Part shown: piece by piece, positions 1-41,668 of the stretch
How the letters are laid out: every line of letters begins with the position of its first letter
How positions within the stretch are numbered: the first letter of the stretch is position 1
Virus record (IMG/VR): IMGVR_UViG_3300042544_001476
Coordinates: 1 to 41,668 of that record
DNA: 41,668 bases
Direction: 5' to 3' (one strand)
DNA from: a virus
Notes under the pieces: model-generated
Database searches by the model: none
Told to the model about the DNA's origin: nothing
The model's input: only the letters and a program-made list of their open reading frames with translations
Made by a program: the position numbers and the translations under genes

Positions 1-721
1 GTTCTGACTTAGTTTGCTCAGATTGAATATATTGATTTACATACTCCTTTGGGTCTACTACCGAAGCAAACTCTTTTGCCTTCGATAGAATGTCAGGGAA
101 GCTAATTTCTTTCTTATATGAAGAAAGCGTTTCTTTAGCAACTCTAGCATCTTTTTTAAGTTCTCTTTCTATTCGCTTAGATTCCTTCTCTACTTTTTTA
201 TTGTAAGCAGAAAGCTCGTCTTCGCTCATATATTCTGTGTCCTCTTTAGGTACACCGTATCTAGAATCAAACTCCTCGTAAATTTCTTCTGGAGTTAAAT
301 CTGGATACTGATATGCTAATGCCATCATCACTGCATCTGAATCATTCATTTCTGATAGATTAGATAGCAGCTTCTGCTCATAAAGCATATCGGATACTGA
401 AGCATAATCTCCACTTATGAGGTTTTCATAAATAGCTCTAGATTCTTCATTATCCCATTCAAATTCAAAAGACTTAGTTTCAAAATCAACCGAACTTCCT
501 GAATCTCCTTCTGTGCTCGTAGAGCCTTCTTGTCCATCAGAAGATTGACCTTCTAATGATTGTCCTTCAGTTGATGCGGTTTGATTTCCTTCTCCTTCGC
601 CTTGTGTTGGGTCTTGTGATGTGCCACTAGTTTCTTGACTACCTTCAGCATTATCTGTCATAGATTCTGCTGACATAGGCTCACTAGAATAGCCATCAAT
701 GTCAAAGATGTTTTTATCCAT
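1..721 (-). CDS. Acidic head-region protein (scaffold-like), cut by window edge
   Basis: An open frame runs leftwards from an ATG at 721-719 to the window edge without a stop, giving about 240 visible residues. The first ~75 residues are low-complexity (Gly, Ser, Gln, Glu, Thr), beginning MDKNIFDIDGYSSEPMSAES. An acidic and then lysine-rich helical part follows, with a segment MSEDELSAYNKKVEKESKRI that looks coiled-coil. Placement directly downstream of the portal in the same operon, plus the acidic disordered start, fits a scaffolding or prohead-associated protein; that role is inferred from position and composition. The major capsid gene is expected to lie just beyond the left edge. The C-terminus is missing, so no domain can be confirmed. 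Confidence 0.75.
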   Translation of the reverse strand, partial: MDKNIFDIDGYSSEPMSAESMTDNAEGSQETSGTSQDPTQGEGEGNQTASTEGQSLEGQSSDGQEGSTSTEGDSGSSVDFETKSFEFEWDNEESRAIYENLISGDYASVSDMLYEQKLLSNLSEMNDSDAVMMALAYQYPDLTPEEIYEEFDSRYGVPKEDTEYMSEDELSAYNKKVEKESKRIERELKKDARVAKETLSSYKKEISFPDILSKAKEFASVVDPKEYVNQYIQSEQTKSE

Positions 722-748
722 GTTACTTTTGTTTTAGCAAAGGTATAA

Positions 749-3115
749 CTATTCAGCCATTCCTTCATTCATCTGCTCTTCACTTTCCATCTCTTGTCCC
801 ATTTCCTCTCCCTGCATTTCTTCTTCCATATCTTGACCTTCCATTTGTTGAGCTTGCATTTCCTGCATCTGCTGCATTTGTTGTTGCTGAATAGCTTGTT
901 CTTTGGCTTGTTTTTTAGCCATATAAGAATCAACAATCATTCTTAATTCAGGACTCAATGTGCTTCCTGTTTCAAATGATTTTAGTAATATATTTTGAAC
1001 GAACTCTTGCTCTGCCATTTCAGCTTTCATAGACATTTCTATCTGAATAAGACTAGCCTTTGATTGAGATTGCATCTGCTGTAATTGAGCATCAGATTGA
1101 CCCTTAGCCTGAATAGACTGCTGTTGAGCTTGTGCGTTCATTTGAGAGTTTTGTTGAGCTATTTCCATCTGCTCTCTTTGTCTTCTTTTCTTAGACTTAG
1201 TGAGGTACATTTCAGCCAACTTAACATTCTCTATATGTCTTATTTTAAATGCATCTTCAAATTCTATTTGTTGAGCAGATAAAGCTGTCTGAATCATAGC
1301 TTCTAAATACTGCTTATCCTTTTCATCAGGAAGAACTTGAATCTTAATATCAAACTTCTTATCCTTAACAGATTCTCCCATATACTCTCTGTACTGCTCT
1401 CCACCGTACATTGTAGCATCGTAGATTAAAAGACTTGCTTTAAATGCTGTCTGATTAAATATAGATAAGTACCCTTCGTATATGAAATCAGTTGCGTTAT
1501 TAGATACAGCTATTTGAGCTTGTGCTACACCTACACCCATTCTTGGGTTTACTGAAGCACCTTCCGCAACCTCGTTCAGTCCTATCTCTGCTCTAAGTCT
1601 ATCTAAATAGAAATTATAAGTAGCTTGTAATTGTTGTAATTGAGCTGCACCACCACTATTCGGAAGTTCTTGGAATGGAAGACCATTTGACCTTTCACCT
1701 TCCTCGTTCTTGCTCTTGTAGTATAATACGCCTGTTTGGTCATATACCGCTTGAGCATCTAATGGGGTTGAACTCTTACCTTGACCTAAGTCCATATCTG
1801 TTAAAGCATCTACATCAACAGCTACTCCTGGAGGTCTCATTTTAGCAACTAATTGCTGAATCTTCAAGTGAGCCAATGTCATCTGACGAATAGAAGTTTC
1901 CATTCTTTCAGGTATTGGCATATTCTCTAAATCAAGATTCTCATACATGTAAAGAGAGTAACTGAAATAAGCGTCTGCCATTTCTTTAACAACAGAAGGC
2001 TTAATCATATTCTTTTGAATACCCCAATGCAACATCTTATCCATTCCTAGCACATATACTCCATGGTATATAACGAACATGTCCTTGGTAATCAATTCTT
2101 TATTCTCTGAAACCTTTGTAGGTCTTTTATCTTTTCTTTCTACGATTAGGTTACCAAACTTATTAGTTTTAGCTTGATACATTAAAGAATCAATAGTCCT
2201 AATCTCAAAGTCAATAACCTCAACAGTCCAATCATCATAAGGTCTGTCTACTTCGTATCTATATCTTTCTTGCCAACCTAAAGAAGAGTTTCTATTCTTA
2301 CCGCTTTTGGCTAGTTTGAATAATTCATCTTCGCTCATATTAGGATACTCGTTTCTGATTTCTACAATCTTTTTAGAAACAACCTCTCCGATAAAAGATA
2401 GGTCTCTAAAATCATCATACTCAGAAAATGAGTAAATCATATTTTCAGGAACAACTCTCTTAATCTTTACTTGACCATTAGGAGCAACATACGTTTTAGT
2501 ACCTGCTATACCAACTTCAATTAAATCTTCAAGTAGCTTCCTTTTAATTACGGGCCATGTATTCTGATGTAGAACAAAGCTCACACCTTGCTCAAACATA
2601 ATCTCTTCTGGAGTTTGGTAGTCAGAGAAGAATAATTCTAACTCATCTTCATCTTCAGGGGTAAATCCTTTAGGCATTAACTCAACCTGGAACTGCTGCT
2701 CCATTTGAGCTACTTCAGCTCCCTGATTCATTCTGAACTCAGCGTTCTCTCTTTCTATCTTTTTTCTTTCTGTAGAAACAGGGTCTACGGCAGATGCTCT
2801 CACCTTCTCTTCCCTCTTCATGAATCCGCCTATCATTACCTGAATGAACTTAGGGGCGATAGCCGGAGCCTTCATATCTAGGTTAACGAAAGCCTCTTTA
2901 CCATCAATATTTAGATAGTCAAGGTATTCTTTCATTGGCTGACGGCCACGAGAGAAAGCTCTGTTCTTGATGAACTTTTTATTCCTTCTAGAGAAGAATC
3001 CCTCGTTAAATGCCTTTTCTAATATCTTTGCAACCTTGAGTCCTTCAGAGGCCTCACGCTTCAATGCGCCATTAGTCAAATGGAAGTTTAGAATCTTTTT
3101 ATCGTCTAAGTTCAT
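749..3115 (-). CDS. Portal protein
   Basis: A large protein of 788 residues encoded directly downstream of the large terminase, which is the usual place for the portal, the dodecameric ring through which DNA enters the capsid. The size is at the long end for portals and resembles those of other large Bacteroidota phages. The middle is a mixed alpha/beta body. The C-terminal ~150 residues are a Gln/Met/Glu-rich helical tail (for example AQQNSQMNAQAQQQSIQAKG), as often seen in the crown of long portals. An upstream in-frame TTG at 3133 lies inside a TAACTTTG promoter box, so the ATG at 3115 (MNLDDKKILNFHL) is the better start. Identification rests on size, context and composition rather than a motif. 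Confidence 0.72.
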   Translation of the reverse strand: MNLDDKKILNFHLTNGALKREASEGLKVAKILEKAFNEGFFSRRNKKFIKNRAFSRGRQPMKEYLDYLNIDGKEAFVNLDMKAPAIAPKFIQVMIGGFMKREEKVRASAVDPVSTERKKIERENAEFRMNQGAEVAQMEQQFQVELMPKGFTPEDEDELELFFSDYQTPEEIMFEQGVSFVLHQNTWPVIKRKLLEDLIEVGIAGTKTYVAPNGQVKIKRVVPENMIYSFSEYDDFRDLSFIGEVVSKKIVEIRNEYPNMSEDELFKLAKSGKNRNSSLGWQERYRYEVDRPYDDWTVEVIDFEIRTIDSLMYQAKTNKFGNLIVERKDKRPTKVSENKELITKDMFVIYHGVYVLGMDKMLHWGIQKNMIKPSVVKEMADAYFSYSLYMYENLDLENMPIPERMETSIRQMTLAHLKIQQLVAKMRPPGVAVDVDALTDMDLGQGKSSTPLDAQAVYDQTGVLYYKSKNEEGERSNGLPFQELPNSGGAAQLQQLQATYNFYLDRLRAEIGLNEVAEGASVNPRMGVGVAQAQIAVSNNATDFIYEGYLSIFNQTAFKASLLIYDATMYGGEQYREYMGESVKDKKFDIKIQVLPDEKDKQYLEAMIQTALSAQQIEFEDAFKIRHIENVKLAEMYLTKSKKRRQREQMEIAQQNSQMNAQAQQQSIQAKGQSDAQLQQMQSQSKASLIQIEMSMKAEMAEQEFVQNILLKSFETGSTLSPELRMIVDSYMAKKQAKEQAIQQQQMQQMQEMQAQQMEGQDMEEEMQGEEMGQEMESEEQMNEGMAE

Positions 3116-3130
3116 TAAAATGTATTTGTG

Positions 3131-3138
3131 CAAAGTTA
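3131..3138 (-). promoter_or_regulatory. TAnnTTTG -7 box before the portal gene
   Basis: Read on the minus strand this is TAACTTTG, a perfect match to the Bacteroidota -7 consensus TAnnTTTG. It overlaps the end of the terminase gene and would start transcription about 6 bases downstream, just before the ATG at 3115. No good -33 TTTG is present at the usual 19-21 base spacing, so strength is uncertain. Confidence 0.4.
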
Positions 3139-5145
3139 AAGGTTTAGTTTATAAGATTTTATAGGCACTTTGCGAACCTTAATCTCTTCTTTTCTCATTT
3201 CTACAGAAACCCCTGCTAGTAAGGAAATCATAAAAGCAACAGTCTTATCGAAAGGCGTTCTATTCTCGTGGTCATAGTTCAATAACTCCTCTAGTAGTTC
3301 CCTGTAAAATATCTTATGACAATGAGTTTCAATGTAGTTGATACATGTCTCTAATTGCCTAGCAAGGGCAAATGGGTCTCTAGAAGCTACTCCGTATGTT
3401 ACATTTCCTGTCCTCTTCTTGTTCCTGTCTATCGCAGCTTGCGGTGTTTTAGATAGATACTCCGAGTATCCTCTATCCCTAAAATAGTCAACATAGTCAT
3501 CACCTACGTCATTCTCGTAATTAGCTTTCATTCCCCATAGAACACAAGCCTTTAACATCTCCTCGTGTAGCATTGACTTTTGTCTCGGTCTACCATAGAA
3601 TTCTGCAACAGCCATTCCAGTATTCTCTGGGTCGTTTGGGTCTAATCTCTTAAATACATAAGCCGCTGCCATAGACCCCTTTCCTGATATTATCGTAGAG
3701 CGATACGGGTCAATACCGTTACAGAATATGTGCGTGTTTGCCGGAATCTTCCTGTCGTCTAGTTTCTTATTTTGAAGCTCCTTTTCAGGTATCTCGTAAA
3801 CAGACCACATTCCTTCTTTATCATCTGACCAATCCACAACACCTTCTGACTTCCAGTATAACCTTATCCTTCTTGGGATAACTCTATCCTGTTCTATTTT
3901 TTCTATTTGATTGTATATCTTCTCGGAGTTAAAGTAGCATCTCTTTTGGTCAATCATGAATGCCTCTTCTTCTGTGAATGGGTTCATTCTTATTTCTTCC
4001 GCTAATAATGTAGGGTCAGATATTAATGACCTTTGTCTCATTAAGAAATCTTTAGCTCCGCAATCTATATTCATGCCGAGTTTTTCCTTGATGTACTTTT
4101 TCTGCTCAGGTGTAGGATTTTCTATTATTGATTTGCCGTACCTATCTATAAAACCTTCATACCCATCATAAGCAGGACAGAAGTATCTATAAAGACCTGT
4201 AGCCGTATATTCATTTTCAAAGTGATTTGATTCGTCAAATAGTTTCTTATATGGCTCACCACCTGATTTAGAATCGTTCGCAGTAGATGGCATCAAACAG
4301 AATCCTACTCTAAACGCACCCTTCCCCAGGGTCTTCTTAACGATAGGCCAATACTGATTTATAGGAACTTCTGCCGGGTACTTACCACCCTCATCTACTA
4401 GTAGAGCGGTTACCCTTCCTGAGTCATAAGAGTTAAGTGCAGTATTCTTCCAATTTATCTTTGATTCAATACCAATGTCATCATCAAACATTTGACCCTT
4501 CTCTCTTACTTTTATCTTTCTGCTTTTCTTCTCCCTGAATACAAGCTCTGTCTTTGTGTCTTCATCTTCAGCTCTTGGTTTAAGATAAACAGGAAGGCTC
4601 CTGTATCCGTTCATTACCATGTAGATAAATGCGTCACTCGCGTCTTTACCTGTTTTAGAAACTATACCACAAAATGATTTCTTCTTGGTGATTGATTTCC
4701 ATACAAGATAACATGTAGCCTGTGATGTGGCACCCTCTCTACGCTTCTTTATTCTGACAATGCCAAAGCAGTGATTTAATGTTTCGCAGTGGTCTTGATA
4801 GTAAAACCATCTTCTATCAACCTCTCTGTAATCTGGTTTACTACCGTCTTCTAGTGTCCAATAGTTTAAGTAGAAATAATGAAGTCCTGTTATATATGTC
4901 GGCTCTCCATTATTGAAAAACCAGTAACCTTCATTTATTCTATTGATTTCCTTTACAATAAACTCCTCTTGTTGTTCGTTATATATTGCGTTCCCATTAT
5001 CATCAAACTCTACATCTCTTAAATAGTCAGGTAGTTGTGTTAACCTGAAGTATTGGTCCTCTTTATCCAATTCGCTGTTACCTATTTCTATTAGCTTAGG
5101 CTTTTCAGGTAGTTCGTATTTTATGCCATATATCTCTTCTATCAT
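3136..5145 (-). CDS. terL: Terminase large subunit
   Basis: The 669-residue motor and nuclease of DNA packaging. The ATPase half has an arginine-rich Walker A-like stretch at residues ~131-142 (RIKKRREGATSQ) and a Walker B at ~245-252 (VTALLVDE). The RNase H-like nuclease half opens with a conserved acidic strand at ~473-481 (IFCNGIDPY), and later acidic clusters (for example GDDYVDYF) supply further metal ligands. The length is at the upper end for the family. The ATG at 5145 overlaps the stop of the preceding gene in an ATGA arrangement, and the portal gene follows at once, so the order is terminase then portal. I am confident of the family; the cutting mode (headful or cos) cannot be told from this window. 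Confidence 0.93.
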   Translation of the reverse strand: MIEEIYGIKYELPEKPKLIEIGNSELDKEDQYFRLTQLPDYLRDVEFDDNGNAIYNEQQEEFIVKEINRINEGYWFFNNGEPTYITGLHYFYLNYWTLEDGSKPDYREVDRRWFYYQDHCETLNHCFGIVRIKKRREGATSQATCYLVWKSITKKKSFCGIVSKTGKDASDAFIYMVMNGYRSLPVYLKPRAEDEDTKTELVFREKKSRKIKVREKGQMFDDDIGIESKINWKNTALNSYDSGRVTALLVDEGGKYPAEVPINQYWPIVKKTLGKGAFRVGFCLMPSTANDSKSGGEPYKKLFDESNHFENEYTATGLYRYFCPAYDGYEGFIDRYGKSIIENPTPEQKKYIKEKLGMNIDCGAKDFLMRQRSLISDPTLLAEEIRMNPFTEEEAFMIDQKRCYFNSEKIYNQIEKIEQDRVIPRRIRLYWKSEGVVDWSDDKEGMWSVYEIPEKELQNKKLDDRKIPANTHIFCNGIDPYRSTIISGKGSMAAAYVFKRLDPNDPENTGMAVAEFYGRPRQKSMLHEEMLKACVLWGMKANYENDVGDDYVDYFRDRGYSEYLSKTPQAAIDRNKKRTGNVTYGVASRDPFALARQLETCINYIETHCHKIFYRELLEELLNYDHENRTPFDKTVAFMISLLAGVSVEMRKEEIKVRKVPIKSYKLNL

Positions 5146-5660
5146 ACGTTCTTTTTCATATACTTAATAAAAGAGTTTGCTGTCTTTGTACCAAGAGGTG
5201 TTATAAAGTATGTTTTAGCGTTCTCTATGTTCTTATGTTTTCCAATGTAATTATTCTCCATAGCATATCTAATAAATATAAAATAAGAATTGCTATTAGC
5301 TATTCCGTCTTTCATATAATCTGAATAACAGAATCTCTCATAGCAAGATGCCCATATTAATATTCCCATGTTATATATGCTTACGCCTGTTGCTTTCTCT
5401 AAGTTACGAGTAAACAGCATATACCTAGAAATAGTCTTTGCGTCATGCGTAACATTAACAGGAGCGAATTTCTTTATCCTAGCCTCTTTCCTGTACCCTG
5501 CACTTCTTTCTAGCAATCTCTTTTGGTCTAGTTTTAATAGACTTAACTTTTTAGAAAGCTCAGAAGATTTAGCCTTGAAGTGCTCTAATCTATTGAGCAA
5601 ATCTTTCGATGATGGATTTGCTTTTTTTGATGTCTTCTTCTTTGTTTCCTGTAAGTCCAT
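5142..5660 (-). CDS. Winged-helix-like protein, possible small terminase
   Basis: A 172-residue protein encoded immediately upstream of, and overlapping, terL. The first ~70 residues are lysine-rich and helical (coiled-coil-like, for example LSKKLSLLKLDQKRLLERSA). The rest looks like a compact winged-helix fold with a C-terminal wing (AKTYFITPLGTKTANSFIKY). Position before terL and a predicted DNA-binding fold make a small terminase plausible, but no diagnostic motif is seen. The first 71 bases overlap the end of the upstream gene and no internal ATG removes this overlap. Confidence 0.65.
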   Translation of the reverse strand: MDLQETKKKTSKKANPSSKDLLNRLEHFKAKSSELSKKLSLLKLDQKRLLERSAGYRKEARIKKFAPVNVTHDAKTISRYMLFTRNLEKATGVSIYNMGILIWASCYERFCYSDYMKDGIANSNSYFIFIRYAMENNYIGKHKNIENAKTYFITPLGTKTANSFIKYMKKNV

Positions 5661-5898
5661 TATCTATTCTTAGTTTTTTTAGAACATCGTTAATGTCACC
5701 TATTGAGCTAAACAGCTTCATGATTCTCTCCCATGTTCCATCGTCTTTATTATCTAGGCTTATTTGAGATAAGTCAGTTGCGTCTAATAGTTTATTAATC
5801 TCCATTAGCTTCTTTTGAAGCTGATAGTAAGAACCAATGATATGGTCTTTTTCTATAATCTCTATTATCTCTTTTAAACTATCCTTATCACTTTTCAT
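5590..5898 (-). CDS. Small helical protein of the packaging operon
   Basis: An unrecognised protein of about 102 residues, mostly charged helices (MKSDKDSLKEIIEIIEKDHI at the start). The frame opens earlier with a TTG at 5922, and ATGs lie at 5907 and 5898. I prefer 5898 because it reduces the overlap with the upstream gene to 11 bases. It lies between the GroES-like gene and the possible small terminase. If the winged-helix protein is not the small terminase, this helical protein is the alternative candidate. Confidence 0.6.
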   Translation of the reverse strand: MKSDKDSLKEIIEIIEKDHIIGSYYQLQKKLMEINKLLDATDLSQISLDNKDDGTWERIMKLFSSIGDINDVLKKLRIDNGLTGNKEEDIKKSKSIIERFAQ

Positions 5899-6511
5899 AG
5901 ATTGCATACTTTGTTTTATCAAACTTCTCTATTGCTACAACATCTCTAACCTTTACTCTTATTAGATATTCTAATCTTCCGTTATTATTGTATGGAAGTT
6001 CATAGTCAGACATAGTATAACAGATTGCTATATCTCCTTCTTTTATGTCTTCGTTAACACCTATCTCTTTAACTAGGAACTTATTATGAATATGCTTCTT
6101 CTCAGTATGTTCAGTATAGATGATAGATTTTTCCTTTACCTCTTCTAGCCTGTCTACTAAAAAGTATCCATCAAAAGGATGAGGCACTCCGTCTATTACA
6201 TAAGCGTATACTTGAGCTGCATCAATAGAGTATATATCATACTTCCCGTATTTAACAGGAAGACAAGTTTCTTTAATACAGGCATTGTGATTTATTACAA
6301 TCATAGTACCACTCTTTACATTCTCATAATCATGCATAATGATTCCGAATGTATTTTGAGACATCTTACCATCCCAATCAAACTGACGTTCAACTTGAAT
6401 AGATGTTCCGTCTGCTAGTTTATGTTCCTTCTTCTCATCGTAGTTGACACCTACGAGTACCTTACCCTTCAGTGGTTTCAGGCTCTGTAGAGTAATCTTC
6501 TCTGAGTCCAT
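5888..6511 (-). CDS. GroES-like co-chaperonin-type protein
   Basis: A 207-residue protein with a strand-rich composition. The start (LQSLKPLKGKVLVGVNYDEK) resembles the 'L.PL..rvLV' opening of GroES-like folds, and a later segment (SGTMIVINHNACIKE) resembles the strand after the mobile loop. A second, weaker unit follows at ~130-207 (FLVKEIGVNEDIKEGDIAIC), so it may be a two-domain version. Phages such as T4 encode a GroES substitute (gp31) to fold the capsid protein, and a position in the head operon suits this. The assignment is tentative because mobile-loop residues are not clear. Confidence 0.45.
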   Translation of the reverse strand: MDSEKITLQSLKPLKGKVLVGVNYDEKKEHKLADGTSIQVERQFDWDGKMSQNTFGIIMHDYENVKSGTMIVINHNACIKETCLPVKYGKYDIYSIDAAQVYAYVIDGVPHPFDGYFLVDRLEEVKEKSIIYTEHTEKKHIHNKFLVKEIGVNEDIKEGDIAICYTMSDYELPYNNNGRLEYLIRVKVRDVVAIEKFDKTKYAIYEK

Positions 6512-6761
6512 ATTGTAAATTTAATTGGTTAAAATATTTCTTTGCTGCTGATTTTGAAACTTTGGCGTGCTTTCTAAAAATGGCAATAGTTTGCTCTCTC
6601 CAATCCTCGAACTGCTCTTTGGATTTGAATGTATAATAATGAAACCAATGCTTCCCTTCTATTATTGGATTTTGTGAGATATGTAACATGCTAATACCGT
6701 ATGGCTTAAGCATATACTCTATAGAGGCAATAACAGCCTCGTTCAATTTATCTTGCTTCAT
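6462..6761 (-). CDS. Conserved-looking small hypothetical protein
   Basis: A 99-residue protein beginning MKQDKLNEAVIASIEYMLKP, with an aromatic strand region (KHWFHYYTFKSKEQFEDWRE) and a helical end rich in Lys and Ala. Its 3' end overlaps the GroES-like gene by 50 bases in another frame. No family is recognised. It belongs to the packaging operon and so is probably expressed late. Confidence 0.6.
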   Translation of the reverse strand: MKQDKLNEAVIASIEYMLKPYGISMLHISQNPIIEGKHWFHYYTFKSKEQFEDWREQTIAIFRKHAKVSKSAAKKYFNQLNLQYGLREDYSTEPETTEG

Positions 6762-6792
6762 ACTTTGATTTATAGCAAAGATATGAATATAT

Positions 6793-7110
6793 TTACTTGA
6801 AACGCTCTCCTTTACCAGAAGTTTTACCTTCTCTATAAACTTTAGAGCCTTTAGACCATAGGTCGTGGAATGCCCACCAACCTGCCGTTAACTTAGATGA
6901 GTTAGCTTCTTTAGCGTGACGTCTTCTATATTGCTGTCTAGCTTCGTCTGAATAGTTTGAAGAATATCCTTTAGCACCATATCTAACAAGTTTAACCTTG
7001 TCACCCTCTTTAGCTAGTACCATTCTCTTATGTGTACTATCGTCAGATGGCTTAGGCTTATTGAATTCGGAGAATCCGTATCTTTTCTTTATTCTAGCTA
7101 AGTCTATCAT
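6793..7110 (-). CDS. Basic 105-residue protein of the head operon
   Basis: A Lys/Arg/Ser-rich protein (KLVRYGAKGYSSNYSDEARQ) with a Trp-rich stretch (AGWWAFHDLWSKGSKVY). The start codon overlaps the stop of the 40-residue gene upstream (ATGA), so the two are translationally coupled. Small basic proteins of this kind are common beside phage head genes and may bind DNA, but no fold is recognised. Confidence 0.65.
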   Translation of the reverse strand: MIDLARIKKRYGFSEFNKPKPSDDSTHKRMVLAKEGDKVKLVRYGAKGYSSNYSDEARQQYRRRHAKEANSSKLTAGWWAFHDLWSKGSKVYREGKTSGKGERFK

Positions 7111-7229
7111 CTTCCTTGTCCTTTATATTTCTTTGGCTTAGGTGAATGCTTATTGTAAGATTTCTTTGCAGAACCACCTTTTCTCTTACCAAAACTAGTT
7201 TTTACGCTATCGCCTTTTACCTTCGCCAT
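7107..7229 (-). CDS. 40-residue very basic phage protein
   Basis: A short gene reading MAKVKGDSVKTSFGKRKGGS and ending KPKKYKGQGR. The pattern 'vKTSFGkRkgG.AKKSyNKH' recurs in small proteins of many Bacteroidota phages, from memory of the family rather than a search. It has about 14 Lys/Arg in 40 residues and no hydrophobic core, so it is likely disordered and nucleic-acid-binding. It overlaps the next gene by an ATGA junction. Confidence 0.7.
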   Translation of the reverse strand: MAKVKGDSVKTSFGKRKGGSAKKSYNKHSPKPKKYKGQGR

Positions 7230-7320
7230 TTGTTAAAGTTTGTTAAAATTACTATTTATTTGAAATTCATTCTTTAATATTGTTCTATAAGCTATTTATA
7301 AAACTAAAAAACTATTTACA

Positions 7321-7614
7321 ATGTCACAAGAAATCGTAGGATTCCTTCCTTTCCAACAAGAAACAGTAGATGAACTATTCTGGATATGTGTTGATATAAT
7401 GAATTATATCGGAGAACTAACAGGACTAACTTATAATGAAATAAATGTCCTAGTATTCTGCTTCATATGGCCAGCTCATACACTGTACTTATTTTTTCTT
7501 TCCTACAGAGCCAGAAGAACCCTTCTTAAGCAATCCGGAAAAGTTACTAGTAGAACCAGAGCTCTTTTTCCCTTCCTCTACAGGTTGTTCAACGCCTTGA
7601 GATTCAGATTTTAG
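7321..7614 (+). CDS. Small membrane protein, 3' end antisense to a head-operon gene
   Basis: A 97-residue plus-strand frame inside an otherwise minus-strand operon. The first ~55 residues look real: a soluble start, then NYIGELTGLTYNEINVLVFC and a membrane segment (FCFIWPAHTLYLFFL). This resembles short membrane proteins known in Bacteroidota phages. The last ~42 residues are Arg-rich and lie opposite the 3' end of the 351-residue gene, overlapping by 126 bases. A fused or truncated end is possible. The AT-rich 91 bases upstream would hold divergent promoters. It may be a holin-like or host-takeover membrane protein; that is inference. Confidence 0.5.
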   Translation: MSQEIVGFLPFQQETVDELFWICVDIMNYIGELTGLTYNEINVLVFCFIWPAHTLYLFFLSYRARRTLLKQSGKVTSRTRALFPFLYRLFNALRFRF

Positions 7615-8544
7615 TTTATTGAAAATATCTTCAAAATCTTTACCTATAGGCTTTCCTGTTTTTCTATCAAAGTATATTCTTCCGTATACTCTTGGAGCAC
7701 TTGTGATTCCCATCTTCTCCGGAACACCTGTAACTACCTTGTCAATTCCTTTAGTAATAATATCAGGAACCCAACTTGGCATTGCAGATGAAGCTCCTGC
7801 TAAAGGATTTATATCCCATTTATCATAATAACTTATGTATGGACCTTTTGCGTCTTCACCTATACTAACAGTACCTTCTCCTAAAGAACGTATAGTACCC
7901 ATGTATCCAACTTTTTTACCTGAGTCATCTTTAACTTCCGTGAAAAAACCTCCTTTTGAAATCCCTAATGCATTTTCTAAATCTTGCTTTGTTTTTACTG
8001 GCTGATTAAACTTACCTTCCATTATACCGTTTCTTACAATATTTTGAAACAATTCCTTTTCAACACCTGGAAGCTTATAGTATTGTATTCCTTCTTCTGC
8101 ACCTATAGTTGGCTTGTATTCTGATTTAAAAACAGTTCCGTATTTCTGAGGCTTACCCGCCCACATATTAACTAGGTCTACTCTTTCCTTAGCTTCACCT
8201 GCAATACTATTGGCAAATGGGTCAGTAGAGCCTTCACTATTTTTTATAAGCTCATCTGTAGCCATTCTATACGGACTCACTTCATTTAATATTCCTGCCT
8301 TAGTAAACTTTTTTGCTGACCTTATAGTATTCTCTATGTCTTGCATAGTTTGACTATTAGCAGTAGACCTCCCATCAGTATAACCCCTTGGTTCTATATT
8401 ACTAGCTATGTTGCTAGTAATTTGCTTTCCAATTTTTTTAATATTAGTATAAAGACCACCTGGCGAAGGAAGGAATGCTCCACCCTCAAATAGCTGTCTT
8501 AGTAAAGAAGGATTTCCCTTGGGTTTTGGAGTAGGGTCTGGCAT
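7489..8544 (-). CDS. Hypothetical structural protein, 351 residues
   Basis: A proline-rich start (MPDPTPKPKGNPSLLRQLFE) is followed by a mixed body and a Gly/Ser/Lys-rich tail ending GSSGSVGKKK. A segment with GPYISYYDKWDINPLAG followed ~45 residues later by PRVYGRIYFDRKTGKPIG recalls a strand pair found in other phage proteins of unknown function. Disordered tails at both ends and placement in the head operon suggest a virion or virion-assembly protein. No catalytic motif is visible. Confidence 0.7.
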   Translation of the reverse strand: MPDPTPKPKGNPSLLRQLFEGGAFLPSPGGLYTNIKKIGKQITSNIASNIEPRGYTDGRSTANSQTMQDIENTIRSAKKFTKAGILNEVSPYRMATDELIKNSEGSTDPFANSIAGEAKERVDLVNMWAGKPQKYGTVFKSEYKPTIGAEEGIQYYKLPGVEKELFQNIVRNGIMEGKFNQPVKTKQDLENALGISKGGFFTEVKDDSGKKVGYMGTIRSLGEGTVSIGEDAKGPYISYYDKWDINPLAGASSAMPSWVPDIITKGIDKVVTGVPEKMGITSAPRVYGRIYFDRKTGKPIGKDFEDIFNKLKSESQGVEQPVEEGKKSSGSTSNFSGLLKKGSSGSVGKKK

Positions 8545-8547
8545 ATA

Positions 8548-8856
8548 CTAGCTTTTAAACTTATTCAATAAAGCTTTCATCATAGAGTTTTCAGATGGGT
8601 TTTTATCTTCTTTCCCTTTGTATGATTCTTTCATAGGTGCTACTTTTGGAGCTGCTCCTTTCTTTTTAATTATCTCCGCTACTCTCTTAATGTTTACACT
8701 AGGAGTTTTAGATTTTTCTGCCTTCTCTCTTTGTTTAGCTCTATTCAATACGAAATCTCTTTCTTTTTGCATAGCTTCTTCAAACTTAGACATTAAACCA
8801 GGTCCACCTGTTTCGCCAACTTTTCTATTGTTAGGCTTTTTTTCTTTTTCTTGCAT
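8548..8856 (-). CDS. Charged coiled-coil protein of the head operon
   Basis: The frame is open from an ATG at 8964, but that start overlaps the 80-residue upstream gene by 107 bases. The ATG at 8856 lies one base after that gene's stop (TAA-a-ATG), matching the tight spacing of the neighbouring genes, so I annotate 102 residues from there (MQEKEKKPNNRKVGETGGPG). An ATG at 8886 is a further option. The product is Lys/Glu-rich and helical with a disordered middle. The function is unknown. Confidence 0.6.
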   Translation of the reverse strand: MQEKEKKPNNRKVGETGGPGLMSKFEEAMQKERDFVLNRAKQREKAEKSKTPSVNIKRVAEIIKKKGAAPKVAPMKESYKGKEDKNPSENSMMKALLNKFKS

Positions 8857-8857
8857 T

Positions 8858-9100
8858 TTATCTTTTTTTACCTTTATGTAATCCATGATTCGCGAATTGC
8901 TTACCTGCTTTAGTTGCTGCTCTTTTTGTAGCATTGGCTGCTGCAAGTTTTCTTCTACCTTCATCAGTACTCTTCAACTTGGATATTGTCTTTGCCGGAG
9001 CATAGACCTCTCCTGTTTTGCTAGATGGCTTTCCTGACGCTGTAGTCCATTTCTGATTAGTCCACCTATCTAAACTTTGTTGTGTTTCCTTCTTTGCCAT
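8858..9100 (-). CDS. Trp/Lys-rich protein, C-terminal half of a DUF5872-like protein
   Basis: An 80-residue basic protein with the pattern SLDRWTNQKWTTASGKPSSK, then VYAPAKTISKL and a Lys/Arg/Ala tail. This matches what I recall as the second part of DUF5872-type phage proteins (W-t-x-e-k-W ... s-G-k ... y-l-P ... AA-n-a-t-K-r). Its start lies one base after the stop of the 56-residue gene that carries the first part. Lacking acidic and hydrophobic residues, it is probably a nucleic-acid-associated or virion-internal protein. Confidence 0.65.
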   Translation of the reverse strand: MAKKETQQSLDRWTNQKWTTASGKPSSKTGEVYAPAKTISKLKSTDEGRRKLAAANATKRAATKAGKQFANHGLHKGKKR

Positions 9101-9101
9101 A

Positions 9102-9272
9102 CTACTTATATCCTCCTCCCTTAGCTTTATATTCCTTTGCTAACATTTGAGCTTTTCTTGCAGACCACTGACCAGCGTTACCGCCTTTAGTACCTGCTTT
9201 GATTTTCTCAAATAAGCCTTTTCTCATAGTTGGCTTAGTATAATTTCCTGCTTTGTTTACAGTACTTTTCAT
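9102..9272 (-). CDS. N-terminal half of a DUF5872-like protein
   Basis: A 56-residue gene containing GQWSARKAQMLAKEYKAKGG, the hallmark 'QWSARKAQLLA.EYKk.GGGY' of DUF5872-type phage proteins. In many phages this element is followed in one protein by a Trp/Lys-rich part; here it stops (TAG) and the second part begins one base later as a separate gene. The product is strongly basic. The role is unknown. Confidence 0.7.
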   Translation of the reverse strand: MKSTVNKAGNYTKPTMRKGLFEKIKAGTKGGNAGQWSARKAQMLAKEYKAKGGGYK

Positions 9273-9273
9273 T

Positions 9274-9429
9274 TTACTTCTTCTTCATTGGCTTTTTAGC
9301 TACTGCTTTCTTTTCCATCATCTTTTCTTTCTTCTCTACTTTCTTACCTTCTTTCTTTTCGTGCATCATTTTAGCACCTTTAGAAGCGTACATTTCTTTA
9401 CCACCGTACTCTTTAATCATCTTTGCCAT
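9274..9429 (-). CDS. Lys/Met-rich 51-residue protein
   Basis: The first gene of the left late operon, starting MAKMIKEYGGKEMYASKGAK and ending in KKAVAKKPMKKK. About 22 of 51 residues are Lys. A short 'K.MIKEYGGKE.Y.Sk.aM..HEk.E' pattern is typical of small phage proteins placed near head genes. It is likely disordered and DNA- or RNA-binding. The stop lies one base before the start of the next gene. Confidence 0.65.
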   Translation of the reverse strand: MAKMIKEYGGKEMYASKGAKMMHEKKEGKKVEKKEKMMEKKAVAKKPMKKK

Positions 9430-9461
9430 TGTGTTTGTTTTTAGTTATTTAAAATGAGACA

Positions 9462-9469
9462 CAAAGATA
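9462..9469 (-). promoter_or_regulatory. Promoter box for the left late operon
   Basis: The minus-strand sequence TATCTTTG is a perfect TAnnTTTG -7 box, placed between the RepL-like gene and the first head-operon gene. Transcription would start near 9456, about 27 bases before the ATG at 9429. The -33 region shows only a TTG about 24 bases upstream, so an additional phage factor may be needed. Confidence 0.55.
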
Positions 9470-9473
9470 CACT

Positions 9474-9947
9474 TTAAATCATTTTGTGATTTTCAACTAG
9501 CTTTAGTCTGCTTCCATTAAACATGATATCAGGATTCAACCAATACTCTAAACTTGAACCCATCTTCCTAGCGACCACATTAGCCTCAATAAGACCATTA
9601 ATAGCAAGTCTGAATGTTGGCTCAGACATATTACCTAAAACAGCTGTAATATCATCTTTATTGATAAATACATAGTCTCTCATAGGTCGTACTCTAGAGC
9701 ATATGTAAAAGAAGATTCTCATGCTTTGGTACGGAAGATTCATCAGTACGTCTGATTTGTCCTGGAACAGTTTTATGTATATCTTTGAATCGTGAAGCAC
9801 CTTTTTATTTTTAGGAAGCTTCTTCATAGAGTAGAGTTCTCCTGTGTTAGGGTCAATCGTTATTGTCTCACTATCTGAGGTCATATACTCTTTCAACTCT
9901 ATGCCTGTAGGCTTAAATGGATTTTGTAGGTATTCTTTCTGTTTCAT
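9474..9947 (-). CDS. RepL-like winged-helix DNA-binding protein
   Basis: A 157-residue protein. Residues ~60-150 resemble the winged helix of RepL-type plasmid replication proteins. Helices around LPYQSMRIFFYICSRVRP precede a helix-turn-helix (KDDITAVLGNMSEPTFRLAI) and a wing ending in EYWLNPDIMFNGSRLKL, close to the family's 'yWiNP.i.FnG.R' ending. It could start replication at the repeat-rich region just upstream, or act as the switch between early and late transcription. It stands alone between the late operon promoter and a 960-base gene-free region, which favours a regulator or initiator binding nearby. Confidence 0.7.
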   Translation of the reverse strand: MKQKEYLQNPFKPTGIELKEYMTSDSETITIDPNTGELYSMKKLPKNKKVLHDSKIYIKLFQDKSDVLMNLPYQSMRIFFYICSRVRPMRDYVFINKDDITAVLGNMSEPTFRLAINGLIEANVVARKMGSSLEYWLNPDIMFNGSRLKLVENHKMI

Positions 9948-10166
9948 ATCTACAAACGTAAATTCTTTCTTTTAAAGAAAAAAATTTTTCTATCCTAGTG
10001 TTAATAATCAATGAGTTATAACATTTCCTTCTTAGTATATATTAATAGTTACTTTTCTAATAAATAGAGACCAAAAATAGTCACTAATTTAAGCTATAAA
10101 ATGACCTCAAAAAGATATAGGTTTCTAGTATGACCCTATTTAACTGTTTCATTTCATTGCGAAGTA

Positions 10167-10180
10167 TTGCTAAATAGCAA
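10167..10180. promoter_or_regulatory. Palindromic operator TTGCTA-AA-TAGCAA
   Basis: A perfect inverted repeat with 6-base arms and a 2-base centre. The same arms recur at 11519, 17748 and 22389. A promoter-like TAATTTG follows about 22 bases downstream on the plus strand. Likely bound by a dimeric regulator. Confidence 0.55.
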
Positions 10181-10355
10181 GATATACTTCCTAATTTGGA
10201 CCTATTTTGTTACAGATTTTGGCAAATGGCCTCTAATAATTCGTAAAACAGAGTACCCCATAAAATGTAAAATATGGGCGATTTTGGTTGTTGAAAAAAT
10301 GTGAAATGTATGACCGAGTGGGGTTAACTTTATACACCAGCCCAGGCGTACCGCT

Positions 10356-10416
10356 CGGGTAATTGCGTTTTCGTACCCGTGTACCCTACACATACGAATT
10401 TTTTTTAATTTGTATG
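10356..10416. repeat. GC-rich inverted repeat and long hairpin
   Basis: CGGGTA (10356-10361) pairs with TACCCG (10374-10379) around a 12-base loop. Just after, CATACGAATT (10391-10400) pairs with AATTTGTATG (10407-10416) around six T, giving 10 pairs with one G-T. This is the only GC-containing structure in a very AT-rich stretch. It could be a terminator-like element for leftward transcription or a structural element of the origin. Confidence 0.4.
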
Positions 10417-10500
10417 ATAATCTTTACATATGGTAAATTTATTTTATATAAAAAACTTGTAATATTTTCAATATATGTTGTATTTTTTTAATACTAAAGA

Positions 10501-10533
10501 TTTTTAGCAAACTTTACTAACTTTTTTAGCAAA
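10501..10533. repeat. Two direct TTTTTAGCAAA half-sites
   Basis: TTTTTAGCAAA occurs at 10501-10511 and 10523-10533, 22 bases apart (about two helical turns). TAGCAA is one arm of the palindromic operator seen elsewhere, so the same regulator may bind here on one face of the helix. Confidence 0.4.
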
Positions 10534-10595
10534 ATTTGCCATGCCGTTTTAACTGGTAATTAGGTATCCGTTTCGATGCGTCAAACCTTCCTATA

Positions 10596-10713
10596 TATAC
10601 CCCAATTTTATACCCTTATACTTTCCACTTTATACCCCTATTTTTTGCAGCTATTTTATACCCTTATATTATTACTTTATTCGCTCTATATTATACCCTT
10701 ATTTTATCCCTAT
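10596..10713. repeat. Cluster of TATACCC-type direct repeats (iteron-like)
   Basis: Copies of TATACCC lie at 10596, 10609, 10631, 10657 and 10692, and a degenerate TATCCC follows at about 10706. Two copies share an identical 15-mer, TTTTATACCCTTATA (10606-10620 and 10654-10668). All are on the same strand, with spacings of 13, 22, 26 and 35 bases. Irregular direct repeats in AT-rich DNA next to a RepL-like gene suggest binding sites for an initiator. Confidence 0.5.
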
Positions 10714-10778
10714 TATATAATTATATCCTTTGCTTTATTTTTACTGATTCTCTATATTTTTTGCCCTTTATTTAAATA

Positions 10779-10814
10779 TTTTTACCGCTTATCCTGTCTT
10801 TTTTACCGCTCATC
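10779..10814. repeat. Two TTTTTACCGCT direct repeats
   Basis: TTTTTACCGCTTATC at 10779-10793 and a near-identical TTTTTACCGCTCATC ending at 10814, about 21 bases apart. A shorter ACCGCTC recurs at 10870-10876. They lie between the TATACCC cluster and the first early gene and may be activator sites. Confidence 0.4.
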
Positions 10815-10908
10815 ATTATAACCTTGACTCGTGTTTCCCGCTCGATGTATATTGCGCTCCTATTCATTCACCGCTCAAAAATTTTAACGAGCACAAAAAT
10901 TATGTTTT

Positions 10909-11334
10909 ATGACAAAAGTAAATTTCACAATCGATGCAGCACCTTTCGTAAATTTAAAAGGTGCAAATTTTTCAGGACTTACAAAACATACTGAAATTTC
11001 AGTTGATGCCAATCAAAGTTGGGGGCAAGGGCTTACCCCTTTGTTTTCTCAATTAGTCAAGCTAATGTTTAAAGGTATTGCGAAAGGTCAACCAATCGAT
11101 TGGGCTATGAGCGTCACAAACGAGAGCGGCAGCGTTTTAGTAGAAGGCAGCGAATTTATGAGAGCGGATAGTGTGAGCACTGCAAAAGCTATCTTTAAAG
11201 CTATTCGTGAATCTTTCGCCCCTGAAGTTGAGGGGCTTGATACACAAAACTTGCCTAAAATTTCGGCTATAAAACAAGCCTATAAAGACGCTGCAAATAA
11301 GCGTTTGACCTTTGCGGAATTATGCGAAAATTAA
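10909..11334 (+). CDS. First early-region protein, 141 residues, function unknown
   Basis: The leftmost plus-strand gene, starting MTKVNFTIDAAPFVNLKGAN. It looks like a compact alpha/beta protein with a Gly-rich turn (DANQSWGQGLTPLFSQLVKL), a strand pair (DWAMSVTNESGSVLVEGSEF) and two C-terminal helices. G+C and codon choice are somewhat higher than in neighbouring early genes, hinting at a separate origin. It stands isolated between two long gene-free stretches full of repeats and folded RNA elements, a typical site for a regulator, but I do not recognise the family. Confidence 0.75.
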   Translation: MTKVNFTIDAAPFVNLKGANFSGLTKHTEISVDANQSWGQGLTPLFSQLVKLMFKGIAKGQPIDWAMSVTNESGSVLVEGSEFMRADSVSTAKAIFKAIRESFAPEVEGLDTQNLPKISAIKQAYKDAANKRLTFAELCEN

Positions 11335-11345
11335 GGTAGGTTTTC

Positions 11346-11403
11346 GGGCTATATTAGGACATTGCAAATAGATGTCCGCTAATATCGGATATTAGTATAG
11401 CCC
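11346..11403 (+). ncRNA. Compact three-way-junction RNA element
   Basis: A 58-base element in which 42 bases pair perfectly. P1 is GGGCTATA (11346-11353) with TATAGCCC (11396-11403). Hairpin 1 is GGACAT (11357-11362) with ATGTCC (11372-11377), loop 9. Hairpin 2 is CTAATAT (11379-11385) with ATATTAG (11389-11395), loop CGG. Junction strands are 3, 1 and 0 bases. It starts 12 bases after the stop of the 141-residue gene, with no T-run, so it is not an intrinsic terminator. It lacks the hammerhead core and the purine-riboswitch junction. Confidence 0.55.
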
Positions 11404-11437
11404 CCAATAGTTATGCAATTCGCTTTAAAATTGCCGT

Positions 11438-11481
11438 ATGTTTATAGCAGCTACACGCAGATAGCAGAAGCCTATAAATAT
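11438..11481 (+). other. Long hairpin in gene-free region
   Basis: ATGTTTATAG (11438-11447) pairs over 10 positions (one G-T) with CTATAAATAT (11472-11481). Inside, GCTA (11450-11453) pairs with TAGC (11462-11465). It lies between the three-way junction and the operator at 11519, and may form part of the same transcript. Confidence 0.35.
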
Positions 11482-11518
11482 TTATTGAATCTTTGATTTA
11501 TTGCCCTTTGCCCTTTAC

Positions 11519-11553
11519 TTTGCTAATTAGCAAACGTAATAGGTATAAAATTG
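11519..11553 (+). promoter_or_regulatory. Palindromic operator with promoter-like box
   Basis: TTTGCTAATTAGCAAA (11519-11534) is a perfect 16-base palindrome whose first TTTG could be a -33 box. TAAAATTG (11546-11553) resembles the -7 consensus with one mismatch; the spacing of 23 is slightly long. Transcription from here would produce the folded RNA at 11560-11734. Confidence 0.45.
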
Positions 11554-11559
11554 CCCCTA

Positions 11560-11734
11560 TGTATTAAGGTTACATAGTGCACGGGGAAAAAACTTCATGA
11601 CGTTAGGAGCGTTAGATAGGTAAAGCCGTGCAAAGTGGTAAGCCGTATCGATAGCAAGATACAGCCCACTATAAAAAATAAGCATAAATATATTAGAAGG
11701 GGCAAAGATTAATTTCTTTGCTCCTTTCTTTTTA
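11560..11734 (+). ncRNA. Candidate structured RNA with intrinsic terminator
   Basis: No reading frame of note, but an ordered set of helices. CTATGT (11557-11562) pairs with ACATAG (11572-11577). TGCACGG (11578-11584) pairs with CCGTGCA (11626-11632). AGTGG (11634-11638) pairs with CCACT (11666-11670), enclosing GTATC (11645-11649) with GATAC (11658-11662). A 12-pair terminator hairpin ends it. An alternative CCCC (11554-11557) with GGGG (11583-11586) pairing could compete with the second helix. The promoter and 5' end are inferred, so the start is approximate. Confidence 0.5.
11697..11734 (+). terminator. Strong rho-independent terminator
   Basis: AAGGGGCAAAGA (11697-11708) pairs with TCTTTGCTCCTT (11715-11726), 12 pairs with two G-T, loop of six, overlapping and followed by TTTCTTTTT. 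Plus-strand orientation. It closes the candidate RNA at 11560. Confidence 0.7.
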
Positions 11735-11736
11735 TA

Positions 11737-11810
11737 GCCATGACACGAAAGGTGTATCATTCAATTGAATCATGGCACTATTTTATTTAACTATTTCGTA
11801 AAAACGGAAT
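11737..11810 (+). other. Second small three-way junction and hairpin in a gene leader
   Basis: GCCATG (11737-11742) pairs with CATGGC (11771-11776). Between them lie ACAC-gaaag-GTGT (11743-11755) and ATTC-aatt-GAAT (11759-11770), so the 40 bases fold as a three-way junction with only three unpaired junction bases. A further hairpin follows: ATTTCGT (11793-11799) with ACGGAAT (11804-11810), loop AAAA. Just downstream, T-rich bases lead into the 11854 gene, so this could be its regulatory leader. Confidence 0.4.
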
Positions 11811-11853
11811 GGCCTCAAAAATTTTTTTTTATTTCATCATTAAAATTAAACAA

Positions 11854-12033
11854 ATGAATAGCTTTATTAAAAACTTATTGATAACTGTTGTATCAATCTT
11901 TACAATCGTATCCTTTATACGTTTCGATGTGTATGTTTGGGAGTGGTCGGATTCAGGTAGGGGAGCGTTCGTGTTTATGTCTTTATTAATATCTTCAGTT
12001 GCAACCGCTTTGCAAGAAGACGCTAAAAACTAA
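11854..12033 (+). CDS. Small two-helix membrane protein
   Basis: A 59-residue protein starting MNSFIKNLLITVVSIFTIVS, with one membrane segment at ~5-22 and a second at ~42-54 (AFVFMSLLISSVATAL), joined by a loop with VYVWEWSDSG. The frame has an earlier ATG at 11809, but that overlaps the hairpin at 11793-11810 and gives a poly-Phe start. The ATG at 11854 has the A-rich leader typical of this genome. It is probably an inner-membrane host-takeover protein. Confidence 0.65.
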   Translation: MNSFIKNLLITVVSIFTIVSFIRFDVYVWEWSDSGRGAFVFMSLLISSVATALQEDAKN

Positions 12034-12050
12034 AATTAAAATTAAAATTT

Positions 12051-12233
12051 ATGGCAAAGTATTATCAAGTAGTTACGCACGAATTATTAGGAGAAGAGAA
12101 GGTTACATATGCGAGAAGGTATAGCAATAAGGAGAAGGCTATGCAAGTGGCTGAATCTTTAATAGAAGACGGCTACACATATGTAAAGATAGAAGATAGT
12201 AAAGGAGAAACATATGCAGAATATGAGATGTAA
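12051..12233 (+). CDS. 60-residue soluble early protein
   Basis: Sequence begins MAKYYQVVTHELLGEEKVTY and has the feel of a small alpha/beta domain: strand, strand, helix (SNKEKAMQVAESLIEDG), strand, strand (YVKIEDSKGETYAEYEM). Preceded by an A/T leader of repeated TAAAAT. The family is not recognised. Confidence 0.65.
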   Translation: MAKYYQVVTHELLGEEKVTYARRYSNKEKAMQVAESLIEDGYTYVKIEDSKGETYAEYEM

Positions 12234-12244
12234 AATATAAGCAT

Positions 12245-12448
12245 ATGATATTTAGAAGGTGTAATGCCGGTAACTATACAGCTATAGTATCCGGCTTTTT
12301 TGTGTCCGTAACTAGCTATAAAGATAGTGCGTACACTATGTGGACATATAGCATAGACGGTCAGCCAGGCGACAAGGCTTACTATACTAAAAAGCTATGT
12401 GTCAAGCGGTTAAAAGAAGAATTAAATTTTATCATCAATAACAATTAA
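12245..12448 (+). CDS. 67-residue early protein
   Basis: Begins MIFRRCNAGNYTAIVSGFFV, strand-rich, and ends in a Lys-rich helix (KKLCVKRLKEELNFIINNN). It lies 11 bases after the previous stop and a few bases before the next small gene. No known family. Confidence 0.6.
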   Translation: MIFRRCNAGNYTAIVSGFFVSVTSYKDSAYTMWTYSIDGQPGDKAYYTKKLCVKRLKEELNFIINNN

Positions 12449-12451
12449 GCT

Positions 12452-12571
12452 ATGTCAAATCTATTGCATGTCGTACACGACACTCTGTTTGTAGTATTTA
12501 TTGGGCTCGGTCTATTCATTGTAGGCTCTGCGGTAAAATCTTTATTCACTAAAAAGAAAGTAACATGTTAG
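12452..12571 (+). CDS. 39-residue single-span membrane protein
   Basis: MSNLLHVVHDTLFVVFIGLG starts a short protein with one membrane helix at ~11-28 and a positive tail (KSLFTKKKVTC), predicting the C-terminus in the cytoplasm. It overlaps the next small gene by 7 bases in an ATG-TTAG junction, supporting both. Confidence 0.55.
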   Translation: MSNLLHVVHDTLFVVFIGLGLFIVGSAVKSLFTKKKVTC

Positions 12572-12669
12572 TAGTAATACCAATCATGTCGATAATTTTT
12601 GCCATTCTGATTGTGAGAGATGCAAATAAAAACGAAACAGGATACACGGATAAATTTCTAAACCTCTAA
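12565..12669 (+). CDS. 34-residue membrane protein
   Basis: MLVVIPIMSIIFAILIVRDA gives one membrane helix at ~2-17 followed by a polar tail (NKNETGYTDKFLNL). The start overlaps the end of the previous gene. It is one of a dozen such micro-proteins in the early region. Confidence 0.5.
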   Translation: MLVVIPIMSIIFAILIVRDANKNETGYTDKFLNL

Positions 12670-12679
12670 ATAAAAAGCT

Positions 12680-13279
12680 ATGAAAAGTAACATGTACATG
12701 ACGTATCAAGAATTGAAAGGTACTGATGCGTTTAAGAATTTTGACGAATCATTTGTTAGAAAGAATTATAGATTCTTATTAGACATTCATGACATGAGGT
12801 ATTGTGAAGACGGGACTGTATTGTTGTGGGTTGATAAGTATAGAGTAGATGTAACAGAACTATATAACGAGGCAGATAAAAAAGAAATAATGTTTCATCA
12901 AAGGTATTTAGATGATTTCAGGAGAGAGAGAGCAGAAGAGCAGAGAGAATATCAGGAGCAAAAAGAAAATGATTGGTGTCAAACAATATTAGATACATCT
13001 ACGATTGTAAAGACTACAGTAACAACAGTAACAACAGTTACTTGGGAATTAAATTTAGAAGATAAGAAAGGCTTTTTAACTGACTGCAGTTACGATGGCG
13101 TGTACGATGCAGGAGGTAAGTTTGTAGATACTCTAATATTGGAGAGCAAAGATGACGGGGCTAATGAGGATTGGTTTGTAAGATACCTTAACGGAGATAT
13201 AAAGCCATATGACGACAACAATACTTATCATGTAAAATTAAAGAAACATATATTCTCAAACCTAAGTAAACCTAAGTAA
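12680..13279 (+). CDS. 199-residue early protein with TTV repeats
   Basis: An unrecognised acidic protein. The N-terminal ~70 residues look like a small domain (YMTYQELKGTDAFKNFDESF). A charged helix (RERAEEQREYQEQKEND) links to a second domain starting with a Thr/Val run, TTVTTVTTVTW, encoded by a tandem 9-base repeat (13014-13040). The C-terminal domain is Asp/Tyr-rich. A short tandem repeat (cctaagtaaa twice, 13261-13280) ends the gene and may reflect slippage. Confidence 0.65.
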   Translation: MKSNMYMTYQELKGTDAFKNFDESFVRKNYRFLLDIHDMRYCEDGTVLLWVDKYRVDVTELYNEADKKEIMFHQRYLDDFRRERAEEQREYQEQKENDWCQTILDTSTIVKTTVTTVTTVTWELNLEDKKGFLTDCSYDGVYDAGGKFVDTLILESKDDGANEDWFVRYLNGDIKPYDDNNTYHVKLKKHIFSNLSKPK

Positions 13280-13311
13280 AAATATATTCTAAAACCTATA
13301 AATCAAATGTT

Positions 13312-14946
13312 ATGAAGACTTATGTAGATTGGTTCAATGAACTACCTGAGCCGTATAAGACTCAGGCCCTGGAAAATGTAAGGAGTGGTAGATGCTCGCA
13401 TTCTAATGAGTATGACGAGAGCGACACATTCATATCAATGGCTCAAGCTATTACTATGACTATGCGTTGGAGTCATACCCCACAAGGTCATGAGTATTGG
13501 AATGAACTGTATGATAAGTACACGGAAGAACATAGGGAGGCACAGCGTATAGAGGAGGCTATAGCAGAGCAGAAGGAGGAAGAGGCACGTGCAAGAACTC
13601 GTGAACTTTATAGGATTAGAGAGAATAGGCTTGTTACATTCAGCGAATCAACACGCTCTATGTTAAGGGAGTTGGAGAACCATAGTATAGTAGCTAGCTT
13701 AATGCTTAACTATTCTGACAAAAGTTTATTTTGTGACTATGTAACTATGCGTGGCGAAATGTTTTCTTATCTACCAAAGGGTAAGCCGCACGTTGTTAAT
13801 GATAGCGGAAGATGGGCACGTGAAGGTAGGCAAGAGATGAAGCCAGGCAAGATAGCTAGAAAAATACTACATGAAGATGATGAGATAAGAGATGAACTGT
13901 ATCATAAGATTACGCTGACAGATAAGGACTTCGAGCAGTTCGGCAACATGGTAAGGTCGTACATAGGTATTAACGGAGATGAAGACGGAGAAGGTAGAAC
14001 GCTAACCATGCAAGTATTCTCAGGCGAAGATATACGTTGGGGTTACTATGAGGATAACTATAGCCAACTTGCAGATAGTGGTAGTAACTTGTGGGGTTCA
14101 TGTATGCGGTACGGCTCGTGTCAAGATTACTTCGACATATATGTAGAGAACAATGTCAAGATGTTAGTAGCCAAAGATACGATTGGTAAGATTGTAGGTA
14201 GGGCGTTACTATGGGAGTGCGAGAACGGTAGGAAGGCAATGGATACTATCTATTCTCCTGACAGAGTTAGGCAAGTGTTTATCAAGTGGGCTATCGACAA
14301 CGATTACTATTACAAGTCTCAGCAGTCATGCCATCATCATGAGTTCGATATGTATGCAGGTGCTAGTTGTAGCGATTGGACAGCTGTTGTAAAGTTATCC
14401 GATGCTGACTTCTGCGAGTATCCGTACATGGATACGTTCATGTATCTTAATCAAAATAACAATTCCTTATCCAACAGAGATGACGACTATACTCATACGT
14501 TAAGATGCACTGACGGAGGCTATGATGAGAATGGCGTGTATGATGATTTTAGCGATTGTACTATTAGTGAAGAGGATGCTGTTTATTTAGATTACTGCAC
14601 TGACCAAGTTAGTTGGAGAGGCACTACGCACATAGATAATACAGTATCAACACGAGACGGATATAGGGTGCTTGATAGGGATTCTATTGAGGTAGATGGA
14701 TATTATTATGCAGAGGGTTCGGATAGTATTGTGTATGTTGATTCTAGAGGAGAGTATTATCATGTAGATGATACAGAAGAAACATATGACGGAGATACTA
14801 TTCACGAAGATGATGCCGTTCAGTGTGCACATACTGGTAACACATATCACACAGATGATATGGTAGAGGTAGAGGTATACATATTCGTACACAAGGATAG
14901 CGTTGAAGATTATTTAGAACAATTAAAAGAAGAAGAAAATGTTTAA
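13312..14946 (+). CDS. Large multi-domain early protein, 544 residues
   Basis: Residues 1-70 carry a module ending W53-S-H-T-P-Q-G-H-x-x-W63, similar to the 74-residue protein at 19913. A long charged helix spans ~70-108. The core (~240-345) has SCMRYGSCQDYFDIY (263-277) and GRALLW (296-301), a pattern I associate with phage proteins of unknown function. The last ~130 residues are Asp/Tyr/Glu-rich with repeated short units such as EYYHVDDTEETYDG and NTYHTDDMVEVE. The many Cys and His residues in the core (CHHHEF at 340-345) could bind metal. No enzyme family is recognised. Its end overlaps the peptidase gene by 8 bases. Confidence 0.75.
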   Translation: MKTYVDWFNELPEPYKTQALENVRSGRCSHSNEYDESDTFISMAQAITMTMRWSHTPQGHEYWNELYDKYTEEHREAQRIEEAIAEQKEEEARARTRELYRIRENRLVTFSESTRSMLRELENHSIVASLMLNYSDKSLFCDYVTMRGEMFSYLPKGKPHVVNDSGRWAREGRQEMKPGKIARKILHEDDEIRDELYHKITLTDKDFEQFGNMVRSYIGINGDEDGEGRTLTMQVFSGEDIRWGYYEDNYSQLADSGSNLWGSCMRYGSCQDYFDIYVENNVKMLVAKDTIGKIVGRALLWECENGRKAMDTIYSPDRVRQVFIKWAIDNDYYYKSQQSCHHHEFDMYAGASCSDWTAVVKLSDADFCEYPYMDTFMYLNQNNNSLSNRDDDYTHTLRCTDGGYDENGVYDDFSDCTISEEDAVYLDYCTDQVSWRGTTHIDNTVSTRDGYRVLDRDSIEVDGYYYAEGSDSIVYVDSRGEYYHVDDTEETYDGDTIHEDDAVQCAHTGNTYHTDDMVEVEVYIFVHKDSVEDYLEQLKEEENV

Positions 14947-16015
14947 CAAGCAACTACTAATAGACATACTATCCGTTCAGTCAGAAACTTATAACTCTGT
15001 TGACATGGAGAACTTCATCATGGATAGACTTGATGAAATGAATATAGATTACGTTATTGATAACGGAAATATCTATGCATCAAAAGGTGTGGCAGATTCA
15101 TACCCATGCATAGTTTCTCACATGGATACAGTGCACAAGATTATACCGCAAGATAGATTCAAGATTATGCATGATGACTATTGTGCAATGGGTTTCGATA
15201 GAGGTCTTAATATGCCTAGTGGTTGCGGTGGTGATGACAAGGTAGGTATATTCATATGCCTTACTATGCTCAAGCACCTGGACAATGTAAAGGTTGTATT
15301 CTTTCGTGATGAGGAGGTAGGTTGTGTTGGCAGTAGCGATGCCATGTTAGAATTCTTCGAGGATGTTAGGTTTGTGTTGCAGTGTGATAGGAAGGGTAAC
15401 AAAGATTTTGTTAATAACATATTTGGCTTGGAGTTGCAGAGCTCCGCCTTCTCTGCAGATGTTCTCACTATCATCAAGCAATATGGCTATGAGTTTTCTG
15501 ATGGCGGAATGACTGATGTGTATCAACTTGCACTTGATGGCGTTGGCGTATCGGTTGCTAACATGAGTTGTGGCTACTACAACCCACATAGCGATGATGA
15601 GATTGTAGTATTCGATGATGTTAGTAACTGTATGCTCATGGTATATGAGATTATGTTTAGTATGACTGATACTTACAAGCATAAGGCAGAGAAGTCATAT
15701 GGGTATGGCACGGGATATTATGGTGGATATGGCGGATATAATAAGTTGAACGATACTACCAAAGACAAGAAGTATGATTCATATGATTGGGATTCATATG
15801 ATAGCTGGCTAGGACTTGATACAAAGAAGAAAGCCTACCTTAAAGATGATGAGTTCGTATGCGAAGATTGTAACAACATATCCAAAGTAGGAGATGCTGA
15901 GTACTTACATGACTTCGATGCGATAGTATGTAAATCATGCTTCGATATATACGAGAGCGATATGTATACGGCTCAAAAGCATATTACTAATAATCAAAAA
16001 CAATTAGCAAATTAA
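14939..16015 (+). CDS. M20/M42-like metallopeptidase with C-terminal zinc ribbon
   Basis: A 358-residue protein with the metal-site pattern of co-catalytic zinc aminopeptidases and tripeptidases: SHMDTV at 60-65 (H61, D63), GGDDKVG at 97-103, DEEVGCVGS at 124-132 (catalytic E125, metal E126), D150 in LQCDRKG, and H217 in CGYYNPHSDD. It lacks the usual inserted dimerisation domain, so the fold is shorter than PepT. A Gly/Tyr linker (~255-295) leads to a zinc ribbon with C308, C311, C331 and C334. It could process host peptides or cell-wall stems during takeover; the substrate is unknown. Confidence 0.85.
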   Translation: MFNKQLLIDILSVQSETYNSVDMENFIMDRLDEMNIDYVIDNGNIYASKGVADSYPCIVSHMDTVHKIIPQDRFKIMHDDYCAMGFDRGLNMPSGCGGDDKVGIFICLTMLKHLDNVKVVFFRDEEVGCVGSSDAMLEFFEDVRFVLQCDRKGNKDFVNNIFGLELQSSAFSADVLTIIKQYGYEFSDGGMTDVYQLALDGVGVSVANMSCGYYNPHSDDEIVVFDDVSNCMLMVYEIMFSMTDTYKHKAEKSYGYGTGYYGGYGGYNKLNDTTKDKKYDSYDWDSYDSWLGLDTKKKAYLKDDEFVCEDCNNISKVGDAEYLHDFDAIVCKSCFDIYESDMYTAQKHITNNQKQLAN

Positions 16016-16025
16016 CATTGATGTA

Positions 16026-16244
16026 ATGGAAGATATTAAAACACACTTTGATTCACAACACTGGAATTCTTACGGAGTTTTTGCAATAGCAATTCAGTTA
16101 AAAAATCAAAATTATAGTGCAATAGATGTTATGTGGCAAGAGGCTATTGATTTATACGAACAATTCTATAAAAGTGAATGGAATGATTTAAAACAATCTG
16201 AGCTAGAATGTATCAATAAATTTATGAAACATATAAACAATTAA
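16026..16244 (+). CDS. 72-residue helical early protein
   Basis: Begins MEDIKTHFDSQHWNSYGVFA; all-helical, with Trp and Tyr on amphipathic faces. It belongs to a run of small genes after the peptidase. No known family. Confidence 0.6.
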   Translation: MEDIKTHFDSQHWNSYGVFAIAIQLKNQNYSAIDVMWQEAIDLYEQFYKSEWNDLKQSELECINKFMKHINN

Positions 16245-16251
16245 ATTAATT

Positions 16252-16449
16252 ATGAATATAACAATAAACATAATAGAATTAGCCAGTGAACTAGCTAGTG
16301 AAAGGCTTCACGAAGATTGGGAAAACTCTATAAAGATATATAAAGACAATGACGCAGACGTGTTAGAGTATACCGATGAGGCACAAGATATATTCAATGA
16401 CTTATACGATAAATATTATTCAATCATAGAAAAAACAAAACCAAATTAA
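16252..16449 (+). CDS. 65-residue acidic early protein
   Basis: MNITINIIELASELASERLH is followed by an acidic helical stretch (YTDEAQDIFNDLYDKYYS). Seven bases separate it from the previous gene. Small acidic phage proteins can mimic DNA or inhibit host enzymes, but nothing specific is seen here. Confidence 0.6.
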   Translation: MNITINIIELASELASERLHEDWENSIKIYKDNDADVLEYTDEAQDIFNDLYDKYYSIIEKTKPN

Positions 16450-16454
16450 ATATT

Positions 16455-16661
16455 ATGCAAAATATTATTAAAGTAACAGAATTAAATAAAGACACCCCAA
16501 CACTAATAGGCGTTAATCAAATAATATCGGTAAAAAACTGTAAAATAAACGATAACGGATTTACAACATCATGTACCGAAATAAGAACCATAGGAGCAAT
16601 GGTATCAACATTTTTTGTATATGAATCAGTGGATAGTATTTATACAATGATAAATAACTAA
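16455..16661 (+). CDS. 68-residue strand-rich early protein
   Basis: Starts MQNIIKVTELNKDTPTLIGV and ends TFFVYESVDSIYTMINN. The layout (short strands around 'i.V..I..i ... T.I ... f.V.ES...I..mI') is one I have seen in many small phage proteins of unknown role. A likely small beta domain. Confidence 0.6.
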   Translation: MQNIIKVTELNKDTPTLIGVNQIISVKNCKINDNGFTTSCTEIRTIGAMVSTFFVYESVDSIYTMINN

Positions 16662-16676
16662 TAAAAACTAATAGAT

Positions 16677-16856
16677 ATGAAAACAATGTATGCAATTATT
16701 TACAAAGAAGATAACAGCATAGAGGCTATTGTTGATTCTCCAAGTGCTTTTGATGAATGGTTTCGTAGGCATAATAAAGAAAGAAAAGATAATGGAGAGC
16801 TTCCTGAAAGTAAGTGGGAATTTGATTTAGTAGAGGCTGAATTTTTTAAAAAATAA
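16677..16856 (+). CDS. 59-residue early protein
   Basis: A complete frame from ATG to TAA: MKTMYAIIYKEDNSIEAIVD, then SPSAFDEWFRRHNKERKDNG and an acidic end (EFDLVEAEFFKK). A beta-strand pair followed by a helix gives a ferredoxin-like feel. It fills the only gap between the flanking genes. Confidence 0.6.
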   Translation: MKTMYAIIYKEDNSIEAIVDSPSAFDEWFRRHNKERKDNGELPESKWEFDLVEAEFFKK

Positions 16857-16866
16857 AATTATTACC

Positions 16867-17106
16867 ATGAGTAAAGATTACGTATCAACCTGGAACACGA
16901 AAGCTAAAGAAGTATTAGTAGGTAAAAAGATAGTAGAAGCTAGATACCTTAACGATGAAGAAATGGAGATGATGGGTTGGGGTAGTAGGTCTCTATGCTT
17001 TTTTCTAGACGACGGAACGTCTTGTATGCTATCAATGGATGATGAAGGCAACGATGGTGGTGTACTATTTTACGGCTCAAATGGAGTCTTACCAACAATA
17101 CATTAA
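16867..17106 (+). CDS. Conserved phage protein, 79 residues
   Basis: The pattern 'W..KA.E.LVGKKIVEARYL...E...MGW.S....f.LDDG......DDEGNDGG.L....G.LPTI' is widespread in phages of unrelated hosts (from memory). It folds as a small beta-rich domain with conserved Trp and Asp residues. The function is unknown. It lies 3 bases before the methyltransferase-like gene. Confidence 0.75.
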   Translation: MSKDYVSTWNTKAKEVLVGKKIVEARYLNDEEMEMMGWGSRSLCFFLDDGTSCMLSMDDEGNDGGVLFYGSNGVLPTIH

Positions 17107-17109
17107 TAT

Positions 17110-17736
17110 ATGAGAGTACTTGTGGCTTGTGAAGAGAGCCAAACAATAACAAAAGAATTTAGAGCATTGGGTCATGAGGCATACTCGTGCGACCTATTGG
17201 ATTGTAGTGGCGGACATCCTGAATGGCATTTGCAAGGAGACGTATTTCTATACGCCAATCATGGTTGGGACTTAATGATTGCTCATCCGCCATGCACATA
17301 TCTTTCAGTAAGTGGTGCTAGGTGGCTGTATAACAAAGATGGTACTGTTAACAGAGAGAGATACATGTACAGAGATTTAGCCATAGAATTTGTATCTGAT
17401 TTAATGGCTGTTAATATACCTAGGATAGCCATAGAGAATCCGGTGTCAGTTATATCTACACTAATTAGAAAGCCTGACCAAATCATACAGCCATGGATGT
17501 TCGGAGATGAGGCAACCAAGACCACTTGTCTTTGGCTCAAAAACCTACCAAAATTAGAGCCTACAAATGTTGTAGGAAAAGGTGAGCGAACTATATTTAA
17601 GTCCGGCAAATCGCATCCTAAATGGTATGCAGATGCATTGGCAAATGCTAAGACGGCAGCAGAAAGAAGAACATTAAGAAGTAAGACGTTTCCAGGCATA
17701 GCAAAAGCTATCGCTCAACAATGGGGAAAATTTTAA
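17110..17736 (+). CDS. C5-cytosine methyltransferase-like protein
   Basis: A 208-residue protein starting MRVLVACEESQTITKEFRAL (SAM-site-like first strand). It has HPPCTYLS with the Pro-Cys motif at 61-62, which in C5-cytosine methylases holds the catalytic Cys, and IAIENPVS at 107-113, corresponding to the ENV motif. Length is much shorter than restriction-type enzymes, because the target-recognition domain is missing. The family is common in phages (the 'PDQIIQPWMFGDEATKTTCLWLKNLP' region is typical in layout). It may modify phage DNA against restriction, or act on nucleotides or RNA; activity is unproven. Confidence 0.8.
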   Translation: MRVLVACEESQTITKEFRALGHEAYSCDLLDCSGGHPEWHLQGDVFLYANHGWDLMIAHPPCTYLSVSGARWLYNKDGTVNRERYMYRDLAIEFVSDLMAVNIPRIAIENPVSVISTLIRKPDQIIQPWMFGDEATKTTCLWLKNLPKLEPTNVVGKGERTIFKSGKSHPKWYADALANAKTAAERRTLRSKTFPGIAKAIAQQWGKF

Positions 17737-17746
17737 CATTTAAAAC

Positions 17747-17762
17747 ATTGCTATTTAGCAAT
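17747..17762. promoter_or_regulatory. Palindromic operator ATTGCTA-TT-TAGCAAT
   Basis: A perfect 16-base inverted repeat between two plus-strand genes. Its arms equal those at 10167, 11519 and 22389. The next ATG follows 15 bases later, so a bound protein could block transcription or translation of the downstream gene. There is a weak TAATTTTA just before the ATG. Confidence 0.55.
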
Positions 17763-17776
17763 TAATATTTAATTTT

Positions 17777-18076
17777 ATGAGTAAGTTATATAATGGACAA
17801 CAAGAGGATATGATAGACGCTGATTACGTATATGATGAATGGGTAAAAGATAATCTCTTTAATCATGTATTTGATTTTGCAAGAGAGCATTACTTTGATA
17901 AGTATGATATTGATTATTGTATTGAGTTGAGGAATATACTATCAGGTAAAGATTCTGAACTACTAAAGCACATAACAGTAGAAGAAGCTGATTATCAATT
18001 CAATGAGAAGATGACATACATATTATCTACATCTATTATATCTTACACTATTAAAAATCGTAACAATGGAAAATAA
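17777..18076 (+). CDS. 99-residue acidic early protein
   Basis: Starts MSKLYNGQQEDMIDADYVYD and is rich in Asp, Tyr and Glu, mostly helical. It lies directly behind the palindrome at 17747 and so is a likely regulated gene. The last 11 bases overlap the next gene. No family recognised. Confidence 0.65.
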   Translation: MSKLYNGQQEDMIDADYVYDEWVKDNLFNHVFDFAREHYFDKYDIDYCIELRNILSGKDSELLKHITVEEADYQFNEKMTYILSTSIISYTIKNRNNGK

Positions 18077-18272
18077 ATTTCAAGATTTAACGCCACTAGA
18101 AAGACAAATGGAAATGGCTAGACTATACCACTACCTATGGTATAACGATGACATATACAAGAAGTTCCAACTGTTTATGAATGACGCCTTAAAGTTAAAC
18201 AAAAGGTCATTTAAGATTATGTCATACGAAGAAAATATAGAAAATGAAGTTACCCAAGACAATATTAATTGA
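18066..18272 (+). CDS. 68-residue helical early protein
   Basis: MENKFQDLTPLERQMEMARL opens a helical protein with an aromatic patch (LYHYLWYNDDIYKKFQLFM). It overlaps both neighbours, which supports a continuous operon. No family recognised. Confidence 0.6.
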   Translation: MENKFQDLTPLERQMEMARLYHYLWYNDDIYKKFQLFMNDALKLNKRSFKIMSYEENIENEVTQDNIN

Positions 18273-18339
18273 TGTCATAGTGCTATATACACTATGCCTT
18301 CAAGCCTATTACCACATTAAGTATAGGCATAAGAGATAA
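18244..18339 (+). CDS. 31-residue membrane micro-protein
   Basis: MKLPKTILIDVIVLYTLCLQ forms one membrane helix followed by a basic tail (AYYHIKYRHKR). It overlaps the previous gene by 29 bases in another frame and ends exactly where the folded RNA at 18340 begins. Real status is uncertain because it is so short. Confidence 0.45.
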   Translation: MKLPKTILIDVIVLYTLCLQAYYHIKYRHKR

Positions 18340-18490
18340 GGATAGAAGGAGGACATAACGCTTGTGCTACATCCTCGTGGCTGCGATAGACACAGCATTC
18401 TTGACATTGGGTTCCCATCTATCCGAAAGTTATAATACCCATAAAGAATGCAGAGGGGCTTATGGTTGTGCCAGAACAACCAACTTTTTT
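18340..18490 (+). ncRNA. Candidate pseudoknotted RNA with terminator
   Basis: A gene-free 150-base element. GAGGA (18349-18353) pairs with TCCTC (18372-18376). GCATTCTT (18395-18402) pairs with AAGAATGC (18444-18451), enclosing TGGGT (18408-18412) with ACCCA (18437-18441). The apical loop contains TCTATCC (18418-18424), which is the exact complement of GGATAGA at 18340-18346; that pairing would form a pseudoknot. A terminator hairpin follows. No good TAnnTTTG box is seen upstream, so it may be processed from the early mRNA or act in cis on the next gene. Confidence 0.5.
18463..18490 (+). terminator. Intrinsic terminator of the 18340 RNA
   Basis: TGGTTGT (18463-18469) pairs with ACAACCA (18476-18482) around GCCAGA, then AC and six T (18485-18490). 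The two-base gap before the T-run makes it moderate in strength. Confidence 0.5.
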
Positions 18491-18508
18491 AAACTAATAA
18501 CTATATAT

Positions 18509-18736
18509 ATGAAAAAAATTGCAGGGTATTTATTATGGGCTGTTTTACTTGTGTTCCTTATTGTAGCTAGGATTCAGGTAAGTAATTTAAGGGAGCAGAA
18601 TTCAGACATGTCTAAGGAATTATTCCATACGCAAGTACTAATATCTAGGTACGCCCATGGTTTAGAATACCTAGAACTTATTGAACCGAAGGTACATTAT
18701 AAGGTTATGGAGTATATCAGTAATGAAACAGAATAA
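18509..18736 (+). CDS. 75-residue membrane-anchored protein
   Basis: MKKIAGYLLWAVLLVFLIVA forms a single N-terminal membrane helix; the rest is a helical, partly coiled-coil domain (VSNLREQNSDMSKELFHTQV). The frame is open further upstream from a TTG at 18362, but that part covers the folded RNA and reads poorly, so the ATG at 18509 is chosen. Topology resembles small periplasmic coiled-coil proteins. It ends 2 bases before the next gene. Confidence 0.65.
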   Translation: MKKIAGYLLWAVLLVFLIVARIQVSNLREQNSDMSKELFHTQVLISRYAHGLEYLELIEPKVHYKVMEYISNETE

Positions 18737-18738
18737 TT

Positions 18739-19467
18739 ATGAAAAGAATAATCAATTTTAGTGGCGGTAGAACATCAGCATTGATGACCATACAGAATTA
18801 TAGGGAAGGAGATATTGTTCTGTTTACCGACACTATGCGAGAACATGAAGGAACATATAAATTCATAGACGACTTCGAGAAGAATGAAGGTATACCTGTT
18901 ACTAGGATTAGTTATGAAGGAGGATTTACTGGTATGTTAGAGAAAAAAGGATTCCGTCAGATACCTAATAGGGTAAAGAGAATATGCACTGTTGAATTAA
19001 AGATACGTACAGCAAAGAGGTACATACGTAAGATGTATGGCAAGCAAGACTACGAGTGGCTTGTAGGATTTAGAGCTGATGAAGAAAGAAGGGTTAAGTC
19101 ATATAATCCAGGAGTTAAATATATTAAGCCTATGTTCCCTCTTTATGATAACGGTACAACAAAGGACATGGTGATAGACTATTGGAAGAATAAGCCATAT
19201 GATTTATCTATACCATCTATTCTAGGTAACTGTACATTATGTTTTCTTAAAGGTAAAAATGTTTTAATAAGCATTATGAGGGATTATCCTGAGTTAGCTA
19301 AGGAATGGATAAGAGATGAAGAGATGTCTGCTAAGGCAGGAACTAATAGAACATACTTTCAGGATACCACCTACAAAGAGTTGTTTAATATATCGCAATC
19401 AGATTTATTCAAAAAGCAAGACCTATCAAACTTGTCACCGGCATACGATTGTTCTTGCACAAACTAA
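18739..19467 (+). CDS. PAPS-reductase-like PP-loop protein
   Basis: A 242-residue member of the adenine-nucleotide alpha-hydrolase (PP-loop) family, with FSGGRTSA at 7-14. The order then matches PAPS-reductase-like phage proteins: RICTVELK at 81-88 (C83), GNCTLCF at 163-169 (C165, C168) and a C-terminal CSC (238-240). These cysteines could bind an iron-sulfur cluster, as in DndC-type proteins of phosphorothioate DNA modification. No other Dnd genes are seen, so the alternatives are sulfur assimilation or a nucleotide-modifying role. Its stop is 5 bases before the next micro-gene. Confidence 0.85.
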   Translation: MKRIINFSGGRTSALMTIQNYREGDIVLFTDTMREHEGTYKFIDDFEKNEGIPVTRISYEGGFTGMLEKKGFRQIPNRVKRICTVELKIRTAKRYIRKMYGKQDYEWLVGFRADEERRVKSYNPGVKYIKPMFPLYDNGTTKDMVIDYWKNKPYDLSIPSILGNCTLCFLKGKNVLISIMRDYPELAKEWIRDEEMSAKAGTNRTYFQDTTYKELFNISQSDLFKKQDLSNLSPAYDCSCTN

Positions 19468-19472
19468 AACAT

Positions 19473-19616
19473 ATGATACAAGGATTCTTTATTGGGATTT
19501 TATTAATGGTTGTAATAACTGTTATTGCTTGTTTATCAATGACTTATATTATTGATAGGAAGATAAAAAAGATTAAGGATGAGGACTTTGGATTCGATGA
19601 ACGAGATATATATTAA
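19473..19616 (+). CDS. 47-residue single-span membrane protein
   Basis: MIQGFFIGILLMVVITVIAC provides an N-terminal membrane helix extending to ~26, followed by a charged tail (DRKIKKIKDEDFGFDERDIY). The positive residues directly after the helix predict the tail inside the cell. It is packed between its neighbours with 5- and 2-base gaps. Confidence 0.6.
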   Translation: MIQGFFIGILLMVVITVIACLSMTYIIDRKIKKIKDEDFGFDERDIY

Positions 19617-19618
19617 TT

Positions 19619-19720
19619 ATGAAAGAAAAGCAACACGAGCCATACCCTAGATTAATAATATTTGGGTGGACAATGATATTATTTTACATTATATTTTTTA
19701 TTTACGTATGCAGAAAGTAG
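19619..19720 (+). CDS. 33-residue membrane micro-protein
   Basis: MKEKQHEPYPRLIIFGWTMI leads into a membrane helix (IILFYIIFFIYV-like, ~13-30) and a CRK end. The stop overlaps the next gene by 13 bases. It is plausible because of exact packing after the previous stop. Confidence 0.5.
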   Translation: MKEKQHEPYPRLIIFGWTMILFYIIFFIYVCRK

Positions 19721-19965
19721 TAGATTATTTATTCAGGATTATAGCCTATCCAGCTGTACTGTTTATTATATTACTGAACGTTATTAGATTCATAGTAGTG
19801 TTTAGTGCTAGGTATTTTAAATACGGCATGGAAGTATTAATCCATAAGCAGTTCGATAAGGAAACTGTTAGAGAGTTATTAGATTTATTAAAAAACTTCA
19901 ATGATAAGCTAAATGAAGACAGTAAGACAGCACTTGATAGAGAAATTAACTCCGGAACTATATGA
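19708..19965 (+). CDS. 85-residue membrane protein with helical tail
   Basis: Starting at the ATG at 19708 (MQKVVDYLFRIIAYPAVLFI); the earlier GTG at 19666 would double the overlap with the micro-gene. A membrane segment at ~10-34 is followed by an amphipathic region and an acidic/lysine helix (KETVRELLDLLKNFNDKLNE). The C-terminal 53 bases overlap the next gene. Confidence 0.6.
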   Translation: MQKVVDYLFRIIAYPAVLFIILLNVIRFIVVFSARYFKYGMEVLIHKQFDKETVRELLDLLKNFNDKLNEDSKTALDREINSGTI

Positions 19966-20137
19966 TAAAGCCATGGCTAATATTATATATGAACCTGGAC
20001 TAGATGTAGATGTTAGTAGTCCGTCAGGGGCTGTTGCATCTGCATTTGTTTGGGGTATGAGTCCTGAAGGATATGACTTTTGGGAAGATGTATTTGACAA
20101 TTTATTGAGAGATGTGGATATTTATGTTAGGAAATAA
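19913..20137 (+). CDS. 74-residue protein with W-x-x-[ST]-PEG-x-x-x-W module
   Basis: Contains VWGMSPEGYDFWEDVFDNL (46-64), matching the WSHTPQGHEYW module at the start of the 544-residue protein. Both are preceded by a Leu/Pro-rich helix and an Asp/Ser-rich turn. In phage genomes I recall this module widely in small proteins where a compact helical fold is likely; its partner is unknown. This is the last gene before the RNA region at 20138-20614. Confidence 0.7.
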   Translation: MKTVRQHLIEKLTPELYDKAMANIIYEPGLDVDVSSPSGAVASAFVWGMSPEGYDFWEDVFDNLLRDVDIYVRK

Positions 20138-20167
20138 TTGTAATTATCAAAAAATTATATACCTTTG
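20138..20167 (+). promoter_or_regulatory. Complete Bacteroidota-type promoter for the 20174 RNA
   Basis: TTG at 20138-20140 (-33), a 19-base spacer, then TACCTTTG at 20160-20167 (-7). This is the best promoter match in the early region and leads into gene-free sequence, so the product should be an RNA starting near 20174. The -33 element overlaps the last bases of the upstream gene. Confidence 0.7.
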
Positions 20168-20173
20168 TATCCT

Positions 20174-20282
20174 CATTTACAGAGTAGAGACTGGCAAATG
20201 ATTCTTCCTCAGTGACTTGTTAATAGACATAGCTTAAAAGAATCCCCACCCGTTCTCTACCCAGAGGTGGGGTTTTTCTTTT
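20174..20282 (+). ncRNA. Candidate ~105-base small RNA with own promoter and terminator
   Basis: GTAGAGA (20184-20190) is complementary to TCTCTAC (20254-20260). Nested inside, GATTCTT (20200-20206) pairs with AAGAATC (20238-20244). The 3' end can alternatively form the terminator hairpin 20244-20272, whose loop contains the same TCTCTAC. The 5' strand could therefore pair with the terminator loop (pseudoknot), or the long-range helix and terminator could be exclusive, as in attenuators. No reading frame of note is present. I do not recognise it as 6S RNA, tmRNA, RNase P or a known riboswitch. Confidence 0.6.
20244..20282 (+). terminator. Strong intrinsic terminator
   Basis: CCCCACC (20244-20250) pairs perfectly with GGTGGGG (20266-20272) around a 15-base loop, followed by TTTTTCTTTT. 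Plus strand. Confidence 0.75.
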
Positions 20283-20284
20283 AG

Positions 20285-20600
20285 GTCTTAACAGCGTTTC
20301 AATCCTAATCTGTAAGTAACAAAGCAGATAAATGAAAGTTTACAGTTCTTATCATTTAACGAATTAGATTTTGCGCAATACGTTTGGCTAATTCGGAGAT
20401 ATAAGTAGTAGTAAAAGTGGTAGCAATGTCTTACTGGTTGACAACTGCCGACAAGCAAAGGTTTTTAAAAACTACTACTCCCTTAGATATAGGGATATGA
20501 TGTTGAGCTATGAAGCCACTAGTTACATATATAGAGTGGTAGAAAATTCAAGTTTAGGTTAGTACCCTTTTGCTTGGATATAGAACCAGATATGCACCTA
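20285..20600 (+). ncRNA. Chain of hairpins, possible large structured RNA
   Basis: Consecutive non-overlapping helices fill a gene-free stretch. CTTAaCAG (20287-20294) with CTGTAAG (20310-20316). TAAATGAAAG (20329-20338) with CTTaTCATTTA (20348-20358), 10 pairs. CGAATTAG (20360-20367) with CTAATTCG (20388-20395). AGTAGTAGT (20404-20412) with ACTACTACT (20471-20479), which encloses GGTAG (20419-20423) with CTGCC (20445-20449) and TGTC with GACA. CCACT (20516-20520) with AGTGG (20535-20539). ATTCAAG (20546-20552) with CTTGGAT (20573-20579). The length of ~315 bases and branching recall large ornate phage RNAs, but no family match is claimed. AT-rich sequence makes some pairings likely by chance. 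Confidence 0.45.
20379..20386 (+). promoter_or_regulatory. TAnnTTTG box inside an inverted repeat
   Basis: TACGTTTG is a perfect -7 box with a TTTA 20 bases upstream (20355-20358). It sits in the loop of the inverted repeat CGAATTAG/CTAATTCG. The repeat could be an operator around the promoter rather than an RNA hairpin; transcription would then start near 20392. Confidence 0.45.
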
Positions 20601-20614
20601 TAAAAACAAATAAT

Positions 20615-20734
20615 ATGAAAGTATCAGTATTCAAGAACAGGTTCTACTTTGCACTAACCCCATCTATAAACATATACACATGGTGGTTACTAGAAATAAG
20701 TTGGTTAAACATTACTATAAACATTAGAAGATAA
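20615..20734 (+). CDS. 39-residue hydrophobic micro-protein
   Basis: MKVSVFKNRFYFALTPSINI, then YTWWLLEISWLNITINIRR. It is aromatic, probably a beta-hairpin or membrane-peripheral peptide; short proteins with an 'ISWL.i.I.i' end occur in other Bacteroidota phages. The stop is one base before the next ATG, supporting it. Confidence 0.6.
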   Translation: MKVSVFKNRFYFALTPSINIYTWWLLEISWLNITINIRR

Positions 20735-20735
20735 C

Positions 20736-21038
20736 ATGAAAACAGCAATGCAAGAATTGGTTGAGCAATTAGAGTTTATAAAGCTGAACAAAACAAAAAA
20801 TCTTCACGAAGTAATATTTTTTGATGGAGTTTTAGCAATTATTGACGCAGGGAAATACCTTGAAAAAGAAAAAGAGCAGATAGTAAATGACTTTGAAAAT
20901 GGCTACAAAGCATGTGATTTAGATGAGGCATTGGAAATAAATAAAACAATGTTTAGCGGAGAAAGGTATTACAACCAAACCTATAACCAAGATAATTCAT
21001 TTATGAATAATGGCACTTGGAATACATTTAGCATATAA
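20736..21038 (+). CDS. 100-residue early protein
   Basis: Begins MKTAMQELVEQLEFIKLNKT, a helical protein. Residues ~45-60 (KEKEQIVNDFENGYKACDLD) resemble the 'EK.qI..af..G' helix found in many small phage proteins, followed by an Asn/Tyr-rich tail that looks disordered. No function known. Confidence 0.7.
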   Translation: MKTAMQELVEQLEFIKLNKTKNLHEVIFFDGVLAIIDAGKYLEKEKEQIVNDFENGYKACDLDEALEINKTMFSGERYYNQTYNQDNSFMNNGTWNTFSI

Positions 21039-21053
21039 CCAAAACAAATAACT

Positions 21054-21245
21054 ATGAATACTATGACCGTAATACTAGGATTAGGTACATTATTGGCTGG
21101 CTTTGTATTAGGATTTACTTTGCACTTTTTCATGTCAAAAATGGAAGATGCAAAAACTTATACTAATGGTTTTAGAGATGGGATGCAAGCCGAGTTTAAA
21201 ATAATTTATGAAATAATATTAAAATCAAATAACCAAAACAAATAA
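21054..21245 (+). CDS. 63-residue single-span membrane protein
   Basis: MNTMTVILGLGTLLAGFVLG starts a membrane helix at ~5-27. The rest is a soluble helix (SKMEDAKTYTNGFRDGMQAE). The 'Y.nGFrdG' element is similar to the tail-side helix in the preceding gene. Three bases separate it from the next gene. Confidence 0.65.
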   Translation: MNTMTVILGLGTLLAGFVLGFTLHFFMSKMEDAKTYTNGFRDGMQAEFKIIYEIILKSNNQNK

Positions 21246-21248
21246 CCT

Positions 21249-21515
21249 ATGAATAAACCAACTAACTATGCGGATACTTTCCTAAGCAAGCTAAAAGAAC
21301 AGTCATTTACAATCATACTGTTAGTGGGTATAATGTACTATCAGAATACCTTATTCACAGGTCAAATGAATGAGTATAAGGCTATGATTAAGGCAAAGGA
21401 AGACCTTATATTAAAACTAACAGAAGAAGAGAGACAGAGGCTAATAGAAAGGGAGAAGTACCTGATTAACCAAAGAGATGAGTTTATAACAGATTTAAAG
21501 TCGAGAATAAAATAA
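21249..21515 (+). CDS. 88-residue membrane-anchored coiled-coil protein
   Basis: A short cytoplasmic start, membrane helix at ~17-35 (SFTIILLVGIMYYQNTLF), then an almost uninterrupted charged coiled coil (KAKEDLILKLTEEERQRLIE). Topology is like an i-spanin or a host-membrane scaffold, but position in the early region argues against lysis. Confidence 0.65.
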   Translation: MNKPTNYADTFLSKLKEQSFTIILLVGIMYYQNTLFTGQMNEYKAMIKAKEDLILKLTEEERQRLIEREKYLINQRDEFITDLKSRIK

Positions 21516-21517
21516 CT

Positions 21518-21601
21518 ATGATAGCAATAACATTAATAGCACTAGTAGGTATAGTAACTGTATTAGGCTGCATATCTATTTACAAACAAACAAAAGATTG
21601 A
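21518..21601 (+). CDS. 27-residue membrane micro-protein
   Basis: MIAITLIALVGIVTVLGCIS is one membrane helix followed by IYKQTKD. It is packed 2 bases after the previous stop and 1 base before the next ATG. Very short, hence the moderate confidence. Confidence 0.45.
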   Translation: MIAITLIALVGIVTVLGCISIYKQTKD

Positions 21602-21602
21602 T

Positions 21603-21731
21603 ATGGAATCGTATATAATATCCTTTGCTATATCTTTTATTGTATCAATACCTATATCAATATTATGGGTATACCTAATAGACAAGAGTAATAAAATACT
21701 AGAACAAGATGGAAAAGAAACCAATACATAA
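21603..21731 (+). CDS. 42-residue membrane micro-protein
   Basis: MESYIISFAISFIVSIPISI gives a membrane helix to ~25, then a polar tail (DKSNKILEQDGKETNT). It overlaps the start of the zinc-ribbon gene by 23 bases in another frame. Confidence 0.5.
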   Translation: MESYIISFAISFIVSIPISILWVYLIDKSNKILEQDGKETNT

Positions 21732-22104
21732 GTACAACGGAGGTGCGGGAGCAACTCTTTGTCATCATTGTAAGGTCATAATAAATACTGGGCTTACCGA
21801 AGATATTTATTGTAAGGAATGTGCAGATAACAAGGTTGTATATCACAATAGGTATAGGGACAAGGTAATCTTTGAGCATATCGGCAATGAGGTTATCATG
21901 AAAGGAGGAACATGGATGCGGTATGGCATAGCAGATGACACTAGTATTGACATGGTAGACCCATCGGGCGGACCTTATATAATCATAGGTGATAACCTAG
22001 CCAAGTTTTGGCCAAGAGGAGAATACGAAGACCTTATCGTAGAATCCATTACATTAAAAAATGGAGAAAATGAAACCACTGACGTAATATTTAAAATCAA
22101 ATAA
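21709..22104 (+). CDS. Zinc-ribbon protein, 131 residues
   Basis: Starts MEKKPIHKYNGGAGATLCHH. Two CxxC pairs (CHHC at 18-21 and CKEC at ~35-38) form a zinc ribbon or knuckle, followed by a beta-rich domain (VDPSGGPYIIIGDNLAKFWP). The 'pIHKYNgG.gAtLCh.C..iI..G' opening recurs in other Bacteroidota phage proteins. Possibly binds nucleic acid. Its TAA abuts the next ATG with no gap. Confidence 0.75.
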   Translation: MEKKPIHKYNGGAGATLCHHCKVIINTGLTEDIYCKECADNKVVYHNRYRDKVIFEHIGNEVIMKGGTWMRYGIADDTSIDMVDPSGGPYIIIGDNLAKFWPRGEYEDLIVESITLKNGENETTDVIFKIK

Positions 22105-22365
22105 ATGATAACACCAATACAAGCTGTATTAACAGCTAAATCTTCTATGAATCAGAATGACTTTGACTCATGGTTAGTAGATAATTATGCAAGGTTACTA
22201 GCAGATGAGAAGACCTTGATTCACGATGCAATGATGTACGCCTTCGATGAAGATGGACACACTGGCCCATGGAAAAGGCTTGTTATAGACAAGTATTACA
22301 ATGATAGGTATATGAATGTAAGTGTCACAAATGGGCACAATAAGGATGTTAAAGATATCTTATAA
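22105..22365 (+). CDS. 86-residue early protein
   Basis: MITPIQAVLTAKSSMNQNDF begins a helical protein with acidic and aromatic residues (HDAMMYAFDEDGHTGPWKRL). It abuts the previous gene directly, implying coupled translation. No recognised family. Confidence 0.65.
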   Translation: MITPIQAVLTAKSSMNQNDFDSWLVDNYARLLADEKTLIHDAMMYAFDEDGHTGPWKRLVIDKYYNDRYMNVSVTNGHNKDVKDIL

Positions 22366-22387
22366 GATTCACTATCATCAAAATAAA

Positions 22388-22419
22388 TTTGCTAATTAGC
22401 AACACTAAAATTACCTTTG
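22388..22419 (+). promoter_or_regulatory. Promoter with palindromic operator for the DnaA-like gene
   Basis: TTTG at 22388-22391 (-33), spacer of 20, TACCTTTG at 22412-22419 (-7): a near-ideal Bacteroidota promoter. The palindrome TTGCTAATTAGCAA (22389-22402) overlaps the -33 box, so a bound dimer would block RNA polymerase. Transcription starts near 22425, just before the ATG at 22437. Confidence 0.7.
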
Positions 22420-22436
22420 TTAAAACGAACGATTGG

Positions 22437-22955
22437 ATGAAGAATGATTATTTACAAAACACGGAACTAAGTATAGATACTGTTATTTACAAGAGAAGGT
22501 TAGAGGCTAAACTTATTGCGGAATTTAAGCTAGAATTCAAAGAGAAGATTGGTTATGAGCCGCATGTTTTAACAATGATGGATGACGATTCGGATATACC
22601 TAATATACCTTTACTGACGCTTAGAGATACTATAGATGAGATTCTATTAGAGATGCATGGGGATAGGCTATTTATACACGATGTAGCAAGGCTTAGAAAC
22701 CGCTCAAGAAAAATGGAGTTAGTGAACATGAGATTTATATATTTCAAATTAGCTAGATTATTAGGGCATACTCTAGATAGTATCGGAGACACGATGGCTA
22801 CACTAAGACAACCTAGGTACGACCATACAACTATTAGATATGGTATTGAGCAATTTGACAATCTAGTAGTTAGAGATGAATCTTTTAAAGAATTGTATCT
22901 AGAAGTAATAGGAAAAATAAAACAAAAATATTCAAAAAATGATATCGACACCTGA
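22437..22955 (+). CDS. DnaA domain-IV-like DNA-binding protein
   Basis: A 172-residue protein whose residues ~85-140 match the DNA-box-binding domain of DnaA: a basic helix (RLRNRSRKMELVNMRFIYFK), a helix-turn-helix region and the signature RYDHTTIRYG at 127-136 (DHTT in DnaA). The ATPase domain is absent, so it cannot be a full initiator. It could bind host DnaA boxes or phage origin repeats, competing with or recruiting host DnaA. An earlier TTG frame start at 22389 lies in the operator; the ATG at 22437 is correct. It has its own operator-controlled promoter. Confidence 0.75.
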   Translation: MKNDYLQNTELSIDTVIYKRRLEAKLIAEFKLEFKEKIGYEPHVLTMMDDDSDIPNIPLLTLRDTIDEILLEMHGDRLFIHDVARLRNRSRKMELVNMRFIYFKLARLLGHTLDSIGDTMATLRQPRYDHTTIRYGIEQFDNLVVRDESFKELYLEVIGKIKQKYSKNDIDT

Positions 22956-23184
22956 GCAAACAGCTAACAACATTATGATGGAGGTTAGTAAGATAATAAG
23001 AATAGGAGTTTGGGCATGCGTTCCAACACACCTTCATCTTGTTCCTGAAATACATTCAGATAGGGCTGTAAAAGATACAAGCATACTAATGGTTGACAAT
23101 ATTATAGATGAGTTAACCGAAGAAGGAAAGACATCTAGAGCACAACACTTTATTGATGTTAAAAAGATATTAGAAAATAAATAA
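22939..23184 (+). CDS. 81-residue early protein
   Basis: MISTPEQTANNIMMEVSKII begins a mainly helical protein (VDNIIDELTEEGKTSRAQHF). It overlaps the end of the DnaA-like gene by 17 bases and so is probably co-expressed with it. No family recognised. Confidence 0.65.
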   Translation: MISTPEQTANNIMMEVSKIIRIGVWACVPTHLHLVPEIHSDRAVKDTSILMVDNIIDELTEEGKTSRAQHFIDVKKILENK

Positions 23185-23193
23185 ACATAAGCT

Positions 23194-23487
23194 ATGAAAG
23201 AAATCATGATTAAAGACCTGCAAAGAGGAACATATGAGCACGAGTTTAATTTTAACGAGCTAAATGAACTATGGACATCAGATGATAGGTTATGGACAAC
23301 TGCCGCTAGAAATAAGAGGATAGCGTATGTTGATGATAATGGAAATGGATATGAGTTTACATTCAATGAAAATGGAACATTTATTAAACTAAATTACGCA
23401 GAAGCTCTTCAGTTATATATTATGCTATCTGAGCTTGTGGATGTAAAAGTTGATTTCGTAGAAAAAACTATTGTAAAAAGTATTTAG
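23194..23487 (+). CDS. 97-residue early protein
   Basis: Begins MKEIMIKDLQRGTYEHEFNF. A beta-rich first half (RIAYVDDNGNGYEFTFNENG) and a helix (NYAEALQLYIMLSELVDVKV). One base separates its stop from the next ATG. Unknown role. Confidence 0.65.
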   Translation: MKEIMIKDLQRGTYEHEFNFNELNELWTSDDRLWTTAARNKRIAYVDDNGNGYEFTFNENGTFIKLNYAEALQLYIMLSELVDVKVDFVEKTIVKSI

Positions 23488-23488
23488 T

Positions 23489-23704
23489 ATGGTAGATACT
23501 TTTGTGCAATGCTTTGATGATGAAAAGTGTATATGGCTTCCAATGGTATTAAGACTAGAAGATGTTTCGGCTATCAAGTTGTCTTCTCCTAATCCGGAAG
23601 ACGAGTGTTACAACAAAACAACGCTATATACTAAATACGGAGATGCGTTTGTGATAGATGAAGACTATTACGAATTTTCAAAAAAATTTAAAGAAACAAA
23701 ATGA
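23489..23704 (+). CDS. 71-residue early protein
   Basis: MVDTFVQCFDDEKCIWLPMV, then 'LRLEDVSAIKL...T.LYTKYGDAFVIDEDY'. A small beta barrel-like pattern similar in layout to the 68-residue protein at 16455. The end overlaps the kinase start in an ATGA. Confidence 0.65.
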   Translation: MVDTFVQCFDDEKCIWLPMVLRLEDVSAIKLSSPNPEDECYNKTTLYTKYGDAFVIDEDYYEFSKKFKETK

Positions 23705-24339
23705 TTATAGGAATAAGCGGATACGCTAGCTCAGGTAAAGACCAAGTAGCTAAAATGATACAAGAGATTCAATCTAATAAAGATTGGCAAGTAAGGAAGT
23801 TTGCAGGAAAATTAAAAATGGTTGCTTCTATTCTAACAGGAATACCTGAAAAGAACTTTGAAGACCAAGACTTCAAGAATACAATGCTCGGTAACGAGTG
23901 GGCAAATAGAAGGGGTAACCATGTACAAATGAGTGTAAGAGAGTTTCTTCAAATACTAGGAACCGAAGCCATTAGAATAGGCTTACATAGAAACGCTTGG
24001 GTAAACGCACTTATGTCCGAGTATAGAGACGAAACAGGTATGGAGATACTAGATGATGGAACTATGAAAGGATGGTATAAGCCTTTGCCTAATTGGATTA
24101 TAACAGATTGTAGGTTTACTAATGAAGCTATAGCTATTAAAGAAAGAGGTGGCGTAATACTTAGAATTAATAGGCCTGGAGTTTTCCCGATTAATAATCA
24201 TCCTTCTGAGATTGATTTAGATAGATGGAACTTCGATGGGGTAATTAATAACGACGGAAACCTAAACGATTTATATACAAAAGTTAAAAACATACTAGAA
24301 AATGAAAACATTATCCCAAGAGCAAGTAGCTCTAATTAA
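23701..24339 (+). CDS. Deoxynucleoside monophosphate kinase
   Basis: A 212-residue P-loop kinase with GISGYASSGKDQVA at 3-16. The family phosphorylates dNMPs to dNDPs to feed phage DNA synthesis. Supporting segments are REFLQILGTEAIRIGLHRNA (~80-99), typical of T4 gp1-like dNMP kinases, and WIITDCRFTNEAIAIKERGG, which carries the conserved 'D.R..nE'. The C-terminal 38 bases overlap the annealase gene. Confidence 0.85.
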   Translation: MIIGISGYASSGKDQVAKMIQEIQSNKDWQVRKFAGKLKMVASILTGIPEKNFEDQDFKNTMLGNEWANRRGNHVQMSVREFLQILGTEAIRIGLHRNAWVNALMSEYRDETGMEILDDGTMKGWYKPLPNWIITDCRFTNEAIAIKERGGVILRINRPGVFPINNHPSEIDLDRWNFDGVINNDGNLNDLYTKVKNILENENIIPRASSSN

Positions 24340-24892
24340 AAAGCCGCTTCCTAAAGAAGCTGTTATGCCACACCCAACAAAGCAAAACCTATCTACTATT
24401 AAAGCTATCTACGTAACAGAGAGATTTAATGATGTTTTTGGTATCGGAGGTTGGACAATTAAAACTGATTTAATTGACAATCCGCTTGCACTAGTAAAGA
24501 ACATTAAGATAACAAAGGCAGGAGCTGAACGTACAGAGTACACAGCACTTATGAAAACAAGATTTGAAGCTGCAGAATATGGTATATATTATGAGTGCGT
24601 AGCTTCATCTACAAACGATGATATTGGAGATGCTAGTAAAGGTGCAGCAACTGATGCTATTACCAAGATAGCTTCGTATATAGGAATCGGTATAGATGTA
24701 TTTAAAGGGCAACACGATAAGGCTCTTGTAGATTACTCTAACAATCTTTTTACTGATGATATTAAATCTTCTATAGATAAGTGTAAAACGAAAGAAGAGG
24801 TTATAGCATTATCTAAAAAGATGAGTGATGATGTAAAGAGTAATAAGGAGTTTAGATTATACGTAACTAAAAAATTAGAATCATGCAAGTAG
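24302..24892 (+). CDS. Rad52-like single-strand annealing protein
   Basis: A 196-residue protein with the layout of phage Rad52/Sak-type annealases: an N-terminal helix (LSTIKAIYVTERFNDVFGIG), then GGWTIKTDLIDN, a beta sheet, and the conserved GDASKGAATDAITKIASYIG (~116-135). These form rings on ssDNA and promote strand annealing. The C-terminal ~40 residues are a helical tail. Paired with the exonuclease that follows, overlapping by 10 bases, it makes a two-component recombination system. Confidence 0.8.
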   Translation: MKTLSQEQVALIKKPLPKEAVMPHPTKQNLSTIKAIYVTERFNDVFGIGGWTIKTDLIDNPLALVKNIKITKAGAERTEYTALMKTRFEAAEYGIYYECVASSTNDDIGDASKGAATDAITKIASYIGIGIDVFKGQHDKALVDYSNNLFTDDIKSSIDKCKTKEEVIALSKKMSDDVKSNKEFRLYVTKKLESCK

Positions 24893-25656
24893 ATTTAGAG
24901 TTTTTGAAGAGCAGGCCACTTAGCTTCTCTTCAATCAAAGAGTTTGACAAAAGTCCAGCTCACTATGTGCATTATGTAAACTCTAAAAGAGAGCCATCAG
25001 ATGCAATGAGATTCGGTAGCCTAGTGCATGCTCACATACTAGAACCTGATACGGTTGAATCTAGATTCTTTGCCATGCCGGATGTAGATAGAAGAACATC
25101 AGAAGGTAAAGCTAAATGGAAAGAAGCAGAAGAAATGTCTCAAGGAAAAGAGATTGTAACATCTGCTCAATGGAGCAATGCAAAATCAATGATTGATATA
25201 ATGAATCAATCAACTGAATTTACTGACATTATTTCTAAGCTAACACATAGAGAAAGAAAGTTTGAATATGAACTATCAGGACTACCTTTTACTGGTTATA
25301 TTGACGGAGAGGCTGATGATTTCTTCCTAGAAGTAAAGACTATTGACGATGCTTCTTATAGCAATATACAAAAGAGATTCGCAGACCTTAAGTACCATTG
25401 GCAGGCAGGCCTATACAGTGAAGTAACAGGTAAGAAATGCTTATACCTAATTATTCAGACAGGTTCTGTTTTTGATTTTGGATTCATGATTCCTGACCAA
25501 GAGTTCATTGAAATAGGCAAATACGCCATCAAAAAGGCGGCTAATGACTTCTTAGGCTGTATGATAGCAGATGGATTCAATGTGGGCATAGATTGGAAGG
25601 TAAACAATGAAAATACCCTCTCTCTTCCAGGTTGGATGACGAAAGTTAATAAGTAG
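24883..25656 (+). CDS. RecE-like PD-(D/E)XK exonuclease
   Basis: A 257-residue nuclease resembling the exodeoxyribonuclease VIII family. SFSSIKEFDKSPAHYVHYV (14-32) is the typical 'S.s.lk.f..sp' opening. FGSLVHAHILEP (44-55) carries the conserved His. GYIDGEADD (138-146; D141) and FLEVKTID (148-155; E150, K152) form the catalytic D...ExK. It would resect duplex ends to give ssDNA for the annealase encoded just upstream. The C-terminal helix region binds DNA in relatives. Confidence 0.85.
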   Translation: MQVDLEFLKSRPLSFSSIKEFDKSPAHYVHYVNSKREPSDAMRFGSLVHAHILEPDTVESRFFAMPDVDRRTSEGKAKWKEAEEMSQGKEIVTSAQWSNAKSMIDIMNQSTEFTDIISKLTHRERKFEYELSGLPFTGYIDGEADDFFLEVKTIDDASYSNIQKRFADLKYHWQAGLYSEVTGKKCLYLIIQTGSVFDFGFMIPDQEFIEIGKYAIKKAANDFLGCMIADGFNVGIDWKVNNENTLSLPGWMTKVNK

Positions 25657-25680
25657 TGGATAAATTGCTAAAAAACATTG

Positions 25681-25688
25681 TATATTTG
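25681..25688 (+). promoter_or_regulatory. TAnnTTTG promoter box for the replication genes
   Basis: TATATTTG, a perfect -7 box, in a 47-base gap; it is flanked as ATTG-TATATTTG-CAAT. Transcription would start near 25694, about 10 bases before the ATG at 25704. A half operator, TTGCTA (25665-25670), lies 10 bases upstream. The -33 position shows only GTGG. Confidence 0.5.
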
Positions 25689-25703
25689 CAATAAATATAT
25701 TCA

Positions 25704-26039
25704 ATGTCAAAAAGATTCGACATAATTAAATGGATGGATGAGCTTCCTGAAACAACTCAGAGAGGTTTAATATTCCAAACTCACGACCTAGACAGAGAGT
25801 GGCTAGAGTTTACCGTGAGAGATAGCAATGTAACATACGAAGATTACGAATTTCAGTTAGTAGATAATACCGACGAGAATGGCCTCTTTTCTAAAAAGAT
25901 GGAGGCTGTTCCTTTAGGTACTAAAAGATACAACGGGGATAAGGATATTAGAATGTATACATTCCACAATAATGAACCATTTGTATATGATGTAAAAATA
26001 GTGTTTGGGAAAGTAAAGCACGTAAGGAGGGTTAAATGA
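25704..26039 (+). CDS. 111-residue protein in the replication block
   Basis: Starts MSKRFDIIKWMDELPETTQR and contains strand-rich sequence (KDIRMYTFHNNEPFVYDVKI) ending in a basic tail (KVKHVRRVK). It is the first gene after the TATATTTG box and overlaps the next by an ATGA. The opening 'W.delPe..q' recalls the 544-residue protein's start. Function unknown. Confidence 0.7.
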   Translation: MSKRFDIIKWMDELPETTQRGLIFQTHDLDREWLEFTVRDSNVTYEDYEFQLVDNTDENGLFSKKMEAVPLGTKRYNGDKDIRMYTFHNNEPFVYDVKIVFGKVKHVRRVK

Positions 26040-26272
26040 GTCGCCTCAAGTATATAAACAAAAGCAAATTACAAAAATCATTCCCAAGTTTAGCAGAGCA
26101 GTTAGAAGAAATACCTAAAAACCATAAGTCACACTTCTACTGGTTCTTTGCAAACTATTCAGGGAAATATAAAGATGTGAAGGGTAAACCAAGAACAGTA
26201 TCCATAGGGGCTGTACTAGATGTATTTGACCAACTAGGATACGATATTCAAATCAATGTAACAAAAAAGTAA
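26036..26272 (+). CDS. 78-residue basic protein in the replication block
   Basis: MSRLKYINKSKLQKSFPSLA, a Lys-rich helical start followed by HFYWFFANYSGKYKDVKGKP and a C-terminal helix-strand. Reading downstream are SSB-like and primase genes, so a replication accessory role is possible. No family recognised. Confidence 0.65.
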   Translation: MSRLKYINKSKLQKSFPSLAEQLEEIPKNHKSHFYWFFANYSGKYKDVKGKPRTVSIGAVLDVFDQLGYDIQINVTKK

Positions 26273-26283
26273 ACCAAAAGCAA

Positions 26284-26553
26284 ATGTCACAAACCAATTA
26301 CATTAATGGCATCAAGTTTGCCAAGTCTAGTCAGTATGGCGTTAAGTTCCTTATTGATGTTAAGTTGTTAACCGAAGAGTTAGCTAAACTTCAAGATGAG
26401 AAGGGCTCTGTAAAAGTTGAATTAAAGAATAGAAAGAGTCCGGATAAGTTCGGCTCTAACATGTTCGCTGTTCAAGACACATGGGTTCCAACAAAGTCTG
26501 CAACTCAAGAAAGAGTTCCTGTTAAGGAAGCAGATGACGACCTACCATTCTAG
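26284..26553 (+). CDS. Miniature SSB-like protein with DDDLPF tip
   Basis: Only 89 residues, but it ends KEADDDLPF, the acidic C-terminal tip by which bacterial SSB recruits replication and repair proteins. The body (YGVKFLIDVKLLTEELAKLQ, then KVELKNRKSPDKFGSNMFAV) is strand-rich and could be a reduced OB-like fold or a new ssDNA-binding fold; it is shorter than the ~110-residue OB domain of standard SSB. Location beside annealase, exonuclease and primase-helicase supports a role on ssDNA. The assignment rests on the tip and context. Confidence 0.65.
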   Translation: MSQTNYINGIKFAKSSQYGVKFLIDVKLLTEELAKLQDEKGSVKVELKNRKSPDKFGSNMFAVQDTWVPTKSATQERVPVKEADDDLPF

Positions 26554-26562
26554 AAAAAAAAG

Positions 26563-26647
26563 ACCACACTAGTTGCAGTAAATAATCAATCTAAATTAAT
26601 TAAATTATTAATCGCGAATTATTTAATGGGAACTGCATCTAGTTGGT
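26563..26647 (+). ncRNA. Long-range hairpin next to tRNA-like element
   Basis: ACCA-c-ACTAG-t-TGCAGT (26563-26579) pairs with ACTGCA-t-CTAGT-TGGT (26632-26647): 15 pairs with one bulge and one mismatch. Inside, AAATAAT (26580-26586) pairs with ATTATTT (26618-26624), and ATTAAT (26595-26600) with ATTAAT (26607-26612). No T-run follows, so it is not an intrinsic terminator. It ends one base before the tRNA-like element. It could be an RNA processing or single-strand-origin structure. Confidence 0.5.
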
Positions 26648-26648
26648 A

Positions 26649-26715
26649 ATCCGGTTAGTTTAATGGTAAAACTATTCGTACGGATAAGATATTGGTTCGA
26701 TTCCAATACCGGATT
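26649..26715 (+). tRNA. tRNA-like element with contracted anticodon arm
   Basis: Acceptor ATCCGGT (26649-26655) pairs with ACCGGAT (26708-26714). The D arm is GTTT-AATGGTA-AAAC (26658-26672). The T arm is ATTGG-TTCGATT-CCAAT (26691-26707), with the canonical TTCGA. Between D and T arms there are only 18 bases, where 22 or more are expected. The best anticodon stem TATTC (26673-26677) with GGATA (26682-26686) leaves a four-base loop GTAC. Total length is 67, no CCA is encoded, and no anticodon can be assigned. Either a degenerate tRNA or a tRNA mimic. Confidence 0.6.
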
Positions 26716-26731
26716 CTCTCAACTTTAAGCT

Positions 26732-28534
26732 ATGAACGTCACAGTATTTAAACATTACTCGGATGTAGGTAATCCAATTTACACATCCGTTGATAACGTA
26801 TTGCATTCCATCAAGACAGGTGGCAAGAATTTAGAACTTATAAACAAGATTAGGAACTCGGAAGACAAATCCGAGAGAACAGAACTCAAAAAGGAGTTAC
26901 CATGTGTATGCTTCGCAGGAGAGTTTAGAAGGCCGATAGCTGACTCTGGAAGAGAGTCATATAGAAATGATAGGTCGCTTACAAAACACAGCTCATTAGT
27001 ACCTATTGATGTTGATTCAATAGACAATGTTGAAGAGTTAAAGGAAGCATTAATGCATGAGCCTTATGTATACGCATTGTGGACATCATCATCAGGTAGA
27101 GGTCTTCATGGTCTAGTTAGAATATCTGACGGCAATAAACATAGAGAGCATTATAGAGCACTATGTAAGAAATTTCCATTCCTGGATACTACTGCACAAA
27201 ACGAGAGTCGTATTTTATTCCTATCGTATGACCCAGATATTTACATCAATGAGATTGCTGTTCCTTTTTACGAACTAGAACAAGAAGAAGCTGTTTCTTT
27301 TGGAGATGCAATAAACCTATCGCAAATATCTACCGATTATAGAAAGCTAGATGTAGCTGCTCGTATGATTAGGAAGGCTCCTGATGGGGAAAAGCATAAA
27401 GTTTTATTGTCTGCATCAAACCTTATGGGTGGATATGTTTCTGCCGGAATCATGGAGTATGATGTGGCAAGAGAAACATTGATACATGAGATTTCAAAAA
27501 GAAATGTAGATGATATATCATTAGCAAAGAAAACTATCGAAGACGGTTTAAGATTCGGTATGACAAGACCTTTAACAGAGGTTAATTCTGAACTGTTAAA
27601 TGTAGAGCATGACCTTGGTATTATAGACCAAGAGTTATCGTTTCTTTCAGATAACATAGCTGATGAAGATTATATTTATAAGTTTAAGCATGGCATGATT
27701 CCAATGGGTATGCCATATGGATATAAAGACCTAGATGAACACTTGCTTTTAAAAGAAGGAGAGTTCTATGGAATACTTTCTCACGCTAATACCGGCAAGA
27801 CAACTATCAACTTATGGTTAGCTTTTCTTGCTGCACATAAATACGATTGGGGTTGGTTTATATTCTCGGGAGAGAACAAGACCGCATCAATAAAAATGAG
27901 GCTCATAGAATATTATACAGGGTACAAGATTAAAGATGTACCACAAGATATTTTTGAAGTAGCTATGAAATGGGTAAATGATAGATTTTTTATTATGAAC
28001 AATCTAGATATGGTAACATATAAAGACATATTAAATAACGTCATTACCACAGCTAAATATCGTTCAATAAAAGGATTGCTTATAGACCCATACAACTCAC
28101 TAAGTATGGAGTTAGGTAGAGCAACGCAATATGATTACAATGTTAGAGCATACTCAGAAATATTACTATTCACTAAGAAGCATAACATCAGCACATTCCT
28201 ATCTGTTCATACTAATACTAATGCACAAAGGACTGTTGACAAGGATGGTAACCAACTTCCACCAAGGGCAGCAGATGCTGAGGGTGGCTCTGTCTTAATG
28301 AATAAGACGGACAACTTCATAACTATTCATAGAAATATATATGATGCAGCTACATGGATGAACACGGAAATCTACGTGCACAAGATTAGAAACAAAGACA
28401 CTGGCGGAAATCCTACGCAGTCAAAGAACCCTGTCATCTTAAAATTAAGAGGAGGTGTTGAGTTCGTTGACTTATATGGAGACACGCCTATTAAAAGAAT
28501 TCCTAAACCAACATCAAAAAATATCCCGTTCTAA
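26732..28534 (+). CDS. Primase-helicase fusion (BT4734-type PrimPol plus DnaB-like)
   Basis: A 600-residue replication protein. The N-terminal part fits the BT4734-like/archaeo-eukaryotic primase fold: SLVPIDVDSID with D93 and D95 as metal ligands, SGRGLHGLVR with H126, and LDTTAQNESRILFLSYDP at 151-168. The C-terminal part is a RecA-like hexameric helicase: Walker A GILSHANTGKTT (347-358), Walker B GLLIDPYNSL (448-457), and SVHTNT (491-496) as the sensor. One protein would thus unwind the fork and prime synthesis. No DNA polymerase gene lies in this window, so it is elsewhere or supplied by the host. Confidence 0.88.
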   Translation: MNVTVFKHYSDVGNPIYTSVDNVLHSIKTGGKNLELINKIRNSEDKSERTELKKELPCVCFAGEFRRPIADSGRESYRNDRSLTKHSSLVPIDVDSIDNVEELKEALMHEPYVYALWTSSSGRGLHGLVRISDGNKHREHYRALCKKFPFLDTTAQNESRILFLSYDPDIYINEIAVPFYELEQEEAVSFGDAINLSQISTDYRKLDVAARMIRKAPDGEKHKVLLSASNLMGGYVSAGIMEYDVARETLIHEISKRNVDDISLAKKTIEDGLRFGMTRPLTEVNSELLNVEHDLGIIDQELSFLSDNIADEDYIYKFKHGMIPMGMPYGYKDLDEHLLLKEGEFYGILSHANTGKTTINLWLAFLAAHKYDWGWFIFSGENKTASIKMRLIEYYTGYKIKDVPQDIFEVAMKWVNDRFFIMNNLDMVTYKDILNNVITTAKYRSIKGLLIDPYNSLSMELGRATQYDYNVRAYSEILLFTKKHNISTFLSVHTNTNAQRTVDKDGNQLPPRAADAEGGSVLMNKTDNFITIHRNIYDAATWMNTEIYVHKIRNKDTGGNPTQSKNPVILKLRGGVEFVDLYGDTPIKRIPKPTSKNIPF

Positions 28535-28536
28535 GT

Positions 28537-28794
28537 ATGAAAGTAAATATTGAAAATGTTTTCGAGAGCACACCCATTGCTCTATATGATTTAACACTTC
28601 CAATAGAGGAGAGAGCAAAGAATAAAATAGTATTTAGGAGAGTTAGTGACTGCTTAAAGTTTTTAGGTGCAAGTCAAGGTAAATTCTCTTATTCAAAGCT
28701 AAGAGGTAATGGTAAGATAACAGATAGAAACGGTAAGCCTTACGCAATAAGGCACATTGATTACGAGAAGTATTTAAAAGAAAATAAAAAATGA
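28537..28794 (+). CDS. 85-residue basic protein after the helicase
   Basis: MKVNIENVFESTPIALYDLT, then FRRVSDCLKFLGASQGKFSY and a C-terminal 'G.itDRNGKPYAIRHIDYEKY'. The helix-turn-helix-like middle followed by a strand with 'R.GK.YAIR' suggests nucleic-acid binding, possibly NUMOD1-like. It starts 2 bases after the helicase stop and overlaps the nuclease start by an ATGA. Confidence 0.65.
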   Translation: MKVNIENVFESTPIALYDLTLPIEERAKNKIVFRRVSDCLKFLGASQGKFSYSKLRGNGKITDRNGKPYAIRHIDYEKYLKENKK

Positions 28795-29153
28795 AATACT
28801 CATCTAGCTTCACGCACGACTTAGACTTTGGAACTGTTGGAGAGGATTGGGTAAATGATATATTTACTAGTGGTAAGAAGGTAGAAGTAAAGACTGATAG
28901 GTTGGCTCACAAAACAGGCAATGTATTTATAGAATACGAGTCAAGAGGAAAACCTTCGGGAGTATCTACATCAGATGCTCATTATTGGATATACATTATA
29001 GATGAATCTAAATCAGCCATCATACTAGATGTTACTATCCTTAAAGATAAACTAAGGAAGTTTCATAAGGAAGGTAGATACTTAATGAATGGCGGAGACA
29101 ATGATACATCTAAAGGTTTTTTAATACCAATACACGAACTATTTAAACAATAA
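28791..29153 (+). CDS. PD-(D/E)XK nuclease, 120 residues
   Basis: A small restriction-like endonuclease: GEDWVNDIF with E18, then a strand pair KKVEVKTD with E32 and K34, and GNVFIEYESRGKPSGVSTSD, a layout seen in phage proteins related to Holliday-junction or recombination nucleases. The last part is helical. It probably processes branched DNA or recombination intermediates; the exact substrate is unknown. It is coupled to the gene upstream. Confidence 0.75.
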   Translation: MKYSSSFTHDLDFGTVGEDWVNDIFTSGKKVEVKTDRLAHKTGNVFIEYESRGKPSGVSTSDAHYWIYIIDESKSAIILDVTILKDKLRKFHKEGRYLMNGGDNDTSKGFLIPIHELFKQ

Positions 29154-29156
29154 TAT

Positions 29157-29558
29157 ATGAGAGAGATTTTTAAAGATGATATTCTTAACAGAAAGTTTGA
29201 AGCGGCTGTTAATAACTACGACGCTGTTCGTAAGGTTATAGCCAATAACGTAGATATGGATAACCCAACAGCAGTACTAAAGCAGATGGAGAGTATTCAG
29301 TCAGTTCAGGCCCTAGCTGCCCATACAAAAGCATCTTTTACATATTTATGCAACAAATATGCACTACAAAAGCTACCTTTGTTAGACCAAGAGAGTGGTA
29401 AGAATGCAAATGAGAAGAAATATATACTCAATGCAGAGATGGGAGATGTGCTTTTTTATGATGAAGTAATGGAGCTGTTAATCAAAGAGATGCACTATCA
29501 GGTGGAGATACTTAGAAGTTCATTATCATATCTTAAATCTGAAATAGAAAAATTATAA
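29157..29558 (+). CDS. 133-residue helical protein
   Basis: All-helical, starting MREIFKDDILNRKFEAAVNN and ending in a Glu/Lys helix (VEILRSSLSYLKSEIEKL). No cysteine clusters beyond one Cys, no catalytic motif. Between two nuclease genes, it may be a replication or recombination accessory. Not recognised. Confidence 0.65.
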   Translation: MREIFKDDILNRKFEAAVNNYDAVRKVIANNVDMDNPTAVLKQMESIQSVQALAAHTKASFTYLCNKYALQKLPLLDQESGKNANEKKYILNAEMGDVLFYDEVMELLIKEMHYQVEILRSSLSYLKSEIEKL

Positions 29559-29559
29559 T

Positions 29560-29829
29560 ATGAAAGGTAAAACACAAGAGTTCTACGACAAGAACCCTGA
29601 ATCTAAAAAGAAAAAGGCTGACTATGACAAGGCTTTCAATAAAAAGAAAGAGCAAGTAGAAAAGCGTACTGAACTTAATAAAGCCAATAGAAAAGCCGGA
29701 ACCTATGGTAACGGAGATAAGAAAGACATGGCTCATACCAAGTCAGGCTTAAAGGTTAAGTCAGAATCAGCTAACCGTGGCTCAAAGTCAGACCAACCTG
29801 GAGACAAAAGAGCTAGAGGCAAGAAATGA
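29560..29829 (+). CDS. Lys-rich 89-residue phage protein
   Basis: MKGKTQEFYDKNPESKKKKA continues with 'DKAFNKKKEQVEKRTELNKANRKAGTYGNGDKKDM.HTKSG'. This pattern (K-t-q-x-F-Y-d-x-N-P-e-a...K.r.eL...nRkaG.YGngD..D.sH.k.G) is familiar from many phages, including large Bacteroidota phages. A third of the residues are Lys/Arg and the C-terminus looks disordered. A possible virion-packaged DNA-binding protein. ATGA overlap with the next gene. Confidence 0.75.
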   Translation: MKGKTQEFYDKNPESKKKKADYDKAFNKKKEQVEKRTELNKANRKAGTYGNGDKKDMAHTKSGLKVKSESANRGSKSDQPGDKRARGKK

Positions 29830-30236
29830 TAAAAAAGGTACATAAGCATGGACTTAAATTCGACTCTAAATTAGAGCTCTATATGTATGAGCTACTTGTT
29901 AAAAGTAAGTTAAGGTTCGAGTTTCAAGTAGAATATGTACTCTTTGATAAAATAAAATACAATAGTGAGACGTTAAGGAAAATGACTTTAACAGTCGACT
30001 TTGTAGTGTATCCAAAAGACTTTCCAGTCATCGTTGATACCAAGGGTTTTTTTAGACCCGAGAATAAATTAAGATGGAAGTTATTTAAATACTTCTTGTC
30101 TTCTAGGGAAGAGTTCACTCCGGAGATATTCTTCCCTTCATCTCAAACAGAATGCATAGAGCTAATAGCCAAGCTAAAAGCAAATGACCTATCTGCTGTA
30201 AAGAAAAGTGCGAAAAGGGGTAGGAGAAAAAACTAA
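29826..30236 (+). CDS. DUF1064-like PD-(D/E)XK nuclease
   Basis: 136 residues with KFDSKLELYMYELL at 11-24 (E17), LTVDFVVYP at 55-63 (D58) and VIVDTKGFF at 68-76 (D71, K73), followed by KLRWKLFKYF. The pattern E ... D ... D-x-K is that of DUF1064-type phage nucleases, related to junction-resolving enzymes. The Lys/Arg-rich C-terminus (KKSAKRGRRKN) suggests DNA binding. It would clear branched DNA before packaging or degrade host DNA. Confidence 0.78.
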   Translation: MIKKVHKHGLKFDSKLELYMYELLVKSKLRFEFQVEYVLFDKIKYNSETLRKMTLTVDFVVYPKDFPVIVDTKGFFRPENKLRWKLFKYFLSSREEFTPEIFFPSSQTECIELIAKLKANDLSAVKKSAKRGRRKN

Positions 30237-30257
30237 ACCCAATAAAGCAAATAAACA

Positions 30258-31298
30258 ATGAACAACCAAATCAGACCTCGCATTACGCAAGAGGAATTCG
30301 AGATTCTAAAAGACATTAGAACTAGACACGAAGCTCTAGCTAACGAGTGCGAGTTAAACGGAATCCCCATACAAGATGTAAAACATTATTGGTTCAAGGG
30401 AGACCACTTCTCTATTAATGTAGCAAACAGAGGAAAGGGTTATATGGAAGTTAGAGACGAGATTATCGATTCTATGACTAAGTATGCTCCTCAGTATAAA
30501 TACCCAACAAGAGACAGAGTTCTAAAACAAGACGACTATCATTTGTTAGTTGTTGACCCAGCAGATATTCACATAGGTAAATTATCTAGTGCATTTGAGA
30601 CAGGAGAAGATTACAACGTAGATATAGCTGTAAAAAGAGTTATGGAAGGTGTGTATGGAATCATAGAGAAATCTAGTGGTTTCAAAAAAGATAGAATCCT
30701 TTACGTAATAGGAAACGATATTTTACACGTAGATACCCCAAAGAGACAAACTACATCAGGTACTCCACAAGATACAGATGGCATGTGGTATGACAACTTC
30801 TTGATTGCAAAGCAAATGCACATAGAAATCATAGAAGTTCTTAGAGAGATTGCTGACGTATACGTTCAGTATGACCCATCAAATCACGACTATACTAATG
30901 GTTTCTTCCTGGCAGATACAATAAACAGTTGGTTCTCAAAAGATAAGGCTGTTGTATTCAACTGCTCAATAGCTCATAGAAAGTATTTTAGATACCATAA
31001 TAACCTAATAGGTACAACTCATGGAGACGGAGCAAAAGAGGCTGATTTACCTATGCTAATGGCTCATGAGGCTGGATTAGATTGGTCAGAGTGTAAGCAT
31101 AAGTACTTCTATGTACATCACCTGCATCACAAACGCTCTAAAGATTATATGGGTGTTAATGTTGAGACACTAAGAAGTCCATCAGGAACAGATAGTTGGC
31201 ATCACCGTAATGGTTATACTCATGCCCCTAAAGCTGTTGAAGGATTCTTGCATCATAAACTGCATGGTCAGATAGCAAGATTTGTTCACATATTTTAA
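30258..31298 (+). CDS. Calcineurin-like metallophosphoesterase
   Basis: 346 residues with the metal-site motifs in order: VVDPADIHIGKL at 98-109 (D103, H105), YVIGNDILHVD at 149-159 (D154), YDPSNHDYTN at 205-214 (N209, H210), GTTHGDG at 252-258 (H255) and YVHHLHHKR at 285-293. The N-terminal ~95 residues are a helical lead domain with a conserved 'HYW.KGdhfSi'. Relatives include SbcD/Mre11-like and phage phosphodiesterases; no recognisable SbcC partner lies nearby. It is the last gene before the plus-strand terminator. Confidence 0.85.
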   Translation: MNNQIRPRITQEEFEILKDIRTRHEALANECELNGIPIQDVKHYWFKGDHFSINVANRGKGYMEVRDEIIDSMTKYAPQYKYPTRDRVLKQDDYHLLVVDPADIHIGKLSSAFETGEDYNVDIAVKRVMEGVYGIIEKSSGFKKDRILYVIGNDILHVDTPKRQTTSGTPQDTDGMWYDNFLIAKQMHIEIIEVLREIADVYVQYDPSNHDYTNGFFLADTINSWFSKDKAVVFNCSIAHRKYFRYHNNLIGTTHGDGAKEADLPMLMAHEAGLDWSECKHKYFYVHHLHHKRSKDYMGVNVETLRSPSGTDSWHHRNGYTHAPKAVEGFLHHKLHGQIARFVHIF

Positions 31299-31501
31299 TT
31301 CATTCTAACTGTCTTAATAAGGAACGGGTCATTTTCATGGCTCGTTCCATTTTTTGTTATAGACACTGAGCCAGCTAGTTCTGCCATGTCTAGAACCTCA
31401 TCTAAGTCAGTAGATTTAGATATAACAAACGACTTAACAACAATCTTTTCAGAGTTGTCAATTTCGCCTTCCATGATTAGATTATATGTTCTATATTGCA
31501 T
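31295..31501 (-). CDS. 68-residue minus-strand protein at the convergence point
   Basis: From the ATG at 31501 (MQYRTYNLIMEGEIDNSEKI) through to a stop that overlaps the phosphoesterase stop. The sequence looks like an alpha/beta protein (IVVKSFVISKSTDLDEVLDM). The frame is open to a TTG at 31546, but that would overlap the next plus gene. The strong plus-strand terminator lies inside this gene. It may be the end of the leftward lysis transcript or unreal; confidence is moderate. Confidence 0.5.
   Translation of the reverse strand: MQYRTYNLIMEGEIDNSEKIVVKSFVISKSTDLDEVLDMAELAGSVSITKNGTSHENDPFLIKTVRMN
31321..31355 (+). terminator. Strong terminator of the early region
   Basis: GGAACGGGTCAT (31321-31332) pairs with ATGGCTCGTTCC (31337-31348), 12 pairs including two G-T, loop TTTC, then A and six T (31350-31355). 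It lies 22 bases after the phosphoesterase stop, and codes on the other strand for part of the 68-residue protein. Confidence 0.8.
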
Positions 31502-31519
31502 CCCTAAATATTTAATACA

Positions 31520-31693
31520 ATGATACCACTTTACGAATCGCTGCAAGATAACGAAAGAGTAGAACTTCTAAACTCAGAGATAAATAAGCTAAATGAAATG
31601 CTAGAAGTTAGAATTAAAGAAAGAAGAAAGTTGGTATACAAGTACGATAAGGTTAAAATAGACTTCTCTAAGAAAGAGAAGCCATCAAGATAG
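31520..31693 (+). CDS. 57-residue coiled-coil protein
   Basis: MIPLYESLQDNERVELLNSE, then a Lys/Glu-rich coiled coil (NKLNEMLEVRIKERRKLVYK) and a basic tail. The TAG at 31691-31693 abuts the stop of the minus-strand gene at 31694. It lies beyond the early terminator, so it needs its own promoter or read-through; an AT-rich stretch (TAAATATTTAATAC) precedes it. Confidence 0.6.
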   Translation: MIPLYESLQDNERVELLNSEINKLNEMLEVRIKERRKLVYKYDKVKIDFSKKEKPSR

Positions 31694-32092
31694 CTATTTG
31701 AGTATTAATGCTGTTGTTACTATTCCAACCGCTAGATATACCCACTTAAGCTTAGATTGTATGGATAGCTTTCTGTTAACATTACGCAACTCCATAGTCT
31801 TCTTGGATAATTCACTATCATAAATAGCTTGCTTTATCTCTTGATTTAAGCCTATTTTCTTATAGTTCTCTATCTGTAGGTCCTTATTAGCAATAATGTC
31901 GTTTTTAAGGCTCAAAATTGACACCAATGTGTCATTGTGCTTCTTTGTAGCATCTAATAATAAAAGGTCCTTAATGACCTTCTTTGCTATGTCTACGTGT
32001 ATTTTTACTGTATCGTTATTTGTAACGGTCTGAGAACCAGCTTTGGATAGAGTCAATAGACATACTATTGACATAAGTAGTATCTTTTTCAT
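31694..32092 (-). CDS. Exported coiled-coil protein, spanin candidate
   Basis: A 132-residue protein with a signal peptide (MKKILLMSIVCLLTLSKAGS), a long periplasmic coiled coil (IVSILSLKNDIIANKDLQ-like region) and a C-terminal membrane helix (KWVYLAVGIVTTALILK). No lipobox Cys is present after the signal. Its start lies 77 bases inside the upstream gene, like the overlapping Rz/Rz1 spanin pair. It probably acts in the last lysis step, linking the inner membrane to the outer layers. Confidence 0.6.
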   Translation of the reverse strand: MKKILLMSIVCLLTLSKAGSQTVTNNDTVKIHVDIAKKVIKDLLLLDATKKHNDTLVSILSLKNDIIANKDLQIENYKKIGLNQEIKQAIYDSELSKKTMELRNVNRKLSIQSKLKWVYLAVGIVTTALILK

Positions 32093-32348
32093 ACTGAATG
32101 TATATTTCTTTAACTGAATATTCTTTAGATGCTACTTTCTTCTCTTTCTCCTTTGATTCTAATTCTAGAGATTTTATCTCAATTTTAGCACTATTTATGG
32201 CTGAATCGTACTTTATTAGGTCTAATTTGATTTCTTTTTGTGATTTTTTCACAAAAACGACCATTAAGATAAATACAACTGCAACTAGACTACCTAAGAT
32301 TCTTTTTGGTGTCATAAAACTCCTCATGCTTTGCAGGGTATCTTTCAT
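32016..32348 (-). CDS. Inner-membrane spanin-like protein
   Basis: 110 residues with one N-terminal membrane helix (ILGSLVAVVFILMVVFVKKS) and a periplasmic coiled coil (KIEIKSLELESKEKEKKVAS). The topology is that of i-spanins (Rz). Two start options exist: ATG at 32348, overlapping the upstream gene by 59 bases, or the internal ATG at 32315 (MTPKRILG), which retains the membrane helix with 26 bases of overlap. Its 3' end overlaps the exported coiled-coil gene. Confidence 0.6.
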   Translation of the reverse strand: MKDTLQSMRSFMTPKRILGSLVAVVFILMVVFVKKSQKEIKLDLIKYDSAINSAKIEIKSLELESKEKEKKVASKEYSVKEIYIQYEKDTTYVNSMSIDSIQSWFSDRYK

Positions 32349-32547
32349 ATATTGCTATTTTACCTTTTAGTTCTGATATGTCTCTTTCCGCTGTTGTTAT
32401 TCTTATTGAGTATTCTCTACTCTGTCCTAGTAGTATCTTAATGTCAGACTTCATCTCTCTTATGTCGCTATAGAAGATATAGCAGAATCCGCTTAGTAAA
32501 AGTGGCATCAGCCACGCTTTAACTTTATCTACTACATTGTCTTTCAT
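32290..32547 (-). CDS. Small membrane protein with coiled coil, holin-like
   Basis: 85 residues. An amphipathic start (MKDNVVDKVKAWLMPLLLSG) with a membrane segment to ~27, then a coiled coil (ITTAERDISELKGKIAIYER). Small proteins of this build accompany holins in many phage lysis cassettes. It is preceded by its own TATATTTG box. Confidence 0.6.
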   Translation of the reverse strand: MKDNVVDKVKAWLMPLLLSGFCYIFYSDIREMKSDIKILLGQSREYSIRITTAERDISELKGKIAIYERYPAKHEEFYDTKKNLR

Positions 32548-32552
32548 TAGTG

Positions 32553-32560
32553 CAAATATA
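32553..32560 (-). promoter_or_regulatory. TAnnTTTG box before the spanin-like genes
   Basis: Minus-strand TATATTTG, six bases upstream of the ATG at 32547. This close spacing would give an essentially leaderless message, which is unusual. Confidence 0.4.
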
Positions 32561-32581
32561 TGAAGGTATTCGGATATGTGA

Positions 32582-33181
32582 TTAACTTAGTAATGAGTTG
32601 AATAGGCTGAATTTAGCTAATCTATCCTCAAGCCCATGCGTACCGCCATTTACACGTTTTGTAACAGCAATTACATCGTCTTTATCGGCTCCTCCATCAC
32701 AGATTTTCCATAGATTATTCTTCTCAAAAAAGAAGGCTGCAGACATTAATGGATACTTTGTAGCCACTAATTCAGGATTAGCCAGGATATCATCTTCTAC
32801 AACCTTATCAAATTGGCTGTAATTATCCTTACCGGTTAATTGAATATATCCTCTTCCTCTAAACTTCCAACCATCTCCACTAGCTTCATCTCCATTACCC
32901 ATTCTAGAAGCATATACTTTATTAGCTATTTTTTCAGGTTTTCTTTCAAAAGCCTTAGCTGACACATCATCTTTAAAGTATTTCCCAAATATAGAACGCA
33001 GTCCTGCTGCACCATAATTAAGGTTTTCAGTAACAGCCTTAAAGTTACCGCTCTCGTGAGCACATTGAGACAAGAAATGAGCCAATCTAAGCGGGCTTGT
33101 TATAGAAAACTTCTCTATTACTGATGGTATTTCTGATAATACCTGAGCTGGAATCTTCGTAGCTAATGCGTCTAGTTTCAT
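32582..33181 (-). CDS. GH19 chitinase-like endolysin
   Basis: 199 residues of the glycoside hydrolase 19 family, which cleave peptidoglycan when used by phages. AHESGNFKAVTENLNY at 41-56 holds the catalytic glutamates (E43, E52). GDGWKFRGRGYIQLTGKDNY is the conserved substrate-groove segment around residues 103-122. The C-terminal helix region (DVIAVTKRVNGGTHGLEDRL) is also typical. There is no signal peptide, so release depends on the holin. Confidence 0.9.
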   Translation of the reverse strand: MKLDALATKIPAQVLSEIPSVIEKFSITSPLRLAHFLSQCAHESGNFKAVTENLNYGAAGLRSIFGKYFKDDVSAKAFERKPEKIANKVYASRMGNGDEASGDGWKFRGRGYIQLTGKDNYSQFDKVVEDDILANPELVATKYPLMSAAFFFEKNNLWKICDGGADKDDVIAVTKRVNGGTHGLEDRLAKFSLFNSLLS

Positions 33182-33182
33182 G

Positions 33183-33617
33183 TTATTTTATTTTAAAATC
33201 TTTATTAATTCCTATTGAATATGCTGCATAAGTTCCACCAAAGGCACTTTGAGCGCCATAACTTAATACAAATGAGTAATCTTTTTTCATCGGTATGGCG
33301 TAGTTAAAGTCATACTCCATGGTTATATCTTTATGATGATATAAGTACCCTATTGCTGCACTTACACTAAAGTTTTCATAAATCGGGAATGTAGCCATAA
33401 CCTCTTGATAAAAGTCTTTGCTATCTAAAGTCCACCAACCACTATTAATTCCTACTGCTGTTTTGCCAAAATATCTACCTACCTCTACTGTTGCACCTAT
33501 TAAATTTTTAGTGTCACTTAATGGGGTATTAAATGCAACATTAGGAGCTGCCATAACATAATACTGGGCATTACTCTTCATTGCAAACAATAAACATATA
33601 ACTGCTATAAATCTCAT
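33183..33617 (-). CDS. Predicted outer-membrane beta-barrel protein
   Basis: 144 residues with a clear signal peptide (MRFIAVICLLFAMKSNA, cleavage before Q). Alternating hydrophobic strands ending in aromatic residues follow (AVGINSGWWTLDSKDF; FVLSYGAQSAFGGTYAAYSI), and the end is NKDFKIK. This looks like a small barrel of about 8 strands. It sits one base from the endolysin gene in the lysis cassette. It may disrupt the outer membrane at lysis or mask receptors to block superinfection; both are inference. Confidence 0.7.
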   Translation of the reverse strand: MRFIAVICLLFAMKSNAQYYVMAAPNVAFNTPLSDTKNLIGATVEVGRYFGKTAVGINSGWWTLDSKDFYQEVMATFPIYENFSVSAAIGYLYHHKDITMEYDFNYAIPMKKDYSFVLSYGAQSAFGGTYAAYSIGINKDFKIK

Positions 33618-34273
33618 TTCTTTTTATTTTTAGTAGCTGCTTTTTTAATTGGCTTTTTAGCTGCTTTTTTCACAACCTGTTTTACAACCTGTTTTCTATT
33701 TTTAAACATATCATACAAGATGGAACCAAAAAGAGCGATAGCCAAAGCAATAGCTCCTATCATAAAGTTTGAAAACTTATCTAATAAGGTTATCATACCC
33801 TTGGTATCTTTTGCTCCAATAGTAGTTTGAATGTCTATTAAGTCGTTTACGTACTCTAAAACAGGGTATATCTTCTTGTCCATCTCCTTGGCTTCCTCAT
33901 CTGTAACGACGCCATCTGCTGAAATCTTTTCAAAATAAGCATCTGCTGTATCAATGAACATTTGAGCTTTGCTACTAACTTCCCTCTCTTCTTCTGTCTG
34001 ATAGGTCTTAAGGTATGCAGACCACATTGTATCTGTTATATCCTTCTCTTTTTGTATTGCAACTAAATCTATCTTCCCCCCTTTAATAACCTTAATTTGG
34101 TCCTGTATTGTTGAGCCATAGTAATCAAACTTTCTGCTCAAATAAGGCTGAGGAACTAATCTATCTTCGTAAACACTTATTGCTGTCTTTTTAATAGTGT
34201 ATTCTACATACTTACCGAACCCAGCAACAGACAGGATAATCGCTGTTAGTATGATTAATAAAATGTTTTTCAT
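33614..34273 (-). CDS. MCP-sensor-like membrane protein (4-helix bundle)
   Basis: 219 residues. Membrane helix 1 at ~3-22 (NILLIILTAIILSVAGFGKY), a periplasmic helical domain starting VYEDRLVPQPYLSRKFDYYG, which resembles the 4HB_MCP ligand-binding bundle of chemotaxis receptors, membrane helix 2 at ~170-190 (FMIGAIALAIALFGSILY), then a very basic tail (KKAAKKPIKKAATKNKKK). HAMP and signalling domains are absent. It overlaps its neighbours by 4 bases on each side. Its role in lysis is unknown; it could sense or tether the cell envelope. Confidence 0.7.
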   Translation of the reverse strand: MKNILLIILTAIILSVAGFGKYVEYTIKKTAISVYEDRLVPQPYLSRKFDYYGSTIQDQIKVIKGGKIDLVAIQKEKDITDTMWSAYLKTYQTEEEREVSSKAQMFIDTADAYFEKISADGVVTDEEAKEMDKKIYPVLEYVNDLIDIQTTIGAKDTKGMITLLDKFSNFMIGAIALAIALFGSILYDMFKNRKQVVKQVVKKAAKKPIKKAATKNKKK

Positions 34274-34605
34274 CGTTTTCTTTTTGTTTTTGGTTGTTCT
34301 TTTTTCATAAATGACATAGGGTCAGCAGCAAACTGACCACTTATTTTAAGCACCCCTTGTATTATTTCTGGACTATTTAATCCAACTAACCCATAAGCAA
34401 CAGCCTTGTACATAGAGTCGACTTCAAACTGCTCCATTACAAACCATGCAATTAGTGAGGCAATCATAGAACTAATCATCTTCTTAACTACATCGGAACT
34501 AGATTGCTCTTCGTTTGTAGTTACAAGCCTAGCTACCATTCCTGCAGCTCCAATTAATAGCACTACCCACCCACCATCTAAAAAATGAGCTATAAAATTA
34601 TCCAA
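34270..34605 (-). CDS. LydA-like holin with TTG start
   Basis: 111 residues with about three membrane segments (GGWVVLLIGAAGMVARLV; MISSMIASLIAWFVME; a shorter third region at AVAYGLVGLNSPEIIQGVL) and a Lys/Arg tail, resembling the LydA/phage holin family. The first codon is TTG, directly after the TAA of the upstream gene; that stop is in frame, so no earlier start exists, and the next Met (residue 23) would lose helix 1. Stop-start coupling with a weak codon may limit holin dose. Confidence 0.75.
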   Translation of the reverse strand: MDNFIAHFLDGGWVVLLIGAAGMVARLVTTNEEQSSSDVVKKMISSMIASLIAWFVMEQFEVDSMYKAVAYGLVGLNSPEIIQGVLKISGQFAADPMSFMKKEQPKTKRKR

Positions 34606-34866
34606 TTATTCTTCTGTTTTATCTTGTTTAAAACCCTTAATAAGACCCGTAACTGACTCAATGGTAGTTAGACCTAGAGAAACCATTATAAGGGCTGTAG
34701 TTGCCCATACAAGCGATTCAGCAGGTACTACATGAGCTTCAGACATAGAGTTAGTATAAAGTGTCCAATAAAGGAATCCTGCACCTACTATACCCACTAG
34801 TCTCTTACTAGAATTATTGCTTTCAGAAGAGAAAAAACCTGATATCCATGTGAATAACTTCTTCAT
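34606..34866 (-). CDS. Two-span holin-like protein
   Basis: 86 residues starting MKKLFTWISGFFSSESNNSS. Membrane helices at ~23-38 (RLVGIVGAGFLYWTLY) and ~53-70 (VWATTALIMVSLGLTTIE) flank a short loop, with a charged C-terminus (KGFKQDKTEE). The pattern 'SSKRl.gi.ga..L' is typical of Bacteroidota phage holins. It is the first gene of the lysis cassette and abuts the next holin. Confidence 0.72.
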   Translation of the reverse strand: MKKLFTWISGFFSSESNNSSKRLVGIVGAGFLYWTLYTNSMSEAHVVPAESLVWATTALIMVSLGLTTIESVTGLIKGFKQDKTEE

Positions 34867-34879
34867 AATAAATTTTATA

Positions 34880-34887
34880 CAAAATTA
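34880..34887 (-). promoter_or_regulatory. Promoter box for the lysis cassette
   Basis: Minus-strand TAATTTTG, a perfect -7 match, 14 bases before the ATG at 34866 and just downstream of a terminator. The terminator-promoter pair separates lysis from tail transcription. Confidence 0.55.
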
Positions 34888-34904
34888 CTTAATTATAATT
34901 ATGT

Positions 34905-34936
34905 AAATAAAAAAGGGCAGCCTATTGGCCACCCTT
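34905..34936 (-). terminator. Intrinsic terminator after the tail gene block
   Basis: On the minus strand AAGGGTGGCC (34936-34927) pairs with GGCTGCCCTT (34922-34913), 10 pairs with two G-T, loop AATA, followed by a T-run. It lies 22 bases after the stop of the 150-residue gene. Confidence 0.75.
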
Positions 34937-34957
34937 CTAATATTATAGTTTATTTTA

Positions 34958-35410
34958 CTATACCATTTCTACAACCTGAGCTTCAGCAGTATCCTCATCA
35001 TCTTCAGTTTCCGCTAGTTCAGGGAACTCTAATCCTTCTACAAATCCATCTAAAAAGCCGTACTTTTCAAGGCCTTCTGTAGAGAATGTGAACTGATAGA
35101 ATTCAAACTCTTCAGCTAATAAAACCTTAACCTTCTTGTTAAGTTCTTTTAACTGGTCTTTTGTGTACTTGTATCCTCCATTCTCATCTAATAACAAAGA
35201 ACCATCTTTGTCTGTATTAGCATGCTCTAAACGGATATCATCAAGTTTATCATTATAAGCTTCTAGATGACTTTTCATCTTTTCGCCTATTTTAGTTAAC
35301 TTCTTAACGCCTTTAGTATTTGCGTCAGCATGCTCTTTATTGTTAGCAAGAACATTGATAGCTCTAACTACGTTAAGTAACTCTTGGTACGTTTTTTTAA
35401 CTTTTGCCAT
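34958..35410 (-). CDS. 150-residue helical protein of the tail block
   Basis: Starts MAKVKKTYQELLNVVRAINV, two long helices, then LLLDENGGYKYTKDQLKELN and an acidic end (AETEDDEDTAEAQVVEMV). This resembles DUF1617-like phage proteins (helical with a 'D.nG.Y.Ft.e...L' element). A chaperone or tail-associated role is possible. Preceded by a TATATTTG box and followed by a terminator, it forms its own short transcription unit end. Confidence 0.65.
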   Translation of the reverse strand: MAKVKKTYQELLNVVRAINVLANNKEHADANTKGVKKLTKIGEKMKSHLEAYNDKLDDIRLEHANTDKDGSLLLDENGGYKYTKDQLKELNKKVKVLLAEEFEFYQFTFSTEGLEKYGFLDGFVEGLEFPELAETEDDEDTAEAQVVEMV

Positions 35411-35428
35411 GTTTTTTGGTTTGTCTTA

Positions 35429-35436
35429 CAAATATA
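35429..35436 (-). promoter_or_regulatory. TAnnTTTG box
   Basis: Minus-strand TATATTTG in a 38-base gap, 18 bases before the ATG at 35410. The -33 region has only TTTT. Confidence 0.45.
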
Positions 35437-35448
35437 TGATAACTTCCA

Positions 35449-35661
35449 TTAAAACCTCCCATCTGGGCAAGCTTTTTCTCTTGGGCTAAATACTTTTCCT
35501 TTTAAAAAGCATCCGCAAAGTCCGCACTTATCAAAAACACCTCTTTCCATATGTTCACATGAGTGGCATATATTAAGTCTGTTTACTGCATTTTCTTGCT
35601 GTTCTTCTGTAGGGTTAAATGAAATAGCCCAAGATTTTACAATCTCTTCTATTTTATTCAT
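35449..35661 (-). CDS. Zinc-ribbon protein, DUF6171-like
   Basis: 70 residues with CHSC, then CGLCGC and CPDGRF: six cysteines in 'C..C...(10).KCG.CGC.L..K....CP.G.W'-type spacing, as in DUF6171 proteins frequent beside tail-fibre genes of Bacteroidota phages. The first half is a helix (SWAISFNPTEEQQENAVNRL). Zinc binding is likely; the role is unknown. Confidence 0.75.
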   Translation of the reverse strand: MNKIEEIVKSWAISFNPTEEQQENAVNRLNICHSCEHMERGVFDKCGLCGCFLKGKVFSPREKACPDGRF

Positions 35662-35666
35662 AAATA

Positions 35667-36131
35667 TTAGCAGTCTACTACGCTATCAGCTCCAAATAAT
35701 CCTTCTAATTTAGCCTTTAATTTACCATAAGCAAATTCAAAGATATCAATACCTTCTAATGGAGTTAAATCCGGAACTGTAGTTGTATATGTTTCTTCTA
35801 CATCTTGCATAATCCATGTTTTACTAGCAGGAGTATCATCTGTAGTTTCTACATCAACTTCTACATTTTTTTTAACAGTCCTAGTCTTTTCAACTTCTTT
35901 AGTCAATGGAACGCTTAAAAAGTCTCCAATTTGCTGATTTCTTGCCTGTGGCATAAAAGGCATAGGAGCTGGTCCTGTTAATGGTTGAGTAGAATCTTCT
36001 TGAGATTGGAATAATTCTAAACGAAAATTAGCTGAACCATACTTATTTACTTGATAGTCAGCGATTCTTACATAGGCTTCAGAAGTGACACCTTTATCAG
36101 TTCCGATTTGTGTTGTGATTTTTAGTCCCAT
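35667..36131 (-). CDS. 154-residue tail-block protein
   Basis: Begins MGLKITTQIGTDKGVTSEAY and continues with strands (KYGSANFRLELFQSQEDS), a Pro-rich loop (PLTGPAPMPFMPQARNQQ), a Thr/Val-rich strand region and a C-terminal helix (EFAYGKLKAKLEGLFGAD). The first ~50 residues match a short all-beta element seen in tail-associated phage proteins. Its function is probably structural. Confidence 0.65.
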   Translation of the reverse strand: MGLKITTQIGTDKGVTSEAYVRIADYQVNKYGSANFRLELFQSQEDSTQPLTGPAPMPFMPQARNQQIGDFLSVPLTKEVEKTRTVKKNVEVDVETTDDTPASKTWIMQDVEETYTTTVPDLTPLEGIDIFEFAYGKLKAKLEGLFGADSVVDC

Positions 36132-36149
36132 TATTTTAATTTTAATTTA

Positions 36150-36157
36150 CAAATATA
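36150..36157 (-). promoter_or_regulatory. TAnnTTTG box
   Basis: Minus-strand TATATTTG, 18 bases before the ATG at 36131, in a 30-base gap. Weak -33 region. Confidence 0.45.
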
Positions 36158-36161
36158 CTTT

Positions 36162-36386
36162 TTATATATTACTTATGAATAATGCTTTTGCTTGGTTATA
36201 CTCTGTTTCTGTTATTTCAACTCTATTATATTCTTTACTATTTATACATAAGGATATAAAAGCCTCGTCTTCTATAGCCTTTTTATACAATACCCTACCA
36301 AGCTTTGTAGCAAACGTCTCAAACTCGAATGTTTCTGTGTTTACTTTTGAATGATAGATTCCTTCTACTTTAAAATACTTTGTCAT
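36162..36386 (-). CDS. 74-residue protein of the tail block
   Basis: MTKYFKVEGIYHSKVNTETF starts a beta-strand region, then helices (KLGRVLYKKAIEDEAFISLC). No family recognised. Between the fibre genes and the 154-residue gene. Confidence 0.6.
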   Translation of the reverse strand: MTKYFKVEGIYHSKVNTETFEFETFATKLGRVLYKKAIEDEAFISLCINSKEYNRVEITETEYNQAKALFISNI

Positions 36387-36397
36387 ATATAATTTAT

Positions 36398-36802
36398 TTA
36401 CAATCCAAGTGCTTCACATACATAGTAACATACTGGGCTACTAGGACCAATTTGATTAAATATTTGACCATATGTTGTTCCGTATCCATAGTATCCTGTT
36501 ACTAAAAAAAGGTAACCACTAGCGTCAGGATAGTATCTTCCTACATCTAGCGGACTAGAAGAAGATAATAATCCGTCAGGTGGACTATACGAAGACCCAA
36601 CGCAACTACCATAGTAACAAGTATACACCTCTACATAATAGCTGTAATATTGAGCAGCTGCGCTATAGCCATAGAACTCACTCATCGCATCAGGCGTAGA
36701 AAAACCTACCGCAGCACTTAACGCTCTCAAGCTATTATTGCCATTACTGAGCTCTGTCTGAATCTGACTTATGCTTATAGGTCCACTACTTGGTAAGGCC
36801 AT
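36398..36802 (-). CDS. Small tail-fibre-like protein
   Basis: 134 residues. The opening MALPSSGPISISQIQTELSN and LRALSAAVGFSTPDAMSEFY is a widespread phage element ('LPSSGPISi..i..e.g....SLr.LS..AG...P..MS.FYGYs') at the start of many fibre or adhesin proteins. A Tyr/Ser/Gly-rich domain with four Cys (CYYGSC, CYYVC) follows and may be the receptor-binding tip. It overlaps the large fibre gene by 17 bases. Confidence 0.75.
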   Translation of the reverse strand: MALPSSGPISISQIQTELSNGNNSLRALSAAVGFSTPDAMSEFYGYSAAAQYYSYYVEVYTCYYGSCVGSSYSPPDGLLSSSSPLDVGRYYPDASGYLFLVTGYYGYGTTYGQIFNQIGPSSPVCYYVCEALGL

Positions 36803-39800
36803 CGATTATAGATTTGAGTTCACTAATCTGTTCTGCTTGAGCCTTTATCTGTTGTTGTTGCTCTTTAAACGCCTCTATAAACAATCCACCAAAGTTTCCA
36901 TAAGAAACATTGTACATGCCATCGTTGTCCTGATTAACAACCTCTGGGACAATAGGTAATGTTTCTTGAGCGATTACACCAATCTTGGTTTTCTTGTCTT
37001 CAGAATCTGTTCTAGTGTAAGAAACGCCTCGTAACGCTAATACCTTTTCAAGAGCATTCTCGATGGTATGTACATTTGTTTTAACTCGAGCATCAGAGTA
37101 TGCTGTAACGTCTCCACCAGCAGTAATACTACCACTGGCATAAAAATTTCCACTTATACTGTTTGGGTCTAAATTTTCTGTAGTCCAGAAAGTGTATGGT
37201 CCTTTATTTGTTCCGCCTTCTTTTCTACTATATTGAGGAGGTCCCCAGAAAGGCATGATGATAGTTTGGTTATAATAGGTAGCCCCATCGCCATGGTTAC
37301 TAATTAAGAAACTTGCCCAACTGCCTCCATAAGGCGCTAAGCCTCCTGGGCTTTGATACCATGTAAAGTTGCCACCACCCCAGCCTGAGCTATACAATCC
37401 TACAACATTACTTCCGCTGGTTATATAACCACTATCATTCGAAAAACTAGAAACGGTTGTAGGTCTTCCAGATACATTACCCCAAGATACGCTCCCTGCA
37501 CTATTAGCATAATTTACAGATTGAGAGCCTATGTTAGATGTATTAATAGCAGTAGATGCATTTTGTTTAGCTGCCAATAAGTTGGACATATAATCCCCAG
37601 CCCATGCCATCCAAATATTACCATCTGTTCCTATATAAACTTTTTGAACATTTTGATAATGGAATCTCCATCCGCCAGACTCAACACCAAACATCATGTC
37701 TCCAGAGCTTCTATACAAACCACCATACCCCCACATCTCACCCATCCTCATGTTATTATTGGTATAGATAAGTCCATCTGTGTAAAAGGAATCGGCAGTC
37801 CATACATAGTTGGTATACATCCTGAATTTTGCAGAACTACTATATCTAAGCTCTAGCCTATCACTATAGCCAAGAATTGATGTGGTAGGCTGACCACTTG
37901 TACCTGATGCACTAAAGGCTATTACTGATACTCCATTAGGCGCATTGAACAAACGAATGTTCTCGTTATAAGCATTGTAATCGGAACCATTGTTTATCCA
38001 TACTGAACCTGTCTGAAAATAGTTTGCATATGTTGTTGCGCCAATACCAGTATAAGTATTTCCTGAATTATCTATTCTAAATCTTTCTGTGCCCCACCCA
38101 TCGTTGGTAGAGTTGTCTGTTCTATATCCATGGTTTTGAGTAATACGGAAATTATAGTCACTACCAGTAACATACCCAATACTCCATCTCTCATTACTAC
38201 CTGTTGCTGTAAATTGCAAAGAAGGCTTATCAGCTCCTGATTGCTGTATATGAATTCTTGCTACAAGACCCCATGAGTGATTGCCATATTCACTTTCAAA
38301 AGACCAAGGAACATAGTTATTTGCAGCATTACTTCTATCTACAAATAGACCGGCATAACCCCACGTTCCTGAAGTGTTACTACTTCTAAAATACGAGCTA
38401 CCATTAGCTCTAACTTCAGCTCCCGAACCATTAGCAGGAGCGTTTCCAAGATATGTTAGTCCATATACCCAGTTAGTACCGCCAGCTGTAGTAATACCAT
38501 TAGGGAAAAATGCAGAGTTAGATGTACCCCATGGATTACCAATACTCACATATCCTTGCGGAGCATTAACGTAATAAAGTCTACTGGTACTATTTGGGTC
38601 AAGATAATAAGAAGTATCATCTGAATCATAAAATATTGGCGAACGCATACTTCCAGCAGAAAAGAAAGTACCATTAGTAAACATTGTATGTTTTATACTC
38701 CAGTTATTAGCATCTACTCCACTTGGAGCAAAGTAATGTTGTATGTCTCCACTGCCGTCCATGTGCCTTAACCACATATTACCAGAAACGGTATTTCTGA
38801 AAGTCATTGAAGGGTAAGCTCCTCTAATATTAATAGCACCTTCATTAGGATTTCCACCAGCCCAGTCTCCAATTACCTGAAGTCTATATATCCTAGAAAG
38901 ACCGTTAGGGTCTACATAATACGAAGTATCTTCATAATCATAGAATATAGGAGCACGAAGTGATGTTCTACTAAATGTATAACCACCACCATAGTTCATA
39001 TCAATGTTACCGCTACTGCTATATTGTAAATGCAGGTTTCCTGAGCCTGTCCAAATTTGGTCATAGTTCATTGTTAATCCGCTTCCTGCCGAAGAGCCAC
39101 CGACATACAATCTGCCATCATAAAAGTTCGCACCTCTTACCCATACAGATTCTAGTCTTGATGTACTGTTAGGGTCTAAATAGTAATTACTATCATTACC
39201 ATCATAAATGATGTTGGCATACATGGTGCCAGCATATGTAGTAGAGTCTAAATAAATTAAATTACCTACAGGGTTTAATCTCAATGGTTGACCAGAGTGA
39301 GATTGAACATAAGAATATGAACCATTATTGCCAATAGATATAGTAAAGTTTCCTGAGTTATTAGGGCTAGTTGTACCATACAAGTACCTGCTATCTAGAG
39401 TACTGGAATAATTTCCAGAAGTTAAAATAGTATTGCCATTAAGACTGGCTCCACCTCCTCTAGTAATATTTAATATATCACCAACCGCATCAGCATGAAA
39501 GCCCATGTCACCATTGGCATTATGGTACCACCACCAACCATATGCAGCATTTACACTATTGGAAGTGTTTAACGCTTGCATTATATATCTTTGAGTAGAA
39601 GAACCTGTCACGGCATATGTTCCACCACCTGCTGCAGTAAGCCTTCCATTAACATTAATACCTGCTGTTGTGCTAGCTCCACGGGCTGTGACTGTAGCTA
39701 ACGTATCTGTTTCAGAATATCCTGTTATATATCCTTGTGAAGTAACCCAACTACGAAGTGCAAAAGGTTGGTCATCAATAGCAAATAAACCATCTGCTCT

Positions 39801-41668
39801 TACACCGACCTTAACTACTGTTCTATTCCCCCAATGGTAAGTTATTGCAGGAGCGTACGCCCATGAACTTTGACCACTACCAACATACCCGTATTCACGT
39901 ACTTGAATAAAACCATCATATACACCTGTGCCAATTGTAGGTCCATAAATTTGACCTGTCATTGTACCTCCTGAAAGTGGTAGGTATGAACTTAACGCAG
40001 ATGATGTGATATATCCACTAGGGTTAGAGCTATTGTAAGGAGTATAACCTAATGCTGTAGTTACCTGACTAGAAGTAATCCCTGTCAAATATCCTGCACC
40101 ATTGGTAAGCTGATTATTATTTGTAATTGTATTTGTAATAGTTAAACCACCGCTAACTACAGATACACTAATTCCATTACCAGCAGTCGCAGTCAGTATC
40201 CCTGTATTTGCAATTGTTATATTTGAAGAAGTACCTCCTATAGAAATACCATTGCTTGCGGTAGCAGTTAAGACACCCGTGTTTGAAATTGTTATATTTG
40301 AAGTAGTGCCTCCTATTAATATACCGTTACCTGCCGCAGCGGTTAAGACACCTGTATTTGCAATTGTTATATTTGAAGAGGTTCCACCTATTAATATACC
40401 ATTACTAGCAGTCGCAGTTAAAACTCCTGTGTTCGTGATTATAATATTCGATGATGTACCTCCTATAGATATTCCGTTACCTGCGGTTGCAGTTGCTACA
40501 CCAGCAGATACAGACCAAGACCTATTTGCAGATAAGTCATATGTTGTTCCATTAATAGTTATTGTTCTTGAAGTAGGAACATAAGAAGATAAAGCACCTG
40601 GAGCTAAGAAGTCAGTTCCTGATGTAGCAGCTACTAACACACCATTCGCATCTACCTTGAGCATTGAGCTAGTAACGCTTGATTGCTGTATAGAACCTGC
40701 TACCTGTAATTTAGCTAATCCGCTATCTGAGCTACTACCAACTGCAAAGTTTCCTCCGTAGAATAACTTTAATCTATCAGTAGTTCCTGTAACCCATATT
40801 GTAGAACCTGTTTGCGATATAATCACAAAGTCACCTGCTGCGGAACTAGTAGAATATTGACCACTAGCTGTAGCTAAACCAAACTTTGCTTGATATATAG
40901 AGCTTGTAATAGCTTCTCCTAGAGAAACTGAAGGAGCGCTACCAGATATCCTTAAATGACTATCTGCAGTAGAGCTGTATATTTCTAATCTTCTTTGTGG
41001 GTTTGTTAATCCAATACCTAATCTATTACTTGAAGTATCCCAAAACAAGTTATTGCTACCTGTTTGAGAAGATGAGCCATCCCAATATGCAACTTGTCCT
41101 GCAGAGCCACTACCTGTTGTAGTACCTACTGACCAACTTCTATCTGCACTTAAATCATATGATATTCCATTTATGCTTAATGTTCTAGATACGTTAGCTG
41201 GAGTATACCCTAACAATGTAGGAATTGACTTCATCTTGTACAAAGATGTAGATGTCTCATATGCTAAAACTGCATTGTCAGAAGGAGTAGATGTTATTTG
41301 AACGTTATGAAGCTCTTGGAGCTCAAATCCATTCTGCACCTTAACAAATATTTCTCCGTTATTAGCATTTCTTCTAGTAACGATACCAATGAAAACTAGA
41401 TGGTCAGGAGCATAAGGTTTAGAACCTAATCCATATATTAAATTGCCATCTGTTCCTAGCCATACAGGGTCACCTTCTGTTCCTGCAGCCATTGTATTTA
41501 ATCCAGATAGTAATCCCTCTGTAATAACAAAACCTTTTCCATTTATAGCAAGGTCTTGTGCTATTAATCCTAATGTTTTACTTGATGTAGCTTCTGATGC
41601 ATTTGAAGCCTTACTCACTATCATATTAGTACCATCTGCACTAGTAACATATACAGCCTGACCTTTAG
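36786..41668 (-). CDS. Large tail fibre with S74 intramolecular chaperone, N-terminus cut
   Basis: At least 1,627 residues. The frame stays open to the right edge, with KGQAVYVTSADGTN in frame before the ATG at 41624, so that ATG is internal. The visible start (IVSKASNASEATSSKTLGL, then GDPVWLGTDGNLIYGL) is a known fibre/baseplate-attachment pattern. There follow five 25-residue repeats, a beta-rich shaft with several 'FYD..DTSYY.DPN..SRL' units, and a C-terminal S74 domain (YSDARVKTNVHTIENALEKV; IGVIAQETLPIVPEVV; VSYGNFGGLFIEAFKEQQQQ). S74 domains trimerise the fibre and then cut themselves off. It likely binds the host surface. Confidence 0.88.
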   Translation of the reverse strand, partial: KGQAVYVTSADGTNMIVSKASNASEATSSKTLGLIAQDLAINGKGFVITEGLLSGLNTMAAGTEGDPVWLGTDGNLIYGLGSKPYAPDHLVFIGIVTRRNANNGEIFVKVQNGFELQELHNVQITSTPSDNAVLAYETSTSLYKMKSIPTLLGYTPANVSRTLSINGISYDLSADRSWSVGTTTGSGSAGQVAYWDGSSSQTGSNNLFWDTSSNRLGIGLTNPQRRLEIYSSTADSHLRISGSAPSVSLGEAITSSIYQAKFGLATASGQYSTSSAAGDFVIISQTGSTIWVTGTTDRLKLFYGGNFAVGSSSDSGLAKLQVAGSIQQSSVTSSMLKVDANGVLVAATSGTDFLAPGALSSYVPTSRTITINGTTYDLSANRSWSVSAGVATATAGNGISIGGTSSNIIITNTGVLTATASNGILIGGTSSNITIANTGVLTAAAGNGILIGGTTSNITISNTGVLTATASNGISIGGTSSNITIANTGILTATAGNGISVSVVSGGLTITNTITNNNQLTNGAGYLTGITSSQVTTALGYTPYNSSNPSGYITSSALSSYLPLSGGTMTGQIYGPTIGTGVYDGFIQVREYGYVGSGQSSWAYAPAITYHWGNRTVVKVGVRADGLFAIDDQPFALRSWVTSQGYITGYSETDTLATVTARGASTTAGINVNGRLTAAGGGTYAVTGSSTQRYIMQALNTSNSVNAAYGWWWYHNANGDMGFHADAVGDILNITRGGGASLNGNTILTSGNYSSTLDSRYLYGTTSPNNSGNFTISIGNNGSYSYVQSHSGQPLRLNPVGNLIYLDSTTYAGTMYANIIYDGNDSNYYLDPNSTSRLESVWVRGANFYDGRLYVGGSSAGSGLTMNYDQIWTGSGNLHLQYSSSGNIDMNYGGGYTFSRTSLRAPIFYDYEDTSYYVDPNGLSRIYRLQVIGDWAGGNPNEGAINIRGAYPSMTFRNTVSGNMWLRHMDGSGDIQHYFAPSGVDANNWSIKHTMFTNGTFFSAGSMRSPIFYDSDDTSYYLDPNSTSRLYYVNAPQGYVSIGNPWGTSNSAFFPNGITTAGGTNWVYGLTYLGNAPANGSGAEVRANGSSYFRSSNTSGTWGYAGLFVDRSNAANNYVPWSFESEYGNHSWGLVARIHIQQSGADKPSLQFTATGSNERWSIGYVTGSDYNFRITQNHGYRTDNSTNDGWGTERFRIDNSGNTYTGIGATTYANYFQTGSVWINNGSDYNAYNENIRLFNAPNGVSVIAFSASGTSGQPTTSILGYSDRLELRYSSSAKFRMYTNYVWTADSFYTDGLIYTNNNMRMGEMWGYGGLYRSSGDMMFGVESGGWRFHYQNVQKVYIGTDGNIWMAWAGDYMSNLLAAKQNASTAINTSNIGSQSVNYANSAGSVSWGNVSGRPTTVSSFSNDSGYITSGSNVVGLYSSGWGGGNFTWYQSPGGLAPYGGSWASFLISNHGDGATYYNQTIIMPFWGPPQYSRKEGGTNKGPYTFWTTENLDPNSISGNFYASGSITAGGDVTAYSDARVKTNVHTIENALEKVLALRGVSYTRTDSEDKKTKIGVIAQETLPIVPEVVNQDNDGMYNVSYGNFGGLFIEAFKEQQQQIKAQAEQISELKSIIDGLTK
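38571..39218 (-). repeat. Three 'YY.DPN..SRL' units in the fibre shaft
   Basis: Units FYDSDDTSYYLDPNSTSRLY (38571-38646), FYDYEDTSYYVDPNGLSRIY (about 38881-38958) and IYDGNDSNYYLDPNSTSRLE (about 39147-39218). Spaced about 310 and 260 bases. They probably mark repeated trimeric shaft domains and show duplication. Confidence 0.75.
40172..40506 (-). repeat. Tandem 75-base repeats in the fibre gene
   Basis: Four full and one partial copy of a 25-residue unit (LTATASNGILIGGTSSNITI plus ANTGV). Copies differ at a few residues such as N/G, S/L and I/V. The antisense of this stretch gives a false open frame. Tandem units let recombination change fibre length. Confidence 0.85.

Follow-up and report, generated by a model that had tools for sequence, protein, structure and literature searches.

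A kissing-loop RNA family, apparently undescribed, from environmental phages probably infecting Bacteroidota

The loops through which RNAI and RNAII of plasmid ColE1 kiss are 7 nt long. The c4 RNA of phages P1 and P7 and the CI RNA of P4 lie on the same strand as their targets, and compensated differences between P1 and P7 result in heteroimmunity. Pairing of RNAI with RNAII proceeds by loop-loop kissing, and compatibility is set by the loop sequence (PMC9458437). Both c4 and CI are phage antisense RNAs complementary to sites in phage transcripts, and CI causes premature termination of the replication operon (PMC12197685, PMC4825925). The fhsA motif, a weak riboswitch candidate from Leptotrichia, is a cis leader of a bacterial fhs gene (PMC11109978). 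GOLLD and ROOL are large structured phage RNAs with kissing loops, often located by tRNA genes (PMC12286853). The trpB motif (RF04312), from Firmicutes and Fusobacteria, consists of a hairpin, a linker and a terminator hairpin with a U tract.

The window analyzed here is the whole of virus record IMGVR_UViG_3300042544_001476 (41,668 nt), in which a terminase and a portal protein were assigned to phage families. Isolate relatives of the terminase, found by protein search at ∼20-32% identity, were mostly phages of Flavobacterium and Cellulophaga, and the host is thus probably a flavobacterium. The N-terminus of a 544-aa protein (13312-14946) and a separate 74-aa ORF (19913-20137) match the same phage families, phrog_25460 and phrog_16354, both of unknown function. 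A tRNA was detected by Rfam at 26649-26715 (+; 48.7 bits), where ARAGORN did not call one.

Noncoding DNA occupies the interval between an ORF that ends at 20137 and a small ORF that starts at 20615. A first-pass annotation, made from the sequence, had described there a promoter, a 5' GTAGAGA (X), a nested GATTCTT/AAGAATC helix and a terminator-like hairpin (H2), all of which are present in the sequence (Table 1); X is, as claimed, exactly complementary to the heptamer X' in the H2 loop. Its observation is confirmed and its interpretation partly supported, as detailed below.

Table 1. Positions of the features in the window, and members of the other 3' domain types
Feature	Position	Strand	Basis
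Bacteroidetes-type promoter: TTG 20138-20140, 19-nt spacer, -7 box TACCTTTG 20160-20167	20138..20167	+	sequence, family-wide box
Hairpin H1: stem CATTT/AAATG 20174-20178/20196-20200; loop holds X = GTAGAGA 20184-20190	20174..20200	+	comparative
Middle helix GATTCTT/AAGAATC: arms 20200-20206/20238-20244	20200..20244	+	sequence
Hairpin H2, terminator-like: CCCCACC 20244-20250/GGTGGGG 20266-20272; loop holds X' = TCTCTAC 20254-20260	20244..20272	+	covariation
U tract (TTTTTCTTTT) 3' of H2	20273..20282	+	in every copy
3' structured RNA domain, type A: ends joined by P1 20284-20290/20581-20587	20284..20587	+	covariation
Type A helix P3	20404-20412/20471-20479	+	alignment
Type A invariant-loop hairpin (GCAAUGUCU....GGUUGACAAC)	20419-20449	+	
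Type A pseudoknot: CAAGCAAA/TTTGCTTG	20452-20459/20569-20576	+	
Small ORF (MKVSVFKNRFYF...), start ∼28 nt past the RNA	20615..20734	+	start codon kept in L002/L003/L013
3' domain type B: L127, L139, L143, L144, L146, L154, L159, L195			
3' domain type C: L126, L128, L135, L148, L149, L169, L066/L129, L199			
3' domain type D: L158, L194			

Comparison among related contigs shows that the pairing of X with X' is genuine: the two loops kiss through a helix of 7 bp. Three loci of the same genus (L002, L003 and L013) align to the window at ∼93% over the RNA region, and their 5' domain is nearly unchanged outside hairpin H1 and the loop of H2. These two vary in concert: the X/X' pairs are GTAGAGA/TCTCTAC, TTGGACA/TGTCCAA and TTGGAAG/CTTCCAA, and a T-A pair of the H1 stem is replaced by C-G in all three. 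Compensatory changes in GTAGAGA/TCTCTAC, which the annotation had set beforehand as a test of its proposal, are therefore present within the genus, as they are in the wider family. All collected loci (2.08 Mb) were scanned with a descriptor that required a terminator hairpin with a 7-nt loop and, farther upstream, a second hairpin whose loop contains the exact complement. It returned 38 matches, all from this RNA family and some from overlapping loci of one contig, versus 0 in one shuffled copy, by which chance or an ordinary terminator was rejected. Adding copies with 6- or ∼15-nt loops brings the tally for the kissing 5' domain to 40 viral contigs, some of them near-identical, and to ∼24 distinct X/X' pairs, one of them made of 6-mers. 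Complementarity is full in 39 of the 40; the remaining contig, L169, keeps the 5' domain, and its imperfect helix contains one mismatch and two G-U pairs. In L128, L148 and L149 a 6-nt H2 loop is met by a 6-nt complement, the length shifting on both sides together.

In alignment A7 of the 5' domain, which was built from sequence only, double changes occur at 7/7 kissing pairs. Covariation of the whole 5' domain was 0.405, versus 0.143 ± 0.013 for shuffled alignments (0/500 reach the observed value) and at most 0.10 when slid. U-G pairs are conserved in both H1 and H2, which points to an element that acts as RNA rather than DNA; these pairs and the near-fixed promoter distance also make a DNA-level hairpin (origin or att site) less likely. 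A coding sequence was rejected by non-triplet indels, compensatory changes and stops. The heptamer GTAGAGA itself is common to the window and a distant clade (L108, L112 and L115) with a different H1 stem, a recurrence that may reflect coincidence, exchange or convergence.

The TAnnTTTG box of the promoter matches at 6/6 positions in nearly all family members tested. Its distance to the variable 7-mer is almost always 20-23 nt, and 16-17 nt in the window genus. In other clades H1 takes the form UCCGA...UCGGG around a loop of 7 nt. The H1 and H2 loops of most relatives have exactly this length, and those of the window genus are longer. The GATTCTT/AAGAATC helix is invariant across the four same-genus copies and hence outside the reach of a covariation test, and the corresponding middle hairpin (helix 3) covaries in other copies. 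Taken alone, the window sequence has a minimum-energy fold that is only mildly unusual (z of -2.2 and -1.5 in two runs), so the case is carried by the comparative evidence. When L143, L110 and L140 were folded without constraints, X and X' each filled a loop of exactly 7 nt (z from -4.2 to -5.8). The long-range pairing was originally suggested to share or compete for the bases of the terminator. It does engage the H2 loop, but kissing leaves the terminator stem intact; the competing nested fold was computed for the window sequence only. A helix (P0) by which the leader would close on sequence past the U tract is supported in some clades, e.g., L140 and L141, and was rejected as a universal feature. 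Taken together, the comparisons agree with the annotated picture: the RNA is pseudoknotted, untranslated and driven by a promoter, and it includes a hairpin resembling a terminator.

The description of the RNA as a stand-alone gene did not hold. In same-genus contigs the ∼300 nt past the U tract are as conserved as the 5' domain and form a structured RNA, for which no separate promoter was seen, so that the element extends to ∼20587. Pattern searches detected this downstream core in further phages, and close copies of it with upstream sequence present also have the H1/H2 domain, with different 7-mers. In the alignment of 12 copies of this type A domain, 95.1% of cells are paired and 26 pairs show double changes; covariation was 0.346, compared with 0.140 ± 0.011 after shuffling and no more than 0.076 after sliding, the slide control being inflated by derivation of the structure from these same sequences. 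The pseudoknot, CAAG(C/U/G)AAA : UUU(G/A/C)CUUG, was seen in three states. Independent support for the structure came from covariance-model matches at loci outside those used to build the model (L210, 9e-7; L160, 5e-5; L140/L142, 6e-6), in which the P4 stem is replaced (UGGUAG/CUGCCG, ACCAUG/CAUGGU and UGUGAG/CUCACG).

A second conserved structured RNA follows the 5' domain in every copy with enough sequence, and the two domains occur together wherever upstream sequence suffices, L206 excepted. In L206 (139-790) a type A core without the kissing domain lies directly after three tRNA genes, a placement that recalls GOLLD and ROOL. Sequence clustering of the DNA after H2 divided the 3' domains into types. 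Type A includes the window and L102-L114, the L136-L161 group (via the covariance model) and L145 (via its hairpin). Types B and C have 15 members, with an alifold energy of -75.7 versus -42.8 ± 4.3 for shuffled columns (8 members); no Rfam match was obtained for the 3' RNAs of types B, C or D. Some of the RNAs of these three types carry G-rich runs (GGGGGAGGGTAGGGAGGGGG). One 5' domain thus precedes three or more types of 3' domain that look unrelated, although types that BLAST does not link need not be unrelated, and this arrangement fits a regulatory module. A hairpin motif, GCAATGTCTNNNNGGNTGACAAC, with a sigma70-like promoter was observed in six viral contigs of 8-118 kb: L200 (2660-2682, -), L202, L203, L204, L205 and L207. 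A tmRNA lies nearby in L200, and L203 has a partial, below-threshold tRNA match. Homology of these contigs to the type A core is uncertain on the model score (E 0.02).

Searches at the gathering score of Rfam 15 identified no family for this RNA in the window, L103, L108, L110 or L114, in keeping with the annotation, which had recognized none. Searches by E-value threshold yielded tRNA, one tmRNA elsewhere in L200 and otherwise below-threshold matches. The whole Rfam 15 library includes the GOLLD and ROOL models, neither of which matched, and the trpB motif model scored 33.9 bits at L143 1918-2012 (gathering score 59). Resemblances of the 3' domain to group I introns, RNase P, tmRNA and TnpB-type guide RNAs received no Rfam support and were set aside. 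Model R2 gave no match under strict filters in 395 Bacteroidota genomes, DNA similarity searches of isolated phages and plasmids returned short chance matches or nothing, and a pattern scan of genome contigs gave two matches, both unrelated. The best examples among weak 5'-model matches in bacterial genomes and isolated phages were ordinary terminators without complementary loops. The kissing RNA family was not found among the isolates examined.

In most of the phages the RNA is located upstream of genes for an annealing protein (Rad52/ERF-like), an exonuclease and a primase-helicase, often with no TAnnTTTG box between the RNA and the next ORF. No such box was seen ahead of the small ORF in the window either, and this ORF is probably co-transcribed with the RNA. 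In L002 (9885-10029) and L013 (5509-5653) an extra small ORF directly follows the RNA; it is lacking in the window and L003. In L102-L104 the RNA lies in a structural-gene region and a promoter-like box precedes the next gene. None of 24 related viral records, which may be fragments, contained an integrase (PF00589), the control search being positive in 14/14 genomes; a role in lysogenic immunity is thus not supported.

The loops have changed much faster than their surroundings. Among copy pairs whose other columns diverge by 12% or less, and which are not independent of one another, divergence was 38% of positions in the kissing loops, 6.6% in the stems and 11% in the other columns. The 3' domains of L111 and L112 (∼320 nt after the loops) are 98.8% identical and the loops differ at 4/7 positions; L110 and L114 are 96.6% identical, with 5/7 loop positions different. 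Helices that covary freely, such as P3, sit in this near-unchanged 3' domain, so drift that merely has to preserve pairing explains the loops poorly. A better account would be diversifying selection, or else replacement of the entire 5' domain through exchange.

The structure of the 5' domain is well supported. We infer, with a probability of about 0.4, that the domain serves as a promoter-proximal conditional terminator of a phage leader RNA, controlled by lineage-private kissing loops. H1 and the terminator-like H2 would kiss via their complementary loops, and H2 with its U tract would stop part of the transcripts to yield a ∼105-nt RNA. The H2 loop would be kissed either by H1 of the same molecule or, in trans, by accumulated short RNA, and kissing would set how much transcription continues through the 3' structured RNA and, in most of the phages, through the early genes that lie behind it in the same orientation. 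Because the signal must, in this proposal, recognize its own phage lineage and not relatives, the loops would diversify with exact compensation, much as in antisense immunity or plasmid incompatibility. The comparative evidence shows promoter spacing, RNA-level structure, loop-loop pairing, the conserved H2 and U tract, exchangeable 3' domains and fast compensated loop change; transcription, its stop at the U tract, a dependence of that stop on kissing, an effect of the short RNA in trans and a specificity behind the diversity are what we infer from it, the effect in trans being suggested solely by the rate of loop change. The structural-gene context of L102-L104, the imperfect helix of L169, the pairing of leader with post-U-tract sequence and the lack of an integrase are evidence against a conditional terminator.

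Several of these observations would suit one continuous, trans-acting structured RNA of ∼410-430 nt, in the style of the large ornate phage RNAs; kissing would then be a tertiary contact within the molecule, and the U tract would serve as a linker. The pairing in L140 and L141 fits such a molecule, which would not require termination at the U tract, as do the strongly conserved and covarying 3' domain without a visible promoter of its own, its co-occurrence with the 5' domain outside L206, and the different gene neighborhood of L102-L104. This reading is possible, if on the unlikely side: a linker has no need of a U tract kept in every copy, an ordinary tertiary contact fails to explain loops that outpace helices such as P3, and the 3' domain is exchangeable. 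Pairing between molecules into a homo-oligomer (dimer or ring), comparable to phi29 pRNA or the GOLLD and ROOL cages, is improbable. Two non-palindromic, fully complementary 7-nt loops per RNA would suit head-to-tail assembly, and fast compensated change would suit self-recognition; kissing loops mediate oligomerization of GOLLD and ROOL (PMC12286853). Nevertheless, H1 and H2 are close and flexibly linked, so intramolecular pairing should compete strongly, and no packaging gene adjoins the element. It is highly improbable that the domain acts as decoy or target and that a third partner, an RNA or protein of the host or a rival phage, reads the 7-nt loop, with loop-loop pairing as the protected state and fast change as escape; an arms race would fit such change with pairing kept, but no partner was identified and 7-mers are too short for a target search.

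The family combines two testable modules: a candidate conditional terminator that works by kissing loops, and large structured RNA domains, of three types or more, without Rfam match. Its ∼24 candidate kissing pairs form a natural set for testing phage self/non-self recognition by short RNA loops. Type A, if trans-acting, would be a large phage RNA whose pseudoknotted core invites structure determination. It is doubtful, although conceivable, that a promoter-proximal module with two self-complementary loops under diversifying selection, common to several unrelated large structured RNAs, makes up a new class of phage identity-tag RNA; a lineage would then sense its own transcripts and ignore related phages' transcripts, as a private control of copy number or superinfection.

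Among described systems, the fhsA motif shares the proposed pairing of a terminator-hairpin loop with a preceding hairpin to control read-through, although the section of the source devoted to it mentions neither hypervariable loops nor phage members (PMC11109978). The trpB motif differs in that its model alignment lacks loop complementarity. The RNA of the window family is much shorter than GOLLD and ROOL and matches no Rfam family. Like c4, it has complementary sites on one strand that differ between relatives in a compensated way; in contrast, c4 and CI are processed repressor RNAs of temperate elements, and here a single 7-nt loop pair is present and no integrase was found. As in ColE1, complementary hairpin loops kiss, two of exactly 7 nt in L143, L110 and L140, but RNAI and RNAII derive from the sense and antisense strands of one DNA, whereas both loops here lie on one strand, so that each change takes two separate mutations. 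Since Rfam thresholds are unmet and either the strand arrangement or the temperate context differs, the kissing RNA belongs with none of these systems, and it apparently represents an undescribed family in environmental phages, probably of Bacteroidota, that works like parts of fhsA, c4/CI and ColE1.
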